A DNA stretch of 64,000 bases, taken from assembly GCA_944323745.1 (NCBI GenBank), contig CALUTQ010000001.1, positions 186,001 through 250,000 of the forward strand, written 5' to 3'. Below the pieces are notes generated by a model. It did not search any database. It was not told the DNA's origin and saw nothing but the letters and a program-made list of their open reading frames with translations. Source of the stretch: Candidatus Avelusimicrobium pullarium (GTDB taxonomy: Bacteria > Elusimicrobiota > Elusimicrobia > Elusimicrobiales > Elusimicrobiaceae). Of the stretch, positions 1 to 64,000 are shown in pieces (the first letter of the stretch is position 1; every line of letters starts with the position of its first letter). Made by a program: the position numbers and the translations under genes.

Positions 1-452
1 GTCATCGGGGTCATATCCACTTCAATTTCGTGCGGAATCTTGCTGACCAAAGCGCGCACTTCCAATTCACGCAGAATGTGTTCCACAATAGCGCCGTAGG
101 CTTTTTCGTCCGGAGACTGGCCCACCAGCTTAACAGGCACGACCACGTCCATTTTGTCTTTCAAGGACACACGCTGAAAATCGGCGTGAATGGGCAAGTC
201 CGTTACTACGTGATACTGAATTTCTTTCACCAGTACCTGTTCTTTGCCTTCGGGCAGGTTGATTTCCACGATGGTGTTTTTACCGGCCTTGATGATTTTT
301 TCCAAATCTTTTAGGCTGACCGTGATGCTCACGGGGTCTTTATGTCCGCCATAGATAACGGCAGGGACTTTCTTTTCGGCCCGAATTTTGCTCAGGGCCC
401 CTTTTACACCTTCACCGGTTCTTACGGTTGCGGTGATATTGAGTTCTTCCAT
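1..452 (-). CDS. rplY: 50S ribosomal protein L25 (CTC/TL5 form), 3' end outside window
   Basis: Binds 5S rRNA in the large ribosomal subunit. Reading leftwards from an ATG at 452-450, the first 150 residues begin MEELNITATVRTGEGVKGA, contain the L25 core and run into the start of the extra C-terminal domain of the long CTC/TL5 form, so the gene is cut only by the window edge. A good Shine-Dalgarno (aaggag) precedes the ATG. It follows prs after about 33 bp. The order glmU-prs-L25 matches the gcaD-prs-ctc cluster of Bacillus, which supports the call and suggests one transcript. Confidence 0.93.
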   Translation of the reverse strand, partial: MEELNITATVRTGEGVKGALSKIRAEKKVPAVIYGGHKDPVSITVSLKDLEKIIKAGKNTIVEINLPEGKEQVLVKEIQYHVVTDLPIHADFQRVSLKDKMDVVVPVKLVGQSPDEKAYGAIVEHILRELEVRALVSKIPHEIEVDMTPM

Positions 453-485
453 ATTACTTTCACTCCTTGATTTATAAAAAACTAA

Positions 486-1430
486 TTAATTAAACATATC
501 GCTGATAGAGCGCCCGTCGTGGTTGCGCCGTATTGCGTCTGCCAGAATATAGGATACCGAGAGCACTTCCGTTTTCGGTCCTAAATCGCGAATGGGCAGC
601 GAGTCCGTAATGATTAGTTTTTTGATAGCTGATTTGTTAATCTTGTCTACGGCGTTGCGCGAAAGCAACCCGTGCGAGCAGGCGGCATACACCTCTTTGG
701 CGCCGTGCTCTTTAATTTTTGCGGCTACGGTGGTCAAAGTGCCGGCGGTATCTACGATGTCATCAAAAATAATGGCTACTTTGTCTTTTACGTCACCGAT
801 AACGTTGTAAACCACGGCCTCATTGGCTTTGGGCCGGCGTTTATCAATAATGACCAGCCCTGCGTCCATACGCGCGGCAAACTTGCGGGCGCGTTCCACG
901 CCGCCCACATCCGGCGAAATAACCACCAGGTCTTTGCGGTCAAAATCTTTAAAATAGTCCAAAAACACGCTGCGCGCACGCAGGTGATCTACAGGGATGT
1001 CAAAGAAGCCCTGTATTTGGCCGGCGTGCAGGTCCAGCGTCATAATGCGGTCGGCGCCGGCTTTGGTAATCAGGTTGCTGGCCAGCTTGGCCGTAATGGG
1101 CACACGGGCGGCCGCTTTTCGGTCGGCACGCGCATAGCCGAAATACGGGATGACCACCGTAATTTTGCCTGCGCTGGCGCGTTTAAAAGCATCCACCATA
1201 ATCAGCAGTTCCATCAGGTTTTCGTTGACGGGAGGGCAGGTGCTTTGAATTAAATAGCAGTCGTGCGCGCGGACGGATTCCAAAATTTGCACGTCAATTT
1301 CTCCGTCGGCGAAGCGCTCTACGCGTATTTTGCCCAAATCCATATTCAAATGACCCGCTATTTTTTGGGCCAGGGCAGGGTTGGAATTGCCGGAGAAAAT
1401 GCGCAAATCTCCGTTTACGGTTTTAGTCAT
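486..1430 (-). CDS. prs: Ribose-phosphate pyrophosphokinase (PRPP synthetase)
   Basis: Makes PRPP from ribose 5-phosphate and ATP for nucleotide, histidine and tryptophan synthesis. The 314-residue protein is full length. The ATP-binding flexible loop (FGYARADRK) lies near residue 100 and the PRPP-binding motif (FDDIVDTAGTL) near residue 220. It ends in a typical SISDMF-type tail. The start overlaps the end of glmU by 8 bp, so translation is probably coupled. GlmU consumes UTP, whose synthesis depends on PRPP. Confidence 0.97.
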   Translation of the reverse strand: MTKTVNGDLRIFSGNSNPALAQKIAGHLNMDLGKIRVERFADGEIDVQILESVRAHDCYLIQSTCPPVNENLMELLIMVDAFKRASAGKITVVIPYFGYARADRKAAARVPITAKLASNLITKAGADRIMTLDLHAGQIQGFFDIPVDHLRARSVFLDYFKDFDRKDLVVISPDVGGVERARKFAARMDAGLVIIDKRRPKANEAVVYNVIGDVKDKVAIIFDDIVDTAGTLTTVAAKIKEHGAKEVYAACSHGLLSRNAVDKINKSAIKKLIITDSLPIRDLGPKTEVLSVSYILADAIRRNHDGRSISDMFN

Positions 1431-2826
1431 TTTTCTTTACACCTTTGTTTTCCAGAACAACCTGGCGCGCACGCGCAACAGCCAAAGAGCCTTCCGGCAC
1501 TTCTTTGGTAATTGTGGAGCCCGCGCCGATTTTACTGTACGGTTTAATTTCTACGGGTGCTACAAAATTGACGTTGGAACCCACAAAGCAGTGGTCCCCA
1601 ATGACGGTGCGGTGTTTTTTCTGCCCGTCATAGTTGCAGGTAATGGTGCCTGCGCCGATATTAACCCCTTGCCCCATATCGGTATCGCCAATGTAGGTCA
1701 AATGATTTACTTTGGAGCCTTCCCCAATGACGGAGTTTTTAATCTCGCAGAAGTTGCCCACCTTGGCTTTGGTTTTCAGCGTGCTGTTCGGGCGCAGGTG
1801 GGCATAGGGGCCCACTTCGCAATCGTTTTCTATCACGCTTTTTTCTATATAGGTGCCCAGTTTAATAAAAACATTGTCGCCGATGACGGAATCGGTAATA
1901 AACACCGTGCCGTCCAAACGGCAATTTTTGCCGATGACGGTTTTGCCCTTTAAATAACAGCCCGGGCAAATGATGGTGTCTTGACCGATCTCCACCCCTT
2001 CGTCAATATACACCTCGTTGGGGCGCACCAGGCGCACACCGCTGTCCATCAGGCGTTTGGCAATACGGGCGCGCATAATGTCTTCGGCCTTGGCCAAATC
2101 TACCTGACTGTTGACGCCCAAGGCCTGTGTGTAATCGGGCAGGTTAAACACCAGCACCGGCGCCTGAAAATCTTTAATGACGGAAAGGGTATCGGTCAAA
2201 TAATATTCTTTTTTAGGCCCTTGCGGTTTAAGCAAAGCAAGCGCGGAAACAAGATCTTTGGCGTTAAAAACATACATCCCGCCGTTTACTTCGTCAATGC
2301 GGCGGGTGTGCTCGTCCGTTTCAGATTCTTCCACAATACGCGCAAAAGAGCCGTCCGCCGCGCGCACAATACGCCCGTAGCCTTTGGGATCCGGCACATT
2401 CACGCCCAGCACCAAAGCACCCGCCTGTTCATTGTCAAACACGGCGTACATCTGCTGCAGCGTGTCGGCCAGAATCATCGGCGCGTCGCCGTTAAGAACC
2501 ATAATAGATTTAAATTTATTTAAAAGCGGAAGGGCCGCACGCACCGCTCCGGCAGAACCGTTAAGTTCTTTCTGCTCGGCAAAAACAATCGGCGCGGTAA
2601 TGCCCCAATCGTGCAAATTTTGTTTAATTTCTTCCATCACGCGGGGGGCTTCGTGCCCGACTACCACGCAAATAGCGCCCGGGTTAAGGCTTTGGGCGGC
2701 GCGCAGACTGTGCGCAATCATAGGCAAGCCGCACACGCGGTGCAGCGGTTTGGGAAGGGAAGATTTCATCCGGGTGCCTTTGCCGGCGGCCAGGATGAGC
2801 ACGCAAAGATTTTTTTGGGCTACCAT
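1423..2826 (-). CDS. glmU: Bifunctional N-acetylglucosamine-1-phosphate uridyltransferase / glucosamine-1-phosphate acetyltransferase
   Basis: Carries out the last two steps to UDP-GlcNAc, the precursor of peptidoglycan and lipid A, in the cytoplasm. The N-terminal nucleotidyltransferase signature LAAGKGTRM is at residues 12-20. The C-terminal half, from about residue 255, consists of left-handed beta-helix hexapeptide repeats (for example IGAGTITCNYDG) typical of the acetyltransferase domain. At 467 residues it is the usual size for a full bifunctional enzyme. First gene of the glmU-prs-rplY operon. Confidence 0.97.
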   Translation of the reverse strand: MVAQKNLCVLILAAGKGTRMKSSLPKPLHRVCGLPMIAHSLRAAQSLNPGAICVVVGHEAPRVMEEIKQNLHDWGITAPIVFAEQKELNGSAGAVRAALPLLNKFKSIMVLNGDAPMILADTLQQMYAVFDNEQAGALVLGVNVPDPKGYGRIVRAADGSFARIVEESETDEHTRRIDEVNGGMYVFNAKDLVSALALLKPQGPKKEYYLTDTLSVIKDFQAPVLVFNLPDYTQALGVNSQVDLAKAEDIMRARIAKRLMDSGVRLVRPNEVYIDEGVEIGQDTIICPGCYLKGKTVIGKNCRLDGTVFITDSVIGDNVFIKLGTYIEKSVIENDCEVGPYAHLRPNSTLKTKAKVGNFCEIKNSVIGEGSKVNHLTYIGDTDMGQGVNIGAGTITCNYDGQKKHRTVIGDHCFVGSNVNFVAPVEIKPYSKIGAGSTITKEVPEGSLAVARARQVVLENKGVKKND

Positions 2827-2998
2827 TTTGTTTAACTCTTGCCTAAAAAGAATCTAACTTGTTAGTGCATACGTCACAAGAACAAATTAAGTATTTATAT
2901 TATACCAAAATAAAAGCACGCAAGCGACCCTGAGGCATAATATACCTGCTCTAGGCCCAAGCATTATTTATATAGTAGCAATTTTTAGCCGAGCAAGG
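2827..2998. other. Intergenic region between glmU and the pilin-like gene
   Basis: AT-rich spacer of 172 bp holding the 5' side of glmU and the 3' side of the upstream pilin-like gene. It contains TATA-rich stretches around 2890-2905 that could serve the glmU promoter, but I cannot pair them with a good -35. No clear terminator stem was found. Confidence 0.4.
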
Positions 2999-3502
2999 CT
3001 AGAATACATAGGCCATATCGGAAATCGGCTTTCCGCCAAAACTGCGGCATATGGATTTGGTGAAAGAAGCAATCGGCTGATAGAGGTCTGCAATACACAG
3101 GTATTTGTAATTTTGCGTGGCAGAGCCATCTTCCGCCACGTTATCGGGCAAATTAGAAATAAAAATGGTAACAATAACGCCGTAATCAGGATCCTTGCCG
3201 GAAACGGCCACCAGCCCGCAATTTGATTTATCTCCTTCTTCCCCATTGCCGTTGGCGCAGTAGACGCTGTAATGCAGGGTGTCTTTTTCTTCTATGCCTA
3301 ATTCTTCTATATAGGGCCAACGGCCATTTGTCATATAAAACACGGCGGCTTCATTGGCTATATGCTGGGCAAGTGGCATACCTTGCGTCAAATAAGAGCG
3401 AAACACCGCTTTTTTATACGCCGGTACGGCAATAGCCGCTAAAATGCCTATAATTAGCACTACCACCAACAGCTCCACCAAAGAAAAACCTCGTTTTTTC
3501 AT
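2999..3502 (-). CDS. Type IV pilin-like protein (prepilin N-terminal methylation motif)
   Basis: Exported pilin or pseudopilin. It begins MKKRG then FSLVELLVV, a class III prepilin leader: the prepilin peptidase would cut after Gly5, leaving Phe1 and Glu5 of the mature protein. A 20-residue hydrophobic alpha-helix follows. The body (167 residues in all) has four cysteines in the C-terminal half that could form disulphides, as in PilE/PilA heads. No other pilus genes are adjacent, so it is an orphan locus; secretion (type II) or pilus use cannot be told apart. Elusimicrobia are known for many such scattered genes, which fits the suggested taxonomy. Confidence 0.85.
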   Translation of the reverse strand: MKKRGFSLVELLVVVLIIGILAAIAVPAYKKAVFRSYLTQGMPLAQHIANEAAVFYMTNGRWPYIEELGIEEKDTLHYSVYCANGNGEEGDKSNCGLVAVSGKDPDYGVIVTIFISNLPDNVAEDGSATQNYKYLCIADLYQPIASFTKSICRSFGGKPISDMAYVF

Positions 3503-3648
3503 TTTAGCCTCTCTCTTGTAAGCATCTGGTCAAAATACAGGCATCCGCGGGCTTTTGCGCATATATCCTGCCGTAGGCGGTTATGCCGGCACAATACAAA
3601 ACGCCACAAATATTACCGCCTCTTTAGCGCAGGCACGGCTATTTTTAA

Positions 3649-4053
3649 TTAAAGACGTTTGTCGTTTGCACGCAGCCTTATAAGCCATAACAAGAAAAGC
3701 GCTAAAAACAACACCCACCATAAAAAGAAAAATACCCCTTGCAGGCCGCTTTGCCCCCGCTTAACAAGTACGCCCACTACCACAGCATAACAAAAAATAC
3801 GCGCCGGCCAAAAGGCCTTCCACCCCGCTTGGCACAACAGCCGCCGGCTAAAAGAAACCGCCACAAAGGCAACGGCCGCTCCCGCCGCCAGCATTACAGC
3901 GGCAGCAAGGTTTGATGGGTACGAAAAGTAAAAAACTCCCAGCCATACGGCCACCCCGCAGCCAAGCAGCAATAGCCCTGCCAGAAAAACGACCGGCAGG
4001 GGAAGGGGGCGTTGGGCGTTTGTACCCGGGCAAGGCTTATTTTTGGCAGACAT
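3649..4053 (-). CDS. Small integral membrane protein of unknown function
   Basis: I do not recognise the family. The 134 residues contain about four hydrophobic segments (roughly residues 20-47, 50-72, 80-96 and 103-126), the third and fourth separated by a short Lys/Arg/Gln loop, and a basic C terminus. It starts 9 bp after the stop of mtaB on the same strand, with a GGAG inside the mtaB tail as probable ribosome site, so it is the last gene of the rsmE-mtaB operon. Cys and Trp are frequent. Its partner genes do not suggest a specific role. Confidence 0.6.
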   Translation of the reverse strand: MSAKNKPCPGTNAQRPLPLPVVFLAGLLLLGCGVAVWLGVFYFSYPSNLAAAVMLAAGAAVAFVAVSFSRRLLCQAGWKAFWPARIFCYAVVVGVLVKRGQSGLQGVFFFLWWVLFLALFLLWLIRLRANDKRL

Positions 4054-4062
4054 TTTAAAAAG

Positions 4063-5295
4063 TTACTCCAAAGGTGCTGCAAAGCACAAGGTGCCTTCGG
4101 TATGAGTAATGCGCACCGGCACTAAACCGTGCAGCGGGCGGGAGGCGTTTTTCAGCAATACCTGCTGGAAATTGGACGTTACCGCACGCAAGCCGTCTTT
4201 ACCGTGTTCTTCTATAAACACTTCCTGTTCCGTGCCCACTAAAGAAGCGGCAAAATCGGCGCGCAGTTTATGGTCCAGCTCGCGCAGGCGTTCGGCGCGG
4301 GCTTTGATAATGTCCGCCCCCAGCTGCGGCAGGGCGGCAGCTTTGGTCAGCGGGCGCGGAGAATAGCTGAACACGTGCAGCCCGCAAAGCTTTTGGGTTT
4401 CTATAAAGCGGAAGGTCGTTTCAAAATTTGCTTCCGTTTCCGTAGGAAACCCCGCAATAACGTCTGCAAAAATGGAGATTCCCGGCACTTTTTGGCGCAA
4501 AAGGGCCACTTTGTCGGCATACTGCCGTGTATTGTAGTGGCGGTTCATCGCTTGAAGCACTTCGTCACAGCCGCTTTGCAAGGGCAAGTGCAAATAGTTG
4601 CAAAAACGATCGGGGCGGGAGGCCATTGCCTCTATAATACCGTCCGTTACCGTCTGCAGTTCTATAGAGGAAAACCGCACCCGCAAATGTCCCGGCAGGG
4701 CGGCAATATCCTGGCACAGGGCGGCCAAATCTTTACCGGTTTGCGGACAAAGATAGTTGCCGATGTTAATGCCGGTTAATACAATTTCGGCAAAGCCTTT
4801 TTGGGCCAGTGTTTCTATTTCTTTAAGCACATCGGCCGCCGGTTTAGAACGTTTGACGTTGCGGGCAAAAGGGACAATGCAATAAGAGCAAAAGCAGTCG
4901 CAGCCGTCCTGTATTTTGATAAAGGCACGGCTGTGCCCCTCGTGGCCCGACACTGTCCAGCAGACGTCCTCTTTATTAAAAAGGGTTTTTCCTAAATCAT
5001 ATTTGCCGATGATTTCCGCCTGTGGGAAAGTTTGGCCGATATGTTCTTTGTGCGCTGCGGCATAGCACCCCGTAAGCACCAAGCGGGCGGCAGGGTTGCG
5101 GCGCAAAATTTGGCGGATCAGTTTTTCCACGTCTTTGTCTGCCTGGTGGGTAACGGTGCAGGTGTTAAGCAGACAAAGGTCGGCTTCTTCCATATGCGGG
5201 GTTTGGCTCCAGCCGGCACGCCGGAATTCTTCAAACAAAGCTTGGCTTTCCACCTGATTGACGCGGCAGCCGAACGTTTTTAGAAAAAATTTCAT
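4063..5295 (-). CDS. mtaB: tRNA (N6-threonylcarbamoyladenosine37-C2)-methylthiotransferase, MtaB type
   Basis: Radical-SAM enzyme that adds a methylthio group to t6A37 in ANN-decoding tRNAs. The N-terminal cluster-binding domain has its three cysteines in TFGCRVNQ (Cys10), LNTCTVT and TGCYA. The radical-SAM motif CDCFCSYC (CxxxCxxC) lies near residue 132, followed by IVPFARN. The C terminus looks like a TRAM-type beta domain. At 410 residues it is slightly shorter than the Bacillus enzyme. It overlaps rsmE by 4 bp (ATGA), so the two RNA-modification genes are translationally coupled. Confidence 0.9.
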   Translation of the reverse strand: MKFFLKTFGCRVNQVESQALFEEFRRAGWSQTPHMEEADLCLLNTCTVTHQADKDVEKLIRQILRRNPAARLVLTGCYAAAHKEHIGQTFPQAEIIGKYDLGKTLFNKEDVCWTVSGHEGHSRAFIKIQDGCDCFCSYCIVPFARNVKRSKPAADVLKEIETLAQKGFAEIVLTGINIGNYLCPQTGKDLAALCQDIAALPGHLRVRFSSIELQTVTDGIIEAMASRPDRFCNYLHLPLQSGCDEVLQAMNRHYNTRQYADKVALLRQKVPGISIFADVIAGFPTETEANFETTFRFIETQKLCGLHVFSYSPRPLTKAAALPQLGADIIKARAERLRELDHKLRADFAASLVGTEQEVFIEEHGKDGLRAVTSNFQQVLLKNASRPLHGLVPVRITHTEGTLCFAAPLE

Positions 5296-5990
5296 AACAG
5301 TTTAGCCCCTGCCGCTATACAGGCCGTTTCGGCACGCAGAATATGCGGGCCCAAAGTAACAGGCAAAACCCCGTATTGGGCGGCGATGACGATTTCTTCA
5401 TCGGTCCAGCCGCCGGCAGGCCCTATATAAACGCGCAGAAAGGAGGGATGCCCCAGCTTTTCAAGGCCCCAAGCCAAGGTGTGTTTTTCCTCTGCTTCAT
5501 AGGCCAGCAGCGAGGGTTTGTCCGCTTCAGACACACAGCGGGCAAAATCGGCCGGTTCTTTTAAAACGGGCACGTCCCCGCGGTCGCATTGTTTGCAGGC
5601 GGCAAGAATAATTTGCCGCCAGCGCGGAGCTTTATTTTCCCACTTTTTAAATACGTCATATTCGCTGCGCTGGGTGCGGACAGGCTGAAAAGAGCTCACC
5701 CCCAGCTGGGTGCATTTGTCCAATACGTCCTCAAAAGTTTGGCGGGAAGTAGGCGCAAAGCAAAGTTCCAATTCTAAGTCGGACTTTTTAAACGCAATCG
5801 GCCGCAACAGCACCCCACGCACAAAGTTTTTCTGTACGCGCTCTATACGGGCTTTAAACTGTTTGCCTTTCCCGTCAAACACATTGATTTCGTCGCCTTC
5901 TTTGTGGCGGGCGACCAGCGTTAAATGGCGGGCTTCTTCTTTTTCTATAAAAAATTCTTTTTCTTTGATATCAGCCAAATATTGGGGCAT
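5292..5990 (-). CDS. rsmE: 16S rRNA (uracil1498-N3)-methyltransferase
   Basis: SPOUT-class methyltransferase acting on U1498 of 16S rRNA. The C-terminal knot motif is visible as IGPAGGWTDEE and LGPHILRAETA. I chose the start at 5990 (MPQYLADIKE, 232 residues) because a GAGG lies 6 bp upstream; an earlier in-frame Met at 6035 would place the N terminus inside the rplT terminator hairpin and adds a basic tail absent from the family. The stop TGA overlaps the ATG of mtaB. Confidence 0.92.
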   Translation of the reverse strand: MPQYLADIKEKEFFIEKEEARHLTLVARHKEGDEINVFDGKGKQFKARIERVQKNFVRGVLLRPIAFKKSDLELELCFAPTSRQTFEDVLDKCTQLGVSSFQPVRTQRSEYDVFKKWENKAPRWRQIILAACKQCDRGDVPVLKEPADFARCVSEADKPSLLAYEAEEKHTLAWGLEKLGHPSFLRVYIGPAGGWTDEEIVIAAQYGVLPVTLGPHILRAETACIAAGAKLL

Positions 5991-6033
5991 AAAAAACCTC
6001 TTTTTTATTTTAGTAAATTTGGCTTTGTACAAC

Positions 6034-6062
6034 AAAAAAGCCGCCCTTGCGGGGCGGCTTTT
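6034..6062 (-). terminator. Rho-independent terminator of infC-rpmI-rplT
   Basis: Stem gccgccc/gggcggc (6040-6046 and 6052-6058) with a 5-nt loop. Read on the minus strand it is followed by a run of T. It lies just after the stop of rplT and before rsmE. Confidence 0.85.
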
Positions 6063-6075
6063 GCAGACTAAAAAC

Positions 6076-6429
6076 TTAAGCCTGGGCTTGTTTGGCTACA
6101 TCTACCAACTGTTTGAAAGACACGGGGTCTTTAATAGCCATTTCGGAGAGCATCTTGCGGTTGAGCGTGATGCCGGCTTTGGCCAAACCGTTGATAAACT
6201 TGGAGTAGCTGATGCCGTCTTCGCGCACGGCCGCATTGATGCGGGTAATCCACAACTGGCGGTAGGTGTGCTTTTTGTCGCGGCGGTCCACATAGGAGTG
6301 TACCCAAGATTTACCCAATTGCTGGGTAGCCATACGTAAACGGCGCGATTTATCGCCGTAATAACCGCTGGCGGCTCTTAAAAGTTTTTTCTTTCTGGCG
6401 TGTCTGGGAACGCTAAATTTAATTCTCAT
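6076..6429 (-). CDS. rplT: 50S ribosomal protein L20
   Basis: Early-assembly 23S rRNA-binding protein. The 117-residue sequence starts [17 protein letters not shown] and contains the family signature around [14 protein letters not shown]. Highly basic, full length. Third gene of the conserved infC-rpmI-rplT operon; in other bacteria L20 represses this operon by binding its mRNA. Confidence 0.98.
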
Positions 6430-6442
6430 TTTGCTTCACCTC

Positions 6443-6649
6443 TTATTTGGCTACGGGCAGTTGTTTCTGCAAGATACGTCCGTTAAGGGAGTTTTTTTCA
6501 ATCACTCCGGTAGCGCGCATATCGTGTTTGCGGGAAGCAGAAACAGGCGTAAGCAAATGTTTTCTGCCGGCTTTGCGGTGGGTATATTTACCCTTTGCGG
6601 TAACGCGAAAGCGTTTTTTGGCACCGCTATGGTTTTTCATTTTAGGCAT
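6443..6649 (-). CDS. rpmI: 50S ribosomal protein L35
   Basis: Small basic large-subunit protein of 68 residues. It begins [20 protein letters not shown] and carries the [15 protein letters not shown] region typical of L35. It is separated from rplT by 13 bp. Its leader contains a GC hairpin (see 6673-6686). Confidence 0.97.
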
Positions 6650-6672
6650 TTGTTTTCCTCTTGTATAATATT

Positions 6673-6686
6673 GCGCCGTCAGGCGC
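6673..6686 (-). promoter_or_regulatory. Hairpin in the infC-rpmI intergenic leader
   Basis: Perfect gcgcc/ggcgc stem with a 4-nt loop between infC and rpmI, about 25 bp before the rpmI start. Translation of rpmI-rplT is controlled by L20 at this position in Escherichia coli through RNA structure; whether this stem plays that part is inference. There is no T-run, so it is not a terminator. Confidence 0.4.
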
Positions 6687-6738
6687 CCCTCCCCTACGCA
6701 AACCGTGCGCGGGCAGGCGTTTTTACCTTAAAAGAAAG

Positions 6739-7278
6739 TTAGGCTTTGGGCACAAACGTCATAGACATACGGTTGCCCTGCTGCTGCAGGCCGCCGTCTA
6801 CATTGGCCAAAGGCTCCAGACGTTTTGCCGCGTCTTGCAGCATTTGAATGCCAATGTCTTTGTGCTGGTTTTCGCGTCCGTGAAACACCACCACGAGGCG
6901 AACCATATCTTTCTTTTTAAGAAATCCTTCTATTTGTCTGAGTTTGACATCCAAGTCGTGCGGAGCAATGCGCGATTTAATGCGCAGCTCTTTCATAGTT
7001 ACTTTGCTCTGTTTTTTCTTGGCGTCTTTACTTTTCTTGCTCTGTTCAAAAACATACTTGTTGTAATCAAGTATTTTGCAAACAGGCGGCTGGGCGTTGG
7101 GTGAAATTTCCACCAGGTCCAGCTCTTGTTCTTTGGCCATTGCCACGGCCTGCGCGGTAGGCAATATGCCTACCATTGTGCCGTCGGAATTAATGACTCT
7201 TACTTCTGCGGCGCGGATATTGCCGTTGCGGTTATATAAATCTTTCTTAAAGACTCTTCTGTTATCAAATCTGGCCAT
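6739..7278 (-). CDS. infC: Translation initiation factor IF-3
   Basis: Binds the 30S subunit and proofreads the start codon and initiator tRNA. The 179-residue protein has the N-terminal domain (about residues 10-80, with the family stretch LVEISPNAQPPVCKI), a lysine-rich linker and the C-terminal domain (about 90-175, ending MSMTFVPKA). It starts with ATG here, not the AUU used for autoregulation in enterobacteria. Head of infC-rpmI-rplT with its own strong promoter. Confidence 0.97.
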   Translation of the reverse strand: MARFDNRRVFKKDLYNRNGNIRAAEVRVINSDGTMVGILPTAQAVAMAKEQELDLVEISPNAQPPVCKILDYNKYVFEQSKKSKDAKKKQSKVTMKELRIKSRIAPHDLDVKLRQIEGFLKKKDMVRLVVVFHGRENQHKDIGIQMLQDAAKRLEPLANVDGGLQQQGNRMSMTFVPKA

Positions 7279-7303
7279 TTATGTTTTCTTTGCAAAAAAA
7301 ATC

Positions 7304-7318
7304 GTCCTTTTTCAGGAC
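7304..7318 (-). promoter_or_regulatory. Short hairpin plus T-run in the infC leader
   Basis: On the minus strand a 5-bp stem gtcct/aggac is followed by gattttttt, located between the infC -10 box and the start codon. It resembles a weak attenuator or 5' stabilising hairpin at the start of the transcript. The stem is short and termination is unproven. Confidence 0.35.
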
Positions 7319-7324
7319 TCTTTT

Positions 7325-7354
7325 ATTATACCAAGTTGCCGCAAAAGGTGTCAA
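7325..7354 (-). promoter_or_regulatory. Sigma-70-type promoter of infC operon
   Basis: Minus strand: perfect TTGACA (7354-7349), 18-bp spacer, perfect TATAAT (7330-7325) preceded by TGG, an extended -10. This is the best promoter match in the window and fits a highly expressed translation operon. It lies at the end of the upstream lipoprotein gene. Confidence 0.8.
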
Positions 7355-7355
7355 T

Positions 7356-7769
7356 TTACTCCTGCGGGGGGTTATCTGCACGAAAAAGAAGCCGCCCCTC
7401 TTCATACAAACGCCACCCTTCCGGCAGGCGTTCCAGCCGCACCTGGTCTTTTTGCCAATACGGGCCTTGCTCATTAAAAGCACGCTTTAACAGAACCGAC
7501 GGCCCAAAAGCCCAAAACAGCTCCGCCGCCGTGCCGTCTGCCGACAAAATGACATACGCGCGAGAGGACATCAATTTGACCGATGAAAGTGCAATGCCTT
7601 CTTCCCACGGACGCAGGCACTGACCGCGCACGGAAGAATAAATATAGCCGGCCGAAACTTTGCAGCCGTAAGCATCTGCATCGGCTCCTACAGCCTTTTT
7701 GTGCTGCAGGGAACAGGCCGCCCCTACACAAAAACACAGGCAAAAGAGCAAAAGACTTCTTTTCTTCAT
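7356..7769 (-). CDS. Putative lipoprotein of unknown function
   Basis: 137 residues. The N terminus is a lipoprotein signal peptide: MKKR, a Cys-rich hydrophobic stretch, and lipobox VGAAC with Cys19 as the lipid-modified residue. The mature part has two more Cys (YGCKVSA, RGQCLRP) that may pair in the periplasm. I do not recognise a domain. A TATAAT box lies only 6 bp before the ATG, suggesting a leaderless mRNA. It is transcribed towards infC, whose promoter abuts its 3' end. Confidence 0.65.
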   Translation of the reverse strand: MKKRSLLLFCLCFCVGAACSLQHKKAVGADADAYGCKVSAGYIYSSVRGQCLRPWEEGIALSSVKLMSSRAYVILSADGTAAELFWAFGPSVLLKRAFNEQGPYWQKDQVRLERLPEGWRLYEEGRLLFRADNPPQE

Positions 7770-7775
7770 ATTTTC

Positions 7776-7781
7776 ATTATA
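7776..7781 (-). promoter_or_regulatory. -10 box placed for leaderless transcription of the lipoprotein gene
   Basis: Minus-strand TATAAT, then 6 nt, then the ATG at 7769. Initiation 6-8 nt after the box would begin at the ATG itself. No ribosome-binding site is visible. A clear -35 is lacking because the upstream bases belong to a terminator. Confidence 0.45.
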
Positions 7782-7782
7782 A

Positions 7783-7811
7783 CAAAAAAGCCCCGCCGCT
7801 AAGGGCGGGGC
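7783..7811 (-). terminator. Terminator of the DUF2807 gene
   Basis: Stem ggccccgcc-type: gccccgcc (7790-7797) pairs with ggcggggc (7804-7811), followed on the minus strand by six T. It is located 19 bp after the DUF2807 stop. Confidence 0.85.
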
Positions 7812-7829
7812 CGTAAACCTTCAAAAGGC

Positions 7830-8747
7830 TTAGTGACTGAAATGCTGGCGAATATTTTCGTCTCTGCCGGAGCGGTTAACCACATTGGGGTAACCTTTGT
7901 ACGTAATGAAGCTGCGTTTGCCGGCATCGGCATTAAGCGTATTGGTAGCCTGTACTTTGACTCTGGCAGAGTCGGAAGCCGTCACGTTTACCGTATCGGC
8001 GCGCAGGTCATCCGCTTCCAGTTCGGAAGAACCGGACGCGTCCAGCGTGGCCGTCAAGGCAGAGCCTTTCAGTTCCATTTCGCTGCGGCCCAAGGCGGAA
8101 GCCGTTACCGTTCTGCCCGAGAAACCGCTTACGGAAGCTTCCGAATGGTCTTCGGAACGCAGCGCCACCGTATCGCAGGCGGTTCTTTCGGTTTCAAAAG
8201 AGGCCGTATCGCGCGTATTGGCGGTTAAAGATTGGCAGGCCAAGCTGTCAAATTCAATGCTGCCGTCACCGGAAACATTGGCCGTTACACTAGCGGCATT
8301 GGCAGAGGAAATGGAAATTTCCCCTTCCCCATCGGCAGACAGCGTCAGGTTGCCCGTGCTGAGCAAGCCGCGCACGTCCACCTCGCCGCTTTGGCGCACG
8401 TCAATGCTGTCCAAAGAGGGGGCGACTACCGTTACTTTCAAGCGGCGTTCTCCCATCACGATCAAAGGGTCCTTGTAGTTTACCGTCAGCGTTTTCCCGT
8501 CGCTTCTTACTTCCACCAGGTCAACGAGGTTGTCCGAACCGTAAATTACGGCCGTAGGAGCAGCTTCGGCCCCTTGACGGAATTCTACCTCCGCTTGTCC
8601 GCTAACGGACAAAGCGGTAAAAGGCGCCAATCCGTTTACTTCCTGGGTTACGTAATTCCGGCTGGCGGTCACATACACGGGTTTGGCTTGGGCGGGCCAA
8701 GCAGAAACCAGCGTCAGCGCGCAAAGCGCAAGTGCTAATTTTCTCAT
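7830..8747 (-). CDS. Exported DUF2807 (GIN-domain) protein
   Basis: 305 residues with a cleavable signal peptide (MRKLALALCALTLVSAWPAQA). The mature part is a beta-rich series of Ser/Thr/Ala-rich strands with recurring patterns such as LTLSADGEGEISIS and VTANVSGDGSIEF, typical of the DUF2807 right-handed beta-helix-like fold often annotated as a putative auto-transporter adhesin head. Cellular role is unknown in general; surface or periplasmic location is inferred. Monocistronic, with its own terminator and a leader palindrome at 8766-8782. Confidence 0.8.
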   Translation of the reverse strand: MRKLALALCALTLVSAWPAQAKPVYVTASRNYVTQEVNGLAPFTALSVSGQAEVEFRQGAEAAPTAVIYGSDNLVDLVEVRSDGKTLTVNYKDPLIVMGERRLKVTVVAPSLDSIDVRQSGEVDVRGLLSTGNLTLSADGEGEISISSANAASVTANVSGDGSIEFDSLACQSLTANTRDTASFETERTACDTVALRSEDHSEASVSGFSGRTVTASALGRSEMELKGSALTATLDASGSSELEADDLRADTVNVTASDSARVKVQATNTLNADAGKRSFITYKGYPNVVNRSGRDENIRQHFSH

Positions 8748-8765
8748 TTTTTTCTCCTTGAGTTA

Positions 8766-8782
8766 AGGCCTTTTAAAGGCCT
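8766..8782 (-). promoter_or_regulatory. Palindrome in the DUF2807 leader
   Basis: AGGCCTTT, one central base, AAAGGCCT: a perfect 8-bp inverted repeat about 20 bp before the ATG, between a TATAAC-like -10 (minus strand, 8823-8818) and the ribosome site (aaggag). It could be an operator or a 5' UTR hairpin. Confidence 0.45.
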
Positions 8783-9067
8783 GTTTTGCTTTGAGCCCGT
8801 ATCACGCGGGAAGATACGTTATACTGCTTCTTCCTTCCGTAAACTTTCCCGTGCGCGCGGACCGAAAGCAATTTATTGTAACAAAAAAAAAGTAAAAATA
8901 ACAGTAATTTTTCTTAATAAGCCTATTTTTACGACGTAAAAAATATTTTTATTTTTTTAAACAGTTTTGTTTCAGAAGGCAAATTTTTGTGTTGCGTTAT
9001 CCTGTTGGGCATTTTATTGAAACGGAGAAATTAAAAACAGGGCTTTTCGGCGGGCTTCACAGCGCCA
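8783..9067. other. Gene-free AT-rich interval
   Basis: About 285 bp without a supportable gene. It holds the probable DUF2807 promoter on the minus strand at its left end and long A/T runs around 8880-8960. No RNA gene or repeat was recognised. Confidence 0.5.
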
Positions 9068-9094
9068 TAAAAACCCCGCCATAAAGCGGGGTTT
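9068..9094 (-). terminator. Terminator of the exported TPR-like gene
   Basis: Stem aaaccccgc (9071-9079) and gcggggttt (9086-9094), followed by T on the minus strand, just after the gene ending at 9111. Confidence 0.85.
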
Positions 9095-9110
9095 GTAAAA
9101 AGAAGCTTTT

Positions 9111-9872
9111 TTATTTGGCGCGTTTGCCGGAAATGAATTTTTTAAGTGAATAAATCAATCCTTTTTTTGCTTCCTGACGGTCACGCGCGGCGGCGGCTTC
9201 TTGTTCTTCCATTTGTTTGTATAAGAAGTCGGCCTTGGTTTGATAAGCCTGTGCAGCCTCGGTGCGGTTTAACGATTGGCAGATCAGTGCCGCCTGCTGA
9301 TAATTCCAAGCAGAAGTTTCGTTGCTCCAATACTTAAACATCGTCTGCAAAAGACCTAACTGCTTGCGGGCCAGATCCGGATGTGCACGATAACCGGCAA
9401 TCATTTCTTCGTCGCTCAGTCCGGGGCCGATCCACGTAGGACCGAACAATTTAAAATCTAACAAATAATTTTGCAGCTCATATGTTTCTTTATAGTAGGG
9501 GCGCAGTTCTTTGGCCTGTTCCAGCACGCGGTAGGCTTCATCAATCTGCACATCGTTTAAAGCCAGTCCTTCGCCATAGTCGTTGCTCATAATCAGCAAG
9601 CCGTAGTTAAAAACAGCCGCAAAATTGCGGGGGTTTTGTTTCCACAGTTTTTGGGCGGTATAAAAGGCGTTAATATCGGCCTGATTGTCGCGCCAGGAAA
9701 GTTTTTCCGTATACACAAAAGACATAGGCATTTGATTGTGATGAAGCACTTCCCTTTTTTGCACTTTTTCCAGCAGCTGCTGAGGCGTATATTCCTGGCG
9801 GGCGGCAGCCGGCAGCGGCAGGACAGCCGTCATAAAAAGAAACCCTAGCAATACCAACATCCGTTTTTTCAT
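9111..9872 (-). CDS. Exported helical protein, TPR-like, unknown function
   Basis: 253 residues starting at MKKRMLVLLGFL with a cleavable signal peptide ending near PAAARQ. The rest is alpha-helical with weak TPR character (FAAVFNYGLLIM, EAYRVLEQAKEL, AAQAYQTKADFLYK) and a charged Gln/Glu/Arg C-terminal helix. I chose 9872 because AAGGAG lies 7 bp upstream; an in-frame Met at 9953 has no ribosome site and would bury the signal peptide. A TATAAT (minus strand, 9908-9903) precedes it. Function not recognised. Confidence 0.7.
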   Translation of the reverse strand: MKKRMLVLLGFLFMTAVLPLPAAARQEYTPQQLLEKVQKREVLHHNQMPMSFVYTEKLSWRDNQADINAFYTAQKLWKQNPRNFAAVFNYGLLIMSNDYGEGLALNDVQIDEAYRVLEQAKELRPYYKETYELQNYLLDFKLFGPTWIGPGLSDEEMIAGYRAHPDLARKQLGLLQTMFKYWSNETSAWNYQQAALICQSLNRTEAAQAYQTKADFLYKQMEEQEAAAARDRQEAKKGLIYSLKKFISGKRAK

Positions 9873-10057
9873 AATTCTCTCCTTGATTGTTTGCTTACTT
9901 AAATTATACGGTTTATGGAGAAAATAAACATAGGCCATCGGACCTAAACGCAAAAAAAAGAGGACCCAGACAAAAATAGGCCCCGTCCTTTTCCTTCGTG
10001 CGCAAGACGGCAGAAATATAGTAAAATAAAATAACTTTATACGAGGTGCAAAAATCT

Positions 10058-10468
10058 ATGAGCAACCGAAGAATGGCCAGAGAATGTGCTTTACAATGTT
10101 TGTATTATGCCGACAGCGCCAAAAAGCTCAACGGAGAAGGTGTAGCCCCCTACGCAGCCGATTTCCGGCGGGAATTGGGGGAAAATTTCCCTTTCTGTCA
10201 GGACCTCGTTACCGGCACAACCCATAACCTGCCGCAAATAGACAAATTGGTTTCCAAATACGCCAAAAACTGGACCATTGACCGTATGTCCGTGGTGGAC
10301 CGTTCCATTTTGCGTATGGCCACCTATGAAATGCTTTTCAGCCCCGAAAAAACCCCCGTGCCCGCCATTATAGACGAAGCCATTGAACTGGCTAAAAAAT
10401 ATTCTACGGATAATTCGGGCAAGTTTATTAACGGGTTGTTGGACCAGCTGAAAAAAGAACGCAAATAA
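10058..10468 (+). CDS. nusB: Transcription antitermination protein NusB
   Basis: RNA-binding partner of NusE (S10) in rRNA antitermination. 136 residues; the all-helical fold is recognisable from RRMARECALQCLYY at the N terminus and VVDRSILRMATYEML and IIDEAIELAKKYSTDNSGKFINGLL in the C-terminal half. I prefer the ATG at 10058, preceded by GAGG, over an in-frame GTG at 10046. ligA follows after 13 bp, so the two are co-transcribed. Confidence 0.94.
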   Translation: MSNRRMARECALQCLYYADSAKKLNGEGVAPYAADFRRELGENFPFCQDLVTGTTHNLPQIDKLVSKYAKNWTIDRMSVVDRSILRMATYEMLFSPEKTPVPAIIDEAIELAKKYSTDNSGKFINGLLDQLKKERK

Positions 10469-10481
10469 AGCGGAGGACGTT

Positions 10482-12482
10482 ATGTCCGTCAATCCCGACG
10501 AAGAAATAGCCAAGCTGCGCAAAGAAATAGAATATCATAATCACCTTTACTACGATTTGGACGACCCCGTTCTGTCCGATACGCAGTACGACCAACTGTA
10601 TAAAAAATTAAAAGAATTGGAAGAGCAATACCCCCAGTTTGCCTCGCCCGATTCCCCCACGCAGAAAATAGGCGGCACCGCCAGCGCTTCTTTTGCGCCG
10701 GTAGTCCACTCCACCCCGATGATGAGCTTGGACAACTCTTATAATGCCGACGACGTGCGCGCCTGGCACGAACGCTGCGCCAAAATTTTGGACTCTGAGC
10801 GTTTTGAAATGATTTTGGAAGCTAAAATTGACGGTGTTTCCTGCTCGTTAACCTACATCAACGGCTTGCTGACTACCGCCGCCAGCCGCGGCGACGGCAA
10901 AACCGGCGAAGACATTACCGCCAATGTGCTGACCGTGCAGGACATCCCACACCGCCTAACCAACGCGCCCAACGGCATTATGGAAATACGCGGGGAAATT
11001 TATTTGGACAAAAAAGATTTGGCCGCCTTAAACGAAAAGCAGGCCGCCAATAATCAAATCATTTTTGCCAATACCCGCAACGCGGCGGCAGGCTCCCTGC
11101 GGCAAAAAGATCCTGCCGTTACCAAACAAAGACCGCTTAAATTTTTTGCCCATTCCTTTGGCTCCGGCGCCATTGCGGCAGACAGTTTTCAAGGCTTTAT
11201 AGACCTGTGCAAAACGTGGGGGTTTTCCGTCTCGCCGGTACGCCTGCGCACCAGCGATATAACCGAAATTATCCGCTTTTACAACGATTTTAACGACAAA
11301 CGCCACAACCTGCCCTTTGATACCGACGGTTTAGTCATCAAAGTAAACAGCTTTTCTCAGCAGCGCATTTTGGGCGTAACGGCCAAAAGCCCCCGCTGGG
11401 CCATTGCTTTTAAATATCCGGCCGAACAAGCCACCACCACCGTAAACAATGTGCTCTTTTCCGTGGGGCGCTCGGGCGTGATTACGCCGGTTGCACAGGT
11501 GCAGCCCGTTTCGTGCGCGGGGGTAACTATTTCCAACGCCACGCTGCACAATTTTGACGAAATCAAACGCCTGGGCCTGCGCGTAGGGGACAAAATTATT
11601 TTGGAAAGAGCCGGCGAAGTGATTCCCAAAATCATCAAAGTAGCCGAACACTTGGGCAAAGAAGACATTTTGCCCCCGACCGCGTGCCCTTCCTGCGGCA
11701 GGCCCGTTTATAAAGCCGAAGGCGAAGTGGGCTATTACTGCATCAACCCGGCTTGCCCCGCCCAAATTAAAGGACGTATTTTGCATTACGCCAGCCGCGG
11801 CGCAATGGACATAGAAGGAATGGGCGAAGCCGTGGTGGACGAACTGGTGGAGAGAAAGTTTGTAACGAACTTTCCGGACTTATACAATTTAAATTTCTTT
11901 CATCTGCTTTCGCTGGAAAATTTTAAAGAAAAGAAATCGCAAAACCTGCTGGACGGGTTGGAAGCAAGCAAAAAAAGACCGCTTTCCAAACTGCTTTTTG
12001 CCCTCGGCATTGCCTTTGTGGGCGCCAAAACGGCCGAAGTGCTGGCAGACCACTTTCACACGCTGGACAATTTAATGCAAGCTTCCACCCAGCAGCTGCA
12101 AGCCATACCCGACGTAGGGGCGGCCGTATCGCAAAGCGTATACGACTTTTTCCACGATCCGGAAGTGCTGCAGCAAATAGAGCAGCTGCGCCAAATCGGC
12201 CTGAATTTTACCCAGCCGCAAAAGCAAATATCCTCCCGCGTGCTGGAAGGAAAAACCGTTGTATTTACCGGTGAAATGGAAGGATTTACCCGCACGCAGG
12301 CCGAACAGCTGGCACGCCAGCACGGGGCCAAAACCAGCGGCAGCGTGTCGGCCAAGACATCCTTTGTCGTCTCCGCCAAAGCGGCCGGCAGCAAACTGAA
12401 AAAAGCGCAGGAATTGGGTGTGCAGATTTTAACGCCGGAAGAATTTTTCAAATTGATCGGGCAAGACCCCGCTTCCTTGTAA
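10482..12482 (+). CDS. ligA: NAD-dependent DNA ligase LigA
   Basis: Seals nicks in replication and repair using NAD. 666 residues, normal for the family. Order: Ia domain (HNHLYYDLDDPVLSD), adenylation domain with the catalytic Lys115 in EAKIDG, OB fold, four-cysteine zinc finger (CPSCG ... CINPAC, about 403-426), helix-hairpin-helix region with repeated GIAFVGAKTAEVL-type motifs, and a C-terminal BRCT domain (from about residue 585, LEGKTVVFTGEM). Downstream of nusB. Confidence 0.98.
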   Translation: MSVNPDEEIAKLRKEIEYHNHLYYDLDDPVLSDTQYDQLYKKLKELEEQYPQFASPDSPTQKIGGTASASFAPVVHSTPMMSLDNSYNADDVRAWHERCAKILDSERFEMILEAKIDGVSCSLTYINGLLTTAASRGDGKTGEDITANVLTVQDIPHRLTNAPNGIMEIRGEIYLDKKDLAALNEKQAANNQIIFANTRNAAAGSLRQKDPAVTKQRPLKFFAHSFGSGAIAADSFQGFIDLCKTWGFSVSPVRLRTSDITEIIRFYNDFNDKRHNLPFDTDGLVIKVNSFSQQRILGVTAKSPRWAIAFKYPAEQATTTVNNVLFSVGRSGVITPVAQVQPVSCAGVTISNATLHNFDEIKRLGLRVGDKIILERAGEVIPKIIKVAEHLGKEDILPPTACPSCGRPVYKAEGEVGYYCINPACPAQIKGRILHYASRGAMDIEGMGEAVVDELVERKFVTNFPDLYNLNFFHLLSLENFKEKKSQNLLDGLEASKKRPLSKLLFALGIAFVGAKTAEVLADHFHTLDNLMQASTQQLQAIPDVGAAVSQSVYDFFHDPEVLQQIEQLRQIGLNFTQPQKQISSRVLEGKTVVFTGEMEGFTRTQAEQLARQHGAKTSGSVSAKTSFVVSAKAAGSKLKKAQELGVQILTPEEFFKLIGQDPASL

Positions 12483-12742
12483 CCGCGCGGCGCTACAGGG
12501 CTCCGCGGCCGTGCGTGTCGCCGCCATTACAACCCCCTAGCCGACCATTCCTATTATTTACCAGCCCTGCAAACAGCTGCCGGCCTTGCAAGAAACTCTG
12601 TCAGAAAAAGACCCATTTTGCCGTTACGCCAGGGTTGTTAATACCGGCCCGAAGGATTACCCCAAAGATAAAGCGGGCCGAAACGGTGCAAATCAACCCG
12701 CGCAAGACGAAAAACAGCTTATTTTACAAAACACCGCCATCA
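12483..12742. other. Gene-free interval after ligA
   Basis: Several small open frames cross this stretch but none has a ribosome site, a recognisable product or biased composition. I see no RNA gene. It ends in a strong bidirectional terminator. Confidence 0.5.
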
Positions 12743-12776
12743 AAAAGACCGGAGCGCGTAAACGCTCCGGTCTTTT
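12743..12776. terminator. Bidirectional terminator between ligA and TPR gene
   Basis: A perfect 14-bp stem (aaaagaccggagcg / cgctccggtctttt) with a 6-nt loop, flanked by A and T runs so that it works on both strands. It separates two converging operons. Confidence 0.9.
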
Positions 12777-12789
12777 AAAATTTTATCTT

Positions 12790-14130
12790 TTACATTTCAA
12801 GCAGTTGTCCGTCTACGGCACTGCAAAGTTTATAGTTCCAAGCCGCATACGTTTCCGCCAAACTGTTGCGCGGCACCTTAACGGCAGGGTTACTGCGCGA
12901 ACGCAGCAAAGCCACATAGTAGTACGGCGCCCCTTTGCGCGGGTTGGGCACTTCGCCTTCTGGCACAAAATAGCGTCTGTCCGTTTTGGACACGGGCACT
13001 ATATAAAGCCCCATATATTGACGCAAGGTGTCTTCGGAACAATTGGTCTGCTGTTTGACAAAAGCCAGTTCCGCGGGGGAAATTTCCGTATAGCCGCTGT
13101 TTTGCAGCCCCTGCACCAAATTGGCCAGTTTTTCCAAATCTTTTTGGGAAGGAGGCACGCTTTCTTTGGGCAGCAAAAACGCTTTGCGGCCCCGTAAGGC
13201 TTCATTATACACATACATCCCGCTGTCATTAAGGGTGCTATCTTCCAAAAAGATTTTATGGCCTTTCATATCGCGCAAATCAAAAACGTCCTGCGTGCGC
13301 ACGCCCATTTTTTGAAACACGGCCAAGGCATCCTGCCCCACTTGTTTGCGCAAGGCGTTGTAGCCGCTGATGGTAAGCACGTCCCGTTCAAAGCCGGTAC
13401 CTTTAAACAGCGTCACCACATATTCCGAAGGCAGTGCTTTGTACTTGCTTTTTAAATAGTCAATGCCGCCGTGCTGCTCGGCCGAGTGAATGCGCGTAAA
13501 AAGGTCCCTGTCCGTTTGGGAAAGTTCTTTTTTGTCCGGCAAAGCCGCATAGCGCTGTTTCAGCGCGGCCAGCATTTCGTCGTCGGTAAAATAAATCGGC
13601 TCCAGTGCAATCAGGCGGCGGCGGGCAATTTCGTTAAGCGGCTCTACCGACAGGGCCGTTTCATAAAGCTGGGCGGCTTCTTTGGGTTTGCCTTGTTCTT
13701 CCACAATAACGGCTTTGCCCACCAACGAGTTTACGTTAGCGCGGTTATATTCCAGCGATTTTTCGTAATAAGAAAGCGCCTCTTTATTTTTTTGCTGCTT
13801 AAACGCAATATCCCCCAACATAGAATAGGTATACGAACGATACGGGGAAACCCTTTTCATATGACGGATAGCGCTTAAAAAATATTTGCGCGCGGTGGTC
13901 AGCTGGTCCTGCGTTAACGCTACGCCGGCCAGACTCAGCAGGGTTTCTTCATTGGTCGGGTCCAGTTTTAAACAGCGCTCAAAGGTAGCGCCGGCACGCA
14001 CATAGTCGCGGCTGGCAAATTCTTTTTTGCCCTGTTCCTGGCAGGCGGTAAGCTGCGTTTGTCCCCAAACGGAGCCAACCGCACACAAGGTCAGTATGCT
14101 AAAGAGGGATATCGGTTTTACATAACGCAT
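12790..14130 (-). CDS. Exported TPR-repeat protein
   Basis: 446 residues. Signal peptide MRYVKPISLFSILTLCAVGSVWG, then several TPR units between about residues 28 and 195 (for example AGATFERCLKLDPTNEETLL, ALSYYEKSLEYNRANVNSLV, AAQLYETALSVEPLNEIARR). The C-terminal half is non-repetitive and contains two Cys that may form a disulphide. It starts 32 bp inside the squalene/phytoene synthase-family gene, so it belongs to that operon. Periplasmic scaffold or assembly factor is inference. Confidence 0.75.
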   Translation of the reverse strand: MRYVKPISLFSILTLCAVGSVWGQTQLTACQEQGKKEFASRDYVRAGATFERCLKLDPTNEETLLSLAGVALTQDQLTTARKYFLSAIRHMKRVSPYRSYTYSMLGDIAFKQQKNKEALSYYEKSLEYNRANVNSLVGKAVIVEEQGKPKEAAQLYETALSVEPLNEIARRRLIALEPIYFTDDEMLAALKQRYAALPDKKELSQTDRDLFTRIHSAEQHGGIDYLKSKYKALPSEYVVTLFKGTGFERDVLTISGYNALRKQVGQDALAVFQKMGVRTQDVFDLRDMKGHKIFLEDSTLNDSGMYVYNEALRGRKAFLLPKESVPPSQKDLEKLANLVQGLQNSGYTEISPAELAFVKQQTNCSEDTLRQYMGLYIVPVSKTDRRYFVPEGEVPNPRKGAPYYYVALLRSRSNPAVKVPRNSLAETYAAWNYKLCSAVDGQLLEM

Positions 14131-14923
14131 AAATACACTGTATCATTTTTTCCGATTTGGAAAGTTTAACGGGCCGCGTAAACACAAACCCCGTTTTTTC
14201 TATTTTAGCAAGATTTGCGCGATAGACAAAACCCATTACCCGACAAGGCAGCATTTTGCGCGCCGGCAAGGCGTGCATTATTTGATTGGCTTGCGCATAA
14301 AACGCTTTGGAACGCGCGGCCAGTTTGGCCAGCACCTCCGCCAGCAGAAGCGGCTTTTGCTCCTGCAATACATCCGCGCGCGTCAGGCCTGTTTTTTGCA
14401 GCCAATCCGCGGGCAAATACACGCGGCCCAAGCGGGCGTCTTCCTGCACGTCGCGCACGATGTTGGTGGTCTGCACGGCAAACCCCAGCGCCCGGGCCAA
14501 AGCCTCTGCTTGCGGGCCTTTTACACCCAGAATGTCCAGCGTAGCCAAGCCGACAATGCCCGCCACCCGCCATAAATACCATTCCAATTCCTCAAACGTG
14601 GCATAGGTGCGGCCCTTTACGTCCGCCTGCATACCTTCTATCAGCAGCAAAAAACGGTCTTCTTTTAAACCAAAATCTTCTGCCGTTTTTTGCAAATCTT
14701 TCCCCAGCGGGGTTTGCGGTCTGCCGGCAAAAACGTGCCGAACTTCCTGCTGCCATAAGGCCAGCTCGCCCAAGCGGTCGTCCACGTCGGGTTCGTCGGC
14801 AATATCGTCCATCAAACGGCAAAACGCGTAATACGCGGCCAAGGCGGCGCGGCGGCGTTTATCCAAAAACAAAAACGCCGGCCCGAAACTTGATTTTTTA
14901 TAAGCCGCCTTATCTGCGTTCAT
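14099..14923 (-). CDS. Squalene/phytoene synthase family prenyltransferase
   Basis: Head-to-head condensation of two prenyl diphosphates (FPP or GGPP). 274 residues. First aspartate-rich motif DDIADEPD near residue 38; second motif RDVQEDARLGRVYLP near residue 159. The second motif looks closer to CrtB/HpnD than to HpnC (which has a different RD-W pattern). No desaturase, HpnE or cyclase is adjacent, so whether the product is presqualene diphosphate, squalene or phytoene is open. It overlaps coaW by 4 bp and the next TPR gene by 32 bp. Confidence 0.85.
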   Translation of the reverse strand: MNADKAAYKKSSFGPAFLFLDKRRRAALAAYYAFCRLMDDIADEPDVDDRLGELALWQQEVRHVFAGRPQTPLGKDLQKTAEDFGLKEDRFLLLIEGMQADVKGRTYATFEELEWYLWRVAGIVGLATLDILGVKGPQAEALARALGFAVQTTNIVRDVQEDARLGRVYLPADWLQKTGLTRADVLQEQKPLLLAEVLAKLAARSKAFYAQANQIMHALPARKMLPCRVMGFVYRANLAKIEKTGFVFTRPVKLSKSEKMIQCIYALCKTDIPL

Positions 14924-15759
14924 TTGTCCGCTCCGTCCGGATAAATGTAAGACAGGGCCGCGCCCGTCGCCGTGGCATAAATGGAATTGGCCGGAATAAT
15001 AAACTTAATGTTATACAGCCGTTCCACCTGCTTAAACAGCGTTTTGGCGCAAGGCACCGTGCTGAGCGTGCCGGTAATAATGACGTCTTTTACATTATCG
15101 TTGCGGCAGGCAAACACCGCCAGCATACCGATGGTTTGAAACACCATATTCAGCACGCCGCGGGCCAAATCTTCGGCGGTCAGGCCGTCGGCCATTTTGC
15201 CGAAGTTGGACGCCGTTACCTCCGGCGACAGCGTAGCAATATCGCCGGCGCTGATGTCGGAAATATTCAAATCTACTTTTTTCAAATCGCCTTTATGGGC
15301 CAGTTCCACAATCGTTTCAAACGAGCGCGCATTGCACAGCCGCCCGCACAGGCCCAGCACCGTGCCGCCGCCCACGCCCGAACCGCCGATATGGCGTATG
15401 CCGGTTTTGTCGGCGCGCACAAAAGCCGTGCCCGTGCCCATACTGATAATCAGCCCTTCTTTTTTGTTGGACAAGGCCAGCCCGCCTAAGCCGATGGCTT
15501 TAAATTCGTCCACGTGCCGAGCGGGAATGCCGTAAATGTCTTCTTTAAACAAAGAAGCGCCCACGCCGGTAAGCACAATTTGTTTTACCTGCGACAGAGA
15601 GAGTTTGTTTTCGTTTACAAATTTACCCAAAGCCCCGTAGGCCGAGGTCAGCGGGTCGGCCGCTTCCACCATCAGACGGCCAATCAGTTTGCCGTCTTCG
15701 TAATAGCCTACAATTTTGGTGGTGGAACCGCCCACATCTATACCGATAATGACGTTCAT
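14920..15759 (-). CDS. coaW: Type II pantothenate kinase-like protein
   Basis: ATP-dependent phosphorylation of pantothenate, first step of CoA synthesis. 279 residues in the ASKHA fold: phosphate-1 motif IGIDVGGSTTKIVGY at the N terminus, then ISMGTGTAFV and GGSGVGGGTVLGLCG, and a C-terminal adenosine motif ATATGAALSY. This matches the CoaW/eukaryotic-like PanK II family known from staphylococci rather than CoaA or CoaX. ATGA overlaps on both sides show tight coupling to the M3 peptidase and prenyl synthase genes. Confidence 0.85.
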   Translation of the reverse strand: MNVIIGIDVGGSTTKIVGYYEDGKLIGRLMVEAADPLTSAYGALGKFVNENKLSLSQVKQIVLTGVGASLFKEDIYGIPARHVDEFKAIGLGGLALSNKKEGLIISMGTGTAFVRADKTGIRHIGGSGVGGGTVLGLCGRLCNARSFETIVELAHKGDLKKVDLNISDISAGDIATLSPEVTASNFGKMADGLTAEDLARGVLNMVFQTIGMLAVFACRNDNVKDVIITGTLSTVPCAKTLFKQVERLYNIKFIIPANSIYATATGAALSYIYPDGADK

Positions 15760-17795
15760 TTGTTACCCTCCAGCCCGATAGATTTGAGGAAGGGGCCGAT
15801 GTTTTCTTTGCGGCCCAAAAAGTTTTGCACCATTTGTTCTTCTTCCACGGTGCCGCCTTTTTCCAAAATTTCGCGGCGGAATTTTAAACCCGTTTGCGGG
15901 TTAAACACCCCGTTCTTTTCAAACTCACTGAAAAAATCTTCCGCGATGACTTCCGACCACAAATAGCCGTAATAGCCCGCGTCATAGCCGCCCATAATGT
16001 GCCCGAAAGACGCTTGCGGATACGTGCCTTTGGTCAAAGGCAGACCGCGAATTTTTTTGGTCATCGTAAAATAGGTTTTGGTCGTATCGGGCGTTTTCTT
16101 TTTGGTATGAAGGGTCATATCGTATTGGGCAAAAAAGTCCTGCCGCAAATACGCGCCGCCGGCGCCGAAATTTTTGGCGGCAATCATTTTTTTAATCATA
16201 TCGTCGGGCAGCGGCTCGCCGGTTTTGTAATGCTTGCTGATTTTTTTAAGCACCTGCGGGTTCCAGGCCCAGCGTTCCAGCATTTGGCTGGGGGCTTCCA
16301 CAAAGTCCCAGCTGACGCTGGTGCCCGATTGGGCCGAATAACGCGCTTTGGTCAACGCATTGTGCAGCACGTGGCCGAACTCGTGGAATAAGGTACTCAC
16401 TTCGCCGTGTTTTAAAAGAGAGGGTGCATCTTTAGACGGCTTGTTCATATTGGCCACAATGGCCACAAAAGGAACCTGCCAGCTGCCGTCGGCCTTTTGG
16501 TGGCCGTCCACCAAATCAAAACAGGCGGCGTGTTTATATTTGCCTTCGCGCGGATACAAGTCCATATAAAAATAGGCCACCAGTGCGCCGTCCTGCTTAT
16601 TGACGATTTTAAAGGCTTTTACATCGGGGTGCCAGACGGGAATGTCGGCCGGTTCAAACGAGATGCCGAACAATTTGCCGAACAAATCAAGCATTCCGTC
16701 AATTACCACGTCGGAAGGAAAATATTCTTTAATGATTTCGGGGTCTACGTCCAAATTTTCTTTTTTGTATTTATTGCCCCAATACCCGCTTTCATACGGG
16801 TAAAGCGTGCGGCTTTTGGTGCCCTTCTTTTCGTTTTTATAAGCAATTAAATTTTTGTCTTCTTGTTTGGCCATCGGCTTGAGGCGTTTTTCCAAATCTT
16901 TTAAGAAGTCAAACACCTTGTCGGGGTTTTTGGCCATACGGTTTTCCAGCTTCATCTGGGCGTGATTTTTGTAACCCAGCAGCTGCGCAATTTGCTGGCG
17001 CAGGGCCAAGGTTTTTTCCAGCAATTGCACGTTTTCTTGTCCGCCGCGGCGGTTGTATTTAAACTCCAGTTCTTTGCGGGCTTGGTCGCTTTCGGCATTT
17101 AGCATAAAGGGCACATAGTCGGGGTAATCAAGCGTAACGCGGTATTTGCCTTCGGGGGTTTTTTGCAGTTTAGAGATATAATCTTCGCCCAAGCCTTTCA
17201 GCTGGGCTTCGTCCACGTCCAAAAAGTCTTTATATTCCTGAATGTTTTTGTCAAACTGAATAATATATTGGGCTTTTTCTTTATTGAGTTTTTTAAACGT
17301 TTCCAAGTCTTCGTCATTTAAGTCCATACCGCTGTTTTTAAAGCCGATCATCATATCTTTAAGCAGCAAGGCCTGGTCCGGTTCCAACTGCGGTTTGGTG
17401 TCGGCATAGGCTTTAATGGCGCGGTACACGTCGCGGCGGGTGGCCACGTCCACCATATACTGGCTCATTTGCATTTGCAGGGCCAGGGCCGCATCCCGAA
17501 AATTTTTATCCGTAGACACATACGACAAAAAACCGCTCATTCCCAATGCGTCGCCGTATTTTTCAAAGGCACGCTCGTAGCCCATAATTGTGTTGTCAAA
17601 GGTTCTTTCTTCGTCGGGGATAGCCACCAAAGCAGCCAGGTCTTTCTCCAACTCTTTTCGGGCCTGCGCCTCTGCAGGGGCCAAGTCCTCTGCTTTATAA
17701 TCAAAATGCAGCACGCCGTTTCTGAACATATTTTCCATAGCACTCGCTCCCGCCGAAAAGGCTAAAAACAAAATACATATCACTAGTTTTTTCAT
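15756..17795 (-). CDS. M3 family metallopeptidase (thimet oligopeptidase-like), exported
   Basis: Zinc peptidase that degrades oligopeptides. 679 residues; zinc motif HEFGH at about residue 471, with the downstream EAPSQMLERW segment providing the third ligand, as in the M3A family. Unlike the usual cytosolic enzyme it starts with a signal peptide (MKKLVICILFLAFSAGASA), so a periplasmic role in peptide use is inferred. First gene of a four-gene overlapping operon; its promoter region is shared with the divergent arginine decarboxylase gene. Confidence 0.9.
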   Translation of the reverse strand: MKKLVICILFLAFSAGASAMENMFRNGVLHFDYKAEDLAPAEAQARKELEKDLAALVAIPDEERTFDNTIMGYERAFEKYGDALGMSGFLSYVSTDKNFRDAALALQMQMSQYMVDVATRRDVYRAIKAYADTKPQLEPDQALLLKDMMIGFKNSGMDLNDEDLETFKKLNKEKAQYIIQFDKNIQEYKDFLDVDEAQLKGLGEDYISKLQKTPEGKYRVTLDYPDYVPFMLNAESDQARKELEFKYNRRGGQENVQLLEKTLALRQQIAQLLGYKNHAQMKLENRMAKNPDKVFDFLKDLEKRLKPMAKQEDKNLIAYKNEKKGTKSRTLYPYESGYWGNKYKKENLDVDPEIIKEYFPSDVVIDGMLDLFGKLFGISFEPADIPVWHPDVKAFKIVNKQDGALVAYFYMDLYPREGKYKHAACFDLVDGHQKADGSWQVPFVAIVANMNKPSKDAPSLLKHGEVSTLFHEFGHVLHNALTKARYSAQSGTSVSWDFVEAPSQMLERWAWNPQVLKKISKHYKTGEPLPDDMIKKMIAAKNFGAGGAYLRQDFFAQYDMTLHTKKKTPDTTKTYFTMTKKIRGLPLTKGTYPQASFGHIMGGYDAGYYGYLWSEVIAEDFFSEFEKNGVFNPQTGLKFRREILEKGGTVEEEQMVQNFLGRKENIGPFLKSIGLEGNK

Positions 17796-17867
17796 ATGGA
17801 ATAAATCCGTTTAATTTGTTACACTTATTAAACCGGCCGAAGGGTAAGGCTGACCGGCAGATAAATA

Positions 17868-17896
17868 TATAACAAATGAATTTCCTATTTGTTATA
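17868..17896. promoter_or_regulatory. Perfect inverted repeat in the divergent promoter region of pdaD
   Basis: TATAACAAAT, 9-bp spacer, ATTTGTTATA: a perfect 10-bp dyad. Its right arm overlaps a TATAAT (17893-17898) that suits the pdaD promoter, so a bound protein would block initiation. It also lies upstream of the divergent M3 peptidase gene. Typical size for a dimeric repressor site; the regulator is unknown. Confidence 0.6.
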
Positions 17897-17936
17897 ATTT
17901 ATATTATATTAATTCACGAGGAATAAAAAACTCAAA

Positions 17937-18491
17937 ATGTACGAACCGTTTGTACCCAAAGAGATATTCCTGACCAAAGGAATCGGCAGACACAAAGAAA
18001 AACTGGCGAGCTTTGAAGAAGCCTTGCGCGACGCCAAAATCGCCCCGTTTAACATTGTGCCTGTGTCTAGTATTTTTCCCCCGGGATGCAAAACCATCCC
18101 CGTGTCCAAAGGGGTCAGCCAACTGCGCCCGGGACAGATCCTGCACTGCGTCATCAGCCGCAATACCAGCAATGAGTATCGCCGCCTGATTTCCGCTTCT
18201 GTGGGCTTGGCCATCCCTAAAGACGGCAAAAAAACCCACGGCTATATTTCCGAACATCACAGCTTCGGCGAAACGGACAAACAAGCCGGCGATTATGCCG
18301 AAGACTTGGCCGCGTTGATGCTGTCCACCACCCTGGGTATTGAGTTTGACAACAACACTACCTGGGACCAAAAAGAAGAAATCTGGAAAATGAGCGGCAA
18401 AATCGTGCGCACGACCAACATTACGCAGTCTGCTATCTGCGTGGAAGGGTTGTGGACCACGGTTGTGGCTGCTGCCGTGTTTGTAAAATAA
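17937..18491 (+). CDS. pdaD: Pyruvoyl-dependent arginine decarboxylase
   Basis: Converts arginine to agmatine plus CO2. The 184-residue proenzyme cleaves itself between two serines; the site is visible at Ser44-Ser45 in PVSSIFPPG, which gives a small beta chain and an alpha chain with an N-terminal pyruvoyl group. Further family features are the GQILHCVISRN and SVGLAIPKDG segments and the conserved Glu in GYISEHH. It ends 12 bp before the agmatinase gene. The same reaction in many bacteria is done by unrelated PLP enzymes (SpeA). Confidence 0.9.
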   Translation: MYEPFVPKEIFLTKGIGRHKEKLASFEEALRDAKIAPFNIVPVSSIFPPGCKTIPVSKGVSQLRPGQILHCVISRNTSNEYRRLISASVGLAIPKDGKKTHGYISEHHSFGETDKQAGDYAEDLAALMLSTTLGIEFDNNTTWDQKEEIWKMSGKIVRTTNITQSAICVEGLWTTVVAAAVFVK

Positions 18492-18503
18492 TCAGGACTC
18501 GTT

Positions 18504-19391
18504 GTGAGCGATAACGTACAAACCGATAAGTTTATGGGGCTAGAGAGCAAAAACAGCTCTCTGGCCCTTTGTAAATTCGCCGTCGTGCCCGTGCCGTTTG
18601 AAAAAACGGTCTGCTACGGTCACGGTACGGCCAAAGGCCCCGCCGCCGTGATAGAAGCCTCCACCCAAATTGAACTTTGGGACGAAGAAACCAAAACCGA
18701 AACCTGGCAGGAAGGCATACACACCTGTCCGGCGGTTAAATGCACCGGCTCCACGGCTAAAGTGTTTAAAGAAATAGACAAAACCGTGCGGGAAATGATG
18801 ACGCACAAGCAGTGCATTCCCTTTTACGTAGGCGGGGAACACACCGTCACCCAGGCATTGGCCCAGCCGTATATTGAGGCCTACAAAGACCTGAGCATCT
18901 TGCACTTTGACGCCCACGCCGATTTGCGCGAAACCTTTGAAGGCACCCCCAAAAGCCACGCCTGCGCTTTGTATCCGGCGTCCCGCCAGGTACCCGTGGT
19001 GCAGGTGGGCATACGCAGCGTAGCCAGTGAAGAAAAGCAATACTGCAATGCCGGCAAAGTGACCACGTTTTTTATGCACGAAAACCGCGACGTCAACAAA
19101 CTGATTCCGCAAGTGCTTAAAAAACTGACCGACACGGTGTATATTACCATTGATGTGGACGGCTTTGATCCGTCCGTCATTCCGGCCACCGGCACGCCGC
19201 AGCCCGGCGGCTTTGGCTGGTATGAAGCGCTGGACCTGTTCCGCGCCGTCATTGAAAAGAAGAACATCGTGGCCGTGGACGTGGTGGAAGCCTGCCAAAG
19301 AAAGGCAGACCCCATTACGGAATTCAACGTGTCTAAACTTATTTACCGCTTAATGGGCTATTTAACGGTAAAAGCGCAAAAGAAAAAATAA
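18504..19391 (+). CDS. speB: Agmatinase (ureohydrolase family)
   Basis: Hydrolyses agmatine to putrescine and urea. 295 residues with the binuclear manganese motifs GGEHT, FDAHADLRE (from residue 135), and IDVDGFDPS, and a typical C-terminal GYLTVKAQKK. It starts with GTG at 18504; no in-frame ATG fits until residue 11. The adjacent arginine decarboxylase supplies its substrate, which makes agmatinase more likely than arginase. Confidence 0.92.
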   Translation: MSDNVQTDKFMGLESKNSSLALCKFAVVPVPFEKTVCYGHGTAKGPAAVIEASTQIELWDEETKTETWQEGIHTCPAVKCTGSTAKVFKEIDKTVREMMTHKQCIPFYVGGEHTVTQALAQPYIEAYKDLSILHFDAHADLRETFEGTPKSHACALYPASRQVPVVQVGIRSVASEEKQYCNAGKVTTFFMHENRDVNKLIPQVLKKLTDTVYITIDVDGFDPSVIPATGTPQPGGFGWYEALDLFRAVIEKKNIVAVDVVEACQRKADPITEFNVSKLIYRLMGYLTVKAQKKK

Positions 19392-19404
19392 GTTTTGTCC
19401 GACA

Positions 19405-19434
19405 AAAAACCCCGCTCTTTTGAGCGGGGTTTTT
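19405..19434. terminator. Bidirectional terminator after speB
   Basis: Stem aaaaccccgctc / gagcggggtttt with a 4-nt loop and flanking A/T runs; serves speB (+) and the outer-membrane gene ending at 19449 (-). Confidence 0.9.
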
Positions 19435-19448
19435 GTTTGGCTTAGTTA

Positions 19449-20165
19449 TTAGAATTTGTAAGACAGTTTTAACAAAATGGACATATAAGACAAATCTTTT
19501 TTGCCCAGATTGCTGTTGTCAAATTTGTCGTAATCAAAGGTAAACCCGCTGTAACGGGCTTCCGCGCCCCAAAGCCAATTTTCGTTAATGTCTCCTTCTA
19601 TGCCCACGCCCAAATAATAAGAAAAAGAAGTGCTGCTGGCACTGTCGCTCGCATCATCACGCAACAAGCTGCCGCCAGTCATTAATTTGCTTTCTATATC
19701 AAGGGTCGCTTTGGCCGAGGTTAAACCCAAACCAAACGGAACATAGAAACGAATTTTGTTGCCGGGGTTAGCCGTAAAGCGCCCTGCAACCATAAAGCTA
19801 TTGAGGTCCATTTTGCTTTCCAGTTCTTCTTTGCCCCAATTGCGGGCATCAAAGAAAAAAGAACGTTCATAATCCGATTCTTCAAAATTATTGCCCATAT
19901 ATTCCAAGCCGAAGGCAAAATAATCAGAAACGGCGTACATATACTGCACTCCATAAGAGACAGAGCTGTCACCCCAAGCTAATTCTTCATTGCCGACAGA
20001 GTCGCCCAGGACATCTTCAGAATACACACCGGAATCTTGCAAGGGAGCTGCGCCGCCCAAGAAAACGGACACCGTTTGATCTCCGGCTTTTATGCCTTGG
20101 GCATCCACCGCACCGGGGATGACACACATCAGTCCAATAAGTACTGCTAACCACAGTTTCTTCAT
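19449..20165 (-). CDS. Outer-membrane beta-barrel protein (paralogue A)
   Basis: 238 residues with a signal peptide ending at VDAQG. Alternating aromatic/hydrophobic strands and a final LLKLSYKF, an outer-membrane barrel insertion signal, indicate an eight-stranded type barrel. It aligns along its whole length with the next gene (shared blocks WGDSSVSYGVQYMYA, AGRFT-NPG-K, VPFGLGL-AKATLD, YYLGVGIE). A third relative is at 25061. Function unknown; porin or OmpA/OmpW-like surface protein. Confidence 0.75.
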   Translation of the reverse strand: MKKLWLAVLIGLMCVIPGAVDAQGIKAGDQTVSVFLGGAAPLQDSGVYSEDVLGDSVGNEELAWGDSSVSYGVQYMYAVSDYFAFGLEYMGNNFEESDYERSFFFDARNWGKEELESKMDLNSFMVAGRFTANPGNKIRFYVPFGLGLTSAKATLDIESKLMTGGSLLRDDASDSASSTSFSYYLGVGIEGDINENWLWGAEARYSGFTFDYDKFDNSNLGKKDLSYMSILLKLSYKF

Positions 20166-20194
20166 TTGTATCTCCTTGTGAACAACTATTTTTA

Positions 20195-20902
20195 CTAAAA
20201 TTTATAGCCTATTTTAAACAGAACGGAAACATAGTCCAGCGTTTTTTTGTTCCATTCGTCGTTGAATTTGCCGTAATCAAATTCAAAGGCCTGATAACGT
20301 GCCTCCAGCCCCCACAGCCAATGCGGGCTGAAATGGCTTTCTACCCCCAAACCGACATAATAGGTAAACGAAGTGCCGCTCTCGTCCTGACTGCCGGACG
20401 TATGCTGCAGCACACCGCCATTTACTTTATCAAGCGTATAATCCAACGTCGCTTTGGCACGGGCCACCCCCAGCCCAAACGGAATATACACACGCGTCTT
20501 GGCGCCGGGGTTAAAAGTAAACCGCCCCGCCGCCATAAAGTTGTGCACGTCCATATCCGGGTCTATGATTTCTTGTTCTTTGGGGGAACCCCAATAGAAA
20601 TACTCTTCGTAGGTGGCACCGTCAAAACGGTTGCCGTTATATTCGGCGCCAAAAGCAAAATACGGGTTGAGTGCGTATAAATACTGTACGCCGTAGGAAA
20701 CAGATTCGTCCCCCCAGTCCAGCGTATCGGTGTCATTACCCGTTAACTGACTGGTGGTTTTTACGCCGCTGTTACCCAGCGCACCGCCGGCACCAACAAA
20801 ACCCGAGACCATTTGGTCGCCTTTTTGCAAGGTCTGTGCACTTAGCGGCACAGCCCCGATTAGTCCTATTGCCAAACACAGAATCAACATTCGTCTCATC
20901 AT
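20195..20902 (-). CDS. Outer-membrane beta-barrel protein (paralogue B)
   Basis: 235 residues, signal peptide ending PLSAQ, tandem paralogue of the downstream gene, 29 bp apart. Conserved positions include WGDESVSYGVQYLYA, FGAEYNGNRF, WLWGLEARYQAF and the terminal FKIGYKF. The extracellular-loop regions differ most, as expected of duplicated surface proteins. Confidence 0.75.
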   Translation of the reverse strand: MMRRMLILCLAIGLIGAVPLSAQTLQKGDQMVSGFVGAGGALGNSGVKTTSQLTGNDTDTLDWGDESVSYGVQYLYALNPYFAFGAEYNGNRFDGATYEEYFYWGSPKEQEIIDPDMDVHNFMAAGRFTFNPGAKTRVYIPFGLGVARAKATLDYTLDKVNGGVLQHTSGSQDESGTSFTYYVGLGVESHFSPHWLWGLEARYQAFEFDYGKFNDEWNKKTLDYVSVLFKIGYKF

Positions 20903-20942
20903 ACGGGATTGCTCCTTTATGCTGACAATGTATTTTTTGTCC

Positions 20943-22136
20943 TCACAGTGGGGGAAGCGGCCCTACACCGGCTCCATCGGCTTTTTGCCAAGGGGTTTTT
21001 TTGCCTTGTTTGGCTACTTCGTCAAAGCCCCATTTGTCTTTGAAAGAGAGCACTTTGTTATACTGCTTAACGGCCTTCTCTCTTTGGCCTAAGACATCAT
21101 ACACCTGCCCCAGGCGGTATTCATTCCACACGCCCCAACGGCTGGGCTCCTGCTCGGCCAAGGCCTTTTGACCTTCTTCAAAGGCTTCTTGGGCCTGCTG
21201 CCACCGGCCTTGGGCCATATAGGCCGTGCCAATGGCCGTATACGCGCGGGAAATATAAATATCTTTATAAAACGGGTCTTTGCCGATAAGATTTAAAAAT
21301 TCATAACCGCCTTGTTGCACGGCTTCATAGGCGCCGGTTTCAAACAGGCAGATAAGCTCCACATAGTGCATAAGCGGATTGTCGGGATATTTGGCACGCA
21401 GCTGACGAATGTATTCCAGCGATTTTTTGGGGTCGTAATATTTGCTGTTGCGCGTATTTTGCACTTCAATCAAAATAAGTTTGGAACTGTCGGAAGTAAA
21501 AGTGGCTTTTTCGCGCGAAAGGTTCAGCTGTTCCACGCCTTTGTCGGGGTCGCCTTTTATGGCCACAATGGCGGCCAGCACTTTGATGACGCTGGGCAGC
21601 GTGCCGGCAAAATAATTGTAAATGCCCAACCCGAAATAGGCGTCGTAATACGTGGGGTCCAGCTCCAGCGATTTTTCCAAATTATTGATGGCTTTGCGCC
21701 CCGAAAAATAGGCCGTTATCCAACTGCGGGTGCGCATAGAAAACATTGCCCGCAGCCCGTACAGTGCGCCAATGCCCATATAGGCGTTGGGGTCTTTGGG
21801 GTTTTTCTTTATCCAGCGTTTAATGCCGGCAATGGAATCGTCCAAGGTTTTTTCAAACACTTTTCGTTGTTTGTCGTCGCTGGTTTCAAATTCATATTCA
21901 TAGCGCGACCAGGCAATCATCGCATTGCCGAAATGCGCAAACGGATGATCGGGGTACAGGGCAAACACTTTTTCAATATTTTCCTGCGCCGTGTCAAAAT
22001 CAAGGCTGTATACCCCGTTTATGCCCACGGTGGCATATTCCATTACATCGGGCGGAAGTTTAATTTCGGCAGCAGACGGAAGCACCGCAGTCGCGGTAAA
22101 AAGCAGCGCGGCCAAAAACGAGAGCGCCTTTCTCAT
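20943..22136 (-). CDS. Exported TPR-repeat protein
   Basis: 397 residues; signal peptide MRKALSFLAALLFTATAVLPSAAE. Several TPR-like units are visible (DFDTAQENIEKVFALYPDHP, AINNLEKSLELDPTYYDAYF, WQQAQEAFEEGQKALAEQEP). A hydrophobic patch near residue 180 (FAGTLPSVIKVLAAIVAI) resembles a conserved segment of uncharacterised bacterial TPR proteins. Its ATG overlaps the stop of serS (TAATG), so it is translated from the serS transcript. Confidence 0.75.
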   Translation of the reverse strand: MRKALSFLAALLFTATAVLPSAAEIKLPPDVMEYATVGINGVYSLDFDTAQENIEKVFALYPDHPFAHFGNAMIAWSRYEYEFETSDDKQRKVFEKTLDDSIAGIKRWIKKNPKDPNAYMGIGALYGLRAMFSMRTRSWITAYFSGRKAINNLEKSLELDPTYYDAYFGLGIYNYFAGTLPSVIKVLAAIVAIKGDPDKGVEQLNLSREKATFTSDSSKLILIEVQNTRNSKYYDPKKSLEYIRQLRAKYPDNPLMHYVELICLFETGAYEAVQQGGYEFLNLIGKDPFYKDIYISRAYTAIGTAYMAQGRWQQAQEAFEEGQKALAEQEPSRWGVWNEYRLGQVYDVLGQREKAVKQYNKVLSFKDKWGFDEVAKQGKKTPWQKADGAGVGPLPPL

Positions 22137-23425
22137 TATTTCTTGGCCTCAATTTTATCCTTGCCGAAATACGGCCGCAACGCCTGCGGGATGATAACGG
22201 AGCCGTCCGCCTGTTGGAAATTTTCCAAAATGGCGGCAAATGTGCGTCCCACGGCCAAGCCGCTGCCGTTTAGGGTGTGCACATATTCCAGCTTGCCCTG
22301 CGCGTTTTTATAGCGCAGCCCCATACGGCGGGCCTGAAAGTCCAAGCAGTTAGAGCAGGAAGAAATTTCGCGGAAGCGGTTCTCGCTGGGCATCCATACT
22401 TCAATGTCGTAGGTTTTGGCGGAAGAAAAGCCGATGTCGCCTGAGCACAGCTCCACCACGTGATAAGGCAGACCCAATTCTTTAAGCACTTCCTGTGCGT
22501 CGGATACCATAATTTCCAGCATTTGGTAGGAATTTTCCGGCTTGGAAATCATTACCAGCTCCACCTTGTTAAACTGGTGGTTGCGAATGAGACCGCGGGT
22601 GTCTTTGCCGTACGTGCCCGACTCTTTACGGAAGCACGGCGTCCAAGCCGTCAGTTTAATGGGCAGTTCACTTTCGGCAATTACGCGGCCGCGGTTTAAA
22701 TTGGTCAGCGGAATTTCCGCCGTGGAAATCAAAAATTGTTTGGGTTCGCCCACCAATTCATACATATCTTCGCGGAATTTGGGCAGCTGGCCGGTGCCGT
22801 ACAAAATTTCTTCGTTGACAATAACCGGAGGCAGAATTTCCGTATACCCTTTGCGCGCGTGCATATCCAGCATAAAAGAGATAATGGCGCGTTCCAAACG
22901 CGCGCCGTCGCCTTTATACAAAGCAAAGCGGCTGCCGGAAAGCGTGGCCGCGGCGGCAAAATCTAAAATACCCAGTTTTTCGCCCACGGCCTGATGGTCC
23001 AGCGGTTTAAAGTCAAACTTGGGCAGAGCAATGGTGCAGGGCAAATATTCCGGATTGTCGGCGTCGGACGTACCTACGGGGATATGCTCGTTGGGTAAAT
23101 TGGGAATGCTTAAGAGTAAATCGTCAATTTGTTTTTTCAGCGGTTCCAGTTCGTCTTCTTTGGCGGCCATTTCCTCTTTTAATTGGGCCACCTGCGCCAT
23201 CGTTTCTTTGGCGGCGTCGTCGCCTTTTTCTTTTTTGATCAGGCCGATTTGTTTGGAAAGGCTGTTGCGTTTGGCGCGCAGTTCTTCCACGGCGGCCAAT
23301 ACTTTTTTGTAATTATCGTAAAGCGAAAGCACTTCGTCAATCTGCGCGGCCAAAGCAGGTTTGCGCAAAGACAGGCGGCGTTTTACCTCATCAGGGTTTG
23401 CAATAATCATTTTGATGTCGAGCAT
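22136..23425 (-). CDS. serS: Seryl-tRNA synthetase
   Basis: Charges tRNA-Ser. 429 residues. The N-terminal coiled-coil arm (about 30-105, rich in Lys/Glu/Leu) is followed by the class II catalytic core: motif 2 in FRKESGTYGKDTRGLIRNHQF and motif 3 in NGSGLAVGRTFAAILE. Full length. It is sandwiched between a small membrane protein gene and an exported TPR gene in a compact minus-strand operon. Confidence 0.98.
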   Translation of the reverse strand: MLDIKMIIANPDEVKRRLSLRKPALAAQIDEVLSLYDNYKKVLAAVEELRAKRNSLSKQIGLIKKEKGDDAAKETMAQVAQLKEEMAAKEDELEPLKKQIDDLLLSIPNLPNEHIPVGTSDADNPEYLPCTIALPKFDFKPLDHQAVGEKLGILDFAAAATLSGSRFALYKGDGARLERAIISFMLDMHARKGYTEILPPVIVNEEILYGTGQLPKFREDMYELVGEPKQFLISTAEIPLTNLNRGRVIAESELPIKLTAWTPCFRKESGTYGKDTRGLIRNHQFNKVELVMISKPENSYQMLEIMVSDAQEVLKELGLPYHVVELCSGDIGFSSAKTYDIEVWMPSENRFREISSCSNCLDFQARRMGLRYKNAQGKLEYVHTLNGSGLAVGRTFAAILENFQQADGSVIIPQALRPYFGKDKIEAKK

Positions 23426-23427
23426 AT

Positions 23428-23685
23428 TTACCTCGTTTGTTCTTCTTCTAAATTCACCATATACGGCTGCGGAAAAAGGTGTCTGTACGGCTTAATGGTT
23501 TTGGCGGCATATTCCACCGCATACACGCCCAAAAGCCGCGTGCTTACCGGCGCTACCGCACTTTGGCTGACCACCAGCACCGCCGCCAGCACCAGCAAAG
23601 CGGCCGTCAGCGTTTTGACGATAAAAAAGAAACCGTTCAAAATCAACGAAGAAAGCGTTTGTTGCTGCTGTGTAACGGGTCTCAT
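23428..23685 (-). CDS. Small single-span membrane protein, unknown
   Basis: 85 residues with one long hydrophobic helix (about residues 17-45) and a Tyr/Pro-rich tail. Its ATG overlaps the stop of the CsgG-like gene (ATGA) and it ends 2 bp before serS, so it is expressed in this operon. I do not recognise the family. Tight coupling suggests it works with the CsgG-like lipoprotein, but that is inference. Confidence 0.6.
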   Translation of the reverse strand: MRPVTQQQQTLSSLILNGFFFIVKTLTAALLVLAAVLVVSQSAVAPVSTRLLGVYAVEYAAKTIKPYRHLFPQPYMVNLEEEQTR

Positions 23686-24362
23686 TTTTTTTCCTGCAAT
23701 TTAGCCAGCTCTTTTGTAAAACTTTTTACCAGACTGCGCGCAATATAATCGGCGGCGTCCAACGCGCTGGAACTTTCATCCGACAAAGAACCGATCCACA
23801 CGATTTCCGCCGTTTCCACATCCACCAGTTTGGCTATAATGCCCACCTGGGCATTAATCGTGTACTGGCTGGGGCGCACATCGGTGCTGTGGGTGTATTG
23901 CGTGCCCACATTTTGCGTATAGGCGGCGTAACTGCCGTCGGGCAATTTCATAATGTTTTGGGAATACACCGGCTGGGCTTCGGTGCGGCGCGTAGCCACC
24001 ATTGTTACCCCCGTGCGGGTGGGCGTATAGGAGGTTACTTCTCCAATAAGCAGCACATCCACGCCCAAAATCTGCCCGATTTTGCGCGTCGTTTCCGGCG
24101 ACAAATACCCCGACACGGAAATATTATGCTCTTTAAGCACCTGCTCCAGCTGGGCGCGTTCCACCACTTTAAAACCGGACTCTATTAAATATTTGGCAAA
24201 CAAATTCTCCACGCCCGACAGCCCGCTGTACGGGCTGGAAAACCCCATAATGCCGATACGGTTCATTTGGCTGAAATCGTAGCTTTGGCTGATTACCGTT
24301 TTAGGCGTGCAGCCTATGCCGCATAAAGCAAAGGCCAGCAAAGAAAGTAAAATTTTTCTCAT
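23682..24362 (-). CDS. CsgG/HfaB-like outer-membrane lipoprotein
   Basis: 226 residues. Lipobox in FALCGIGC gives lipidated Cys18. The mature domain has CsgG/FlgO-like features: RIGIMGFSSPY, a helix with FAKYLIESGFKVVERAQLEQVL, and ILGVDVLLIGEVTSYTPT. CsgG forms the curli export pore, but no curli genes are adjacent and the family also includes stand-alone penicillin-binding-protein activators and stress lipoproteins. The TATAAT box 6 bp before the ATG suggests a leaderless transcript. Confidence 0.78.
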   Translation of the reverse strand: MRKILLSLLAFALCGIGCTPKTVISQSYDFSQMNRIGIMGFSSPYSGLSGVENLFAKYLIESGFKVVERAQLEQVLKEHNISVSGYLSPETTRKIGQILGVDVLLIGEVTSYTPTRTGVTMVATRRTEAQPVYSQNIMKLPDGSYAAYTQNVGTQYTHSTDVRPSQYTINAQVGIIAKLVDVETAEIVWIGSLSDESSSALDAADYIARSLVKSFTKELAKLQEKK

Positions 24363-24431
24363 ACGTTCATTATATAATTTTTAGTCTTGTCTATCCGCTG
24401 GTATCACACCGCTAAATGGTATAATTAGGGT
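24363..24431. promoter_or_regulatory. Back-to-back -10 boxes of csgG-like and kdsC genes
   Basis: Plus strand: TGG-TATAAT (24417-24425, extended -10) then 6 nt, then ATG of kdsC at 24432. Minus strand: TATAAT (24374-24369) then 6 nt, then ATG at 24362. Neither gene has room for a ribosome site downstream of a start point, so both mRNAs would be leaderless or nearly so. Confidence 0.55.
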
Positions 24432-25028
24432 ATGAATCAAGATTTTATCCGCAAAGCCAAAAACCTAAAGCTGCTGCTTACCGACATTGACGGCGTAATG
24501 ACAGACAGCAAACTCACCTGGTACACCGACGCACAAGGCCACCCCATAGAAGTAAAGAACTTTGAATCGCTAGACGGTATGGGAATGATTTTTCTGCGTG
24601 CCTGCGGCATACGCACGGGCATTATTTCCCGCGGGTCGGCGCCGGTGCTGCAGCAATGGGCTAAACTGCTGGGGATGGATATTCTGTATTACGGCACAAT
24701 GGACAAATCGGCCGCGCTGCTTGACGCCTGCCGCCGCTTTGGCGCCAGCGCCGAAGAAGCCGCCTTTATCGGCGACGACATTATTGACTTGGGCGTCCTG
24801 AAAACGGCCGGCCTGCCGCTGACGGTTGCCAACGGAGTGCAGGAAGTAAAAGACGTAGCGCTTTATGTGTCCCCCAAGCACGGCGGCGAAGGGGCCGTGC
24901 GCGATATTTGCGAGCAGATTTTAAAAGCGCGCGGACAATGGCAAGGCATTGTCAAATCGGTAGAAGACGGTTCCTTTACCGACCCCAAAACCCAATTAAC
25001 CGTTGTCAAAAACACTTTGAAAAAATAA
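24432..25028 (+). CDS. kdsC: 3-deoxy-D-manno-octulosonate 8-phosphate phosphatase
   Basis: Releases KDO from KDO 8-phosphate for lipopolysaccharide inner core. 198-residue HAD phosphatase without a cap domain. Catalytic aspartates D18 and D20 are in LLTDIDGVMTD; also GIRTGIISRG, LYYGTMDKSAALL, and the acidic motif FIGDDIIDLGVL. The C-terminal GGEGAVRDICEQIL is specific to the KdsC group. Shows that this organism makes LPS-type glycolipid. Confidence 0.93.
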   Translation: MNQDFIRKAKNLKLLLTDIDGVMTDSKLTWYTDAQGHPIEVKNFESLDGMGMIFLRACGIRTGIISRGSAPVLQQWAKLLGMDILYYGTMDKSAALLDACRRFGASAEEAAFIGDDIIDLGVLKTAGLPLTVANGVQEVKDVALYVSPKHGGEGAVRDICEQILKARGQWQGIVKSVEDGSFTDPKTQLTVVKNTLKK

Positions 25029-25060
25029 AATATAGGTACCTACTAAAAACGAGGTCTGCT

Positions 25061-25720
25061 ATGAAAAAACTATTTATTTTGGCCGCTTTGCTTTGCGCTC
25101 CGGCATTGTACGCGGCAGAACAGTACACCTGCTGTTCCTACGAAGAAACCCCTAAATACGGTTTGCAAACCAACACCACCCGCGTGGAATTTTACGGCGG
25201 GGTGGCATTGCCCGAAGAAGACTGGTCCGAAAACGGACAAACCCTGCAACTGGGCGACACGGGCTTTACTGCCGGCTTGGCCTTTGTGCGCAATATTTTG
25301 CCGTGGCTGACGTTGGGCCTTGACGGCAACTATGCGGGCTTATCCAACGGGGACGACTTTAACACCACCGACGGACGCACCGTAAATTACCGCTCCGGCA
25401 TTGCCACGGCAATGGTAGCGGGGCGTGTGTATCTTTTCCCGCATTCGATGACGCGCCTGTACGGCACGGCCGGTATTGGTGCAGGCTATATGTATGCCCG
25501 CGAAAAAGACGCCTCCACCGGTGACAAACAAACCTACGACAGCACCGACATCGCCTGGATGCTGGGCGCCGGTTTAGAGTTTGACATTGACGAAACCGTC
25601 GTGTTCGGCGCCGAAGGCCGCTATAATTTGGTGGGGATGCGCTCTGAACTTAAAGACCGCTTTGGCAAAGATGATTACGGCTATTGGACGTTGATGCTAA
25701 AACTGGGCGTCAAATTCTAA
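25061..25720 (+). CDS. Outer-membrane beta-barrel protein (paralogue C)
   Basis: 219 residues beginning MKKLFILAALLCAPALYA, a signal peptide, with GAGG upstream; an in-frame Met inside kdsC would be too early. It has the barrel layout of the 19449/20195 pair (WLTLGLDGNYAGL, MVAGRVYLFP, YGTAGIGAGYMYA, VFGAEGRYNL) and ends MLKLGVKF. An extra cysteine pair (YTCCSY) sits at the mature N terminus. Follows kdsC by 32 bp. Confidence 0.73.
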   Translation: MKKLFILAALLCAPALYAAEQYTCCSYEETPKYGLQTNTTRVEFYGGVALPEEDWSENGQTLQLGDTGFTAGLAFVRNILPWLTLGLDGNYAGLSNGDDFNTTDGRTVNYRSGIATAMVAGRVYLFPHSMTRLYGTAGIGAGYMYAREKDASTGDKQTYDSTDIAWMLGAGLEFDIDETVVFGAEGRYNLVGMRSELKDRFGKDDYGYWTLMLKLGVKF

Positions 25721-25734
25721 TACACTGTGTTTTT

Positions 25735-25767
25735 AAAACAGCCGCTTGTAAAAGCGGCTGTTTTTTT
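25735..25767 (+). terminator. Terminator after barrel paralogue C
   Basis: Stem aaaacagccgctt / aagcggctgtttt with a 4-nt loop and a run of seven T on the plus strand. Confidence 0.9.
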
Positions 25768-25783
25768 ATAACCTTTTTTCCGG

Positions 25784-25812
25784 CTGACAAAAAAGCCCGC
25801 AACATTTAAAAT
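25784..25812 (+). promoter_or_regulatory. Promoter of DUF1646 gene, leaderless spacing
   Basis: CTGACA (25784-25789), 17-bp spacer, TAAAAT (25807-25812), then 7 nt to the ATG at 25820. No ribosome site precedes the ATG. Confidence 0.6.
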
Positions 25813-25819
25813 AATTAAT

Positions 25820-26869
25820 ATGGAAAATGTGCTTTCTTTTTGGCAAACGCTTTTGCTTGCCCTGCTGGTGGGGGCGGTGCTTTTTGTGCCTTTTTTATGG
25901 CACAAGGCGGAAGAAAATTTAGAAATTTTTCTGTTTGTTTGTTCCCTCTTTGCCGTCAGCATATCCGGCGTTTGGAGCGGGCATCTGCTGGCAGAAGCGG
26001 CCAAAGAGCCTGTGCTTATTTCCGCCGCGGTGCTGATACTGGGACTGCTTTTTAAACGTTTCGGCGGTGGCTTAAATGCGTTAATGCACCGGTTGGAAAA
26101 CCGCACCGGCCCCAAACTGTTTTTGTTTTTATTTGTTTTCTTTCTGGGGGCGGCGTCTAGCCTGATTACCGCCATCATCGCCGCGCTGCTGGCGGCGGAG
26201 GTGATTAAAGGCCTGCGCCTAAATGAGCACGAAAAGATACGCCTCGTCGTATATGCCTGTTTTGCCATTGGTATGGGGGCGGTGCTTACGCCGGTGGGGG
26301 AGCCGCTTTCCACCATTGTCGTAGCCCGTTTAAGAGAAGCACCTTACCACGCCGGTTTTTTCTTTTTGCTGCGTCTGCTGGGCTGGTGGATATTGCCGGG
26401 GCTTGTGCTCTTTGCCCTGCTGTCTGCAACGCTTGCTTCCCGCCCGCTGACAGACCCCAACCGCTCCGTCTCCGCCGACACAAACGCCACCGTACTGGCC
26501 CGCGCCGGCAAAGTGTATTTGTTTGTAGCCGCACTTATTCTGCTGGGGGAAGGGCTTAAACCCTTGGCCCAAAAAACCATTTCCCATCTTTCCGGCAAAG
26601 TGTTATATTGGATAAACTCCCTTTCTGCCGTACTGGACAACGCTACCCTTGCCAGCATAGAAATACAGCCGTCTCTTTCTGCCGAAACGTTAGTCTTTTT
26701 GCTTATGTCTTTGGTGCTGGCAGGAGGGTTGCTGATACCGGGCAATATCCCCAACATCATCTGCGCTTCCAAGCTAGGCATCAAAAGCCGCCAATGGGCC
26801 CGCGCCGCGCTGCCGGCGGGGCTGGTGTGTATGCTGGCGTATTTTATACTGCTGTGTGTGCTTCTTTAA
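25820..26869 (+). CDS. DUF1646 family putative ion transporter
   Basis: Integral inner-membrane protein of 349 residues with about ten hydrophobic segments. The conserved segments of the DUF1646 family are visible: FLGAASSLITAIIAALLAAEV, GMGAVLTPVGEPLSTIV, LSAVLDNATLASIEI and GGLLIPGNIPNIICASKLGI. This layout of two similar halves with Gly-Asn/Pro loops resembles the ion-transporter superfamily of Na+/H+ antiporters; substrate is not known. Followed by an MgtC-like gene that has its own promoter. Confidence 0.8.
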   Translation: MENVLSFWQTLLLALLVGAVLFVPFLWHKAEENLEIFLFVCSLFAVSISGVWSGHLLAEAAKEPVLISAAVLILGLLFKRFGGGLNALMHRLENRTGPKLFLFLFVFFLGAASSLITAIIAALLAAEVIKGLRLNEHEKIRLVVYACFAIGMGAVLTPVGEPLSTIVVARLREAPYHAGFFFLLRLLGWWILPGLVLFALLSATLASRPLTDPNRSVSADTNATVLARAGKVYLFVAALILLGEGLKPLAQKTISHLSGKVLYWINSLSAVLDNATLASIEIQPSLSAETLVFLLMSLVLAGGLLIPGNIPNIICASKLGIKSRQWARAALPAGLVCMLAYFILLCVLL

Positions 26870-26875
26870 TACCCC

Positions 26876-26903
26876 TTGCAGAGCAAAATTGTTTTGCTAT
26901 AAT
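26876..26903 (+). promoter_or_regulatory. Promoter of the MgtC-like gene
   Basis: TTGCAG (26876-26881), 16-bp spacer, TATAAT (26898-26903). A start near 26910 leaves a 10-nt leader with a weak AAGGA. Confidence 0.55.
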
Positions 26904-26919
26904 AGAAAAAAGGATTTTT

Positions 26920-27549
26920 ATGGAAGACATCATCGTTAAAGTAATCTTGGCTTTGGTGCTGGGCGGCATTATGGGTTTGGAACGGCAGTATAACGACAAG
27001 CCCGCCGGCTATGCCACCAACTCTATCATCTGCGTCGGCGCCACGCTGTTTACTATCTTGTCGTTATATATGGCACAGCTGGGCGGCGACCCGGGACGCA
27101 TTGCCGCGCAGATTGTATCCGGTGTAGGTTTTTTGGGCGCCGGCGCCATTTTGCGCGAAGGAAATAAAATTTCCGGTTTAACCACGGCAGCCGCTGTGTG
27201 GCTGGTGGCGGCCATCGGTATGGCCATCGGCTTTGGGCAATATCTGCTGGCTTCCGGCACGTGTGCGGCCGTGCTTTTAATGCAACTGGGCGTGCGGCGC
27301 ACGCTGGGGCTGGTGGAAATGCTGCGCCGTTACGACACCATCTATTTAACCTGTGCCCCCAAGTGGGAGCTGGTGGAAGAAATTTGCCAGGAAATAGAAA
27401 AACAAAACGTGCAAGTGTTAAAAAAAGAAGTTACTAAACACGACAACCGTTTTGCCGTAGCCATCGTGGCCACATTTACCGGACGGGAATTCCAGCGCAT
27501 TACCCGCAAACTGCTGGAAATGCCCGACGTATACAGTCTGTACAAATAA
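26920..27549 (+). CDS. MgtC/SapB family membrane protein
   Basis: 209 residues. N-terminal half with about four to five membrane helices contains the family hallmarks GGIMGLERQYNDKPAGYATN (Arg in the first loop) and SGVGFLGAGAILREGN. The C-terminal cytoplasmic domain of about 75 residues looks ACT-like. MgtC proteins modulate magnesium homeostasis or membrane ATPases; exact role unknown here. Start chosen at the ATG 26920, after the promoter; a longer frame upstream merely shadows the previous gene. Confidence 0.85.
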   Translation: MEDIIVKVILALVLGGIMGLERQYNDKPAGYATNSIICVGATLFTILSLYMAQLGGDPGRIAAQIVSGVGFLGAGAILREGNKISGLTTAAAVWLVAAIGMAIGFGQYLLASGTCAAVLLMQLGVRRTLGLVEMLRRYDTIYLTCAPKWELVEEICQEIEKQNVQVLKKEVTKHDNRFAVAIVATFTGREFQRITRKLLEMPDVYSLYK

Positions 27550-27567
27550 GGAGCAAATAATACACAT

Positions 27568-28692
27568 ATGCCTCACCCCCCTATCCCGCTGTTTAATTTG
27601 CAAAAACAACACGAGTCGTTAAAAAAAGAAATTAATGCCGCAGCCTTGGATGCGTTAAACTCTATGCATTGGCTGCTCGGGCCGCAAACGCAAGCTTTTG
27701 AAGAAGAATTTGCCGAAACCATCGGCGTAAAACATTGCATCACCTGCTCGTCGGGAGCCAGCGCCATTCAAATTGCCTTGGGCGCGGCCGGCATCGGCAA
27801 AGGAGATGAGGTCATCACTACGCCGTTTACGTTTATTGCCACGACGTCGTCTGTTTCGCTGACGGGTGCAAAATTTGTATTTGCCGATATTGACCCGCGC
27901 ACCTACAACATTGACCCGCAGGATATTGAACGCAAAATCACCAAAAAAACAAAAGCCATTTTGCCCGTGCATTTATACGGCTTTCCGGCCAATATGGACG
28001 CTATTATGAACCTGGCGCGCGAGCACGATTTAAAAGTAATTGAAGACTGCGCTCAAGCGCATCTGGCTACCGCCGACGGCGTAAAAGTGGGCGGCATCGG
28101 CGATGCGGGGGCCTTTAGCTTTTACCCGAGCAAAAATTTAGGGGCCTGCGGCGATGCCGGCGCCGTTACCACCAACGACGACGAAATTGCAGACCGTTGC
28201 CGCAGCTTGCGCCACAGCGGCCGCGCCAAAGATAAAGCGTATGAATATGATTTGGAAGGCTCCACCCTGCGTATGGACGAAATACAGGCTGCTATCTTGC
28301 GTGTAAAACTGCGTCATTTACAAGATTGGACCGACGCCCGCCAAAAAGTAGCCGCTTTGTATGAAGAAGGCTTGCAAGGCCTGCCCGTCGTTACGCCGCC
28401 TACGCCGCCGGCCGGATATTCCCAGTCTTACTATGTGTATACCATCCGCGCCGAACGCCGCGACGAACTGCAGCAATATTTAAAAGAACAAGGTATTGGC
28501 TGTGCCGTGTATTATCCGGTTCCTTTATACAAACAGCCGGCGTACAAACATTTAGGGTTAAAAGCGCAAGATTTCCCCAATGCGGAAAAAGCCGCACAGG
28601 AAGTTTTGTCCATCCCGATGTTTCCGGAGTTGACAGAAGAACAAGTACAGCAAGTCTGCCAAACCATACGGAACTTTTACGAAACAAAATAA
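27568..28692 (+). CDS. DegT/DnrJ/EryC1 family sugar aminotransferase
   Basis: PLP-dependent enzyme that aminates nucleotide-linked keto-sugars for surface glycans. 374 residues; PLP lysine in [14 protein letters not shown] near residue 188, substrate/PLP segments [32 protein letters not shown], and [12 protein letters not shown]. The ending ([20 protein letters not shown]) matches the branch acting on UDP-sugars such as WecE/WbpE-like enzymes. The precise sugar cannot be told from sequence. GGAG 13 bp upstream; follows MgtC by 18 bp. Confidence 0.88.
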
Positions 28693-28724
28693 AAAACCCC
28701 CGGTTTTAATACCGGGGTTTTTTT
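28692..28724 (+). terminator. Terminator after the DegT gene
   Basis: Stem ccccggt / accgggg with a 6-nt loop, flanked by A and a run of seven T. Confidence 0.88.
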
Positions 28725-29196
28725 ATGTCTGTTTAAGCATTAAAACAAGTGCTTATGAAATTTAGTTAAACTAACTTTAAAAAGTACCCTGTTTTATTTG
28801 CGCTCGTTGACTGTTGCGGTTTTGGTTTTTGATTTGCCAGCCGGTAAAAAGTATTTTGCGGGTTTTAAACAGGTTATAGCCTCATTTATGGGCTTATTTT
28901 AGGTAAACTAACTTTTTCTTCCGTCGGAGAAAAACATTTTCTTTCAAAAACACCTTTAAAATGCGTTTAAAACGCAAAAACGGGAAAGAGGTCGTTTTTT
29001 AAAGAATAATGTCTCTGATAGGGCAAAATGCTTAAAAAAGCCCTTTTTGGCCTCTGTTTTAGCCGTTTCAGCTTTTTCAAACCCCGCTTAGCGTCACCAA
29101 ATAACCTTTTTATGCCCGCTTGCTCCGGACTGCAGCAATAACTTTTTAAAAACAGCCGTTTTTTAAACATACAAAAAGAATCTCTGCCAAAAGACA
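28725..29196. other. Gene-free AT-rich interval with short repeats
   Basis: About 470 bp without a convincing gene. It holds two copies of taaactaacttt (28767-28778 and 28904-28915), the first inside the palindrome ttagttaaactaa, and a second palindrome TGCGTTT-A-AAACGCA (28962-28976). A small frame on the minus strand (28967-29233) runs through the parB terminator and has no ribosome site, so I do not call it. The interval lies on the origin-proximal side, between convergent transcripts. Confidence 0.5.
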
Positions 29197-29226
29197 TAAA
29201 AAAGCCCCGGTCTTTAAACCGGGGCA
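29197..29226 (-). terminator. Terminator of parAB
   Basis: Stem gccccggt (29204-29211) / accggggc (29218-29225), followed by six T on the minus strand, just after parB. Confidence 0.88.
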
Positions 29227-29242
29227 AAGACATAAAACGTCC

Positions 29243-30136
29243 TTACAGCATTTTTGTTTTCAAGCGGCTTGCCAAATTATCCAATTCTTCCAACGAGTTA
29301 TATTGAATAATCAAAACGCCTTTAGACATTTTTTTGCCATAGCGCACTTCTACCTTTGTGCCTAAAGCGGCTTGCAGGTCGTTTTCAAAAGAGGCCACCT
29401 CCGGCGGTTTGGGCAGTTTTTTGGCGCCGGCCGGCTGCAGAAGCGCGCGGGCAGAGTCTTCGGCCTGGCGGACGGACATTTTGCTTTTTTGCATACGTTG
29501 GAACAAAGCTTCTTTCTTGGCCGGATCACTCAGCATCAGCAACGCTTTGCCGTGTCCTTCGGTAATAGTGCCGTCCTGCAAGGCATCCTGCATATGCTGG
29601 GGCAATTCCAGCAAACGCAGCGAGTTAGACACCGCCCCTTTTGATTTGCCGCAGTATTGGGCCAAATCGGTTTGGGAAATGTTGAATTTATTCATTAAAT
29701 TACGATAGCCCAAAGCGGTTTCTATGGGGTTTAAATCTTCGCGCTGGATGTTTTCTATTAACGCCAACGCACACATTTGCTGGTCCGTCAGGGCTTTATG
29801 CACAATGGCGTCAATTTCCGTTAAGCCGGCCAGCTGGCTGGCCCGAAAGCGGCGTTCCCCGACTACAATTTCATATTTATCCAGGCCGGCGTCATACACC
29901 ACCACAATGGGCTGCGTAAGGCCGTGTTCTTTAATAGATTGGGCCAGTTCCTGCAGTTTTTCTTCGTCAAATACACGGCGCGGCTGAAAACGGTTGGGGA
30001 TAATTTTGTCCAGCGCAATTTTTTGTACGGACGGGCCCGACGCGTTATCCGTACGGGGAGCCGTAGGGTTATTTAATACTTCCTGCGTTTGTTTGAGCAA
30101 AGCGTCTAAACCTTTGCCTAATGCTTGTCTAGCCAT
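29243..30136 (-). CDS. parB: Chromosome-partitioning protein ParB
   Basis: CTP-dependent DNA clamp that loads at parS and, with ParA, segregates origins. 297 residues. N-terminal CTP-binding domain with IPNRFQPRRVFDEE, GERRFRAS and ENIQREDLNP; central helix-turn-helix (ISQTDLAQYCGKSKGAVSNS); C-terminal dimerisation domain (from about residue 245). The recognition-helix segment KGAVSNS differs from the RPHxAN type of Bacillus and Caulobacter, of interest because the nearby parS-like sites are also non-standard. Starts 3 bp after parA. Confidence 0.95.
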   Translation of the reverse strand: MARQALGKGLDALLKQTQEVLNNPTAPRTDNASGPSVQKIALDKIIPNRFQPRRVFDEEKLQELAQSIKEHGLTQPIVVVYDAGLDKYEIVVGERRFRASQLAGLTEIDAIVHKALTDQQMCALALIENIQREDLNPIETALGYRNLMNKFNISQTDLAQYCGKSKGAVSNSLRLLELPQHMQDALQDGTITEGHGKALLMLSDPAKKEALFQRMQKSKMSVRQAEDSARALLQPAGAKKLPKPPEVASFENDLQAALGTKVEVRYGKKMSKGVLIIQYNSLEELDNLASRLKTKML

Positions 30137-30139
30137 ATA

Positions 30140-30973
30140 TTATCCTCCGAAATCGTAATTATAAGAACCGCCGGTCGTCATATTGGGCACGGCAAAATCG
30201 GCCACGTTGGCACCGCGGCGGGCTAAAAATTCTATAGCCAGCTGCACATAGGCATTGGCACCGCGGCAGGCAGGGTCATAATCAAAGATAGACTGGCCGA
30301 AACTGGGGGCTTCCGCCAAGCGGATATTGCGCGGGATGGGGGTTTTGTACACCTTATCGCCAAAATAACGGCTGACTTCCGCAAACACTTGTTTAGACAA
30401 GTTCATACGCGCATCATACATAGTAAGCAGGCCGCCGTCCAGTTTTAAATTATTGTTTAAATATTGCTTTATTTTAGAGATGGTGCTCATAAAATGCGCC
30501 AGCCCTTCCATAGCGTAATATTCGCATTGAACGGGCGTAATAACACTGTCTGCCGCCATCAAGGCATTCAAAGTTAATAAGCCTAAAGAAGGGGGGCAGT
30601 CTATAATAATATAGCGGTACATTTTACGCAGAGGGGACAAAACCTCACGCAGCATATTTTCACGCCCGCGTATATTGACTAGCTCTACTTCGGCACCGGC
30701 TAGGTTTTTGCAGGTGGGCAGCAAGTCCAACATTTCATTAGATGTTTGGCGTACGACTTCTTCAAAAGACGCATTTTTGGTTAATAGATGGTAGACAGAT
30801 TTTTCTCCATCGGCCAAACTTACGCCTAAACCGGAACCGGCATTCCCTTGCGGGTCAAAATCTACAAGTAAAACTTCTTGATCCAGATACGCAAGCGCGT
30901 AAGCCAAGTTAATGGCTGTGGTGGTTTTGCCCACGCCGCCTTTCTGGTTGGCGATTGCAACTATTTCTCCCAT
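30140..30973 (-). CDS. parA: Chromosome-partitioning ATPase ParA (Soj)
   Basis: Deviant Walker ATPase forming nucleoid-bound dimers. 277 residues; KGGVGKTTTAINLAYAL (both lysines of the deviant Walker A) at residues 11-27, Walker A' VDFDPQGNAGSGLG, Walker B-like IIIDCPPSLGLLT. An unusual Gly/Asn/Tyr-rich tail of about 20 residues extends past the ATPase fold. First gene of parAB, next to two parS-like sites. Confidence 0.96.
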   Translation of the reverse strand: MGEIVAIANQKGGVGKTTTAINLAYALAYLDQEVLLVDFDPQGNAGSGLGVSLADGEKSVYHLLTKNASFEEVVRQTSNEMLDLLPTCKNLAGAEVELVNIRGRENMLREVLSPLRKMYRYIIIDCPPSLGLLTLNALMAADSVITPVQCEYYAMEGLAHFMSTISKIKQYLNNNLKLDGGLLTMYDARMNLSKQVFAEVSRYFGDKVYKTPIPRNIRLAEAPSFGQSIFDYDPACRGANAYVQLAIEFLARRGANVADFAVPNMTTGGSYNYDFGG

Positions 30974-30990
30974 AAGTCCTCCGTTAAGAT

Positions 30991-31019
30991 ATTAAATCAT
31001 AAATAAAGCATTTAATCAA
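30991..31019 (-). promoter_or_regulatory. Promoter of parAB
   Basis: Minus strand: TTGATT (31019-31014), 17-bp spacer, TTTAAT (30996-30991); start expected near 30984, just before the GGAGG of parA. A parS-like site abuts the -35, so ParB binding could repress its own operon. Confidence 0.55.
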
Positions 31020-31025
31020 CTTAAA

Positions 31026-31041
31026 GTTTTCACGTGGAAAC
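31026..31041. promoter_or_regulatory. parS-like site 1
   Basis: GTTTTCACGTGGAAAC. Same CACGTG core as the classical parS, but the GTTT and AAAC arms are each one base further from the centre. Located upstream of parA. Confidence 0.7.
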
Positions 31042-31061
31042 AATTGCCTTTTTAAAAACTA

Positions 31062-31077
31062 GTTTTCACGTGGAAAC
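31062..31077. promoter_or_regulatory. parS-like site 2
   Basis: GTTTTCACGTGGAAAC, identical to site 1 and in the same orientation, start-to-start distance 36 bp. Confidence 0.7.
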
Positions 31078-31080
31078 AAA

Positions 31081-31106
31081 ACAGGCTTTATAATCATAAA
31101 GCCTGT
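31081..31106 (-). terminator. Hairpin after lepB
   Basis: An 11-bp perfect stem (acaggctttat / ataaagcctgt) with a 4-nt loop, followed on the minus strand by tttgttt. It would end the glycosyltransferase-lepB transcript before parA. Its right arm overlaps a DnaA box. Confidence 0.6.
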
Positions 31107-31131
31107 GGATAAATGTGGATAACTATACACA
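31104..31131. promoter_or_regulatory. Tandem DnaA boxes beside parS-like sites
   Basis: TGTGGATAA at 31104-31112 and again at 31114-31122 (complement TTATCCACA, the perfect consensus), one base apart, plus a one-mismatch box ctatacaca at 31123-31131 in the other orientation. Confidence 0.65.
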
Positions 31132-31158
31132 GAAAAAATATTTTCCCTATAAAAAATG

Positions 31159-32139
31159 CTATTTAATAAAACCGGCGCGGTTAAACGGCCAGTGGATAAA
31201 CCAAGCTTTTCCTTTGATGTTTTTGCGTGGGACAGGCCCCCAAAAACGGGAATCGCAGGAATTATCTCTGTTGTCACCCATTGCAAAATAAGAGCCTTCC
31301 GGCACAATAACAGGCCCAAAGTTATCCCGCAAAGAAAGACCAAATACATTTTCAAGCTCGCGGTCTTCCCATAAAGCCTGATACATTGCGGGGGCTAAGG
31401 TTTCCTGCGGTTTGATGCGGGGAACGGAATCAAAAATTTCATAGCCATACATAGGTTCTTCTTTATCATTAATAAACAAAACCCCGTCCTTTATTTCCAC
31501 TTTATCGCCTGGCATAGCCACAACTCTTTTTACATAATCGCGCCCATACTGGGGAGCCCCGCAGTTAATCTGTTCCGGGCTGTCCGCCGGAAAAGTAAAA
31601 ACAATAATATCGCCTTTTTGAACAGGGCTGATTTCCCCAAAGCGAATATCTGTTAAAGGGATACGGAAGCCATAGGCCGCTTTATTTACAAATAAGTGAT
31701 CATCTACCATTAAGGTATTTTGCATTGATTCGGAAGGAATTTTAAATGCTTGTATAAAAAAGAACATAACTATAGAGGCTACAAAACCGGCAAAATAAAT
31801 AGTATTTACCCAGTCTAAATCTTTTTTAATAAGCGGCTGTCTTTGATTAATTGTTTTCTTTTTGGCGGCAAAAAAACCATAAACAGCCAAAGCGGCAATT
31901 GCCGCCCATATAAACATCGTCTTGCCGGATAAGCCGTTTTGCGTCAACACCGCGGCGGAATTGCTCTGATAAATAAAACTGAAAATAGCATAAATTCCGC
32001 CCCAGAATAATAAGATAAAAACAGCGTGCCAGAGCCCAAAAAGGGAGGGCTTGTCTAACTTATTTTTTTTGAACAGTTTTTTGCTTATATAGGCAAACAC
32101 ATACATAATACAAGCCACAATAAAAAGTCTTTGTTCCAT
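31159..32139 (-). CDS. lepB: Signal peptidase I
   Basis: Removes signal peptides at the outer face of the inner membrane. Catalytic Ser in IPSESMQNTL (near residue 137), catalytic Lys in DYVKRVVAMPGD, and the box E motif GDNRDNSCDSRFWGPV. At 326 residues it is long for the family because the N terminus holds about four hydrophobic segments before the catalytic domain, compared with one or two in most enzymes. Downstream of the GT4 gene in the same direction. Confidence 0.94.
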   Translation of the reverse strand: MEQRLFIVACIMYVFAYISKKLFKKNKLDKPSLFGLWHAVFILLFWGGIYAIFSFIYQSNSAAVLTQNGLSGKTMFIWAAIAALAVYGFFAAKKKTINQRQPLIKKDLDWVNTIYFAGFVASIVMFFFIQAFKIPSESMQNTLMVDDHLFVNKAAYGFRIPLTDIRFGEISPVQKGDIIVFTFPADSPEQINCGAPQYGRDYVKRVVAMPGDKVEIKDGVLFINDKEEPMYGYEIFDSVPRIKPQETLAPAMYQALWEDRELENVFGLSLRDNFGPVIVPEGSYFAMGDNRDNSCDSRFWGPVPRKNIKGKAWFIHWPFNRAGFIK

Positions 32140-32150
32140 ATATACTCCCT

Positions 32151-32166
32151 GTTTTCACGTGAAAAC
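32151..32166. promoter_or_regulatory. parS-like site 3
   Basis: GTTTTCACGTGAAAAC, a perfect palindrome and the symmetric form of sites 1 and 2. It spans the end of the glycosyltransferase gene and the leader of lepB. Confidence 0.7.
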
Positions 32167-33269
32167 TATTTTAATTCTTTATAAATTTCCAAATATTTTT
32201 GTTCCGGCTCCGGATAATAGGTTTGCATTCTTTTGCGGGAAGCTTTGCCCATTTTAAGGCGCAAATCTTTATTTTCCGTTAATTCCGCCATTAATACGCT
32301 TAAAAGCATTGAATCTTTAGTATTACATACAAAGCCATTTTCTCCGTGGTGGACAACAAGAGGCATATCACCTGCTTTGCTGACAATAGCCGGTAGGCCG
32401 CAGGAACAGGCTTCAAGCAGGGCCATAGGCAGGCTTTCTATGGAAGAAGGCAACACAAAAACATCCGCCGCAGCAAGCAAGGGGGCCACATCAGCCACTT
32501 CTCCCGTCAATAAAACGGCTTGTTCTATGTTTTTTTGACGAATAAGTTCCTGTAATGTTTGTTTTTCGGGACCGTCCCCGACTAAAACAAGGTGCACTTG
32601 CGGGTTGCGTTTATATACAGAAGAAAACGCTTCCAACAACATTTTATGATTTTTCTCCGCAGAAAGTCTGGCAACAGAAATAAAAATCACATTTTCGTCC
32701 GTCCAGCCATATTTGCTGCGTAGGGTATGCCGAATGTCTTCCGACGGGGAAAAATGCTGTAAATCTACCCCGTTGCAAATCAGGCGGAGTTTTTCTTGCG
32801 GATATTTCTGCTTATTTTTTAAAAAATCGGCCGTAGAACGCGATTCCGCGCACGAAAGGTCATCTTCCTGATTTAAGGCCCTGTCCAATAAACGCAATAA
32901 ATAGTTTTTTTGAGACAAGTCAAAATGCGGGGTCGTAACCAGTTTAAACGAAACACGCCTTTTAGCCAAACGGCAAAATAAAATGCCCCTGTATAAAAAG
33001 GCGTGTACAATATGGGGGGAAAACATTTCTATTTCTTTAATCAATCGGGCCAAGGCGCCGGCGTTTTCCAGCGGGCTGAATTTAGCAGAGAGATCTAAAG
33101 AAAGAACGTCAAAACCTTGTCGCAATAAGTCTTGCCCGACGGGGCCCAACGGTTTAAGGGAAATAATTTTGACGGTATGCCCCGCTTTTTGCGCAGCACA
33201 CACCAAGCGGCGCAAGGCTGTTTCCGCTCCGCCGGTTTCTGTTGAGGTAGAAACATATAAAATATTCAT
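32166..33269 (-). CDS. GT4-family glycosyltransferase
   Basis: Retaining GT-B glycosyltransferase, probably in surface polysaccharide assembly. 367 residues; N-terminal donor-independent domain with STETGGAETALRRLV, C-terminal domain with SVARLSAEKNHKMLLEAF, GDGPEKQTLQEL and the nucleotide-sugar E-x7-E region PSSIESLPMALLEACSCGLPAI. No signal peptide. A TATAAT lies 9 bp before its ATG, so the leader is only a few bases. Acceptor and donor cannot be predicted. Confidence 0.88.
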   Translation of the reverse strand: MNILYVSTSTETGGAETALRRLVCAAQKAGHTVKIISLKPLGPVGQDLLRQGFDVLSLDLSAKFSPLENAGALARLIKEIEMFSPHIVHAFLYRGILFCRLAKRRVSFKLVTTPHFDLSQKNYLLRLLDRALNQEDDLSCAESRSTADFLKNKQKYPQEKLRLICNGVDLQHFSPSEDIRHTLRSKYGWTDENVIFISVARLSAEKNHKMLLEAFSSVYKRNPQVHLVLVGDGPEKQTLQELIRQKNIEQAVLLTGEVADVAPLLAAADVFVLPSSIESLPMALLEACSCGLPAIVSKAGDMPLVVHHGENGFVCNTKDSMLLSVLMAELTENKDLRLKMGKASRKRMQTYYPEPEQKYLEIYKELK

Positions 33270-33318
33270 TGTGTACTTATTATATCAAAGTAAAAGAGAC
33301 ACAAAACACTGTTTTGAC

Positions 33319-33348
33319 AAAAAAAGGGCGCCGCTAAGCGCCCTTTTT
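33319..33348. terminator. Terminator of the oxygen-defence operon
   Basis: Stem aaaaagggcgc / gcgcccttttt with a 6-nt loop, 15 bp after the rubredoxin stop on the minus strand. Confidence 0.88.
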
Positions 33349-33362
33349 AAAGCAGACAAAAC

Positions 33363-33521
33363 TTACTCAGCCGCTTTAAACTGATCCTTGCCTACACCGC
33401 AGACGGGGCAGGTCCAATCAGCCGGCAAATCTTCAAACTTCGTTCCGGCGGCAATACCGTGTTCGGGGTCGCCCACGGCCGGATCATAAGTATAACCGCA
33501 CACTTCGCATACGTATTTCAT
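33363..33521 (-). CDS. Rubredoxin
   Basis: 52-residue iron electron carrier. Both CxxCG knuckles are present: [10 protein letters not shown] at residue 5 and [11 protein letters not shown] at residue 38. Ribosome site aggagg 9 bp upstream of ATG 33521. It is the last gene of the operon with flavin reductase, FprA and superoxide reductase and would feed electrons to the latter two. Confidence 0.95.
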
Positions 33522-33553
33522 AAAACAACCTCCTGAAAGATTTTAAATGTATT

Positions 33554-34069
33554 TTAGGCGTGGGTTGCCCCTTTCGGCGCTTTGCCTTTAATGACCGTAT
33601 GATAATATTCATAGGTCATAGGCGCGGCGTGCGGGTCGTGACAGCACTGCGCGTCTTTTACCTCTCCGACGAACAGTGTATGGGTTCCCACGTCTAATGT
33701 TTGTTCTACTTGTACTTCCAAAAAACTGAGCGTATTTTCTTTAACAATCGGGCAGCCCAATTTGCCGCGCGCAATATTCAAACCGGCAAACTTGTCAAAT
33801 GTTCTGCCCGTGCGAAAGCCAAAACGCCCGATAAACGGCAAATCCGCCGTTTGAGAAAGCGGCATAGCAGCAAAGACACGGCTTTTGGAAATTAACTCGT
33901 GGCTTAAGCTTTCTTTATTTACGGAAATAGCCACCTTCGGCGGCTGTGCCGTAACCTGAAAGACGGTGTTTACAATCATACCGTTGTCTTTGCCTTCATA
34001 CGATGAAGTAACAATATACAAACCGTATGTAATAAACCCAAGCCCAGTTACAATTTCTTGGTCGGTCAT
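33554..34069 (-). CDS. Flavin reductase-like protein (FMN-binding split barrel)
   Basis: 171 residues of the flavin reductase-like superfamily: GLGFITYGLYIVTS, NGMIVNTVFQVTAQPPKVAISVNKES near the N terminus, where FMN binds, and HTLFVGEVKDAQ near the C terminus. Related domains reduce rubredoxin or are fused to rubredoxin in other anaerobes. Placed 12 bp after fprA and 32 bp before rubredoxin, it is a plausible NAD(P)H:rubredoxin link; this role is inference. Confidence 0.85.
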   Translation of the reverse strand: MTDQEIVTGLGFITYGLYIVTSSYEGKDNGMIVNTVFQVTAQPPKVAISVNKESLSHELISKSRVFAAMPLSQTADLPFIGRFGFRTGRTFDKFAGLNIARGKLGCPIVKENTLSFLEVQVEQTLDVGTHTLFVGEVKDAQCCHDPHAAPMTYEYYHTVIKGKAPKGATHA

Positions 34070-34081
34070 ATTACCTCTATT

Positions 34082-35269
34082 TTAGCTTTTCGGCAATTTT
34101 TTGCTTACGGCCAAGCCCAAATCGCGGCAGGCGGCAAGCACTTTTTCATCGGGCACAAATTTTGACGACACCACCGGCGCCACTTGTTCAACATTCATTG
34201 CTTTAAGTGTGTCTGCCAGTGCATTTACCGGCCCCGGGTTCCACCCGTAAGAGCCGAAAGCGCCGCCGACTAAATATTTCTTTTTAAGGCCTTTTAAATA
34301 GCAAAGCACGTCAGCCATCGCAGGGAAAATTTCCGAGTTCAGCACCGGCGAGCCGATTACCAAGGCGCTTCTGTCCAACAGTTCCGTGGCCACGTCGCTG
34401 CGATGGGAAGAATGCATAGACATCATTTTTACTTCCGTGCCGCCCTGGCGAAGGCCTTCTGTTACATATTCAGCCATCATCTGTGTGCTGCCCCACATCG
34501 TGTCATACACCACAATAGCCTTGTTTTTAGGCGCCTGCGTGGCCCATTTAGCGTATAAATTAATAATTTTAGCGGGATCTTTACGCCACACAAACCCGTG
34601 ATCCGGCGCAATAATTTTGGGAGAGAGCCCCATTTTTTTAACACTGTCTAAAAAGCGCAGCACAATATCGGAATAAGGAAGCACGATATTGGCATAATAT
34701 TTTTCCGCCTCATAGAGCCAAAGGCGTTCTTCATTTTCGTCGTCAAACAGCTTGCTGGTGGCATAGTGCATACCAAACACGTCGTTGGTAAACAAGATGT
34801 TTTCTTTTTCCAAATAAGAAAACATACTGTCGGGCCAATGCAGCATACGTGCTTCCACAAAAGAAATCGTATCGCCGCCCACATCAATGCGGTCGCCGGT
34901 TTTGACGACTTTCATTTCAAAATTCGGATGCAGCTGGGCGGTTAAATTTTTCTGCCCCATATCCGAACAATAAATTTCCTTCGGTTCTATGGCAGCCACT
35001 GCCTGCGGCAAAGCGCCGCTGTGGTCCATTTCCGCGTGGTTGGAAATAATAATTTCAATCTTTTTAGGGTCAATTACGCTGGAAATACGGGCCATCATTT
35101 CCGGATAAAATTCTTTTTTAACCGTGTCAATTAAGGTGGGTTTTTCGCTCAACACCAAAAAAGCATTATACGTTGTGCCGCGTTTGGTGGAATAACCGTG
35201 AAAATCGCGAATGTTCCAGTCTATGGCTCCTACCCAGTATACTTTATCGGTAATTTTAACCGCCTGCAT
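34082..35269 (-). CDS. fprA: A-type flavoprotein, rubredoxin:oxygen (or NO) oxidoreductase
   Basis: Reduces O2 to water (and often NO) with electrons from rubredoxin. 395 residues: N-terminal metallo-beta-lactamase-like diiron domain with HAEMDHSG (ligands H, E, D, H), further His in RMLHWPDSMF and PDHGFVW, then a flavodoxin domain from about residue 250 (VVYDTMWGSTQMMAEYV). There is no fused rubredoxin or reductase domain, so it depends on the separate genes next door. Confidence 0.94.
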   Translation of the reverse strand: MQAVKITDKVYWVGAIDWNIRDFHGYSTKRGTTYNAFLVLSEKPTLIDTVKKEFYPEMMARISSVIDPKKIEIIISNHAEMDHSGALPQAVAAIEPKEIYCSDMGQKNLTAQLHPNFEMKVVKTGDRIDVGGDTISFVEARMLHWPDSMFSYLEKENILFTNDVFGMHYATSKLFDDENEERLWLYEAEKYYANIVLPYSDIVLRFLDSVKKMGLSPKIIAPDHGFVWRKDPAKIINLYAKWATQAPKNKAIVVYDTMWGSTQMMAEYVTEGLRQGGTEVKMMSMHSSHRSDVATELLDRSALVIGSPVLNSEIFPAMADVLCYLKGLKKKYLVGGAFGSYGWNPGPVNALADTLKAMNVEQVAPVVSSKFVPDEKVLAACRDLGLAVSKKLPKS

Positions 35270-35296
35270 AAATTCTCCTTTCCCGTGTAGTCAAGC

Positions 35297-35319
35297 CCGT
35301 CCCCCTGTATGGGGGACGG
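35297..35319. promoter_or_regulatory. Intergenic hairpin between superoxide reductase and fprA
   Basis: Perfect 9-bp stem ccgtccccc / gggggacgg with a 5-nt loop and no T-run. It may stabilise or process the mRNA instead of ending it. Confidence 0.5.
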
Positions 35320-35326
35320 ACATAAA

Positions 35327-35710
35327 TTAGTTTTCTTTTTCCCACAAACCGTGCAAATTGCAATATTCGCGGGCGGTTACTTTGTCGGCAGCACATTTAA
35401 AGGTAGCTTCCGGCGCATCACCGGGTTTTAAATATTTGCGCTGTACACGGCCGCAGGAAGTAATCAGCTCAATCCATTCAATATAATGCGCTTCCAACAT
35501 AGGATGTGCCACGGAACCGACGGTTACTTTATAGCCGCCTTCCACTTTTTCAATGACCGGAACGTGTTTTTCCGTCGCGGCATCGGTAGTACCGGCCACC
35601 TGTTTTTCCATCGGCTGGCCGCAGCAGACCAATTCCCCTTTGGCGCCGTGAATCACTTCCACTATGTTTCCACAAACTTTGCATTTGTAAATTTCATTGC
35701 GTTGCGTCAT
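35327..35710 (-). CDS. dfx: Desulfoferrodoxin (superoxide reductase)
   Basis: Reduces superoxide to peroxide without making O2, typical of anaerobes. 127 residues, two-iron form: the N-terminal desulforedoxin site CKVCG and CCGQPM binds the first iron; the catalytic Fe(His)4Cys site is in [20 protein letters not shown] and CNLHGLW. First gene of the operon, with a promoter and inverted repeat upstream. Confidence 0.95.
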
Positions 35711-35728
35711 AATATGCTCCCTTTTCTG

Positions 35729-35764
35729 CCGGTTTATAAGACATTACGGCTAAATATAAACCGG
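35729..35764. promoter_or_regulatory. Inverted repeat in the superoxide reductase leader
   Basis: CCGGTTTATA, 16-bp spacer, TATAAACCGG: a perfect 10-bp dyad. The minus-strand TATAAT at 35779-35774 puts the start point near 35767, so the repeat lies at about +3 to +38, either an operator or a 5' UTR stem. Confidence 0.55.
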
Positions 35765-35773
35765 ATATATTGT

Positions 35774-35779
35774 ATTATA
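35774..35779 (-). promoter_or_regulatory. -10 box of oxygen-defence operon
   Basis: Minus-strand TATAAT; no strong -35 could be found, which would suit an activator- or repressor-controlled promoter. Confidence 0.45.
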
Positions 35780-36080
35780 CCTTGTTTATTCATTAAAAAT
35801 ACATATATATAAATGAAAAACAAGTAAATAAGAATTTTTCTTATTTATTATACTATATTTAACCGTCACTGTATTATAAAATCTTTCTGCTTTTTGTAAA
35901 TCATAAAAAAGTAATTAGAAGCCGATAAAAACTGTGGATAACTCCGTTTTTTTATTTTTTACGGTTAAATCAATAAATTTTAAATTTTAGGGTTCGGGAA
36001 GGGGTAAGTAGCCGTTTTTTAAAAAAATTAAAATTTAAAGCCTTTTTAGTTTTTCAATGCCAAAACGGCTTTTTTTGTTA
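35780..36080. other. AT-rich interval upstream of dnaA (possible unwinding region)
   Basis: Gene-free, strongly A/T-rich, with one perfect DnaA box TGTGGATAA at 35933-35941. It separates mostly minus-strand genes from mostly plus-strand genes, the arrangement expected at an origin. Confidence 0.55.
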
Positions 36081-36109
36081 TTGACGGTTTGTTAAATAAT
36101 TGATAATAT
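36081..36109 (+). promoter_or_regulatory. Promoter of dnaA
   Basis: TTGACG (36081-36086), 17-bp spacer, TAATAT (36104-36109). A start near 36116 leaves a 26-nt leader to the GTG at 36142. Confidence 0.6.
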
Positions 36110-36141
36110 TAAATATATCTTATTTTGGACGGAAAACAGCA

Positions 36142-37509
36142 GTGGACTCTCTATCTAACAACGAAGTTCTTACTCCGATATTTACCGAAATAGAAACTAT
36201 CCTCGGCAAAGATACCTATGATATGTGGTTACGGCCTGCTTCTTTTAATTTGGAAGGGCAGACGCTGACCATTACCCTGCCCAATCAATTTTGGCAACAA
36301 ACCATCAAAAACCGCTACGAACATATTATAAAAGACGCTTTTTTAAAACATACGGGTATGGATATTGCCGTTTTGTACGTTATTAACAAAATACAAGATC
36401 CGGTACAAACCGTGCTGCAGGAAGCGCAGCAACCGGTAATGCAAGCTGCACCCGTCATCAGAAAAAATCCGTTTCCGGCGCGTTTAAATTCTTCGTATCG
36501 TTTTGATAATTTTATTGAGTCTCCTTCCAACCGTTTTGCTTATAAAGCGGCCCAGGCTGTAGTCAATAAACTGGGTAACCGCGAAAATAACCCGCTGGTT
36601 ATTTATTCCACCCCGGGTTTGGGCAAAACACACTTACTGCACGCCATAGGCAATCAAATTTTACAACAAAACCCGGGTGCGCGCGTGCTGTATATGTCCG
36701 GGGAAGAATTTGTCAGCGAATATATTGAGGCTTTGCAAAACAAATCTTCCGAAAGTTTCCGTAAAAAATACCGCTCATTAGATTGTTTTTTAATGGACGA
36801 TATTCAGTTTGTGGCCGGCAAATCAGCCAGCGAGCTGGAATTTTTCTATACCTTTAATGCTTTGTTTGAAAGCCGCAAGCAAATTGTCTTGTCTTCCGAC
36901 CGCACACCGCAGCAGTTAGACTTGGACGAACGTCTTTCATCCCGTCTGCTCTCGGGCATTATTACCGAAATTAAAAAACCTAATTTAGAAACGCGTATCG
37001 CCATTTTACGCCAAAAAAGAGATTCTATTAATTTTGACATTGGCGATGACGTTATCTCTTTTATAGCAGAAGGCATCCAAACCAACATCCGTGAACTGGA
37101 AGGTTCTTTATTCAGACTGGTGTCTTACTGCAGTACACACGGGGTTATTCCCACAATACCTATTGCCAAAGAACTGCTGGCCGATATTTTAACACAGGAA
37201 GAAGAACGGCTGGCGGTAAACGTAAATGCCATTAAAAAAGTGGTAGGCAAACATTTTAAAATTGATATGGAAGATTTTGTTTCCAAACGTAAAACACAGT
37301 CGGTGGCGTGGCCGCGGCAAATAGCTATGTTTTTGGCCACGGAACTGACTGATTTGTCTTTGCCGGAAATCGGGCGGGAATTCAACCGCGACCACAGTAC
37401 GGTCGTACACGCGCGTGATTTGGTAAAAGACAAAGTTAAGGCTGATCCTTTTTTTGCCGCTGAAATTAATCAAATTATCAGTGATATAAAAACTGTGGAT
37501 AAAAAATAA
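36142..37509 (+). CDS. dnaA: Chromosomal replication initiator DnaA
   Basis: Binds DnaA boxes and melts oriC. 455 residues from the GTG at 36142. Domain I at the N terminus ([12 protein letters not shown]), AAA+ domain with Walker [14 protein letters not shown] and Walker [14 protein letters not shown], and domain IV with the DnaA signature [17 protein letters not shown] chose GTG because GGACGG lies upstream and the earlier in-frame start at 36100 would precede the predicted transcription start. Its last codons contain a DnaA box. Confidence 0.97.
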
Positions 37510-37601
37510 AAATCGGTGGATAAAAAAGGGATAAGTTTAAAAAAGCGGTCATAAAAAAAATAAATGTGCATAATGTTAAAGAATAAAAAGAGTTATGCAC
37601 A
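37494..37601. promoter_or_regulatory. DnaA-box cluster in the dnaA-dnaN interval (candidate oriC)
   Basis: TGTGGATAA at 37494-37502 (inside the dnaA end), one-mismatch ggtggataa at 37515-37523, TGTGCATAA at 37565-37573, and TTATGCACA at 37593-37601, in A-rich DNA. The last two form an inverted pair. Confidence 0.7.
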
Positions 37602-37676
37602 GAATAAAAAAAGATTTGTAGAGGGAAATAAACAAAATCCACATTATTAACAGGACATATTAATAGGATTAAAAAT

Positions 37677-38786
37677 ATGAAGATAAATATTACTAAAGAA
37701 ACCCTTTTGGAAGGAATTCAGGTTATTTCCGCGGGTGTTGCTTCCCGTACAACAATGCCTATTTTACACAACTTTTTGATGGAAACGCAGGGAAATAAAA
37801 TTAAGCTGGTTCGCACGGATATGGAAATGGCCGTTGTACACTATATTACGGCTGAAGTGGAAGAAGAAGGCAGTTTAACGATACCGACTAAAGAATTTTC
37901 TGAAATCATCAAAAATCTGCCCGACGGCAAAGAGATTAATCTTTTTACCGGCGAAAACAATAAATTTCACATTAAATCGGGCAAGAGTAAATTTTGGGTA
38001 ATCGGTACGCCTAAAACGGAATATCCGCCGATTCCCGAAATTGAAAAAACAGGCAGTATTTCGTTAAACCCGCTTACGCTGCAAAATATGATAGACAAAA
38101 CGGCGTTTTCTGCCTCTACGCAGGAAACACGTTATATTTTAAACGGTTTATTGTGGAACAATACGTCTGAAAAATTTGAAGTAGTCGCTACCGACGGCGG
38201 CCGTTTGGCCGTAGCCAGCCACGCCGCCTTGCCCGATTCCGGCGAATTTAAAATTATTATTCCGACCAAAATTTTAAATGAAGTGGTGCGTTTTATTTCG
38301 TTGGCTAAACCGGATAAAGACAGCCAAATTCATATCAATGTGGCGTCCAACCAAGTCAGCTTTGAATTAAATGAAACGACATTTATTTCCCGTTTAATTG
38401 AAGGAAATTTTCCCAATTACAAACAGGTAATTCCCACTAAACGGAATTTTGCATTTGAAGTATTTACCAAAGAATTGCTGGCATCCACCCGCCGTGCGGC
38501 TTTGTGCTCGGGCGAGTTTGGAAGCACGGTCAAATTTCATATGCAGGAAAATACGCTTACCGTATCTTCCAATTCACAAAATATGGAATTTACCGATGAA
38601 CTGCCCATTGAATATACGCAGGAAGCGTTTGACTGTGCGTTCAATCCGCAATACATTATTGACGTGTTAAAGAACATCGGCAGTGAAAAAGTGGCTTTTG
38701 CTTTTGTGAATGCCTCTCAGCCGGTATTAATTGAACCCGTCGGGCAGGAAAATTTGAAATACGTAATTATGCCGGTGCGGATCTAA
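37677..38786 (+). CDS. dnaN: DNA polymerase III beta subunit (sliding clamp)
   Basis: Ring-shaped processivity clamp. 369 residues with three repeated clamp domains; N terminus MKINITKETLLEGIQVI, conserved ATDGGRLAVASH in the middle and the typical final PVRI. Separated from dnaA by 167 bp holding DnaA boxes. Confidence 0.98.
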   Translation: MKINITKETLLEGIQVISAGVASRTTMPILHNFLMETQGNKIKLVRTDMEMAVVHYITAEVEEEGSLTIPTKEFSEIIKNLPDGKEINLFTGENNKFHIKSGKSKFWVIGTPKTEYPPIPEIEKTGSISLNPLTLQNMIDKTAFSASTQETRYILNGLLWNNTSEKFEVVATDGGRLAVASHAALPDSGEFKIIIPTKILNEVVRFISLAKPDKDSQIHINVASNQVSFELNETTFISRLIEGNFPNYKQVIPTKRNFAFEVFTKELLASTRRAALCSGEFGSTVKFHMQENTLTVSSNSQNMEFTDELPIEYTQEAFDCAFNPQYIIDVLKNIGSEKVAFAFVNASQPVLIEPVGQENLKYVIMPVRI

Positions 38787-38789
38787 CCT

Positions 38790-41571
<2,782 letters not shown>

Positions 41572-41635
41572 TTTTATCCCCGCTCTTTGCGGGCGGGGAA
41601 CAGATTTGAACGGTTTAACAGGAGTTTAAAAAACA

Positions 41636-44167
41636 ATGAGCGAAGAATTAACCGGCGCGGCCCAAGAGCCGCAGCAAAACAATGTAGATTTGTTCGGTAA
41701 TATCCAACAACGCGATATCGCCAACGAAATGCGCTCCTATTACATTGATTACGCAATGAGCGTTATCGTGGGGCGCGCATTGCCCGATGTGCGTGACGGC
41801 CTGAAACCCGTGCATCGCCGCGTGCTTTATTCTATGAACGAAATGGGGCTCAAATACAACAAGCCCTATAAGAAATCGGCCCGTGTGGTAGGCGATGTGC
41901 TGGGTAAATATCACCCGCACGGCGATACAGCCGTGTATGACACGCTGGTGCGTATGGTGCAGGACTTTTCGCTGCGCCAGCCGCTGATTGACGGACAGGG
42001 AAACTTCGGTTCTATTGACGGAGACTCCGCCGCCGCAATGCGTTATACCGAATGCCGCCTGCAGCACATTGCCGATGAAATGTTAAACGATTTGGACAAA
42101 GACACCGTCAAAATGATTCCCAACTACGACGGTTCTTTGATGGAGCCTTCCGTGCTGCCGGCCAAGCTGCCGGCCCTGCTGGTAAACGGTTCCTCCGGTA
42201 TTGCCGTAGGTATGGCCACCAACATTCCCACCCACAACCTGGGGGAAGTGTGCGACGGCATCATCGCCTACATTAAAAACCCGGCCATTACCACCAAAGA
42301 GATGATGAAAATCATCAAAGGGCCGGACTTCCCGACCGGCGCCTGGATCCGCGGTACCAAAGGTATTTATGAATATTTTGAAACGGGCCGCGGCAGCGTA
42401 AAAGTGCAGGCTTCCACGGAAATTGAAGAAAGAAAAGGCGGCCGTGAAGCCATCATCGTTACGGCTATTCCGTATCAGGTCAACAAAACGGCTTTGATTG
42501 AAAGCATTGTGGCCTTGGTGCGCGACAAAAAGATTACCGATATTTCCGACATTCGCGACGAGTCGGACCGCCGCGGTATGCGTCTGGTCATTGAAATTAA
42601 ACGCGACGGCAATGCACAGGTAGTGCTGAACCATTTGTTTAAACATACCCAGCTGCAAACGTCATTTGCGGTCAATATGCTGGCCATTGTGGACGGACGC
42701 CCCCGCGTGTTGTCCTTAAAAGAGGTAATGCGGGCTTACGTCAAACACCGCCAGGAAGTGGTAACCAACCGCACCAAATTTGACTTAAACAAAGCCCAGC
42801 GCAGAGAGCACATCCTTTCCGGTTTGCTGATTGCCATCGCGCATATGGACGAAGTGGTGGCCATCATTCGCGGCAGTCAGGACGTGCCCGCCGCCAAAGT
42901 AGCGTTGATGAACAAATTTCAGCTTTCGGAAGTGCAGGCTCAGGCTATTTTGGATATGCGCTTGCACCAGTTGACGCAGCTGTCTTCTGCGGCGATTGAG
43001 CAGGAACAAAAAGAGCTCTTAAAACTGATTGCCGAATTGCAGGCCATTTTGGCAGACCCGCAGAAAATTTTGGATATCATCGTCAACGAACTGACCGATT
43101 TGAAGAAAAACTACGGCGACGAACGCCGCACCCAAATCGGCCCGGATATGACGGACTTCTCTATGGAAGACCTCATTGAAAAAGAAGACGTGGTCATTAC
43201 CATTTCCAACGACGGCTATGCCAAACGCATTCCGCTCTCTACCTACAAGAGCCAGAACCGCGGCGGCAAAGGCATTATCGGCGGAAAAACGAAAGAAACA
43301 GACTTTATGGAACATCTGTTCATTACGTCTTCTCACTCCACGATTTTGATGTTCACCAACCGCGGCCGCGTGTTTGCGCTGCGCGCCTTTGAAATTCCCG
43401 AAGGGAACCGTATGTCCAAAGGCAAGGCGTTGGTCAACCTTTTGCAGCTGACCGGCGAAGAAAAAGTAACCTCCGCTCTGGCTATAGAGGACTTTGACCC
43501 CAAGAAACACGATGCCGATACGGAAAAAGCGTACCTGACAATGTGCACCCGTATGGGCAGCATTAAACGTGTGGAGCTTAAAGAATTTGCCAATATACGC
43601 AAGACCGGCATTATTGCCATCGGTTTGGACGAAGGCGACGTGCTGATCAGCGTGCAAATGACCTTCGGCAAGAGCGACATTATCATTGCCACCAAGCACG
43701 GCAAGTCTATCCGCTTTGACGAAAACGAAGTGCGTTCTATGGGCCGTCCGGCCAAAGGCGTGCGCGGTATTGCCTTAGCCAAAGGGGACGAAGTCGTCGG
43801 TATGGAACAAGCACCTAACGACGGCGAACAGCCCGATGTGCTGTCCGTGTGCGAAAACGGCTTTGGCAAACGCACGGAGTTTAGCGAATATAAACGCCAG
43901 CACCGCGGCGGTATGGGCGTCATCACCATTAAAACCAGCGAACGCAACGGTGCGGTCGTAGGCATTAAACTGGTGGACGAAAGCAAAGACCTGATGGTCG
44001 TGACGGAAAAAGGAATGACCATCCGCACCCGCTGCGAAGAAATCCGCTCCGTCGGCCGCAACGCCCAGGGCGTGCGTCTGGTGAAGCTGGAAGAAGGCGA
44101 CAAAATCGCCCGTATTGCTCCTGTTGTAAAAGACGAGCAAGACGAAGAAAACGAAGAAGGGAAATAA
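41636..44167 (+). CDS. gyrA: DNA gyrase subunit A
   Basis: DNA cleavage/rejoining subunit. 843 residues. Winged-helix and tower domain with catalytic Tyr in [10 protein letters not shown], quinolone-determining region [18 protein letters not shown] (Asp and Thr at the usual positions), and a C-terminal six-blade pinwheel with the GyrA-box-like QNRGGKG segment near residue 540. Acidic tail. Follows gyrB by 64 bp; ends in a terminator. Confidence 0.97.
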
Positions 44168-44181
44168 TTCCCTGTGCTTTC

Positions 44182-44213
44182 AAAAAACCCGACCGATAAA
44201 GGTCGGGTTTTTT
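44182..44213 (+). terminator. Terminator after gyrA
   Basis: Stem aaaaaacccgacc / ggtcgggtttttt with a 6-nt loop, 14 bp after the gyrA stop. Confidence 0.92.
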
Positions 44214-44305
44214 GTTTTATACTCCGAAGCGTTCTTGCGGGATAAGTGCCCCCGCCCGAACGCGCACGAAAGGGCGCAAAGAACGGTTCCCGTCGGGAAA
44301 TAACA

Positions 44306-44325
44306 TTTTTACCGCGCGGTAAAAA
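44306..44325. promoter_or_regulatory. 20-bp perfect palindrome upstream of the amylase gene
   Basis: TTTTTACCGCGCGGTAAAAA. It ends 5 bp before the -35 of the amylase promoter, a position that suits an activator. Its core TTACCGCGCGGTAA recurs with one change upstream of the ATP synthase operon. Confidence 0.6.
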
Positions 44326-44330
44326 AAGGG

Positions 44331-44359
44331 TTTACTTTTTTCCCGCAAAGTGCTATAAA
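44331..44359 (+). promoter_or_regulatory. Promoter of the amylase gene
   Basis: TTTACT (44331-44336), 17-bp spacer, TATAAA (44354-44359) preceded by TGC (extended -10). Confidence 0.5.
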
Positions 44360-44377
44360 ATAACTAGGGGAATTTGT

Positions 44378-45838
44378 ATGAGGACCAATCCGCATATTTT
44401 AGAGATAAACACACGCGCTTGGCTGGCCCGTTTGCAGGCCAAGCACGGGCGGCGTTTTTTGCTGACGGAAATTCCGGATCAATATTGGCAGGAATTTAAA
44501 GATTTGGGGTTTGACGCCGTCTGGCTGATGGGGGTATGGAAACAAAGCCCCAAAGCCGGCCAAATTGCCCGCGAAAATGAAGACATACAGCAGCAAATAC
44601 GCCAAGTTTATCCCAATTTTAATGCACAAGATATTATAGCTTCCCCTTATGCCGTGTACGAATATGAAGCCGCCGAAGATCTGGGCGGCGAAGAAGGCCT
44701 GCGTGCCCTGCACGCCAAACTCAATGCGATGGGGATGGACTTATTTTTAGATTTTGTGGCCAATCATACGGCTATAGACAGCCCGTCGGTGGATGCCGAA
44801 CCCGATTTATACATCAATACCGGTAAAGAGGAACCCCGCTCCCATAAAGATTGGTTCTTTAAAAATGATAACGGCGTATGGGTTGCCCACGGGCGCGACC
44901 CCTATTTTGCCCCGTGGACGGATACGGCCCAGCTTAATTATTTCAATCCCAAAACCAAAGAGTTTATGCTCAAAAATCTGCTCAAAGTGGCCGATTTGTG
45001 CGACGGCGTGCGCTGCGATATGGCTATGCTTACGCTCAACAAAGTGCATAGAGACACTTGGTGGGAATTTATCGGCGGCAATTTACCTAAGGAAGAATTT
45101 TGGTCCGTTGCCCTGCAAACAGTGCGCGAAGCCTACCCCGATTTTAAGTTTATCGCCGAAGTGTATTGGGGCTTGGAATGGGAAATACAGGAAATGGGTT
45201 TTGATTATACCTACGACAAAGTGCTTTACGACCGCCTGCGTTTTTCCAACTCCGAAGACATCAAAGGCCATTTGGGGGCGGAACATCTGTTCCAAATGCG
45301 CTCCATTCGCTTTACGGCCAACCACGACGAAGAAGAAAGCTTAAAGGCCTTCGGGCGCGAAAAATCGCTTGCGGCCAGCACCATTATTGCCACCCTGCCC
45401 GGCGCGCGGATGATTTATTTGTTCCAAATGCTGGGTCATCCGGTGCGTGTGCCTATTCAATACATTAAAGATTTCTTTAAAATAGACGAACCGATTTATC
45501 AGTATTACTGCAAACTGCTCAAAATTGCTTCCAAACCGGCGTTTCACGGCGGGCAATGGTCATTGACCGATGTGGGCAATTGCGCAGGGGACGCCTCCTG
45601 CCGCAATGTCTTGTGCTGGACTTGGAAACAGATGAACACCGCTTCCACCGTGGTCATCAATTACAGCGACGCCCCGGCCTGCTGCCATTTAAAAATTAAA
45701 ACTGCCGGCGGCGAAGGCAAGCAAATTACCGAAGAATTCTCCGGCCAGACTCAAGCTGTTACGGCGGAGCTGCAGCAGAAAGGGTTTGACGTGGCACTGA
45801 AACCTTTTGAAAGCAAAATTTTCACCTACGCTATCTAA
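44378..45838 (+). CDS. GH13 alpha-amylase family protein
   Basis: Acts on alpha-glucans or related alpha-glucosides. 486 residues, no signal peptide, so cytoplasmic. GH13 regions: I DFVANH, II GVRCDMAM (nucleophile Asp), III FIAEVYW (acid/base Glu), IV TANHDE (third Asp). A short beta domain closes the C terminus. I chose 44378 (AGGGG upstream); an open frame continues upstream over the promoter. Unusual is NHDE, with Glu after the catalytic Asp. Could also be a glucan-modifying enzyme or an (alpha-1,4) maltosyl enzyme; substrate unknown. Confidence 0.85.
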   Translation: MRTNPHILEINTRAWLARLQAKHGRRFLLTEIPDQYWQEFKDLGFDAVWLMGVWKQSPKAGQIARENEDIQQQIRQVYPNFNAQDIIASPYAVYEYEAAEDLGGEEGLRALHAKLNAMGMDLFLDFVANHTAIDSPSVDAEPDLYINTGKEEPRSHKDWFFKNDNGVWVAHGRDPYFAPWTDTAQLNYFNPKTKEFMLKNLLKVADLCDGVRCDMAMLTLNKVHRDTWWEFIGGNLPKEEFWSVALQTVREAYPDFKFIAEVYWGLEWEIQEMGFDYTYDKVLYDRLRFSNSEDIKGHLGAEHLFQMRSIRFTANHDEEESLKAFGREKSLAASTIIATLPGARMIYLFQMLGHPVRVPIQYIKDFFKIDEPIYQYYCKLLKIASKPAFHGGQWSLTDVGNCAGDASCRNVLCWTWKQMNTASTVVINYSDAPACCHLKIKTAGGEGKQITEEFSGQTQAVTAELQQKGFDVALKPFESKIFTYAI

Positions 45839-45866
45839 ACGTCCCTTTTAAAGGGACGTTTTTTTA
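45837..45866 (+). terminator. Terminator after the amylase gene
   Basis: Twelve-bp arms aaacgtcccttt / aaagggacgttt around one base, followed by a T-run; overlaps the amylase stop codon. Confidence 0.9.
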
Positions 45867-45913
45867 GCCTGTTGCGTTTGCATCGTGCAACATAACACGT
45901 GTCAGGAGACAAA

Positions 45914-47104
45914 ATGCTTCTTGCCTTGCGTGCGCTTCTTGCCTCTTTCTTATGTGTATGTATTGTCTTTCCTTTCCCTGCTTTTGCGCAGGTTTCTGAA
46001 AATACCGCCGCCGATCCGTTTATTTCCGCCCGTGCCGAGGTGCAAACGCTGGTGCAAAACAAGCGCGTCAATGCGGCCGTGGCAGGTTGGGTATTGGGCG
46101 GCGGCAGCGCCGTCGTATTAAGCCGTTATTTGTATTTGGGGTATAAAAACGGAATGCTTCGTTGGGGATCTTCGGCCGTGCCGATGTCTTGGTACAAATG
46201 GCAGCAGCAGCCGGCTTCCGTGTTTTTAAATAAAAGCCAAGCCATCGCGTCTTTCTTTGACAAAATGGCGGAAAAGGGCAAATTTTATTTTTTGGAAGCC
46301 AAAAACATTCCGTATATGTTGGCTTATCAAAAGCAGTGGAATGCATTAAAAAAAGAATTATCCGTACCCATATACCGCATTTTGGAGTATAACAGCACGG
46401 GCGTGGCGATGCTGGCACCGCAGCAGGAACAGGCGGTGTTAAAACAAGCCGATGCCACGGTCAAAAATTTATTGCGGCAGAATAAATGGTCCTGGCTGGG
46501 CAAAAACAAAACACTGGAATATTGGGGCGTGTACAATGTGCTTTTTCAGGGTCATTCTAAAGAAGAAGCCCGCTGGATAGCCTCTTTTGTGTGGGACGAG
46601 GAAGTACAAAGCAAAATCGCTCCCGAAATATATAAAGAAATTAAAAAGTTTTACCGCCCGCAGGAAGTATTGTCCGCTTTGCAAACCGTAGGGCAAGAAG
46701 GCGATTTGGTGGGGCGCATTTATGCCGGCGATGCGGCCAGGGCCGCGCTTAAAACCCCGGCCAAACAAGCCGCCAAGCTAAAAGCGCTTTTGCCCATTGC
46801 GGCGTTTATTTCTTTGGCGGGCTGTTTGCAAAAACACACGCAGGAAACAATATATGCCCGCCGGATTGCCCAAAACCCCGGGTTATTGCTGAGGCTGAGC
46901 GATGAAGAAGCGGAAATCGTAAAAAATTCCCCCGTTCTTAGAGAAACTTTTTTGCATATGGCCGATGCGCTTAAACTTTACAGTATGCTGCCAGCGGAAG
47001 AACAAGCCGCACTTTTTGCACAGGCCCGGCAAGCACAGCTTGCCCGCCACCGGCTGGCACAACAAGAACTGATTAAACAATTAAACGCCCTGCGTGCCCA
47101 ATAA
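45914..47104 (+). CDS. Exported protein of unknown function
   Basis: 396 residues from the ATG at 45914 (CAGGAG upstream; the in-frame GTG at 45899 lies before the ribosome site). Signal peptide to about residue 26 (FPFPAFAQ). Mostly alpha-helical, with a second hydrophobic stretch near residue 290 (LKALLPIAAFISLAGCLQ) that could be a membrane helix and a Gln/Ala/Leu-rich C-terminal helix. No domain recognised. Monocistronic between terminators. Envelope location is inferred. Confidence 0.65.
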   Translation: MLLALRALLASFLCVCIVFPFPAFAQVSENTAADPFISARAEVQTLVQNKRVNAAVAGWVLGGGSAVVLSRYLYLGYKNGMLRWGSSAVPMSWYKWQQQPASVFLNKSQAIASFFDKMAEKGKFYFLEAKNIPYMLAYQKQWNALKKELSVPIYRILEYNSTGVAMLAPQQEQAVLKQADATVKNLLRQNKWSWLGKNKTLEYWGVYNVLFQGHSKEEARWIASFVWDEEVQSKIAPEIYKEIKKFYRPQEVLSALQTVGQEGDLVGRIYAGDAARAALKTPAKQAAKLKALLPIAAFISLAGCLQKHTQETIYARRIAQNPGLLLRLSDEEAEIVKNSPVLRETFLHMADALKLYSMLPAEEQAALFAQARQAQLARHRLAQQELIKQLNALRAQ

Positions 47105-47144
47105 GGCCCGCGCCGCAAAAACAAAGCGGGGCCAGTCATTTTAT

Positions 47145-47172
47145 ACCGTCCGGTCTTTGCCGGACGGTTTTT
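47145..47172 (+). terminator. Terminator after the unknown exported protein gene
   Basis: Stem accgtccgg / ccggacggt with a 6-nt loop and TTTTTG. Confidence 0.88.
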
Positions 47173-47450
47173 GTTTTCAGCAGTTGCCCGCAAGGCAAAC
47201 AGGCCGGCAACGGACGGCTCGGAGGGAGCTTGCGGCGCAAGGAGTACTTTTCGGCGGCGGGACGCAAAGGCTTCTAACCCCGTCTGCAAAAAGGGCTTTC
47301 TTTTCCTTTCCGCCGCGGTTTATATGTTTTCAGGCGGGACCGGCGCAAAAAAATTTGGTTAAAAGGTGTTTATTTTGCTTTGTATTTAATACAATATCTA
47401 TATAGGCAAAATCGGGCGAGGAAGTTATCGCTTTTTGCGGCAAATTAATT
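47173..47450. other. Gene-free interval before the ATP synthase operon
   Basis: About 280 bp. The left half is G/C-rich (around 47200-47330), the right half A/T-rich. Small open frames here lack ribosome sites. No RNA gene recognised. Confidence 0.45.
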
Positions 47451-47479
47451 TATAATATATATAACTTACCGCTCGGTAA
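47451..47479 (+). promoter_or_regulatory. -10 box and operator-like palindrome of the atp operon
   Basis: TATAAT at 47451-47456 predicts a start near 47463. Immediately downstream lies TTACCGCTCGGTAA (47466-47479), a 6-bp dyad sharing 13 of 14 bases with the amylase-upstream palindrome. Position after the start point would suit repression. No good -35 seen. Confidence 0.5.
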
Positions 47480-47495
47480 ATAAACGGAGGCCGTT

Positions 47496-47750
47496 ATGCG
47501 CTTTGGGCCTTTTAGTCCCCAAGACCAAGTTACGGTTACCACCTTGGGGTTGGAATTTGCCGTTGCGGTGGCTTTGGGCACCGGCGTCGGCTTTTGGGCC
47601 GACAGGCATTTTGACAGTCTGCCTTGGCTGACGGTGCTGGGTATGTTTGCCGGCTTTGCCTTAGGGATGTACATTTTAATAAAAGAAGCCAGAAGAATGG
47701 CCCGCCAGGCGGCGCCACGTAAGGAAGACAAAAAAGATGGAAGTATCTGA
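47496..47750 (+). CDS. AtpZ/AtpI-like small membrane protein
   Basis: 84 residues with two membrane helices (about 15-36 and 42-62) separated by WADRHFDSLPW, the pattern of the AtpZ/AtpI proteins at the head of many atp operons, which assist c-ring assembly or Mg2+ supply. Basic C terminus. Its end overlaps atpB by 14 bp. Confidence 0.8.
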   Translation: MRFGPFSPQDQVTVTTLGLEFAVAVALGTGVGFWADRHFDSLPWLTVLGMFAGFALGMYILIKEARRMARQAAPRKEDKKDGSI

Positions 47751-48498
47751 AACTCTAGCACATCACATTTTGGACCACGATTTCGGCGTTATGTTTGGCA
47801 CGCTGCATTTGCCGATTACCGCGCATACGGTAACGATGTTTTGCATCAGCATCGTGCTTTTGGTAATGGGTATTTTAATGGCCCGGCAGGGCAAAAGCGG
47901 CTTTTCGCGCTTAATGCACACCCTGGGGGAAGAATACGTTGCTTTTATGCGCGACGGCATCGTCGTGCCCGGTATGGGCGCGGAAGGCAAAACATTTGTT
48001 TCGTATTTCTGCACGTTGTTCTTGTTTATTTTAGTGTCCAATCTGGCGGGGCTTATCCCGCAAATGAAAACCATCACCTCCAACATTGCCATTACGGGCG
48101 GGCTGGCTTTGTGTTCCGGCGCGCTGATTGTGTATTGCGGCATTAAATTTCACGGGGTATGGGGCTTTGTAAAAACTTTTGTGCCGGGCGGAACGCCTTG
48201 GTGGCTGGTGCCGCTTATTTTCCCGCTGGAAGTAGTCAGCCTGCTTATCCGCGTGTGCGTGTTGGCTATCCGTTTGTTTGCCAATATGATTTCCGGCCAT
48301 ATGGTATTGCTGAGCTTATTGTTAATCGTTTTTATTATCGGGCAGTTAAGCAAAATGGCTGGCGTGGGGACCGCCCTGCCGGCGATGGGGCTTGAAATTG
48401 CTATGACGTTGTTGGAACTGCTGGTGGCGTTTTTGCAGGCGTATGTGTTTACGCTGCTGACGTCCATTTATGCAGGGCTTGTTATTCATTCGCATTAA
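47737..48498 (+). CDS. atpB: ATP synthase F0 subunit a
   Basis: Forms the proton half-channels. 253 residues, about five to six helices. The essential arginine lies in VLAIRLFANMISGH and the last helices contain EIAMTLLELLVAFLQAYVFTLL, both diagnostic. Confidence 0.96.
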   Translation: MEVSETLAHHILDHDFGVMFGTLHLPITAHTVTMFCISIVLLVMGILMARQGKSGFSRLMHTLGEEYVAFMRDGIVVPGMGAEGKTFVSYFCTLFLFILVSNLAGLIPQMKTITSNIAITGGLALCSGALIVYCGIKFHGVWGFVKTFVPGGTPWWLVPLIFPLEVVSLLIRVCVLAIRLFANMISGHMVLLSLLLIVFIIGQLSKMAGVGTALPAMGLEIAMTLLELLVAFLQAYVFTLLTSIYAGLVIHSH

Positions 48499-48536
48499 TT
48501 TAACTGGCGGGCCTGACCCGCAAAAGGAGAAAAAGT

Positions 48537-48764
48537 ATGGAACTGGAAGTCTTGAAATACCTCGCAGCCGGTATCGGTGCCGGTATGGTTGTAATCGGGG
48601 CCGCTATTGGCTTGGGCAAAATCGGTAATGCCGCTTTGGAAGGCTCTGCCCGCCAGCCGGAAGCCGCCAATGCTCTGCGCACGACGATGATCATCATTGC
48701 CGCTTTGTTGGAAGGCGCGGCTATGTTGGGTCTGGTCATTTGTCTGTTGGCGCTTTTTCTGTAA
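48537..48764 (+). CDS. atpE: ATP synthase F0 subunit c
   Basis: 75-residue hairpin forming the rotor ring. Conserved loop ARQPEA and ion-binding Glu in ALLEGAAML. The residues that bind Na+ in Ilyobacter-type rings (Gln in helix 1, Ser after the Glu) are Leu and Gly here, so a proton ring is expected. Confidence 0.95.
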   Translation: MELEVLKYLAAGIGAGMVVIGAAIGLGKIGNAALEGSARQPEAANALRTTMIIIAALLEGAAMLGLVICLLALFL

Positions 48765-48788
48765 TCTTTTTTTCCGAAAGAGGAAAGA

Positions 48789-49298
48789 ATGGAAAAACTG
48801 TTAAATCCCGATTTCGGGGTAATGGCGCTGACCATCGTCAATTTTTTGCTTTTGGTATGGCTCTTGCATAAATTTGCCTGGAAGAGCATTATCGGCGCGT
48901 TGGAAAAACGCGAAAAGCAAATAGCAGACGATAAAGCCGCCGCCGCTCAGGCCCGGCAGGAAGCGCAAAACATTAAAGCCGAATTGGACGCCAAATTGCA
49001 GCACATTGCCGAACAAGCCGCCCAAAAAATGCAGGAAGCGGTTGCCTTGGGCAATGCGCAAAGAGAGCAGCTGCTTACGGAAAGCAGACAGCAGGCGGAC
49101 AGACTCATTGAGCAAGCCAAAGCGCAAATTGAGGCCGAAAAAAACAAAGCGTTGGCCGATGTGCGCGAGCAGGTGGTCAATACGGCTTTGCTGGCCGCTG
49201 TTAAAGTGACGCAGCAGCAAATGAACAAAGAATCTGCCGAAAAAGTGGTGGACGAAGTGTTGCGAGAGGTAAAAAGCGCCGGCTCTGCCCGCGCTTAA
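48789..49298 (+). CDS. atpF: ATP synthase F0 subunit b
   Basis: Peripheral stalk. 169 residues: one N-terminal membrane helix (VMALTIVNFLLLVWLLHKFAW) and a long charged coiled coil rich in Ala/Gln/Glu. Typical size and place in the operon. Confidence 0.93.
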   Translation: MEKLLNPDFGVMALTIVNFLLLVWLLHKFAWKSIIGALEKREKQIADDKAAAAQARQEAQNIKAELDAKLQHIAEQAAQKMQEAVALGNAQREQLLTESRQQADRLIEQAKAQIEAEKNKALADVREQVVNTALLAAVKVTQQQMNKESAEKVVDEVLREVKSAGSARA

Positions 49299-49304
49299 GC
49301 AAGT

Positions 49305-49832
49305 ATGAAAAGTGCAGACCGTATTTTAGCACGGCGTTACGCCCGCGCCTTTGACGCATTAAGCAAAGACGGGGCTCAGGCCGACGCACGCTTTAAAGCA
49401 CTGCAGCAGGCACTGCAAGCCTTGCGCGCGGCCGACGCATATATGCGGGATCCGGCCGTTGCCTCCGCCGATAAAGCCGCGTTTGTACAGCAGGTATTGC
49501 AGGACGACGAAGCCGTGACCGGCTTTGTCTGTGTGCTGATTATGGCCAAACGCTATTATTTATTGCCTGCCGCGGCGGAAGAAGCCGGGCATTTGCTTGA
49601 TGAGCGGTTGGGCCGTGTGCGCGCCCGCGTGCAAAGCGCGTTTGAACTGACCGATGCGCAAAAAGCCCGCGTGCAGGAAGCACTAAGCAGCTTTAGCGGC
49701 AAACAGGCGGTGGCACAATATCAGACGGACGCTTCCCTTTTGGGCGGTCTGCGCGTGCGGATGGGGGACGTGCTGATAGACGGCACCCTGAAAGGACAAT
49801 TTGAAAAATTAAAACAAGAATTAACCAAATAA
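49305..49832 (+). CDS. atpH: ATP synthase F1 subunit delta
   Basis: Links the peripheral stalk to the alpha3beta3 head. 175 residues: helical N-terminal domain ([15 protein letters not shown]) and the conserved C-terminal segment [21 protein letters not shown]. Confidence 0.93.
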
Positions 49833-49842
49833 CGGTGCAAGT

Positions 49843-51366
<1,524 letters not shown>

Positions 51367-51376
51367 GAGAATACGG

Positions 51377-52303
51377 ATGGATAAGAAAAAATATTTGGTA
51401 ACCGGCGGGGCCGGTTTCATCGGCAGCAATATTGCCAAAACGCTGGAAGCCCAAGGCCACGAAGTAACCATTATTGACGATTTTTCCAAAAACGGACACT
51501 TTAAAAACCTGATTGGCTTTAAAGGGGACGTCATCGCCGGCGACTTGTTTAATTACTTGCCGGAAAACGATTATTTTGACGCCATTTTCCACGAAGCGGC
51601 CATCACCGATACCACGGTTATGGACCAAAAACAAATGATGGAACAAAACGTGGAAGCGTTCCGCAATTTGCTCAACTATGCGGCCGAAAACGAAATTCCC
51701 AAAGTGATTTATGCTTCTTCCGCCGCGACGTACGGCAACGGCGCCGTGCCGATGAAAGAAAGTCAGCCCACCCATCCGGAAAACGTATACGGCTTTTCCA
51801 AGGTGATTGACGATAATGTGGCGCGCAAATTTTCCCACGACCATCAGGATATGAAAATCATCGGGCTGCGCTACTTTAACGTGTTTGGCCCCGGCGAAGA
51901 TTACAAAGGCAAAATGGCCAGTATGGTCTATCAGCTTTACAACCAGATGAAAGCCGGCAAGCGCCCCCGCATTTTTAAATTCGGCGAGCAAATGCGCGAC
52001 TTTGTATACGTCAAAGACGTGGTAAAAGCCAATTTGTGCGCGTTGCAGAACGGCAAAGAAACTGCCGTTTACAACTGCGCCACCGGCATTGCCCGCTCTT
52101 ACAACGACGTGGTCAAATGCCTCAACCACGAGCTGGGCACCAATTTAGAGCCGGATTACATAGACAATCCGTATCCGTTCTTCCAGAACAAGACGGAAGC
52201 GGATATGAGTTTGGCTACCGAGAAAATTGGCTATACGCCCGACTATACGTTGGAAACGGCTATTGCCGATTACGTAAAAATTTTGGAAGCAAAAAATAAA
52301 TAA
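51377..52303 (+). CDS. hldD: ADP-L-glycero-D-manno-heptose-6-epimerase family protein
   Basis: Short-chain epimerase making ADP-L-glycero-beta-D-manno-heptose for LPS core. 308 residues from ATG 51377 (aggag upstream). NAD(P)-binding TGGAGFIGSN at residues 9-18, ASSAATYG with the catalytic Ser/Thr, YGFSK Tyr-xxx-Lys pair, and the family stretch RYFNVFGPGEDYKGKMASM typical of HldD. It lies inside the ATP synthase operon between atpA and atpG, 10 and 9 bp from its neighbours, so it is co-transcribed. Confidence 0.88.
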   Translation: MDKKKYLVTGGAGFIGSNIAKTLEAQGHEVTIIDDFSKNGHFKNLIGFKGDVIAGDLFNYLPENDYFDAIFHEAAITDTTVMDQKQMMEQNVEAFRNLLNYAAENEIPKVIYASSAATYGNGAVPMKESQPTHPENVYGFSKVIDDNVARKFSHDHQDMKIIGLRYFNVFGPGEDYKGKMASMVYQLYNQMKAGKRPRIFKFGEQMRDFVYVKDVVKANLCALQNGKETAVYNCATGIARSYNDVVKCLNHELGTNLEPDYIDNPYPFFQNKTEADMSLATEKIGYTPDYTLETAIADYVKILEAKNK

Positions 52304-52312
52304 GGAATCTGT

Positions 52313-54656
<2,344 letters not shown>

Positions 54657-54657
54657 T

Positions 54658-55071
54658 ATGGCTAAAACGCTTACTTTAAATCTGGTAACCCCCCAAAAAC
54701 AGCTGCTGAACGGGCTGGCGGTGGAGTCTGTCGTGCTGCCCGGCGTGCAAGGCGAATTGGGCGTGCTGCCCGGCCATCTGCCGATGATTGTGCAGCTGGG
54801 CTTTGGGTCCCTGCGTTACAAAAAAGACGGCAAAGAAGAAGAATTTGCCGTGATGGGCGGGCTGGCCGAGATTTTGCGTGAAAGCGTAAACGTGTTTGCC
54901 GAAGGAGCTGATTTGGCGGAAGAAATTGATGAAGAAGCGGAAAAACAAAAAATCAAACGCGCCAAAGCCTCTCTTTCCAGCAAAGACGCCGATATTGACT
55001 TTGAATTGGCGGAGCTGGAAATCAAACAGGCCATTACCCGTATGAAAGTAAAGAAACATCATTTGGGTTAA
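54658..55071 (+). CDS. atpC: ATP synthase F1 subunit epsilon
   Basis: 137 residues: N-terminal beta sandwich (TLNLVTPQKQLLNG, GVQGELGVLPGHLPM) and a charged C-terminal helical hairpin. Starts 1 bp after atpD; last gene of the operon. Confidence 0.95.
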   Translation: MAKTLTLNLVTPQKQLLNGLAVESVVLPGVQGELGVLPGHLPMIVQLGFGSLRYKKDGKEEEFAVMGGLAEILRESVNVFAEGADLAEEIDEEAEKQKIKRAKASLSSKDADIDFELAELEIKQAITRMKVKKHHLG

Positions 55072-55088
55072 GCTGCCCCGAATGTTTT

Positions 55089-55120
55089 AAAACCGCGCCG
55101 CAAACCGGCGCGGTTTTTTT
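55089..55120 (+). terminator. Terminator of the atp operon
   Basis: Ten-bp GC stem aaccgcgccg / cggcgcggtt with a 5-nt loop and seven T. Confidence 0.93.
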
Positions 55121-55265
55121 GTCCCAAAAGTGCGGCACTGCCCCCGCGGGGAAGGCAGCCTGTTCCCCGCCGAGAAAAGGTTGTTAAAACACAATTGATT
55201 TGCGGGGAAAAGAAAAATGATTTTTGTGTGCACGCTCGGCTTCGTCTATACATAAAAAAGATGTT

Positions 55266-55289
55266 TTGTACGACGATTTTGTGTACAAT
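55266..55289 (+). promoter_or_regulatory. Promoter/operator of the sugar operon
   Basis: TACAAT (55284-55289) as -10 box; the inverted repeat TTGTAC (55266-55271), 11-bp gap, GTACAA (55283-55288) overlaps it and may bind a repressor. Confidence 0.4.
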
Positions 55290-55318
55290 AGGGATAAGAC
55301 CTCTACGGGAGAAAAGGT

Positions 55319-56176
55319 ATGAATAAAAAACCGGTAGTCGTAGGTATCGGAGAACTTTTATGGGATATGCTGCCCGGCGGCAAACGTGCCGGCGGCGCGC
55401 CCATTAATTTTGTATATCACGCCACGCAGCTGGGGGCGGAAGGGTATGCCGTCAGCGCGGTAGGCAATGACGATTTCGGCAAAGAAATTGTGCAGGAGCT
55501 GGACAAAGCCGGCATCGCCCATCAGGTGGCGGTGCTGCCTTATCCGACGGGGCACGTAAAAGTCAAATTGCACAACGGCATTCCCGATTATACGATTGTG
55601 GAAGATGTTGCCTGGGACCACATTCCGCTGACCAAAGAAAGCGAAGAACTGGTGCAAAAAGCGGACTGCGTGTGCTTCGGTTCCTTGGCCCTGCGCCACG
55701 CCGATTCCCGCCGCACCATAGAAATGCTTTTGGCGCACGCACCCAAAGAGGCGCTGCGCTTTTTTGATATTAATTTGCGCCAGCATTATTACAGCAAAGA
55801 ACTTATAGAAATGCTGCTGGGCAAAGCCAATATTTTTAAATTTAATGACGATGAAATAAAAGTATTGCGGGAAATGTTTTCTCTTTCCGGCACGGATGAC
55901 GACGTTTGCCGCGATTTGCTGGAACGGTTTGATTTGCGTTACGTCATCTTCACCGCCGGCGACAAATTCAGCGCCGTCTATGCCCCCGGGGAAAAGTCTT
56001 TCATCCCCACCCCCAAAGTGCAAGTGGCCGATACCGTCGGCGCGGGGGACAGTTTTTCCGGCGCGTTTGTGTACAACATTTTGACGGGTCAACCCCTGCA
56101 GAAAGCCCACGAAGAAGCGGTTAAAATATCCGCCTTTGTGTGCACCAAAGCCGGCGCCTGGCCCGCTTATCATTAA
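55319..56176 (+). CDS. PfkB-family carbohydrate kinase (fructokinase-like)
   Basis: Phosphorylates a sugar with ATP, most likely fructose. 285 residues; substrate end GGAPINFVYHATQLG, phosphate-binding PfkB signature 2 VADTVGAGDSFSGAFV with catalytic Asp. Short for the family but complete. The next gene, 11 bp downstream, is a sugar-type MFS permease, so uptake and phosphorylation are coupled. Confidence 0.85.
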   Translation: MNKKPVVVGIGELLWDMLPGGKRAGGAPINFVYHATQLGAEGYAVSAVGNDDFGKEIVQELDKAGIAHQVAVLPYPTGHVKVKLHNGIPDYTIVEDVAWDHIPLTKESEELVQKADCVCFGSLALRHADSRRTIEMLLAHAPKEALRFFDINLRQHYYSKELIEMLLGKANIFKFNDDEIKVLREMFSLSGTDDDVCRDLLERFDLRYVIFTAGDKFSAVYAPGEKSFIPTPKVQVADTVGAGDSFSGAFVYNILTGQPLQKAHEEAVKISAFVCTKAGAWPAYH

Positions 56177-56187
56177 AAGGAGAAATT

Positions 56188-57354
56188 ATGACTCAAGAGA
56201 AGCAAGGCTCTTCATTGGTAGTAAAACTGATTCCGGTTATGCTGGCTTTCTTTGCGATGAGTTTTGTGGACTCCGTCGGTACGGCCACAAACTACGTAAA
56301 AGAAAGCTTTAACCTGTCCAATACGGTGGCAAACCTGTGCCCTTCTATGGTGTTCTTTTGGTTTCTGGTTTGCTCTGTGCCGACGGGTATGCTGATGAAC
56401 AAAATCGGCCGCCGCAAAACGGTGCTGATTAGTTTAATCGTCACGCTGGCGGCGTTGGTGCTGCCTTTGCTGTACTATCATTTTGCCACGATGATGCTGG
56501 CCTTTGCCCTGTTGGGTATCGGCAACGCCATTATGCAGGTGTCTTTAAACCCGCTGGTGTCCAATATTGTCAATGGAGATAAACTGGCCAGCTTTATGAC
56601 TTTTGGCCAATTTGTAAAAGCCATCGGCTCCTTTATCGCGCCGATTTTGGCGGCTTGGTTTGCGGCCAAGTTTAATAACTGGGCCATTATGTACGGCGTG
56701 TTCGCGCTGGAAGCGTTTATCGCGTTTATTTTGCTGGCCAAAGAAGATATTAAAGAAGAAGAAGTCAGCGGCAAAATAACGGGGTTTAAAGAATCTTTTT
56801 CTTTGCTGGGCGACGGCACGGTGTTGCTTTGCTTTATCGGCATTATGTGCCACGTAGGCATTGACGTGGGCACCAATACCGCTTCCCCGCAGATTTTAAT
56901 TGACCGTCTGGGCTGGACGCTTTCCCAAGCCATTTACGCCACCAGCGTGTACTTTATGTTCCGCACGATAGGCTGTTTTTTGGGTGCGTTTCTGCTGGCT
57001 AAATTTTCGGCCAAGAAAGTGTTTGTTGTCAGCGTCGTGTTTATGCTGGCGGCAATGTGCGGGCTGTTTGTGTTCCACAGCCAGTGGCCCATTTACGGCT
57101 GTATTGCACTGATCGGGCTGGGGAACTCCAATATTTTCTCCATCATTTTCTCGCAGGCTTTGTTGTCCCGTCCGGACAAAAAGAATGAAGTGTCCGGCCT
57201 GATGATTATGGGCCTTATCGGCGGGACGGTGTTCCCGTTGCTGATGGGTGTAGCTTCCGACGCGATGGGCAGCCAAAACGGCACCGTGCTGGTGATGACG
57301 GTGTGTGTGCTGTATCTGCTTGCGTTAATCGGCAAAATTAAAGCTGCCGCATAA
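56188..57354 (+). CDS. MFS sugar permease (FucP/GlcP-like)
   Basis: 388 residues, twelve predicted helices, inner membrane. The N-terminal half has FAMSFVDSVGTATNYVK and NKIGRRKTVLISL (MFS loop 2-3 motif), plus GIGNAIMQVSLNPLVSN characteristic of the fucose/glucose:H+ symporter branch. Start at ATG 56188 with AAGGAG upstream. Substrate inferred from the adjacent fructokinase-like gene. Confidence 0.82.
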   Translation: MTQEKQGSSLVVKLIPVMLAFFAMSFVDSVGTATNYVKESFNLSNTVANLCPSMVFFWFLVCSVPTGMLMNKIGRRKTVLISLIVTLAALVLPLLYYHFATMMLAFALLGIGNAIMQVSLNPLVSNIVNGDKLASFMTFGQFVKAIGSFIAPILAAWFAAKFNNWAIMYGVFALEAFIAFILLAKEDIKEEEVSGKITGFKESFSLLGDGTVLLCFIGIMCHVGIDVGTNTASPQILIDRLGWTLSQAIYATSVYFMFRTIGCFLGAFLLAKFSAKKVFVVSVVFMLAAMCGLFVFHSQWPIYGCIALIGLGNSNIFSIIFSQALLSRPDKKNEVSGLMIMGLIGGTVFPLLMGVASDAMGSQNGTVLVMTVCVLYLLALIGKIKAAA

Positions 57355-57372
57355 AAACGGCTGTTTTGTGGG

Positions 57373-57407
57373 CCCGCTTCCGCCATACGCGGAGGCGGGT
57401 TTTTTTA
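57373..57407 (+). terminator. Terminator after the MFS permease
   Basis: Stem cccgcttccgc / gcggaggcggg (one G-T pair) with a 5-nt loop and seven T. Confidence 0.88.
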
Positions 57408-57441
57408 TACAATGAAAAAAACATTATATTAAGGAGAAGAA

Positions 57442-58251
57442 ATGAGAAACGTAACCCCCATAAATTGGGATTTGAAAAAAGTGGTTTGGATCATTGTTAT
57501 TTTGGCTTTGCTCGTTGTTGCGTCCGGTTCGTACTTTACGGTGCCTGCCGGCAGCGTGGCGGTGAAACTGCGCTTTGGCAAAATTGTGGGCTCGTATACG
57601 GAAGGGTTGCATTTGAAAATTCCTTTGATTGAAAAAGTGGAAAAATTTTCAGTGCGTATCAAAAAAGATTCCTTTGATACGGAAGCCTTCTCCAAAGATT
57701 TACAAAGCGTGGGCCTGACGCTGGCCATCAACCACCGCATTTTGCCCGAGACCATCGTTTCCATTTACCGCAACTTGGGGCCCGATTACACCAACACCGT
57801 GCTGCGCCCGATGGTGGAAGAATGGACAAAAGCCGTGCTGGCCAAATATTCGGCGGAGAGTGTTATTTCCAACCGCGTGCAGGTGGCTAAAGAACTGGAC
57901 GAAATTTTAAAAAGCAAAATGGCGGAAAAACAGGTGATTGTGTCCGACGTAGCCATTACGAATTTTGAGTTTTCTCCCCAGTTTTTAAAAGCCGTGGAAG
58001 AAAAGCAAATCGCCGAGCAGGAAGCCAAACGCGCCACCAATTTGGTGGAAAAAGTAAAAAAAGAAGCCGAACAAAAAATTCTGCAGGCACAGGCCGAAGC
58101 CCAGTCCCTGCGTTTGCAGCGCGAAGTGGTATCGGACGATTTGATTCGCCTTCGCCAAGTGGAAGCGCAGCTGAAAGCCATAGAAAAATGGGACGGCCGT
58201 TTACCCACGTATATGGCCGGTGAACAGCTGCCTTTTGTGATGACAAAATAA
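57442..58251 (+). CDS. SPFH/prohibitin-family membrane protein
   Basis: 269 residues: N-terminal membrane helix (VVWIIVILALLVVASGSYFTV), SPFH domain from about residue 35 (VPAGSVAVKLRFGKIVGSYTEGLHLKIPL) and a Glu/Ala/Gln/Lys-rich coiled coil from about 185. Prohibitin-like proteins form large ring assemblies that organise the membrane or control proteases such as FtsH. Its stop codon is directly followed by the ATG of a Sel1 gene. Confidence 0.88.
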   Translation: MRNVTPINWDLKKVVWIIVILALLVVASGSYFTVPAGSVAVKLRFGKIVGSYTEGLHLKIPLIEKVEKFSVRIKKDSFDTEAFSKDLQSVGLTLAINHRILPETIVSIYRNLGPDYTNTVLRPMVEEWTKAVLAKYSAESVISNRVQVAKELDEILKSKMAEKQVIVSDVAITNFEFSPQFLKAVEEKQIAEQEAKRATNLVEKVKKEAEQKILQAQAEAQSLRLQREVVSDDLIRLRQVEAQLKAIEKWDGRLPTYMAGEQLPFVMTK

Positions 58252-59391
58252 ATGAAAACATTTTTAAAACTGGTTGTTTTAGTGGCGGTGCTGGCTACGG
58301 CATATTATGTTTTTTTGTATAAAACGCCGGAGCGCAAAGCGTTTGAATCTGCCCTGGCGCAAGCCCGGCAAGGCAGCAGCGAAGCCCAGCTGAAAGTGGG
58401 GCAAATGTATTTGGCGGGGCAAGTGGTGGCGCCCGATGCAAATGCCGCGCTGGACTGGTATATCAAAGCGGCTGCGCAGGGCAACGCCGTTGCCGCCTAT
58501 GAACTGGCACAGCTTTATCTGTCCGGCGAGCAGGTGCCGCGGGATGTGGCGGCGGGACTTTCTTATTTAAAACTGTCTGCCGACAAAGGCAACGCCTCGG
58601 CGCAATATATGCTGGGCAAATTATATCAAACCGGTGCGGAAAACTTGGAGCCCAATGCCGTGGAAGGCGCCTTTTGGCTGATGAAATCTGCAGCGCAGGG
58701 GGATGCCGATGCGCAAAACGCACTTAGCCAAGTGCAGACCACTCAGCCGCAGGTGTATGAACAGGCCGCCCGTCTGCAGCAGATTTTGACGCAGGCAGAC
58801 GCCGGAGACCTGCAGGCCCTGCAGGAAGCGGGACAGTTGTTTTTGGAAGGGACCGTTTTGGCTAAAAACACGGATAAAGCCGCCTTCTATTTGGACAAAG
58901 CCGCCCAGGCGGGTGTGCCGTATGCCTTATATGAAATGTCCGTTTTCTATGCGGCGGACGAAGGTCCTTTGCCCAAAGACGAAGCCAAAGCGGCGGACTA
59001 TTTAAACAAAGCCGCCCAAGCCGGTTATGCGCCTGCGCAGTATGCCTTGGGCAATCAGCTTTATCAAACCGCACAGACGGATGAAGACTTTGCCAAAGCG
59101 TTGGCTTGGTTTGATAAAGCCGGCAAGCAAAACCACACCGAAGCCCTTTATATGAGCGGCATTATGTATATGCAGGGGCAGGGGACGCCCGTTACGGTGC
59201 CGCTGGCCATTGCCGCATTTAAACAAGCGGCCGAGCTGGGGCACGCCAATGCACAGTATGTGGTGGGGCAATCTTATTGGCGCGGCATTGGCTTGCCGCA
59301 AAGCAAAGAGCGTGCCGTACAATGGCTTGAGCTGGCCAAACAAAACGGCAATACGCAGGCCGAAGCCTTGCTGGCAGAAATAAACAAATAA
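58252..59391 (+). CDS. Membrane-anchored Sel1-repeat protein
   Basis: 379 residues: one N-terminal hydrophobic anchor (LKLVVLVAVLATAYYVFLY) and about eight Sel1-like repeats such as ALDWYIKAAAQGNAVAAYELAQLYLSG, AAFYLDKAAQAGVPYALYEMS and ALAWFDKAGKQNHTEALYMSG. Sel1 solenoids mediate protein contacts. No gap to the SPFH gene (TAAATG), so a shared complex is likely but inferred. Confidence 0.85.
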   Translation: MKTFLKLVVLVAVLATAYYVFLYKTPERKAFESALAQARQGSSEAQLKVGQMYLAGQVVAPDANAALDWYIKAAAQGNAVAAYELAQLYLSGEQVPRDVAAGLSYLKLSADKGNASAQYMLGKLYQTGAENLEPNAVEGAFWLMKSAAQGDADAQNALSQVQTTQPQVYEQAARLQQILTQADAGDLQALQEAGQLFLEGTVLAKNTDKAAFYLDKAAQAGVPYALYEMSVFYAADEGPLPKDEAKAADYLNKAAQAGYAPAQYALGNQLYQTAQTDEDFAKALAWFDKAGKQNHTEALYMSGIMYMQGQGTPVTVPLAIAAFKQAAELGHANAQYVVGQSYWRGIGLPQSKERAVQWLELAKQNGNTQAEALLAEINK

Positions 59392-59407
59392 GGGAGTTTT
59401 TGCTTTT

Positions 59408-59440
59408 AAACGGCGAATAAATTTTATTCGCCGTTTTTTA
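59408..59440 (+). terminator. Terminator after the Sel1 gene
   Basis: Arms aaacggcgaataaa / tttattcgccgttt followed by T. Confidence 0.85.
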
Positions 59441-59515
59441 TTTGCTCTTGGCAGCAGGGTTTGCTTGTTCTTTTGATAAATGCCGGCTATGGATAAGATT
59501 TATCAAAAAGCAAAT

Positions 59516-59545
59516 AAAAACCCCCGCTTTGAGGCGGGGGTTTTT
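59516..59545 (-). terminator. Terminator of glyA
   Basis: Stem cccccgc / gcggggg inside A/T runs; just after glyA on the minus strand, also usable on the plus strand. Confidence 0.88.
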
Positions 59546-59547
59546 AC

Positions 59548-60795
59548 TTAGCCGAGCTGCGGATAAAGCGGAAAGTTTGCAAGGAATGTTTCCACTTCTT
59601 TTGCTTGCGCCGCCAAATAGGCTTCATCTGCGTGGTGGGTAATGGCGCGGTCAATAAAATCGGCCACTTGCAGCATATCGGCTTCTTTCATTCCGCGGGT
59701 GGTTACCGCCGGCGTGCCAATGCGCAGCCCGCTGGTAACAAACGGTTTTTCGGGGTCAAACGGAATGGTATTTTTGTTGGCGGTAATGCCGGCTTTGTCC
59801 AAGGCGGCTTCTGCCGCTTTGCCGGTGAGTCCTTTGGAACGCAAATCAATGCACATCACGTGGCAGTCGGTGCCGCCGGCCACCAGCCGGTAGCCTTTGT
59901 CCTGCAGGGCTTTGGCTAAAGCTTTGGCGTTTAACACTACCTGATGCTGATAGACTTTAAACTCGGGTTTTAACGCTTCGCCAAAGCAAACGGCTTTGGC
60001 GGCAATTACGTGCATCAGCGGCCCGCCCTGCACGCCGGGGAACACGGCCGAGTTGATGGCTTTGGCCAAACTTTCTTTGCATAAAATCAGCCCGCCGCGC
60101 GGCCCGCGCAGGGTTTTGTGCGTGGTGGTAGTAACCACGTCGGCATACGGAACGGGGTTAGGATATTCTCCGGCGGCGATGAGACCGGCATAGTGGGCCA
60201 CGTCGCAGGCCAGATAGGCCCCGCAGGAATCGGCAATTTCGCGCAGGCGTTTCCAGTCAAACACGCGCGAATAGTTGGAAGCCCCCGCCATAATCAGTTT
60301 GGGTTTGTGTTTTAAAGCCAACGCGGCCGCTTCGTCATAATCAATTTCTTCGGTGTCGGGGCGTACGTTCATAGCCACGATGTTAAAATATTTGCCCGAA
60401 AAGTTCATCGGGTGGCCGTGGGTTAAGTGCCCGCCGTGGGAAAGGTTGAGGCCCAGCACCGTGTCGCCGGGTTTGACGAGCGCCACATACACCGCCATAT
60501 TGGCCTGCGCGCCGGAATGCGGCTGCACGTTGGCGTGTTCGGCGCCGAATATTTTTTTGGCGCGTTCAATGGCCAGATTTTCGGCCACGTCCACAAATTC
60601 GCACCCGCCATAGTAGCGTTTGGCGGGGTAGCCTTCGGCGTATTTGTTGGTCAGCACGGAGCCCTGCGCCTGCATCACGGCCAGGGAGGTAAAATTTTCG
60701 GAAGCAATCAGCTCCAGTTTGTGGCGCTGACGGTTTAATTCGGCCGCTACCGCGGCGAAAACTTCGGGGTCTTGTTTTTGCAGTTCGGGGTACAT
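59548..60795 (-). CDS. glyA: Serine hydroxymethyltransferase
   Basis: Interconverts serine and glycine, charging tetrahydrofolate. 415 residues; PLP lysine in [14 protein letters not shown] near residue 227, N-terminal [37 protein letters not shown]. The only minus-strand gene right of dnaA. Divergent from the deoxyhypusine-synthase-like gene. Confidence 0.98.
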
Positions 60796-60886
60796 AAAAA
60801 CTCCTTTAAAAAAACGCTTACTAAAAGTATAAAAAATTTTAACGCATTTTTTTATATTTTACTATGAAAAATACGTAATTTTTTCA

Positions 60887-60892
60887 TATAAT
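60887..60892 (+). promoter_or_regulatory. -10 box upstream of the deoxyhypusine-synthase-like gene
   Basis: TATAAT giving a start near 60899 and a 69-nt leader. The leader contains a gcgcc / ggcgc hairpin (around 60921-60937) before the ribosome site (agaggtg). Confidence 0.5.
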
Positions 60893-60967
60893 TTAATATG
60901 TAAAAAAAGGAACAAAAAACGCGCCCTGTTCCGGCGCATATCCCCACATACAGAGGTGTAACAAAAA

Positions 60968-62050
60968 ATGGCAAAACTCACGCAAAAAGACTTCCTCAAA
61001 GGTACCATCAAACACATTGATATGAAAAAATACAATGTTGTGCCGATGGTAGACGCCTTTGAATATATGGCTTATTCTTCCCGCGATCTGGCCCGCGCCA
61101 GCAAAATCTACAATCAGATGCTGTCCGACAAAAACTGCTCTATTATTTTGTGCATTGCCGGTTCTTTGATTTCCGCCGGTCTTAAAAAAATTATTGTGGA
61201 TATGATTCAAAACAAAATGGTGGATGCCATCGTTTCCAACGGCGCCAACATTGTGGACCAAGACTTTTTTGAAGCCCTGGGCTATAAACACTATCTGGGC
61301 ACCCCCCATAACGCCGACGACAACCTTTTGCGCGACTTGCACATTGACCGCATTTACGACACCTACATCAACGAAGACGAACTGAAAGTCTGCGATGAAA
61401 CGGTGCATAAAATCTGCAACAGCTTGGAACCCCGCCCGTATTCTTCCCGCGAATTTATTTGGGAAATGGGCAAATGGCTGGAAAAAAATAAAAAAGGCAA
61501 AGACAGCGTCATCTACAATGCCTACAAATACGGCGTGCCTATATTTGTGCCGGCTTTTTCCGACTGCTCTGCCGGTTTCGGCTTTGTAGCACACCAGACC
61601 GAAAATCCGGTCTCTCACGTGACGATTGACAGCGCCAAAGACTTTTTGGAATTGACCAAAATCAAAATCAAAGCCAAAGAAACGGGCCTGATGATGTTCT
61701 CCGGCGGCGTGCCGAAGAACTTTGCGCAAGACACCGTAGTGGCGGCCGAAATTTTGGGGGCCGACGCTCCGATGCACAAATATGCCGTGCAAATCACGGT
61801 GGCCGACGAACGCGACGGCGCTTTGTCCGGCTCTACGCTCAAAGAAGCTTCTTCTTGGGGCAAAGTTTCCACCGCCTTGGAACAAATGGTTTACGGGGAA
61901 TGCACCACGCTGATCCCGCTTATCATCGGCTACGGCTATCATAAAGGCGCGTGGAAAAAACGCAAAGCGACCAACTACGTCAAATTCCTGCAGGATGAAG
62001 ACAAAAAAGTGGCCGCTTTGAAAGCCAAACAGAATAAAGCTAAAAAATAA
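60968..62050 (+). CDS. Deoxyhypusine synthase-like protein (probable homospermidine synthase)
   Basis: 360 residues of the deoxyhypusine synthase family: SLISAGLKKIIVDMIQNK, VSNGANIVDQDFFEALG, PIFVPAFSDCSAGFGF, SGGVPKNF. The catalytic lysine is retained at Lys299 in SSWGKVS. Bacteria lack eIF5A, and bacterial members studied elsewhere move an aminobutyl group between polyamines, giving homospermidine; that is the likely role here because a putrescine-forming pair (pdaD-speB) lies in the same window. Basic Lys-rich C terminus. Confidence 0.85.
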   Translation: MAKLTQKDFLKGTIKHIDMKKYNVVPMVDAFEYMAYSSRDLARASKIYNQMLSDKNCSIILCIAGSLISAGLKKIIVDMIQNKMVDAIVSNGANIVDQDFFEALGYKHYLGTPHNADDNLLRDLHIDRIYDTYINEDELKVCDETVHKICNSLEPRPYSSREFIWEMGKWLEKNKKGKDSVIYNAYKYGVPIFVPAFSDCSAGFGFVAHQTENPVSHVTIDSAKDFLELTKIKIKAKETGLMMFSGGVPKNFAQDTVVAAEILGADAPMHKYAVQITVADERDGALSGSTLKEASSWGKVSTALEQMVYGECTTLIPLIIGYGYHKGAWKKRKATNYVKFLQDEDKKVAALKAKQNKAKK

Positions 62051-62898
62051 TGCTGCGCAAAGCCGTTATTCTGCTTATCTTATTGGTCTGCCCGTGGGTT
62101 GTTTCCTACGGGCAGCTCCATTTTGCAGGCGTTAACGGCGAAAGAGGCTACGCCGCTTTGCGCGGGGACTATCGGCTGACGCTGGACAACGGGCTTTCTT
62201 TGCTGCCTTCCGTGGGTTATTACCGCAGAAGCGATACCGAAGAAGACGAAGCCGGCGCCACCACCAAGTTTGCCCTGGCGGCCGAATATGAAGTGCTGGA
62301 AGGGTTTTTTCTTGCGCTGGGGGCGTCGTACATTCCCAAAAGGCTGGGCTTTCAAAATGTTTCTTACGGTGTGACCGGCAAATATGTGCTGGCTTACCGC
62401 TACGGAATATTTAAATATCCGTATATCGGCTTTCGTTTCGGGCAAACGCGCTACCGCATTGACAGCGATGTATACGGCAACGATTTACCCCAACAATACA
62501 AGACGTATGCCACGCAAGCGTCTTTGACGGCGGGGAGCGAGTTGGGCCGTTTTGTGCTTCAGGCCCAGTATGATAAAGTGATAAAATATAATAACAACCC
62601 GCCCAGCAACATTACGTCCAATTGGACGGACATTCCCTTTATGACAGCCGTGGTGCAGGGTTTTGTAAGCGATATTGCCGCGGCCAGACTGGCCTATCGC
62701 ACCAAATGGATTACACCGTACGCGGTTTATTCGCGCTACCGCTATATGGTCAACAGCGATTATACGGTTTCCGTAGCCGGGGGGCTGGCGCTTCATTTGG
62801 GGGGCAGCACCCTTAGCGGCGGGGTAGAAGTTTTTGAACAGAACAGAGAAGAAAACCGCAAGACGTATTTCTTTATGTCTGCCAGTACGGAATTTTAA
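62050..62898 (+). CDS. Putative outer-membrane beta-barrel protein
   Basis: 282 residues, signal peptide MLRKAVILLILLVCPWVVSYGQ. Alternating strands rich in Tyr/Phe (SLLPSVGYYRRSD, YPYIGFRFGQTRYR, ARLAYRTKWITPYAVYSRYRYMV) and a terminal STEF suggest an outer-membrane barrel. Its ATG overlaps the upstream stop (TAATG), so it is translated from the same mRNA as the polyamine enzyme. No family recognised; not obviously related to the three other barrels. Confidence 0.7.
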   Translation: MLRKAVILLILLVCPWVVSYGQLHFAGVNGERGYAALRGDYRLTLDNGLSLLPSVGYYRRSDTEEDEAGATTKFALAAEYEVLEGFFLALGASYIPKRLGFQNVSYGVTGKYVLAYRYGIFKYPYIGFRFGQTRYRIDSDVYGNDLPQQYKTYATQASLTAGSELGRFVLQAQYDKVIKYNNNPPSNITSNWTDIPFMTAVVQGFVSDIAAARLAYRTKWITPYAVYSRYRYMVNSDYTVSVAGGLALHLGGSTLSGGVEVFEQNREENRKTYFFMSASTEF

Positions 62899-62912
62899 TA
62901 AACGGGGTTTTT

Positions 62913-63365
62913 ATGCCTAATAACGACAACACACCGGTTTTGCATTGCAATATAGATGAAAAAGCTTTTTCCCGCGCTATGTTTTTGTGCCGTTTTTTTA
63001 CGGGCGCGGCGCTGGTATATTTTGCGTTGGGCAGCTTGTTTTATTGGCGGGAATTTTTGGTGAATGTGGCCGCAATGGGGTTTCCTTTTCCGGTGGCGGC
63101 GGCCTTTTTTATTGCCGCGGCGGAATTGTTTTTGGGGCTTTTTTTGCTGCTTGGCTGGCATACGCGTCTGAGTGCTTTGGCCGCATTGCCGCTGGCTTTG
63201 ATATGTGCTATTATATTTTTCGCGGGCGATTACAACAAAGCTTTTGTGGCGGTATGTCTGCTGTTATTTGCCCCGCTTTGCACGTTGTTTTTGCTGGGTC
63301 CCGGCGTTATCAGCTTGGACTATAAACGCAGCCTGCGTGCGGCCCGCCGGTTTTTCAGAGGTTAA
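62913..63365 (+). CDS. DoxX-like membrane protein
   Basis: 150 residues with four hydrophobic helices in the DoxX layout (FTGAALVYFALGSLFYW, PVAAAFFIAAAELFLGLFLLLGWHTRLSALAALPLALICAIIF in two parts, CLLLFAPLCTLFLLGPG). Such proteins are linked to quinone or thiol redox; role here unknown. 14 bp after the previous gene and 3 bp before dnaX. Confidence 0.72.
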   Translation: MPNNDNTPVLHCNIDEKAFSRAMFLCRFFTGAALVYFALGSLFYWREFLVNVAAMGFPFPVAAAFFIAAAELFLGLFLLLGWHTRLSALAALPLALICAIIFFAGDYNKAFVAVCLLLFAPLCTLFLLGPGVISLDYKRSLRAARRFFRG

Positions 63366-63368
63366 CCT

Positions 63369-64000
63369 ATGAGTGAAAACACCCCCTATGTCAGCCTGGC
63401 CAACAAATACCGCCCCCAGCGGTTTGAAGATTTAGTCGGTCAGGAAAGTATTTCCAAAACATTGCAAAATGCGCTAAAACTGGGCCGCATCGCACACGCG
63501 TATTTATTCTACGGCCCGCGCGGCTGCGGCAAAACCACCACGGCGCGCATTTTGGCCAAAGCGTTAAACTGCACCGGAAACGGCAACGATAAACCCACGG
63601 CCGAACCGTGCGGTCAGTGCCCGCAATGCCGCGAAATTGCCCAAAGCGCCGATATGGACGTGCTGGAGCTGGATGCCGCATCTAACACGCAGGTGGAAAA
63701 AGTGCGCGAAGCCATTATAGACACCGTGGCGCTGGCGGCGTCGCGCGACCGCTATAAAGTGTTTATTTTGGACGAAGTGCATATGCTTTCGGCCAGTTCG
63801 TTTAATGCGCTTTTAAAAACCATTGAAGAACCGCCGCAGCACGTGGTATTTATTTTGGCTACGACCGAAAAACACAAAGTGCCCGCCACCATCGTCAGCC
63901 GCTGCCAGACGTTCCGTTTTCGGCCGATGACCGGCGACGAAATCACCAATCACTTAATGGATTTGGCCGAAGCCGAAGGGCTTGATTTGACCGAAAAAGC
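63369..64000 (+). CDS. dnaX: DNA polymerase III subunits gamma/tau, 5' part only
   Basis: Clamp-loader ATPase. 210 residues visible: [18 protein letters not shown], Walker [16 protein letters not shown], zinc cysteines CGQCPQC plus an earlier Cys in LNC, Walker [11 protein letters not shown], and the SRC sensor in VSRCQTF. The frame is open at the window end, so tau/gamma length is unknown. Confidence 0.96.

What the first reader, a model, noticed from the sequence alone, without database searches (positions are those of the whole stretch)
14099..17795. Orphan squalene/phytoene synthase-family gene in an operon with pantothenate kinase
Both aspartate-rich motifs are intact but no desaturase, HpnE or cyclase is near. 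The gene overlaps type II pantothenate kinase and a TPR gene, and follows an exported M3 peptidase. A C30 or C40 lipid in an anaerobic gut-type bacterium would be unexpected; alternatively the enzyme makes another product.
Basis: partly seen in the sequence, partly recalled or inferred. Interest (0 to 1): 0.52.

Follow-up and report, generated by a model that had tools for sequence, protein, structure and literature searches.

The report
Two-gene squalene route in gut Elusimicrobia
A seemingly stray lipid-making gene in a gut bacterium turns out to be half of a conserved pair that probably makes squalene by a little-studied two-enzyme route, without the usual enzyme that would turn squalene into ring-shaped membrane lipids.

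Summary
The gene is real, intact and in a four-gene overlapping run. It is an HpnD-type presqualene diphosphate (PSPP) synthase: best NCBIfam hit HpnD, 251 bits, below the 278.6 cut-off, inside the HpnD clade of relatives' hpnCDE operons. It is not an orphan: 114 kb away lies a second SQS_PSY gene, FdfT type, sister to squalene synthases. The genome shows an FPP synthase but no HpnC, HpnE or squalene-hopene cyclase. The pair recurs across the order. In the class FdfT takes HpnE's place (in 13 of 15 cyclase-bearing genomes without HpnE, 2 of 33 with it). In other phyla 39 of 43 FdfT genomes carry HpnD. Best reading: HpnD makes PSPP, FdfT reduces it to squalene, the apparent end product. PMC5462960 (2017) proposed this FdfT step, untested. 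Against: FdfT lacks the Phe288 that human squalene synthase needs for it; two near-complete genomes have FdfT without HpnD. No chemistry is shown. Pantothenate kinase is a genus-level neighbour; the TPR gene is the conserved one.

The parts
15756..17795 (-). exported M3-family peptidase, first gene of the overlapping run; neighbour only, not part of the squalene proposal
   Evidence: ORF; Pfam Peptidase_M3 472 bits; 4-base overlap with the next gene; absent beside hpnD outside the own genus in the loci read
14920..15759 (-). type II pantothenate kinase; neighbour only
   Evidence: NF009842 235.9 bits, cut-off 234; 4-base overlap with hpnD; not conserved beside hpnD outside the own genus
14099..14923 (-). 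HpnD-type presqualene diphosphate synthase (SQS_PSY), the gene of the finding
   Evidence: Pfam SQS_PSY 225 bits; NCBIfam HpnD 251 bits, cut-off 278.6, HpnC 156 bits; in the clade of operon-borne Elusimicrobiota HpnD, support 0.945
14795..14809 (-). first Asp-rich motif, D39-x3-D43
   Evidence: sequence; invariant in 18 of 18
14438..14452 (-). second Asp-rich motif, D158-x3-D162
   Evidence: sequence; invariant in 18 of 18
12790..14130 (-). exported TPR protein with a conserved C-terminal part; overlaps hpnD by 32 bases; the conserved gene neighbour of hpnD in the order; function unknown
   Evidence: Pfam TPR; beside hpnD in 5 of 5 other family-f1 loci and 6 of 6 f2 loci read; alignment A4
12743..12776 (.). 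symmetrical 14-bp stem, possible terminator between the convergent ligA and this run
   Evidence: pattern match only, 12 such sites found against 10.7 expected

Best explanation
The gene encodes an HpnD-type enzyme that joins two farnesyl diphosphates into presqualene diphosphate (PSPP). A second enzyme encoded elsewhere in the genome, FdfT (G000:C1:315354-316388), takes PSPP and reductively rearranges it to squalene, doing in one step what HpnC and HpnE do in the three-enzyme route. With no squalene-hopene cyclase, squalene or a simple derivative is the apparent end product, most likely a membrane lipid. Shown by sequence: gene identity, the intact motifs, the pair, the absences in the genome, the conservation and the replacement pattern. 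Inferred: the reactions, the hand-over of PSPP, the end product and its role.
For: Window gene: HpnD is the best named family and the tree places it with HpnD of hpnCDE operons. Partner on the same contig. The one PF00348 match is an FPP synthase (333.7 bits, cut-off 275). Conservation: at least two SQS_PSY genes in 107 of 125 genomes of the order, 81 of 88 at 90% completeness or more; FdfT at E 1e-16 or better in 132 of 149. Replacement in the class: among 48 cyclase-bearing genomes FdfT is in 13 of 15 without HpnE and 2 of 33 with HpnE (Fisher p 5e-8, relatedness not corrected); those two (G208, G276) show no HpnC. G202 (86% complete) has SHC, HpnD and FdfT but no HpnC or HpnE found. Other phyla: the second gene is HpnD by HMM in 39 of 43 FdfT-clade genomes, and 29 of the 31 with a strong SHC match have at least two SQS_PSY genes; the sister SQS clade has a lone gene in 6 of 7. 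In L264 HpnD and FdfT lie head to head beside FPP synthase and mevalonate genes. FdfT's predicted fold matches squalene synthases (Z about 33) better than CrtM (25) or HpnC (23). Precedent: Botryococcus SSL-1 makes PSPP and SSL-2 converts it to squalene (PMC4823828, passages).
Against: No product was measured. The position of human Phe288, needed for the second half-reaction (PMC10378455, passages), is A, S, G or T in 73 of 73 FdfT sequences but F, H or Y in 18 of 18 of the sister SQS clade. Two near-complete order genomes, G108 (100%) and G210 (97%), have FdfT and no HpnD found (G108). Three (G128, G104, G118; 94-95%) have neither. In other phyla 4 of 43 FdfT genomes show one SQS_PSY gene only. 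The window gene misses NCBI's HpnD cut-off. HpnE was not searched genome-wide in the 50 named genomes. The proposed NADPH motif VKIRK is not distinctive here: HpnD has similar residues.
Confidence: 0.6

Rival explanations
1. FdfT alone is a complete squalene synthase (FPP to PSPP to squalene), like its sister clade; HpnD is retained for another task or as a flux booster.
For: FdfT has both Asp motifs and the Y73, R77, N215 and flap R52 equivalents in 73 of 73; its sister clade works with a lone gene in 6 of 7 genomes, directly beside SHC in 3 of the 4 loci read; G108 and G210 have FdfT without HpnD found.
Against: HpnD is kept with FdfT in 39 of 43 genomes of other phyla and nearly throughout the order; FdfT has lost the Phe288 equivalent that the SQS clade keeps.
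Confidence: 0.22
2. The pair makes a C30 product other than squalene, such as hydroxysqualene, a botryococcene-like branched hydrocarbon or dehydrosqualene, from PSPP.
For: The altered residue at the human Phe288 position in FdfT; the order shows no cyclase, and the own genome no desaturase, that would demand squalene or dehydrosqualene.
Against: FdfT-bearing genomes without HpnE that keep squalene-hopene cyclase (13 of 15 in this class) need squalene, and the order's FdfT belongs to the same clade.
Confidence: 0.13
3. Decaying remnant of an ancestral hopanoid pathway, still present but without function in gut lineages.
For: The class carries full HpnCDE plus SHC in other families, while the order lacks HpnE and SHC; some order genomes lack one or both genes.
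Against: Both genes stay intact with invariant motifs across two families and small genomes; a remnant would have lost one or other in most.
Confidence: 0.05

Closest known systems
HpnD of the HpnCDE squalene route (Pan et al. 2015, as described in PMC5462960)
   Same: SQS_PSY family, both Asp motifs, best-scoring named family, same clade as operon-borne HpnD in the class
   Different: No HpnC or HpnE found in the genome; gene sits with PanK and a TPR gene instead of the hpn operon; score below NCBI's HpnD cut-off
FdfT of Acidobacteria, Paraburkholderia and Caballeronia (PMC5462960)
   Same: The partner gene belongs to the clade that holds Caballeronia, Paraburkholderia and Acidobacteriaceae proteins (L157, L168, L169, L173); same pattern of HpnD kept with HpnE, or HpnC and HpnE, missing
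   Different: That paper reported it in five acidobacterial species (read); here it spans a whole order without SHC, and recurs in Nitrospira, Rokubacteria and Verrucomicrobia records
Bifunctional squalene synthase (eukaryotes, Methylococcales-type bacteria)
   Same: FdfT is its sister clade (support 0.94) and it is FdfT's best structural match
   Different: FdfT has lost the Phe288 equivalent and travels with HpnD; the SQS clade mostly stands alone
Botryococcus SSL-1 plus SSL-2 or SSL-3
   Same: Two separate enzymes share PSPP synthesis and its reduction (PMC4823828, passages)
   Different: Eukaryotic, from duplications of squalene synthase; here the two come from distinct old clades

Membership tests
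HpnD presqualene diphosphate synthase | SQS_PSY domain with two Asp-rich motifs | tested here: met
HpnD presqualene diphosphate synthase | NCBIfam TIGR03465 score at or above the curated cut-off 278.6 | tested here: not met
   251.2 bits. Same shortfall in an operon-borne HpnD (L030, 260.3) and in 4 of 4 other order members scored; L005, L139 and L122 pass
HpnD presqualene diphosphate synthase | Falls with HpnD and not HpnC or squalene synthase in a tree | tested here: met
   clade of 11 Elusimicrobiota HpnD, support 0.945
HpnD presqualene diphosphate synthase | Makes PSPP from FPP | not testable with these tools
   needs an assay
HpnCDE squalene pathway | HpnC and HpnE in the genome | tested here: not met
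   No HpnE over cut-off; only two SQS_PSY genes, one HpnD-type and one FdfT-type
Hopanoid biosynthesis | squalene-hopene cyclase | tested here: not met
   no PF13249 match in the genome, which is 96.7% complete
C40 carotenoid synthesis (CrtB) | CrtB equivalog score and a GGPP supply | tested here: not met
   CrtB models 123-132 bits against cut-offs 480-550; the only PF00348 enzyme found is FPPsyn over cut-off, CrtE model 310.8 against 460
FdfT (partner gene) | Clade membership with Paraburkholderia, Caballeronia and Acidobacteriaceae FdfT | tested here: met
   FdfT monophyletic, support 0.829; the paper's own sequences were not at hand
Squalene synthase TIGR01559 (partner gene) | score at or above cut-off 286.75 | tested here: not met
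   62 bits; the three SQS-clade members scored also miss it (116-128 bits)

The most novel reading that the evidence does not exclude
HpnD plus FdfT is a third, widespread bacterial route to squalene, in which PSPP made by one enzyme is released and finished by a squalene-synthase relative with a reshaped active site; gut Elusimicrobia run it to a linear C30 hydrocarbon as the end product, without any cyclase.
Probability: 0.5. Interest if true: 0.7.

Novelty: new variant of a known kind. Interest (0 to 1): 0.52.

Why it matters
Textbook bacterial squalene comes from HpnCDE or from one squalene synthase. A conserved HpnD-FdfT pair would be a third arrangement, and genome surveys that ask for hpnC and hpnE would miss it. 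It gives the untested 2017 proposal about FdfT a clean test set: genomes that have the pair and nothing else. It also predicts a linear triterpene in small-genome gut bacteria that show no cyclase.

Tried and rejected
Rejected: PanK-lipid link (PanK beside hpnD only in the own genus). Carotenoid route (no desaturase by PF01593, no CrtB or CrtE score). The idea that the two SQS_PSY genes in f2, 17-20 kb apart, bound a biosynthetic cluster: in the one listed in full (L081) the genes between look like housekeeping genes by eye. VKIRK as an NADPH signature of FdfT: HpnD carries similar residues. Strict mutual exclusion of FdfT and HpnE: broken by G208 and G276, which have both.

Led nowhere: structure of the TPR protein (single sequence, mean pLDDT 47.8); Rfam on the window, no match; papers on Elusimicrobia with squalene, hopanoid or lipid terms, nothing relevant in the listings; Santana-Molina 2020 not held. 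A first HpnE profile included one antisense frame; it was rebuilt, and HpnE neighbours in other phyla are quoted only as weak notes. Greedy ORF picking hid the FdfT frame; later gene lists used codon scores.

Limits: completeness of the 50 named genomes is not given; Fisher tests ignore relatedness; some third or fourth SQS_PSY genes of G338, G340 and G341 were not read; labels such as ligA, dcd, rpoD and GltD-type, and the likely identity of G034 as E. minutum from its size, are by eye or recalled.

Full report
OBSERVATION. The frame 14099-14923 (-) encodes 274 aa with one Pfam domain, SQS_PSY, 225 bits. D39-x3-D43 and D158-x3-D162 are present and invariant in 18 of 18 HpnD-type proteins aligned. 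The gene overlaps PanK by 4 bases and the TPR gene by 32, and PanK overlaps the M3 peptidase by 4. The window lies at G000:C1:186001-250000 of a 1.62-Mb, 2-contig genome, 96.7% complete.

IDENTITY. NCBIfam ranks HpnD first (251.2 bits, cut-off 278.6), then HpnC (156) and CrtB models (123-132, cut-offs 480-550). The shortfall is shared: four other HpnD-type proteins of the order score 239-260 and an operon-borne one (L030) 260.3, while L005, L139 and L122 pass with 282-305. In trees of the class the SQS_PSY proteins fall into HpnC, HpnD and a third clade; the window gene is in HpnD. In the wider tree it groups with HpnD from hpnCDE operons and the order (11 leaves, support 0.945), though the base of HpnD as a whole is weakly supported (0.221 in the smaller tree).

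NOT AN ORPHAN. The genome has a second SQS_PSY gene at C1:315354-316388, 114 kb off on the same contig. It scores low with every named model (HpnD 80, SQS 62, HpnC 59 bits). It belongs to the third clade, which I call FdfT because that clade holds Caballeronia, Paraburkholderia and Acidobacteriaceae proteins (L157, L168, L169, L173) and the Acidobacteria paper PMC5462960 describes fdfT with those relatives (section 16 read; passages). The paper's sequences were not at hand, so the equation is by taxon and clade.

WHAT IS MISSING. No SHC, no HpnE over cut-off, no HpnC (two SQS_PSY genes only). The single PF01593 match is 25 residues in a reductase. The single PF00348 enzyme is FPPsyn over its cut-off (333.7 against 275; CrtE model 310.8 against 460), which speaks for C30 and against C40.

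ACROSS THE PHYLUM. Of 294 genomes, 180 have SQS_PSY, 38 HpnE over cut-off and 48 SHC. The order (families f1 and f2, 125 of the 294) has no HpnE over cut-off and no SHC match, yet 107 of 125 carry at least two SQS_PSY genes: 52 of 58 in the own genus, 18 of 21 in the rest of f1, 37 of 46 in f2; at 90% completeness or more, 81 of 88. A search with the FdfT protein over 149 order genomes gives 144 with a match; I count 132 as FdfT (E 1e-16 or better) and 12 as weak matches that may be HpnD.

REPLACEMENT PATTERN. Among 64 class genomes outside the order, FdfT is in 18 of 23 without HpnE and 2 of 41 with it (three partial HpnE counted as present). Among the 48 with SHC it is 13 of 15 and 2 of 33, Fisher p 5e-8, relatedness not corrected. 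Genera differ in what else remains. g23, most f8 and G269 keep HpnC and HpnD with FdfT, three of the f8 with a short HpnC match. G208 and G276 keep HpnD and HpnE but show no HpnC. G202 keeps only HpnD, FdfT and SHC. FdfT thus seems to make both HpnC and HpnE dispensable. An HpnD-type gene was seen in 18 of the 20 FdfT genomes (G223 judged by score and position only); G086 has a fragment that I did not classify, and G261 (85% complete) has none found.

OTHER PHYLA. I examined 50 of those 80 records. They split into FdfT (43) and a sister SQS clade (7); supports are 0.829, 0.988 and 0.941 for the join. In FdfT genomes 39 of 43 have a second SQS_PSY gene, HpnD by HMM in all 39; 4 have one gene. 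In the SQS clade 6 of 7 have a lone gene; the seventh has a distant second one (60 bits by the HpnD profile). 31 FdfT genomes have SHC at 100 bits or more and 29 of these have at least two SQS_PSY genes; 8 have no SHC match. Several Burkholderiales and one Nitrospira locus have an HpnE-like gene beside HpnD, so FdfT and HpnE can coexist. In L264 (Gammaproteobacteria) HpnD and FdfT are divergent neighbours next to FPP synthase, mevalonate kinase and HMG-CoA reductase.

FdfT ITSELF. The model of L153 FdfT (39-row alignment) has mean pLDDT 94.7. Best structural matches are squalene synthases, Z about 31-33, rmsd 2.3-2.7 over about 300 residues; CrtM follows at about 25 and HpnC at 22.9. The flap Arg52, Tyr73, Arg77 and all four Asp of human SQS are kept in 73 of 73 FdfT. 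The position of Phe288 is A 62, S 7, G 3, T 1 in FdfT and F 15, H 2, Y 1 in the SQS clade. Phe288 mutants of human SQS lose the second half-reaction (PMC10378455, passages). So FdfT is either a reshaped reductase or something else; this is the strongest point against the favoured reading.

MECHANISM. Proposed: FPP to PSPP by HpnD, PSPP to squalene by FdfT. Pan et al. 2015 assigned PSPP synthesis to HpnD, and the 2017 paper proposed that FdfT converts PSPP to squalene and left it untested. Botryococcus SSL-1 and SSL-2 are a working parallel (PMC4823828, passages). The membrane role of squalene in the gut lineage is my inference.

NEIGHBOURS. PanK and M3 flank hpnD in the window and in G019 of the same genus only. 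The TPR gene is beside hpnD in 5 of 5 other f1 loci and 6 of 6 f2 loci read; in f2 L081 one gene that looks like dcd lies between. Its C-terminal part is conserved and its fold was not resolved.

VERDICT. A real gene, wrongly called orphan; a new variant of a known kind. The idea for FdfT is in print (found). I found no paper on it in Elusimicrobia in the listings, in a library that lacks most subscription papers.

Noticed in passing
window 12790-14130 (-): Exported TPR protein with a conserved C-terminal part is the true conserved neighbour of hpnD across the order; role unknown.
   Followed up: partly
L264:232-10997: Gammaproteobacterial cluster: HMG-CoA reductase, mevalonate kinase, FPP synthase, HpnD and FdfT head to head, then an ABC-2 exporter with a HlyD-type protein; no SHC match in that genome.
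   Followed up: partly
L238, L245, L253, L255, L257: Burkholderiales genomes carry an extra HpnD-like SQS_PSY gene (125-149 bits by my HpnD profile) besides the HpnD and FdfT genes.
   Followed up: no
window 17937-19391 (+): Pyruvoyl-dependent arginine decarboxylase next to agmatinase, a putrescine route; the same two genes lie near hpnD in G019.
   Followed up: no
window 19449-20902 (-): Two tandem exported proteins that look like paralogues by eye; the first matches the OMP beta-barrel family.
   Followed up: no
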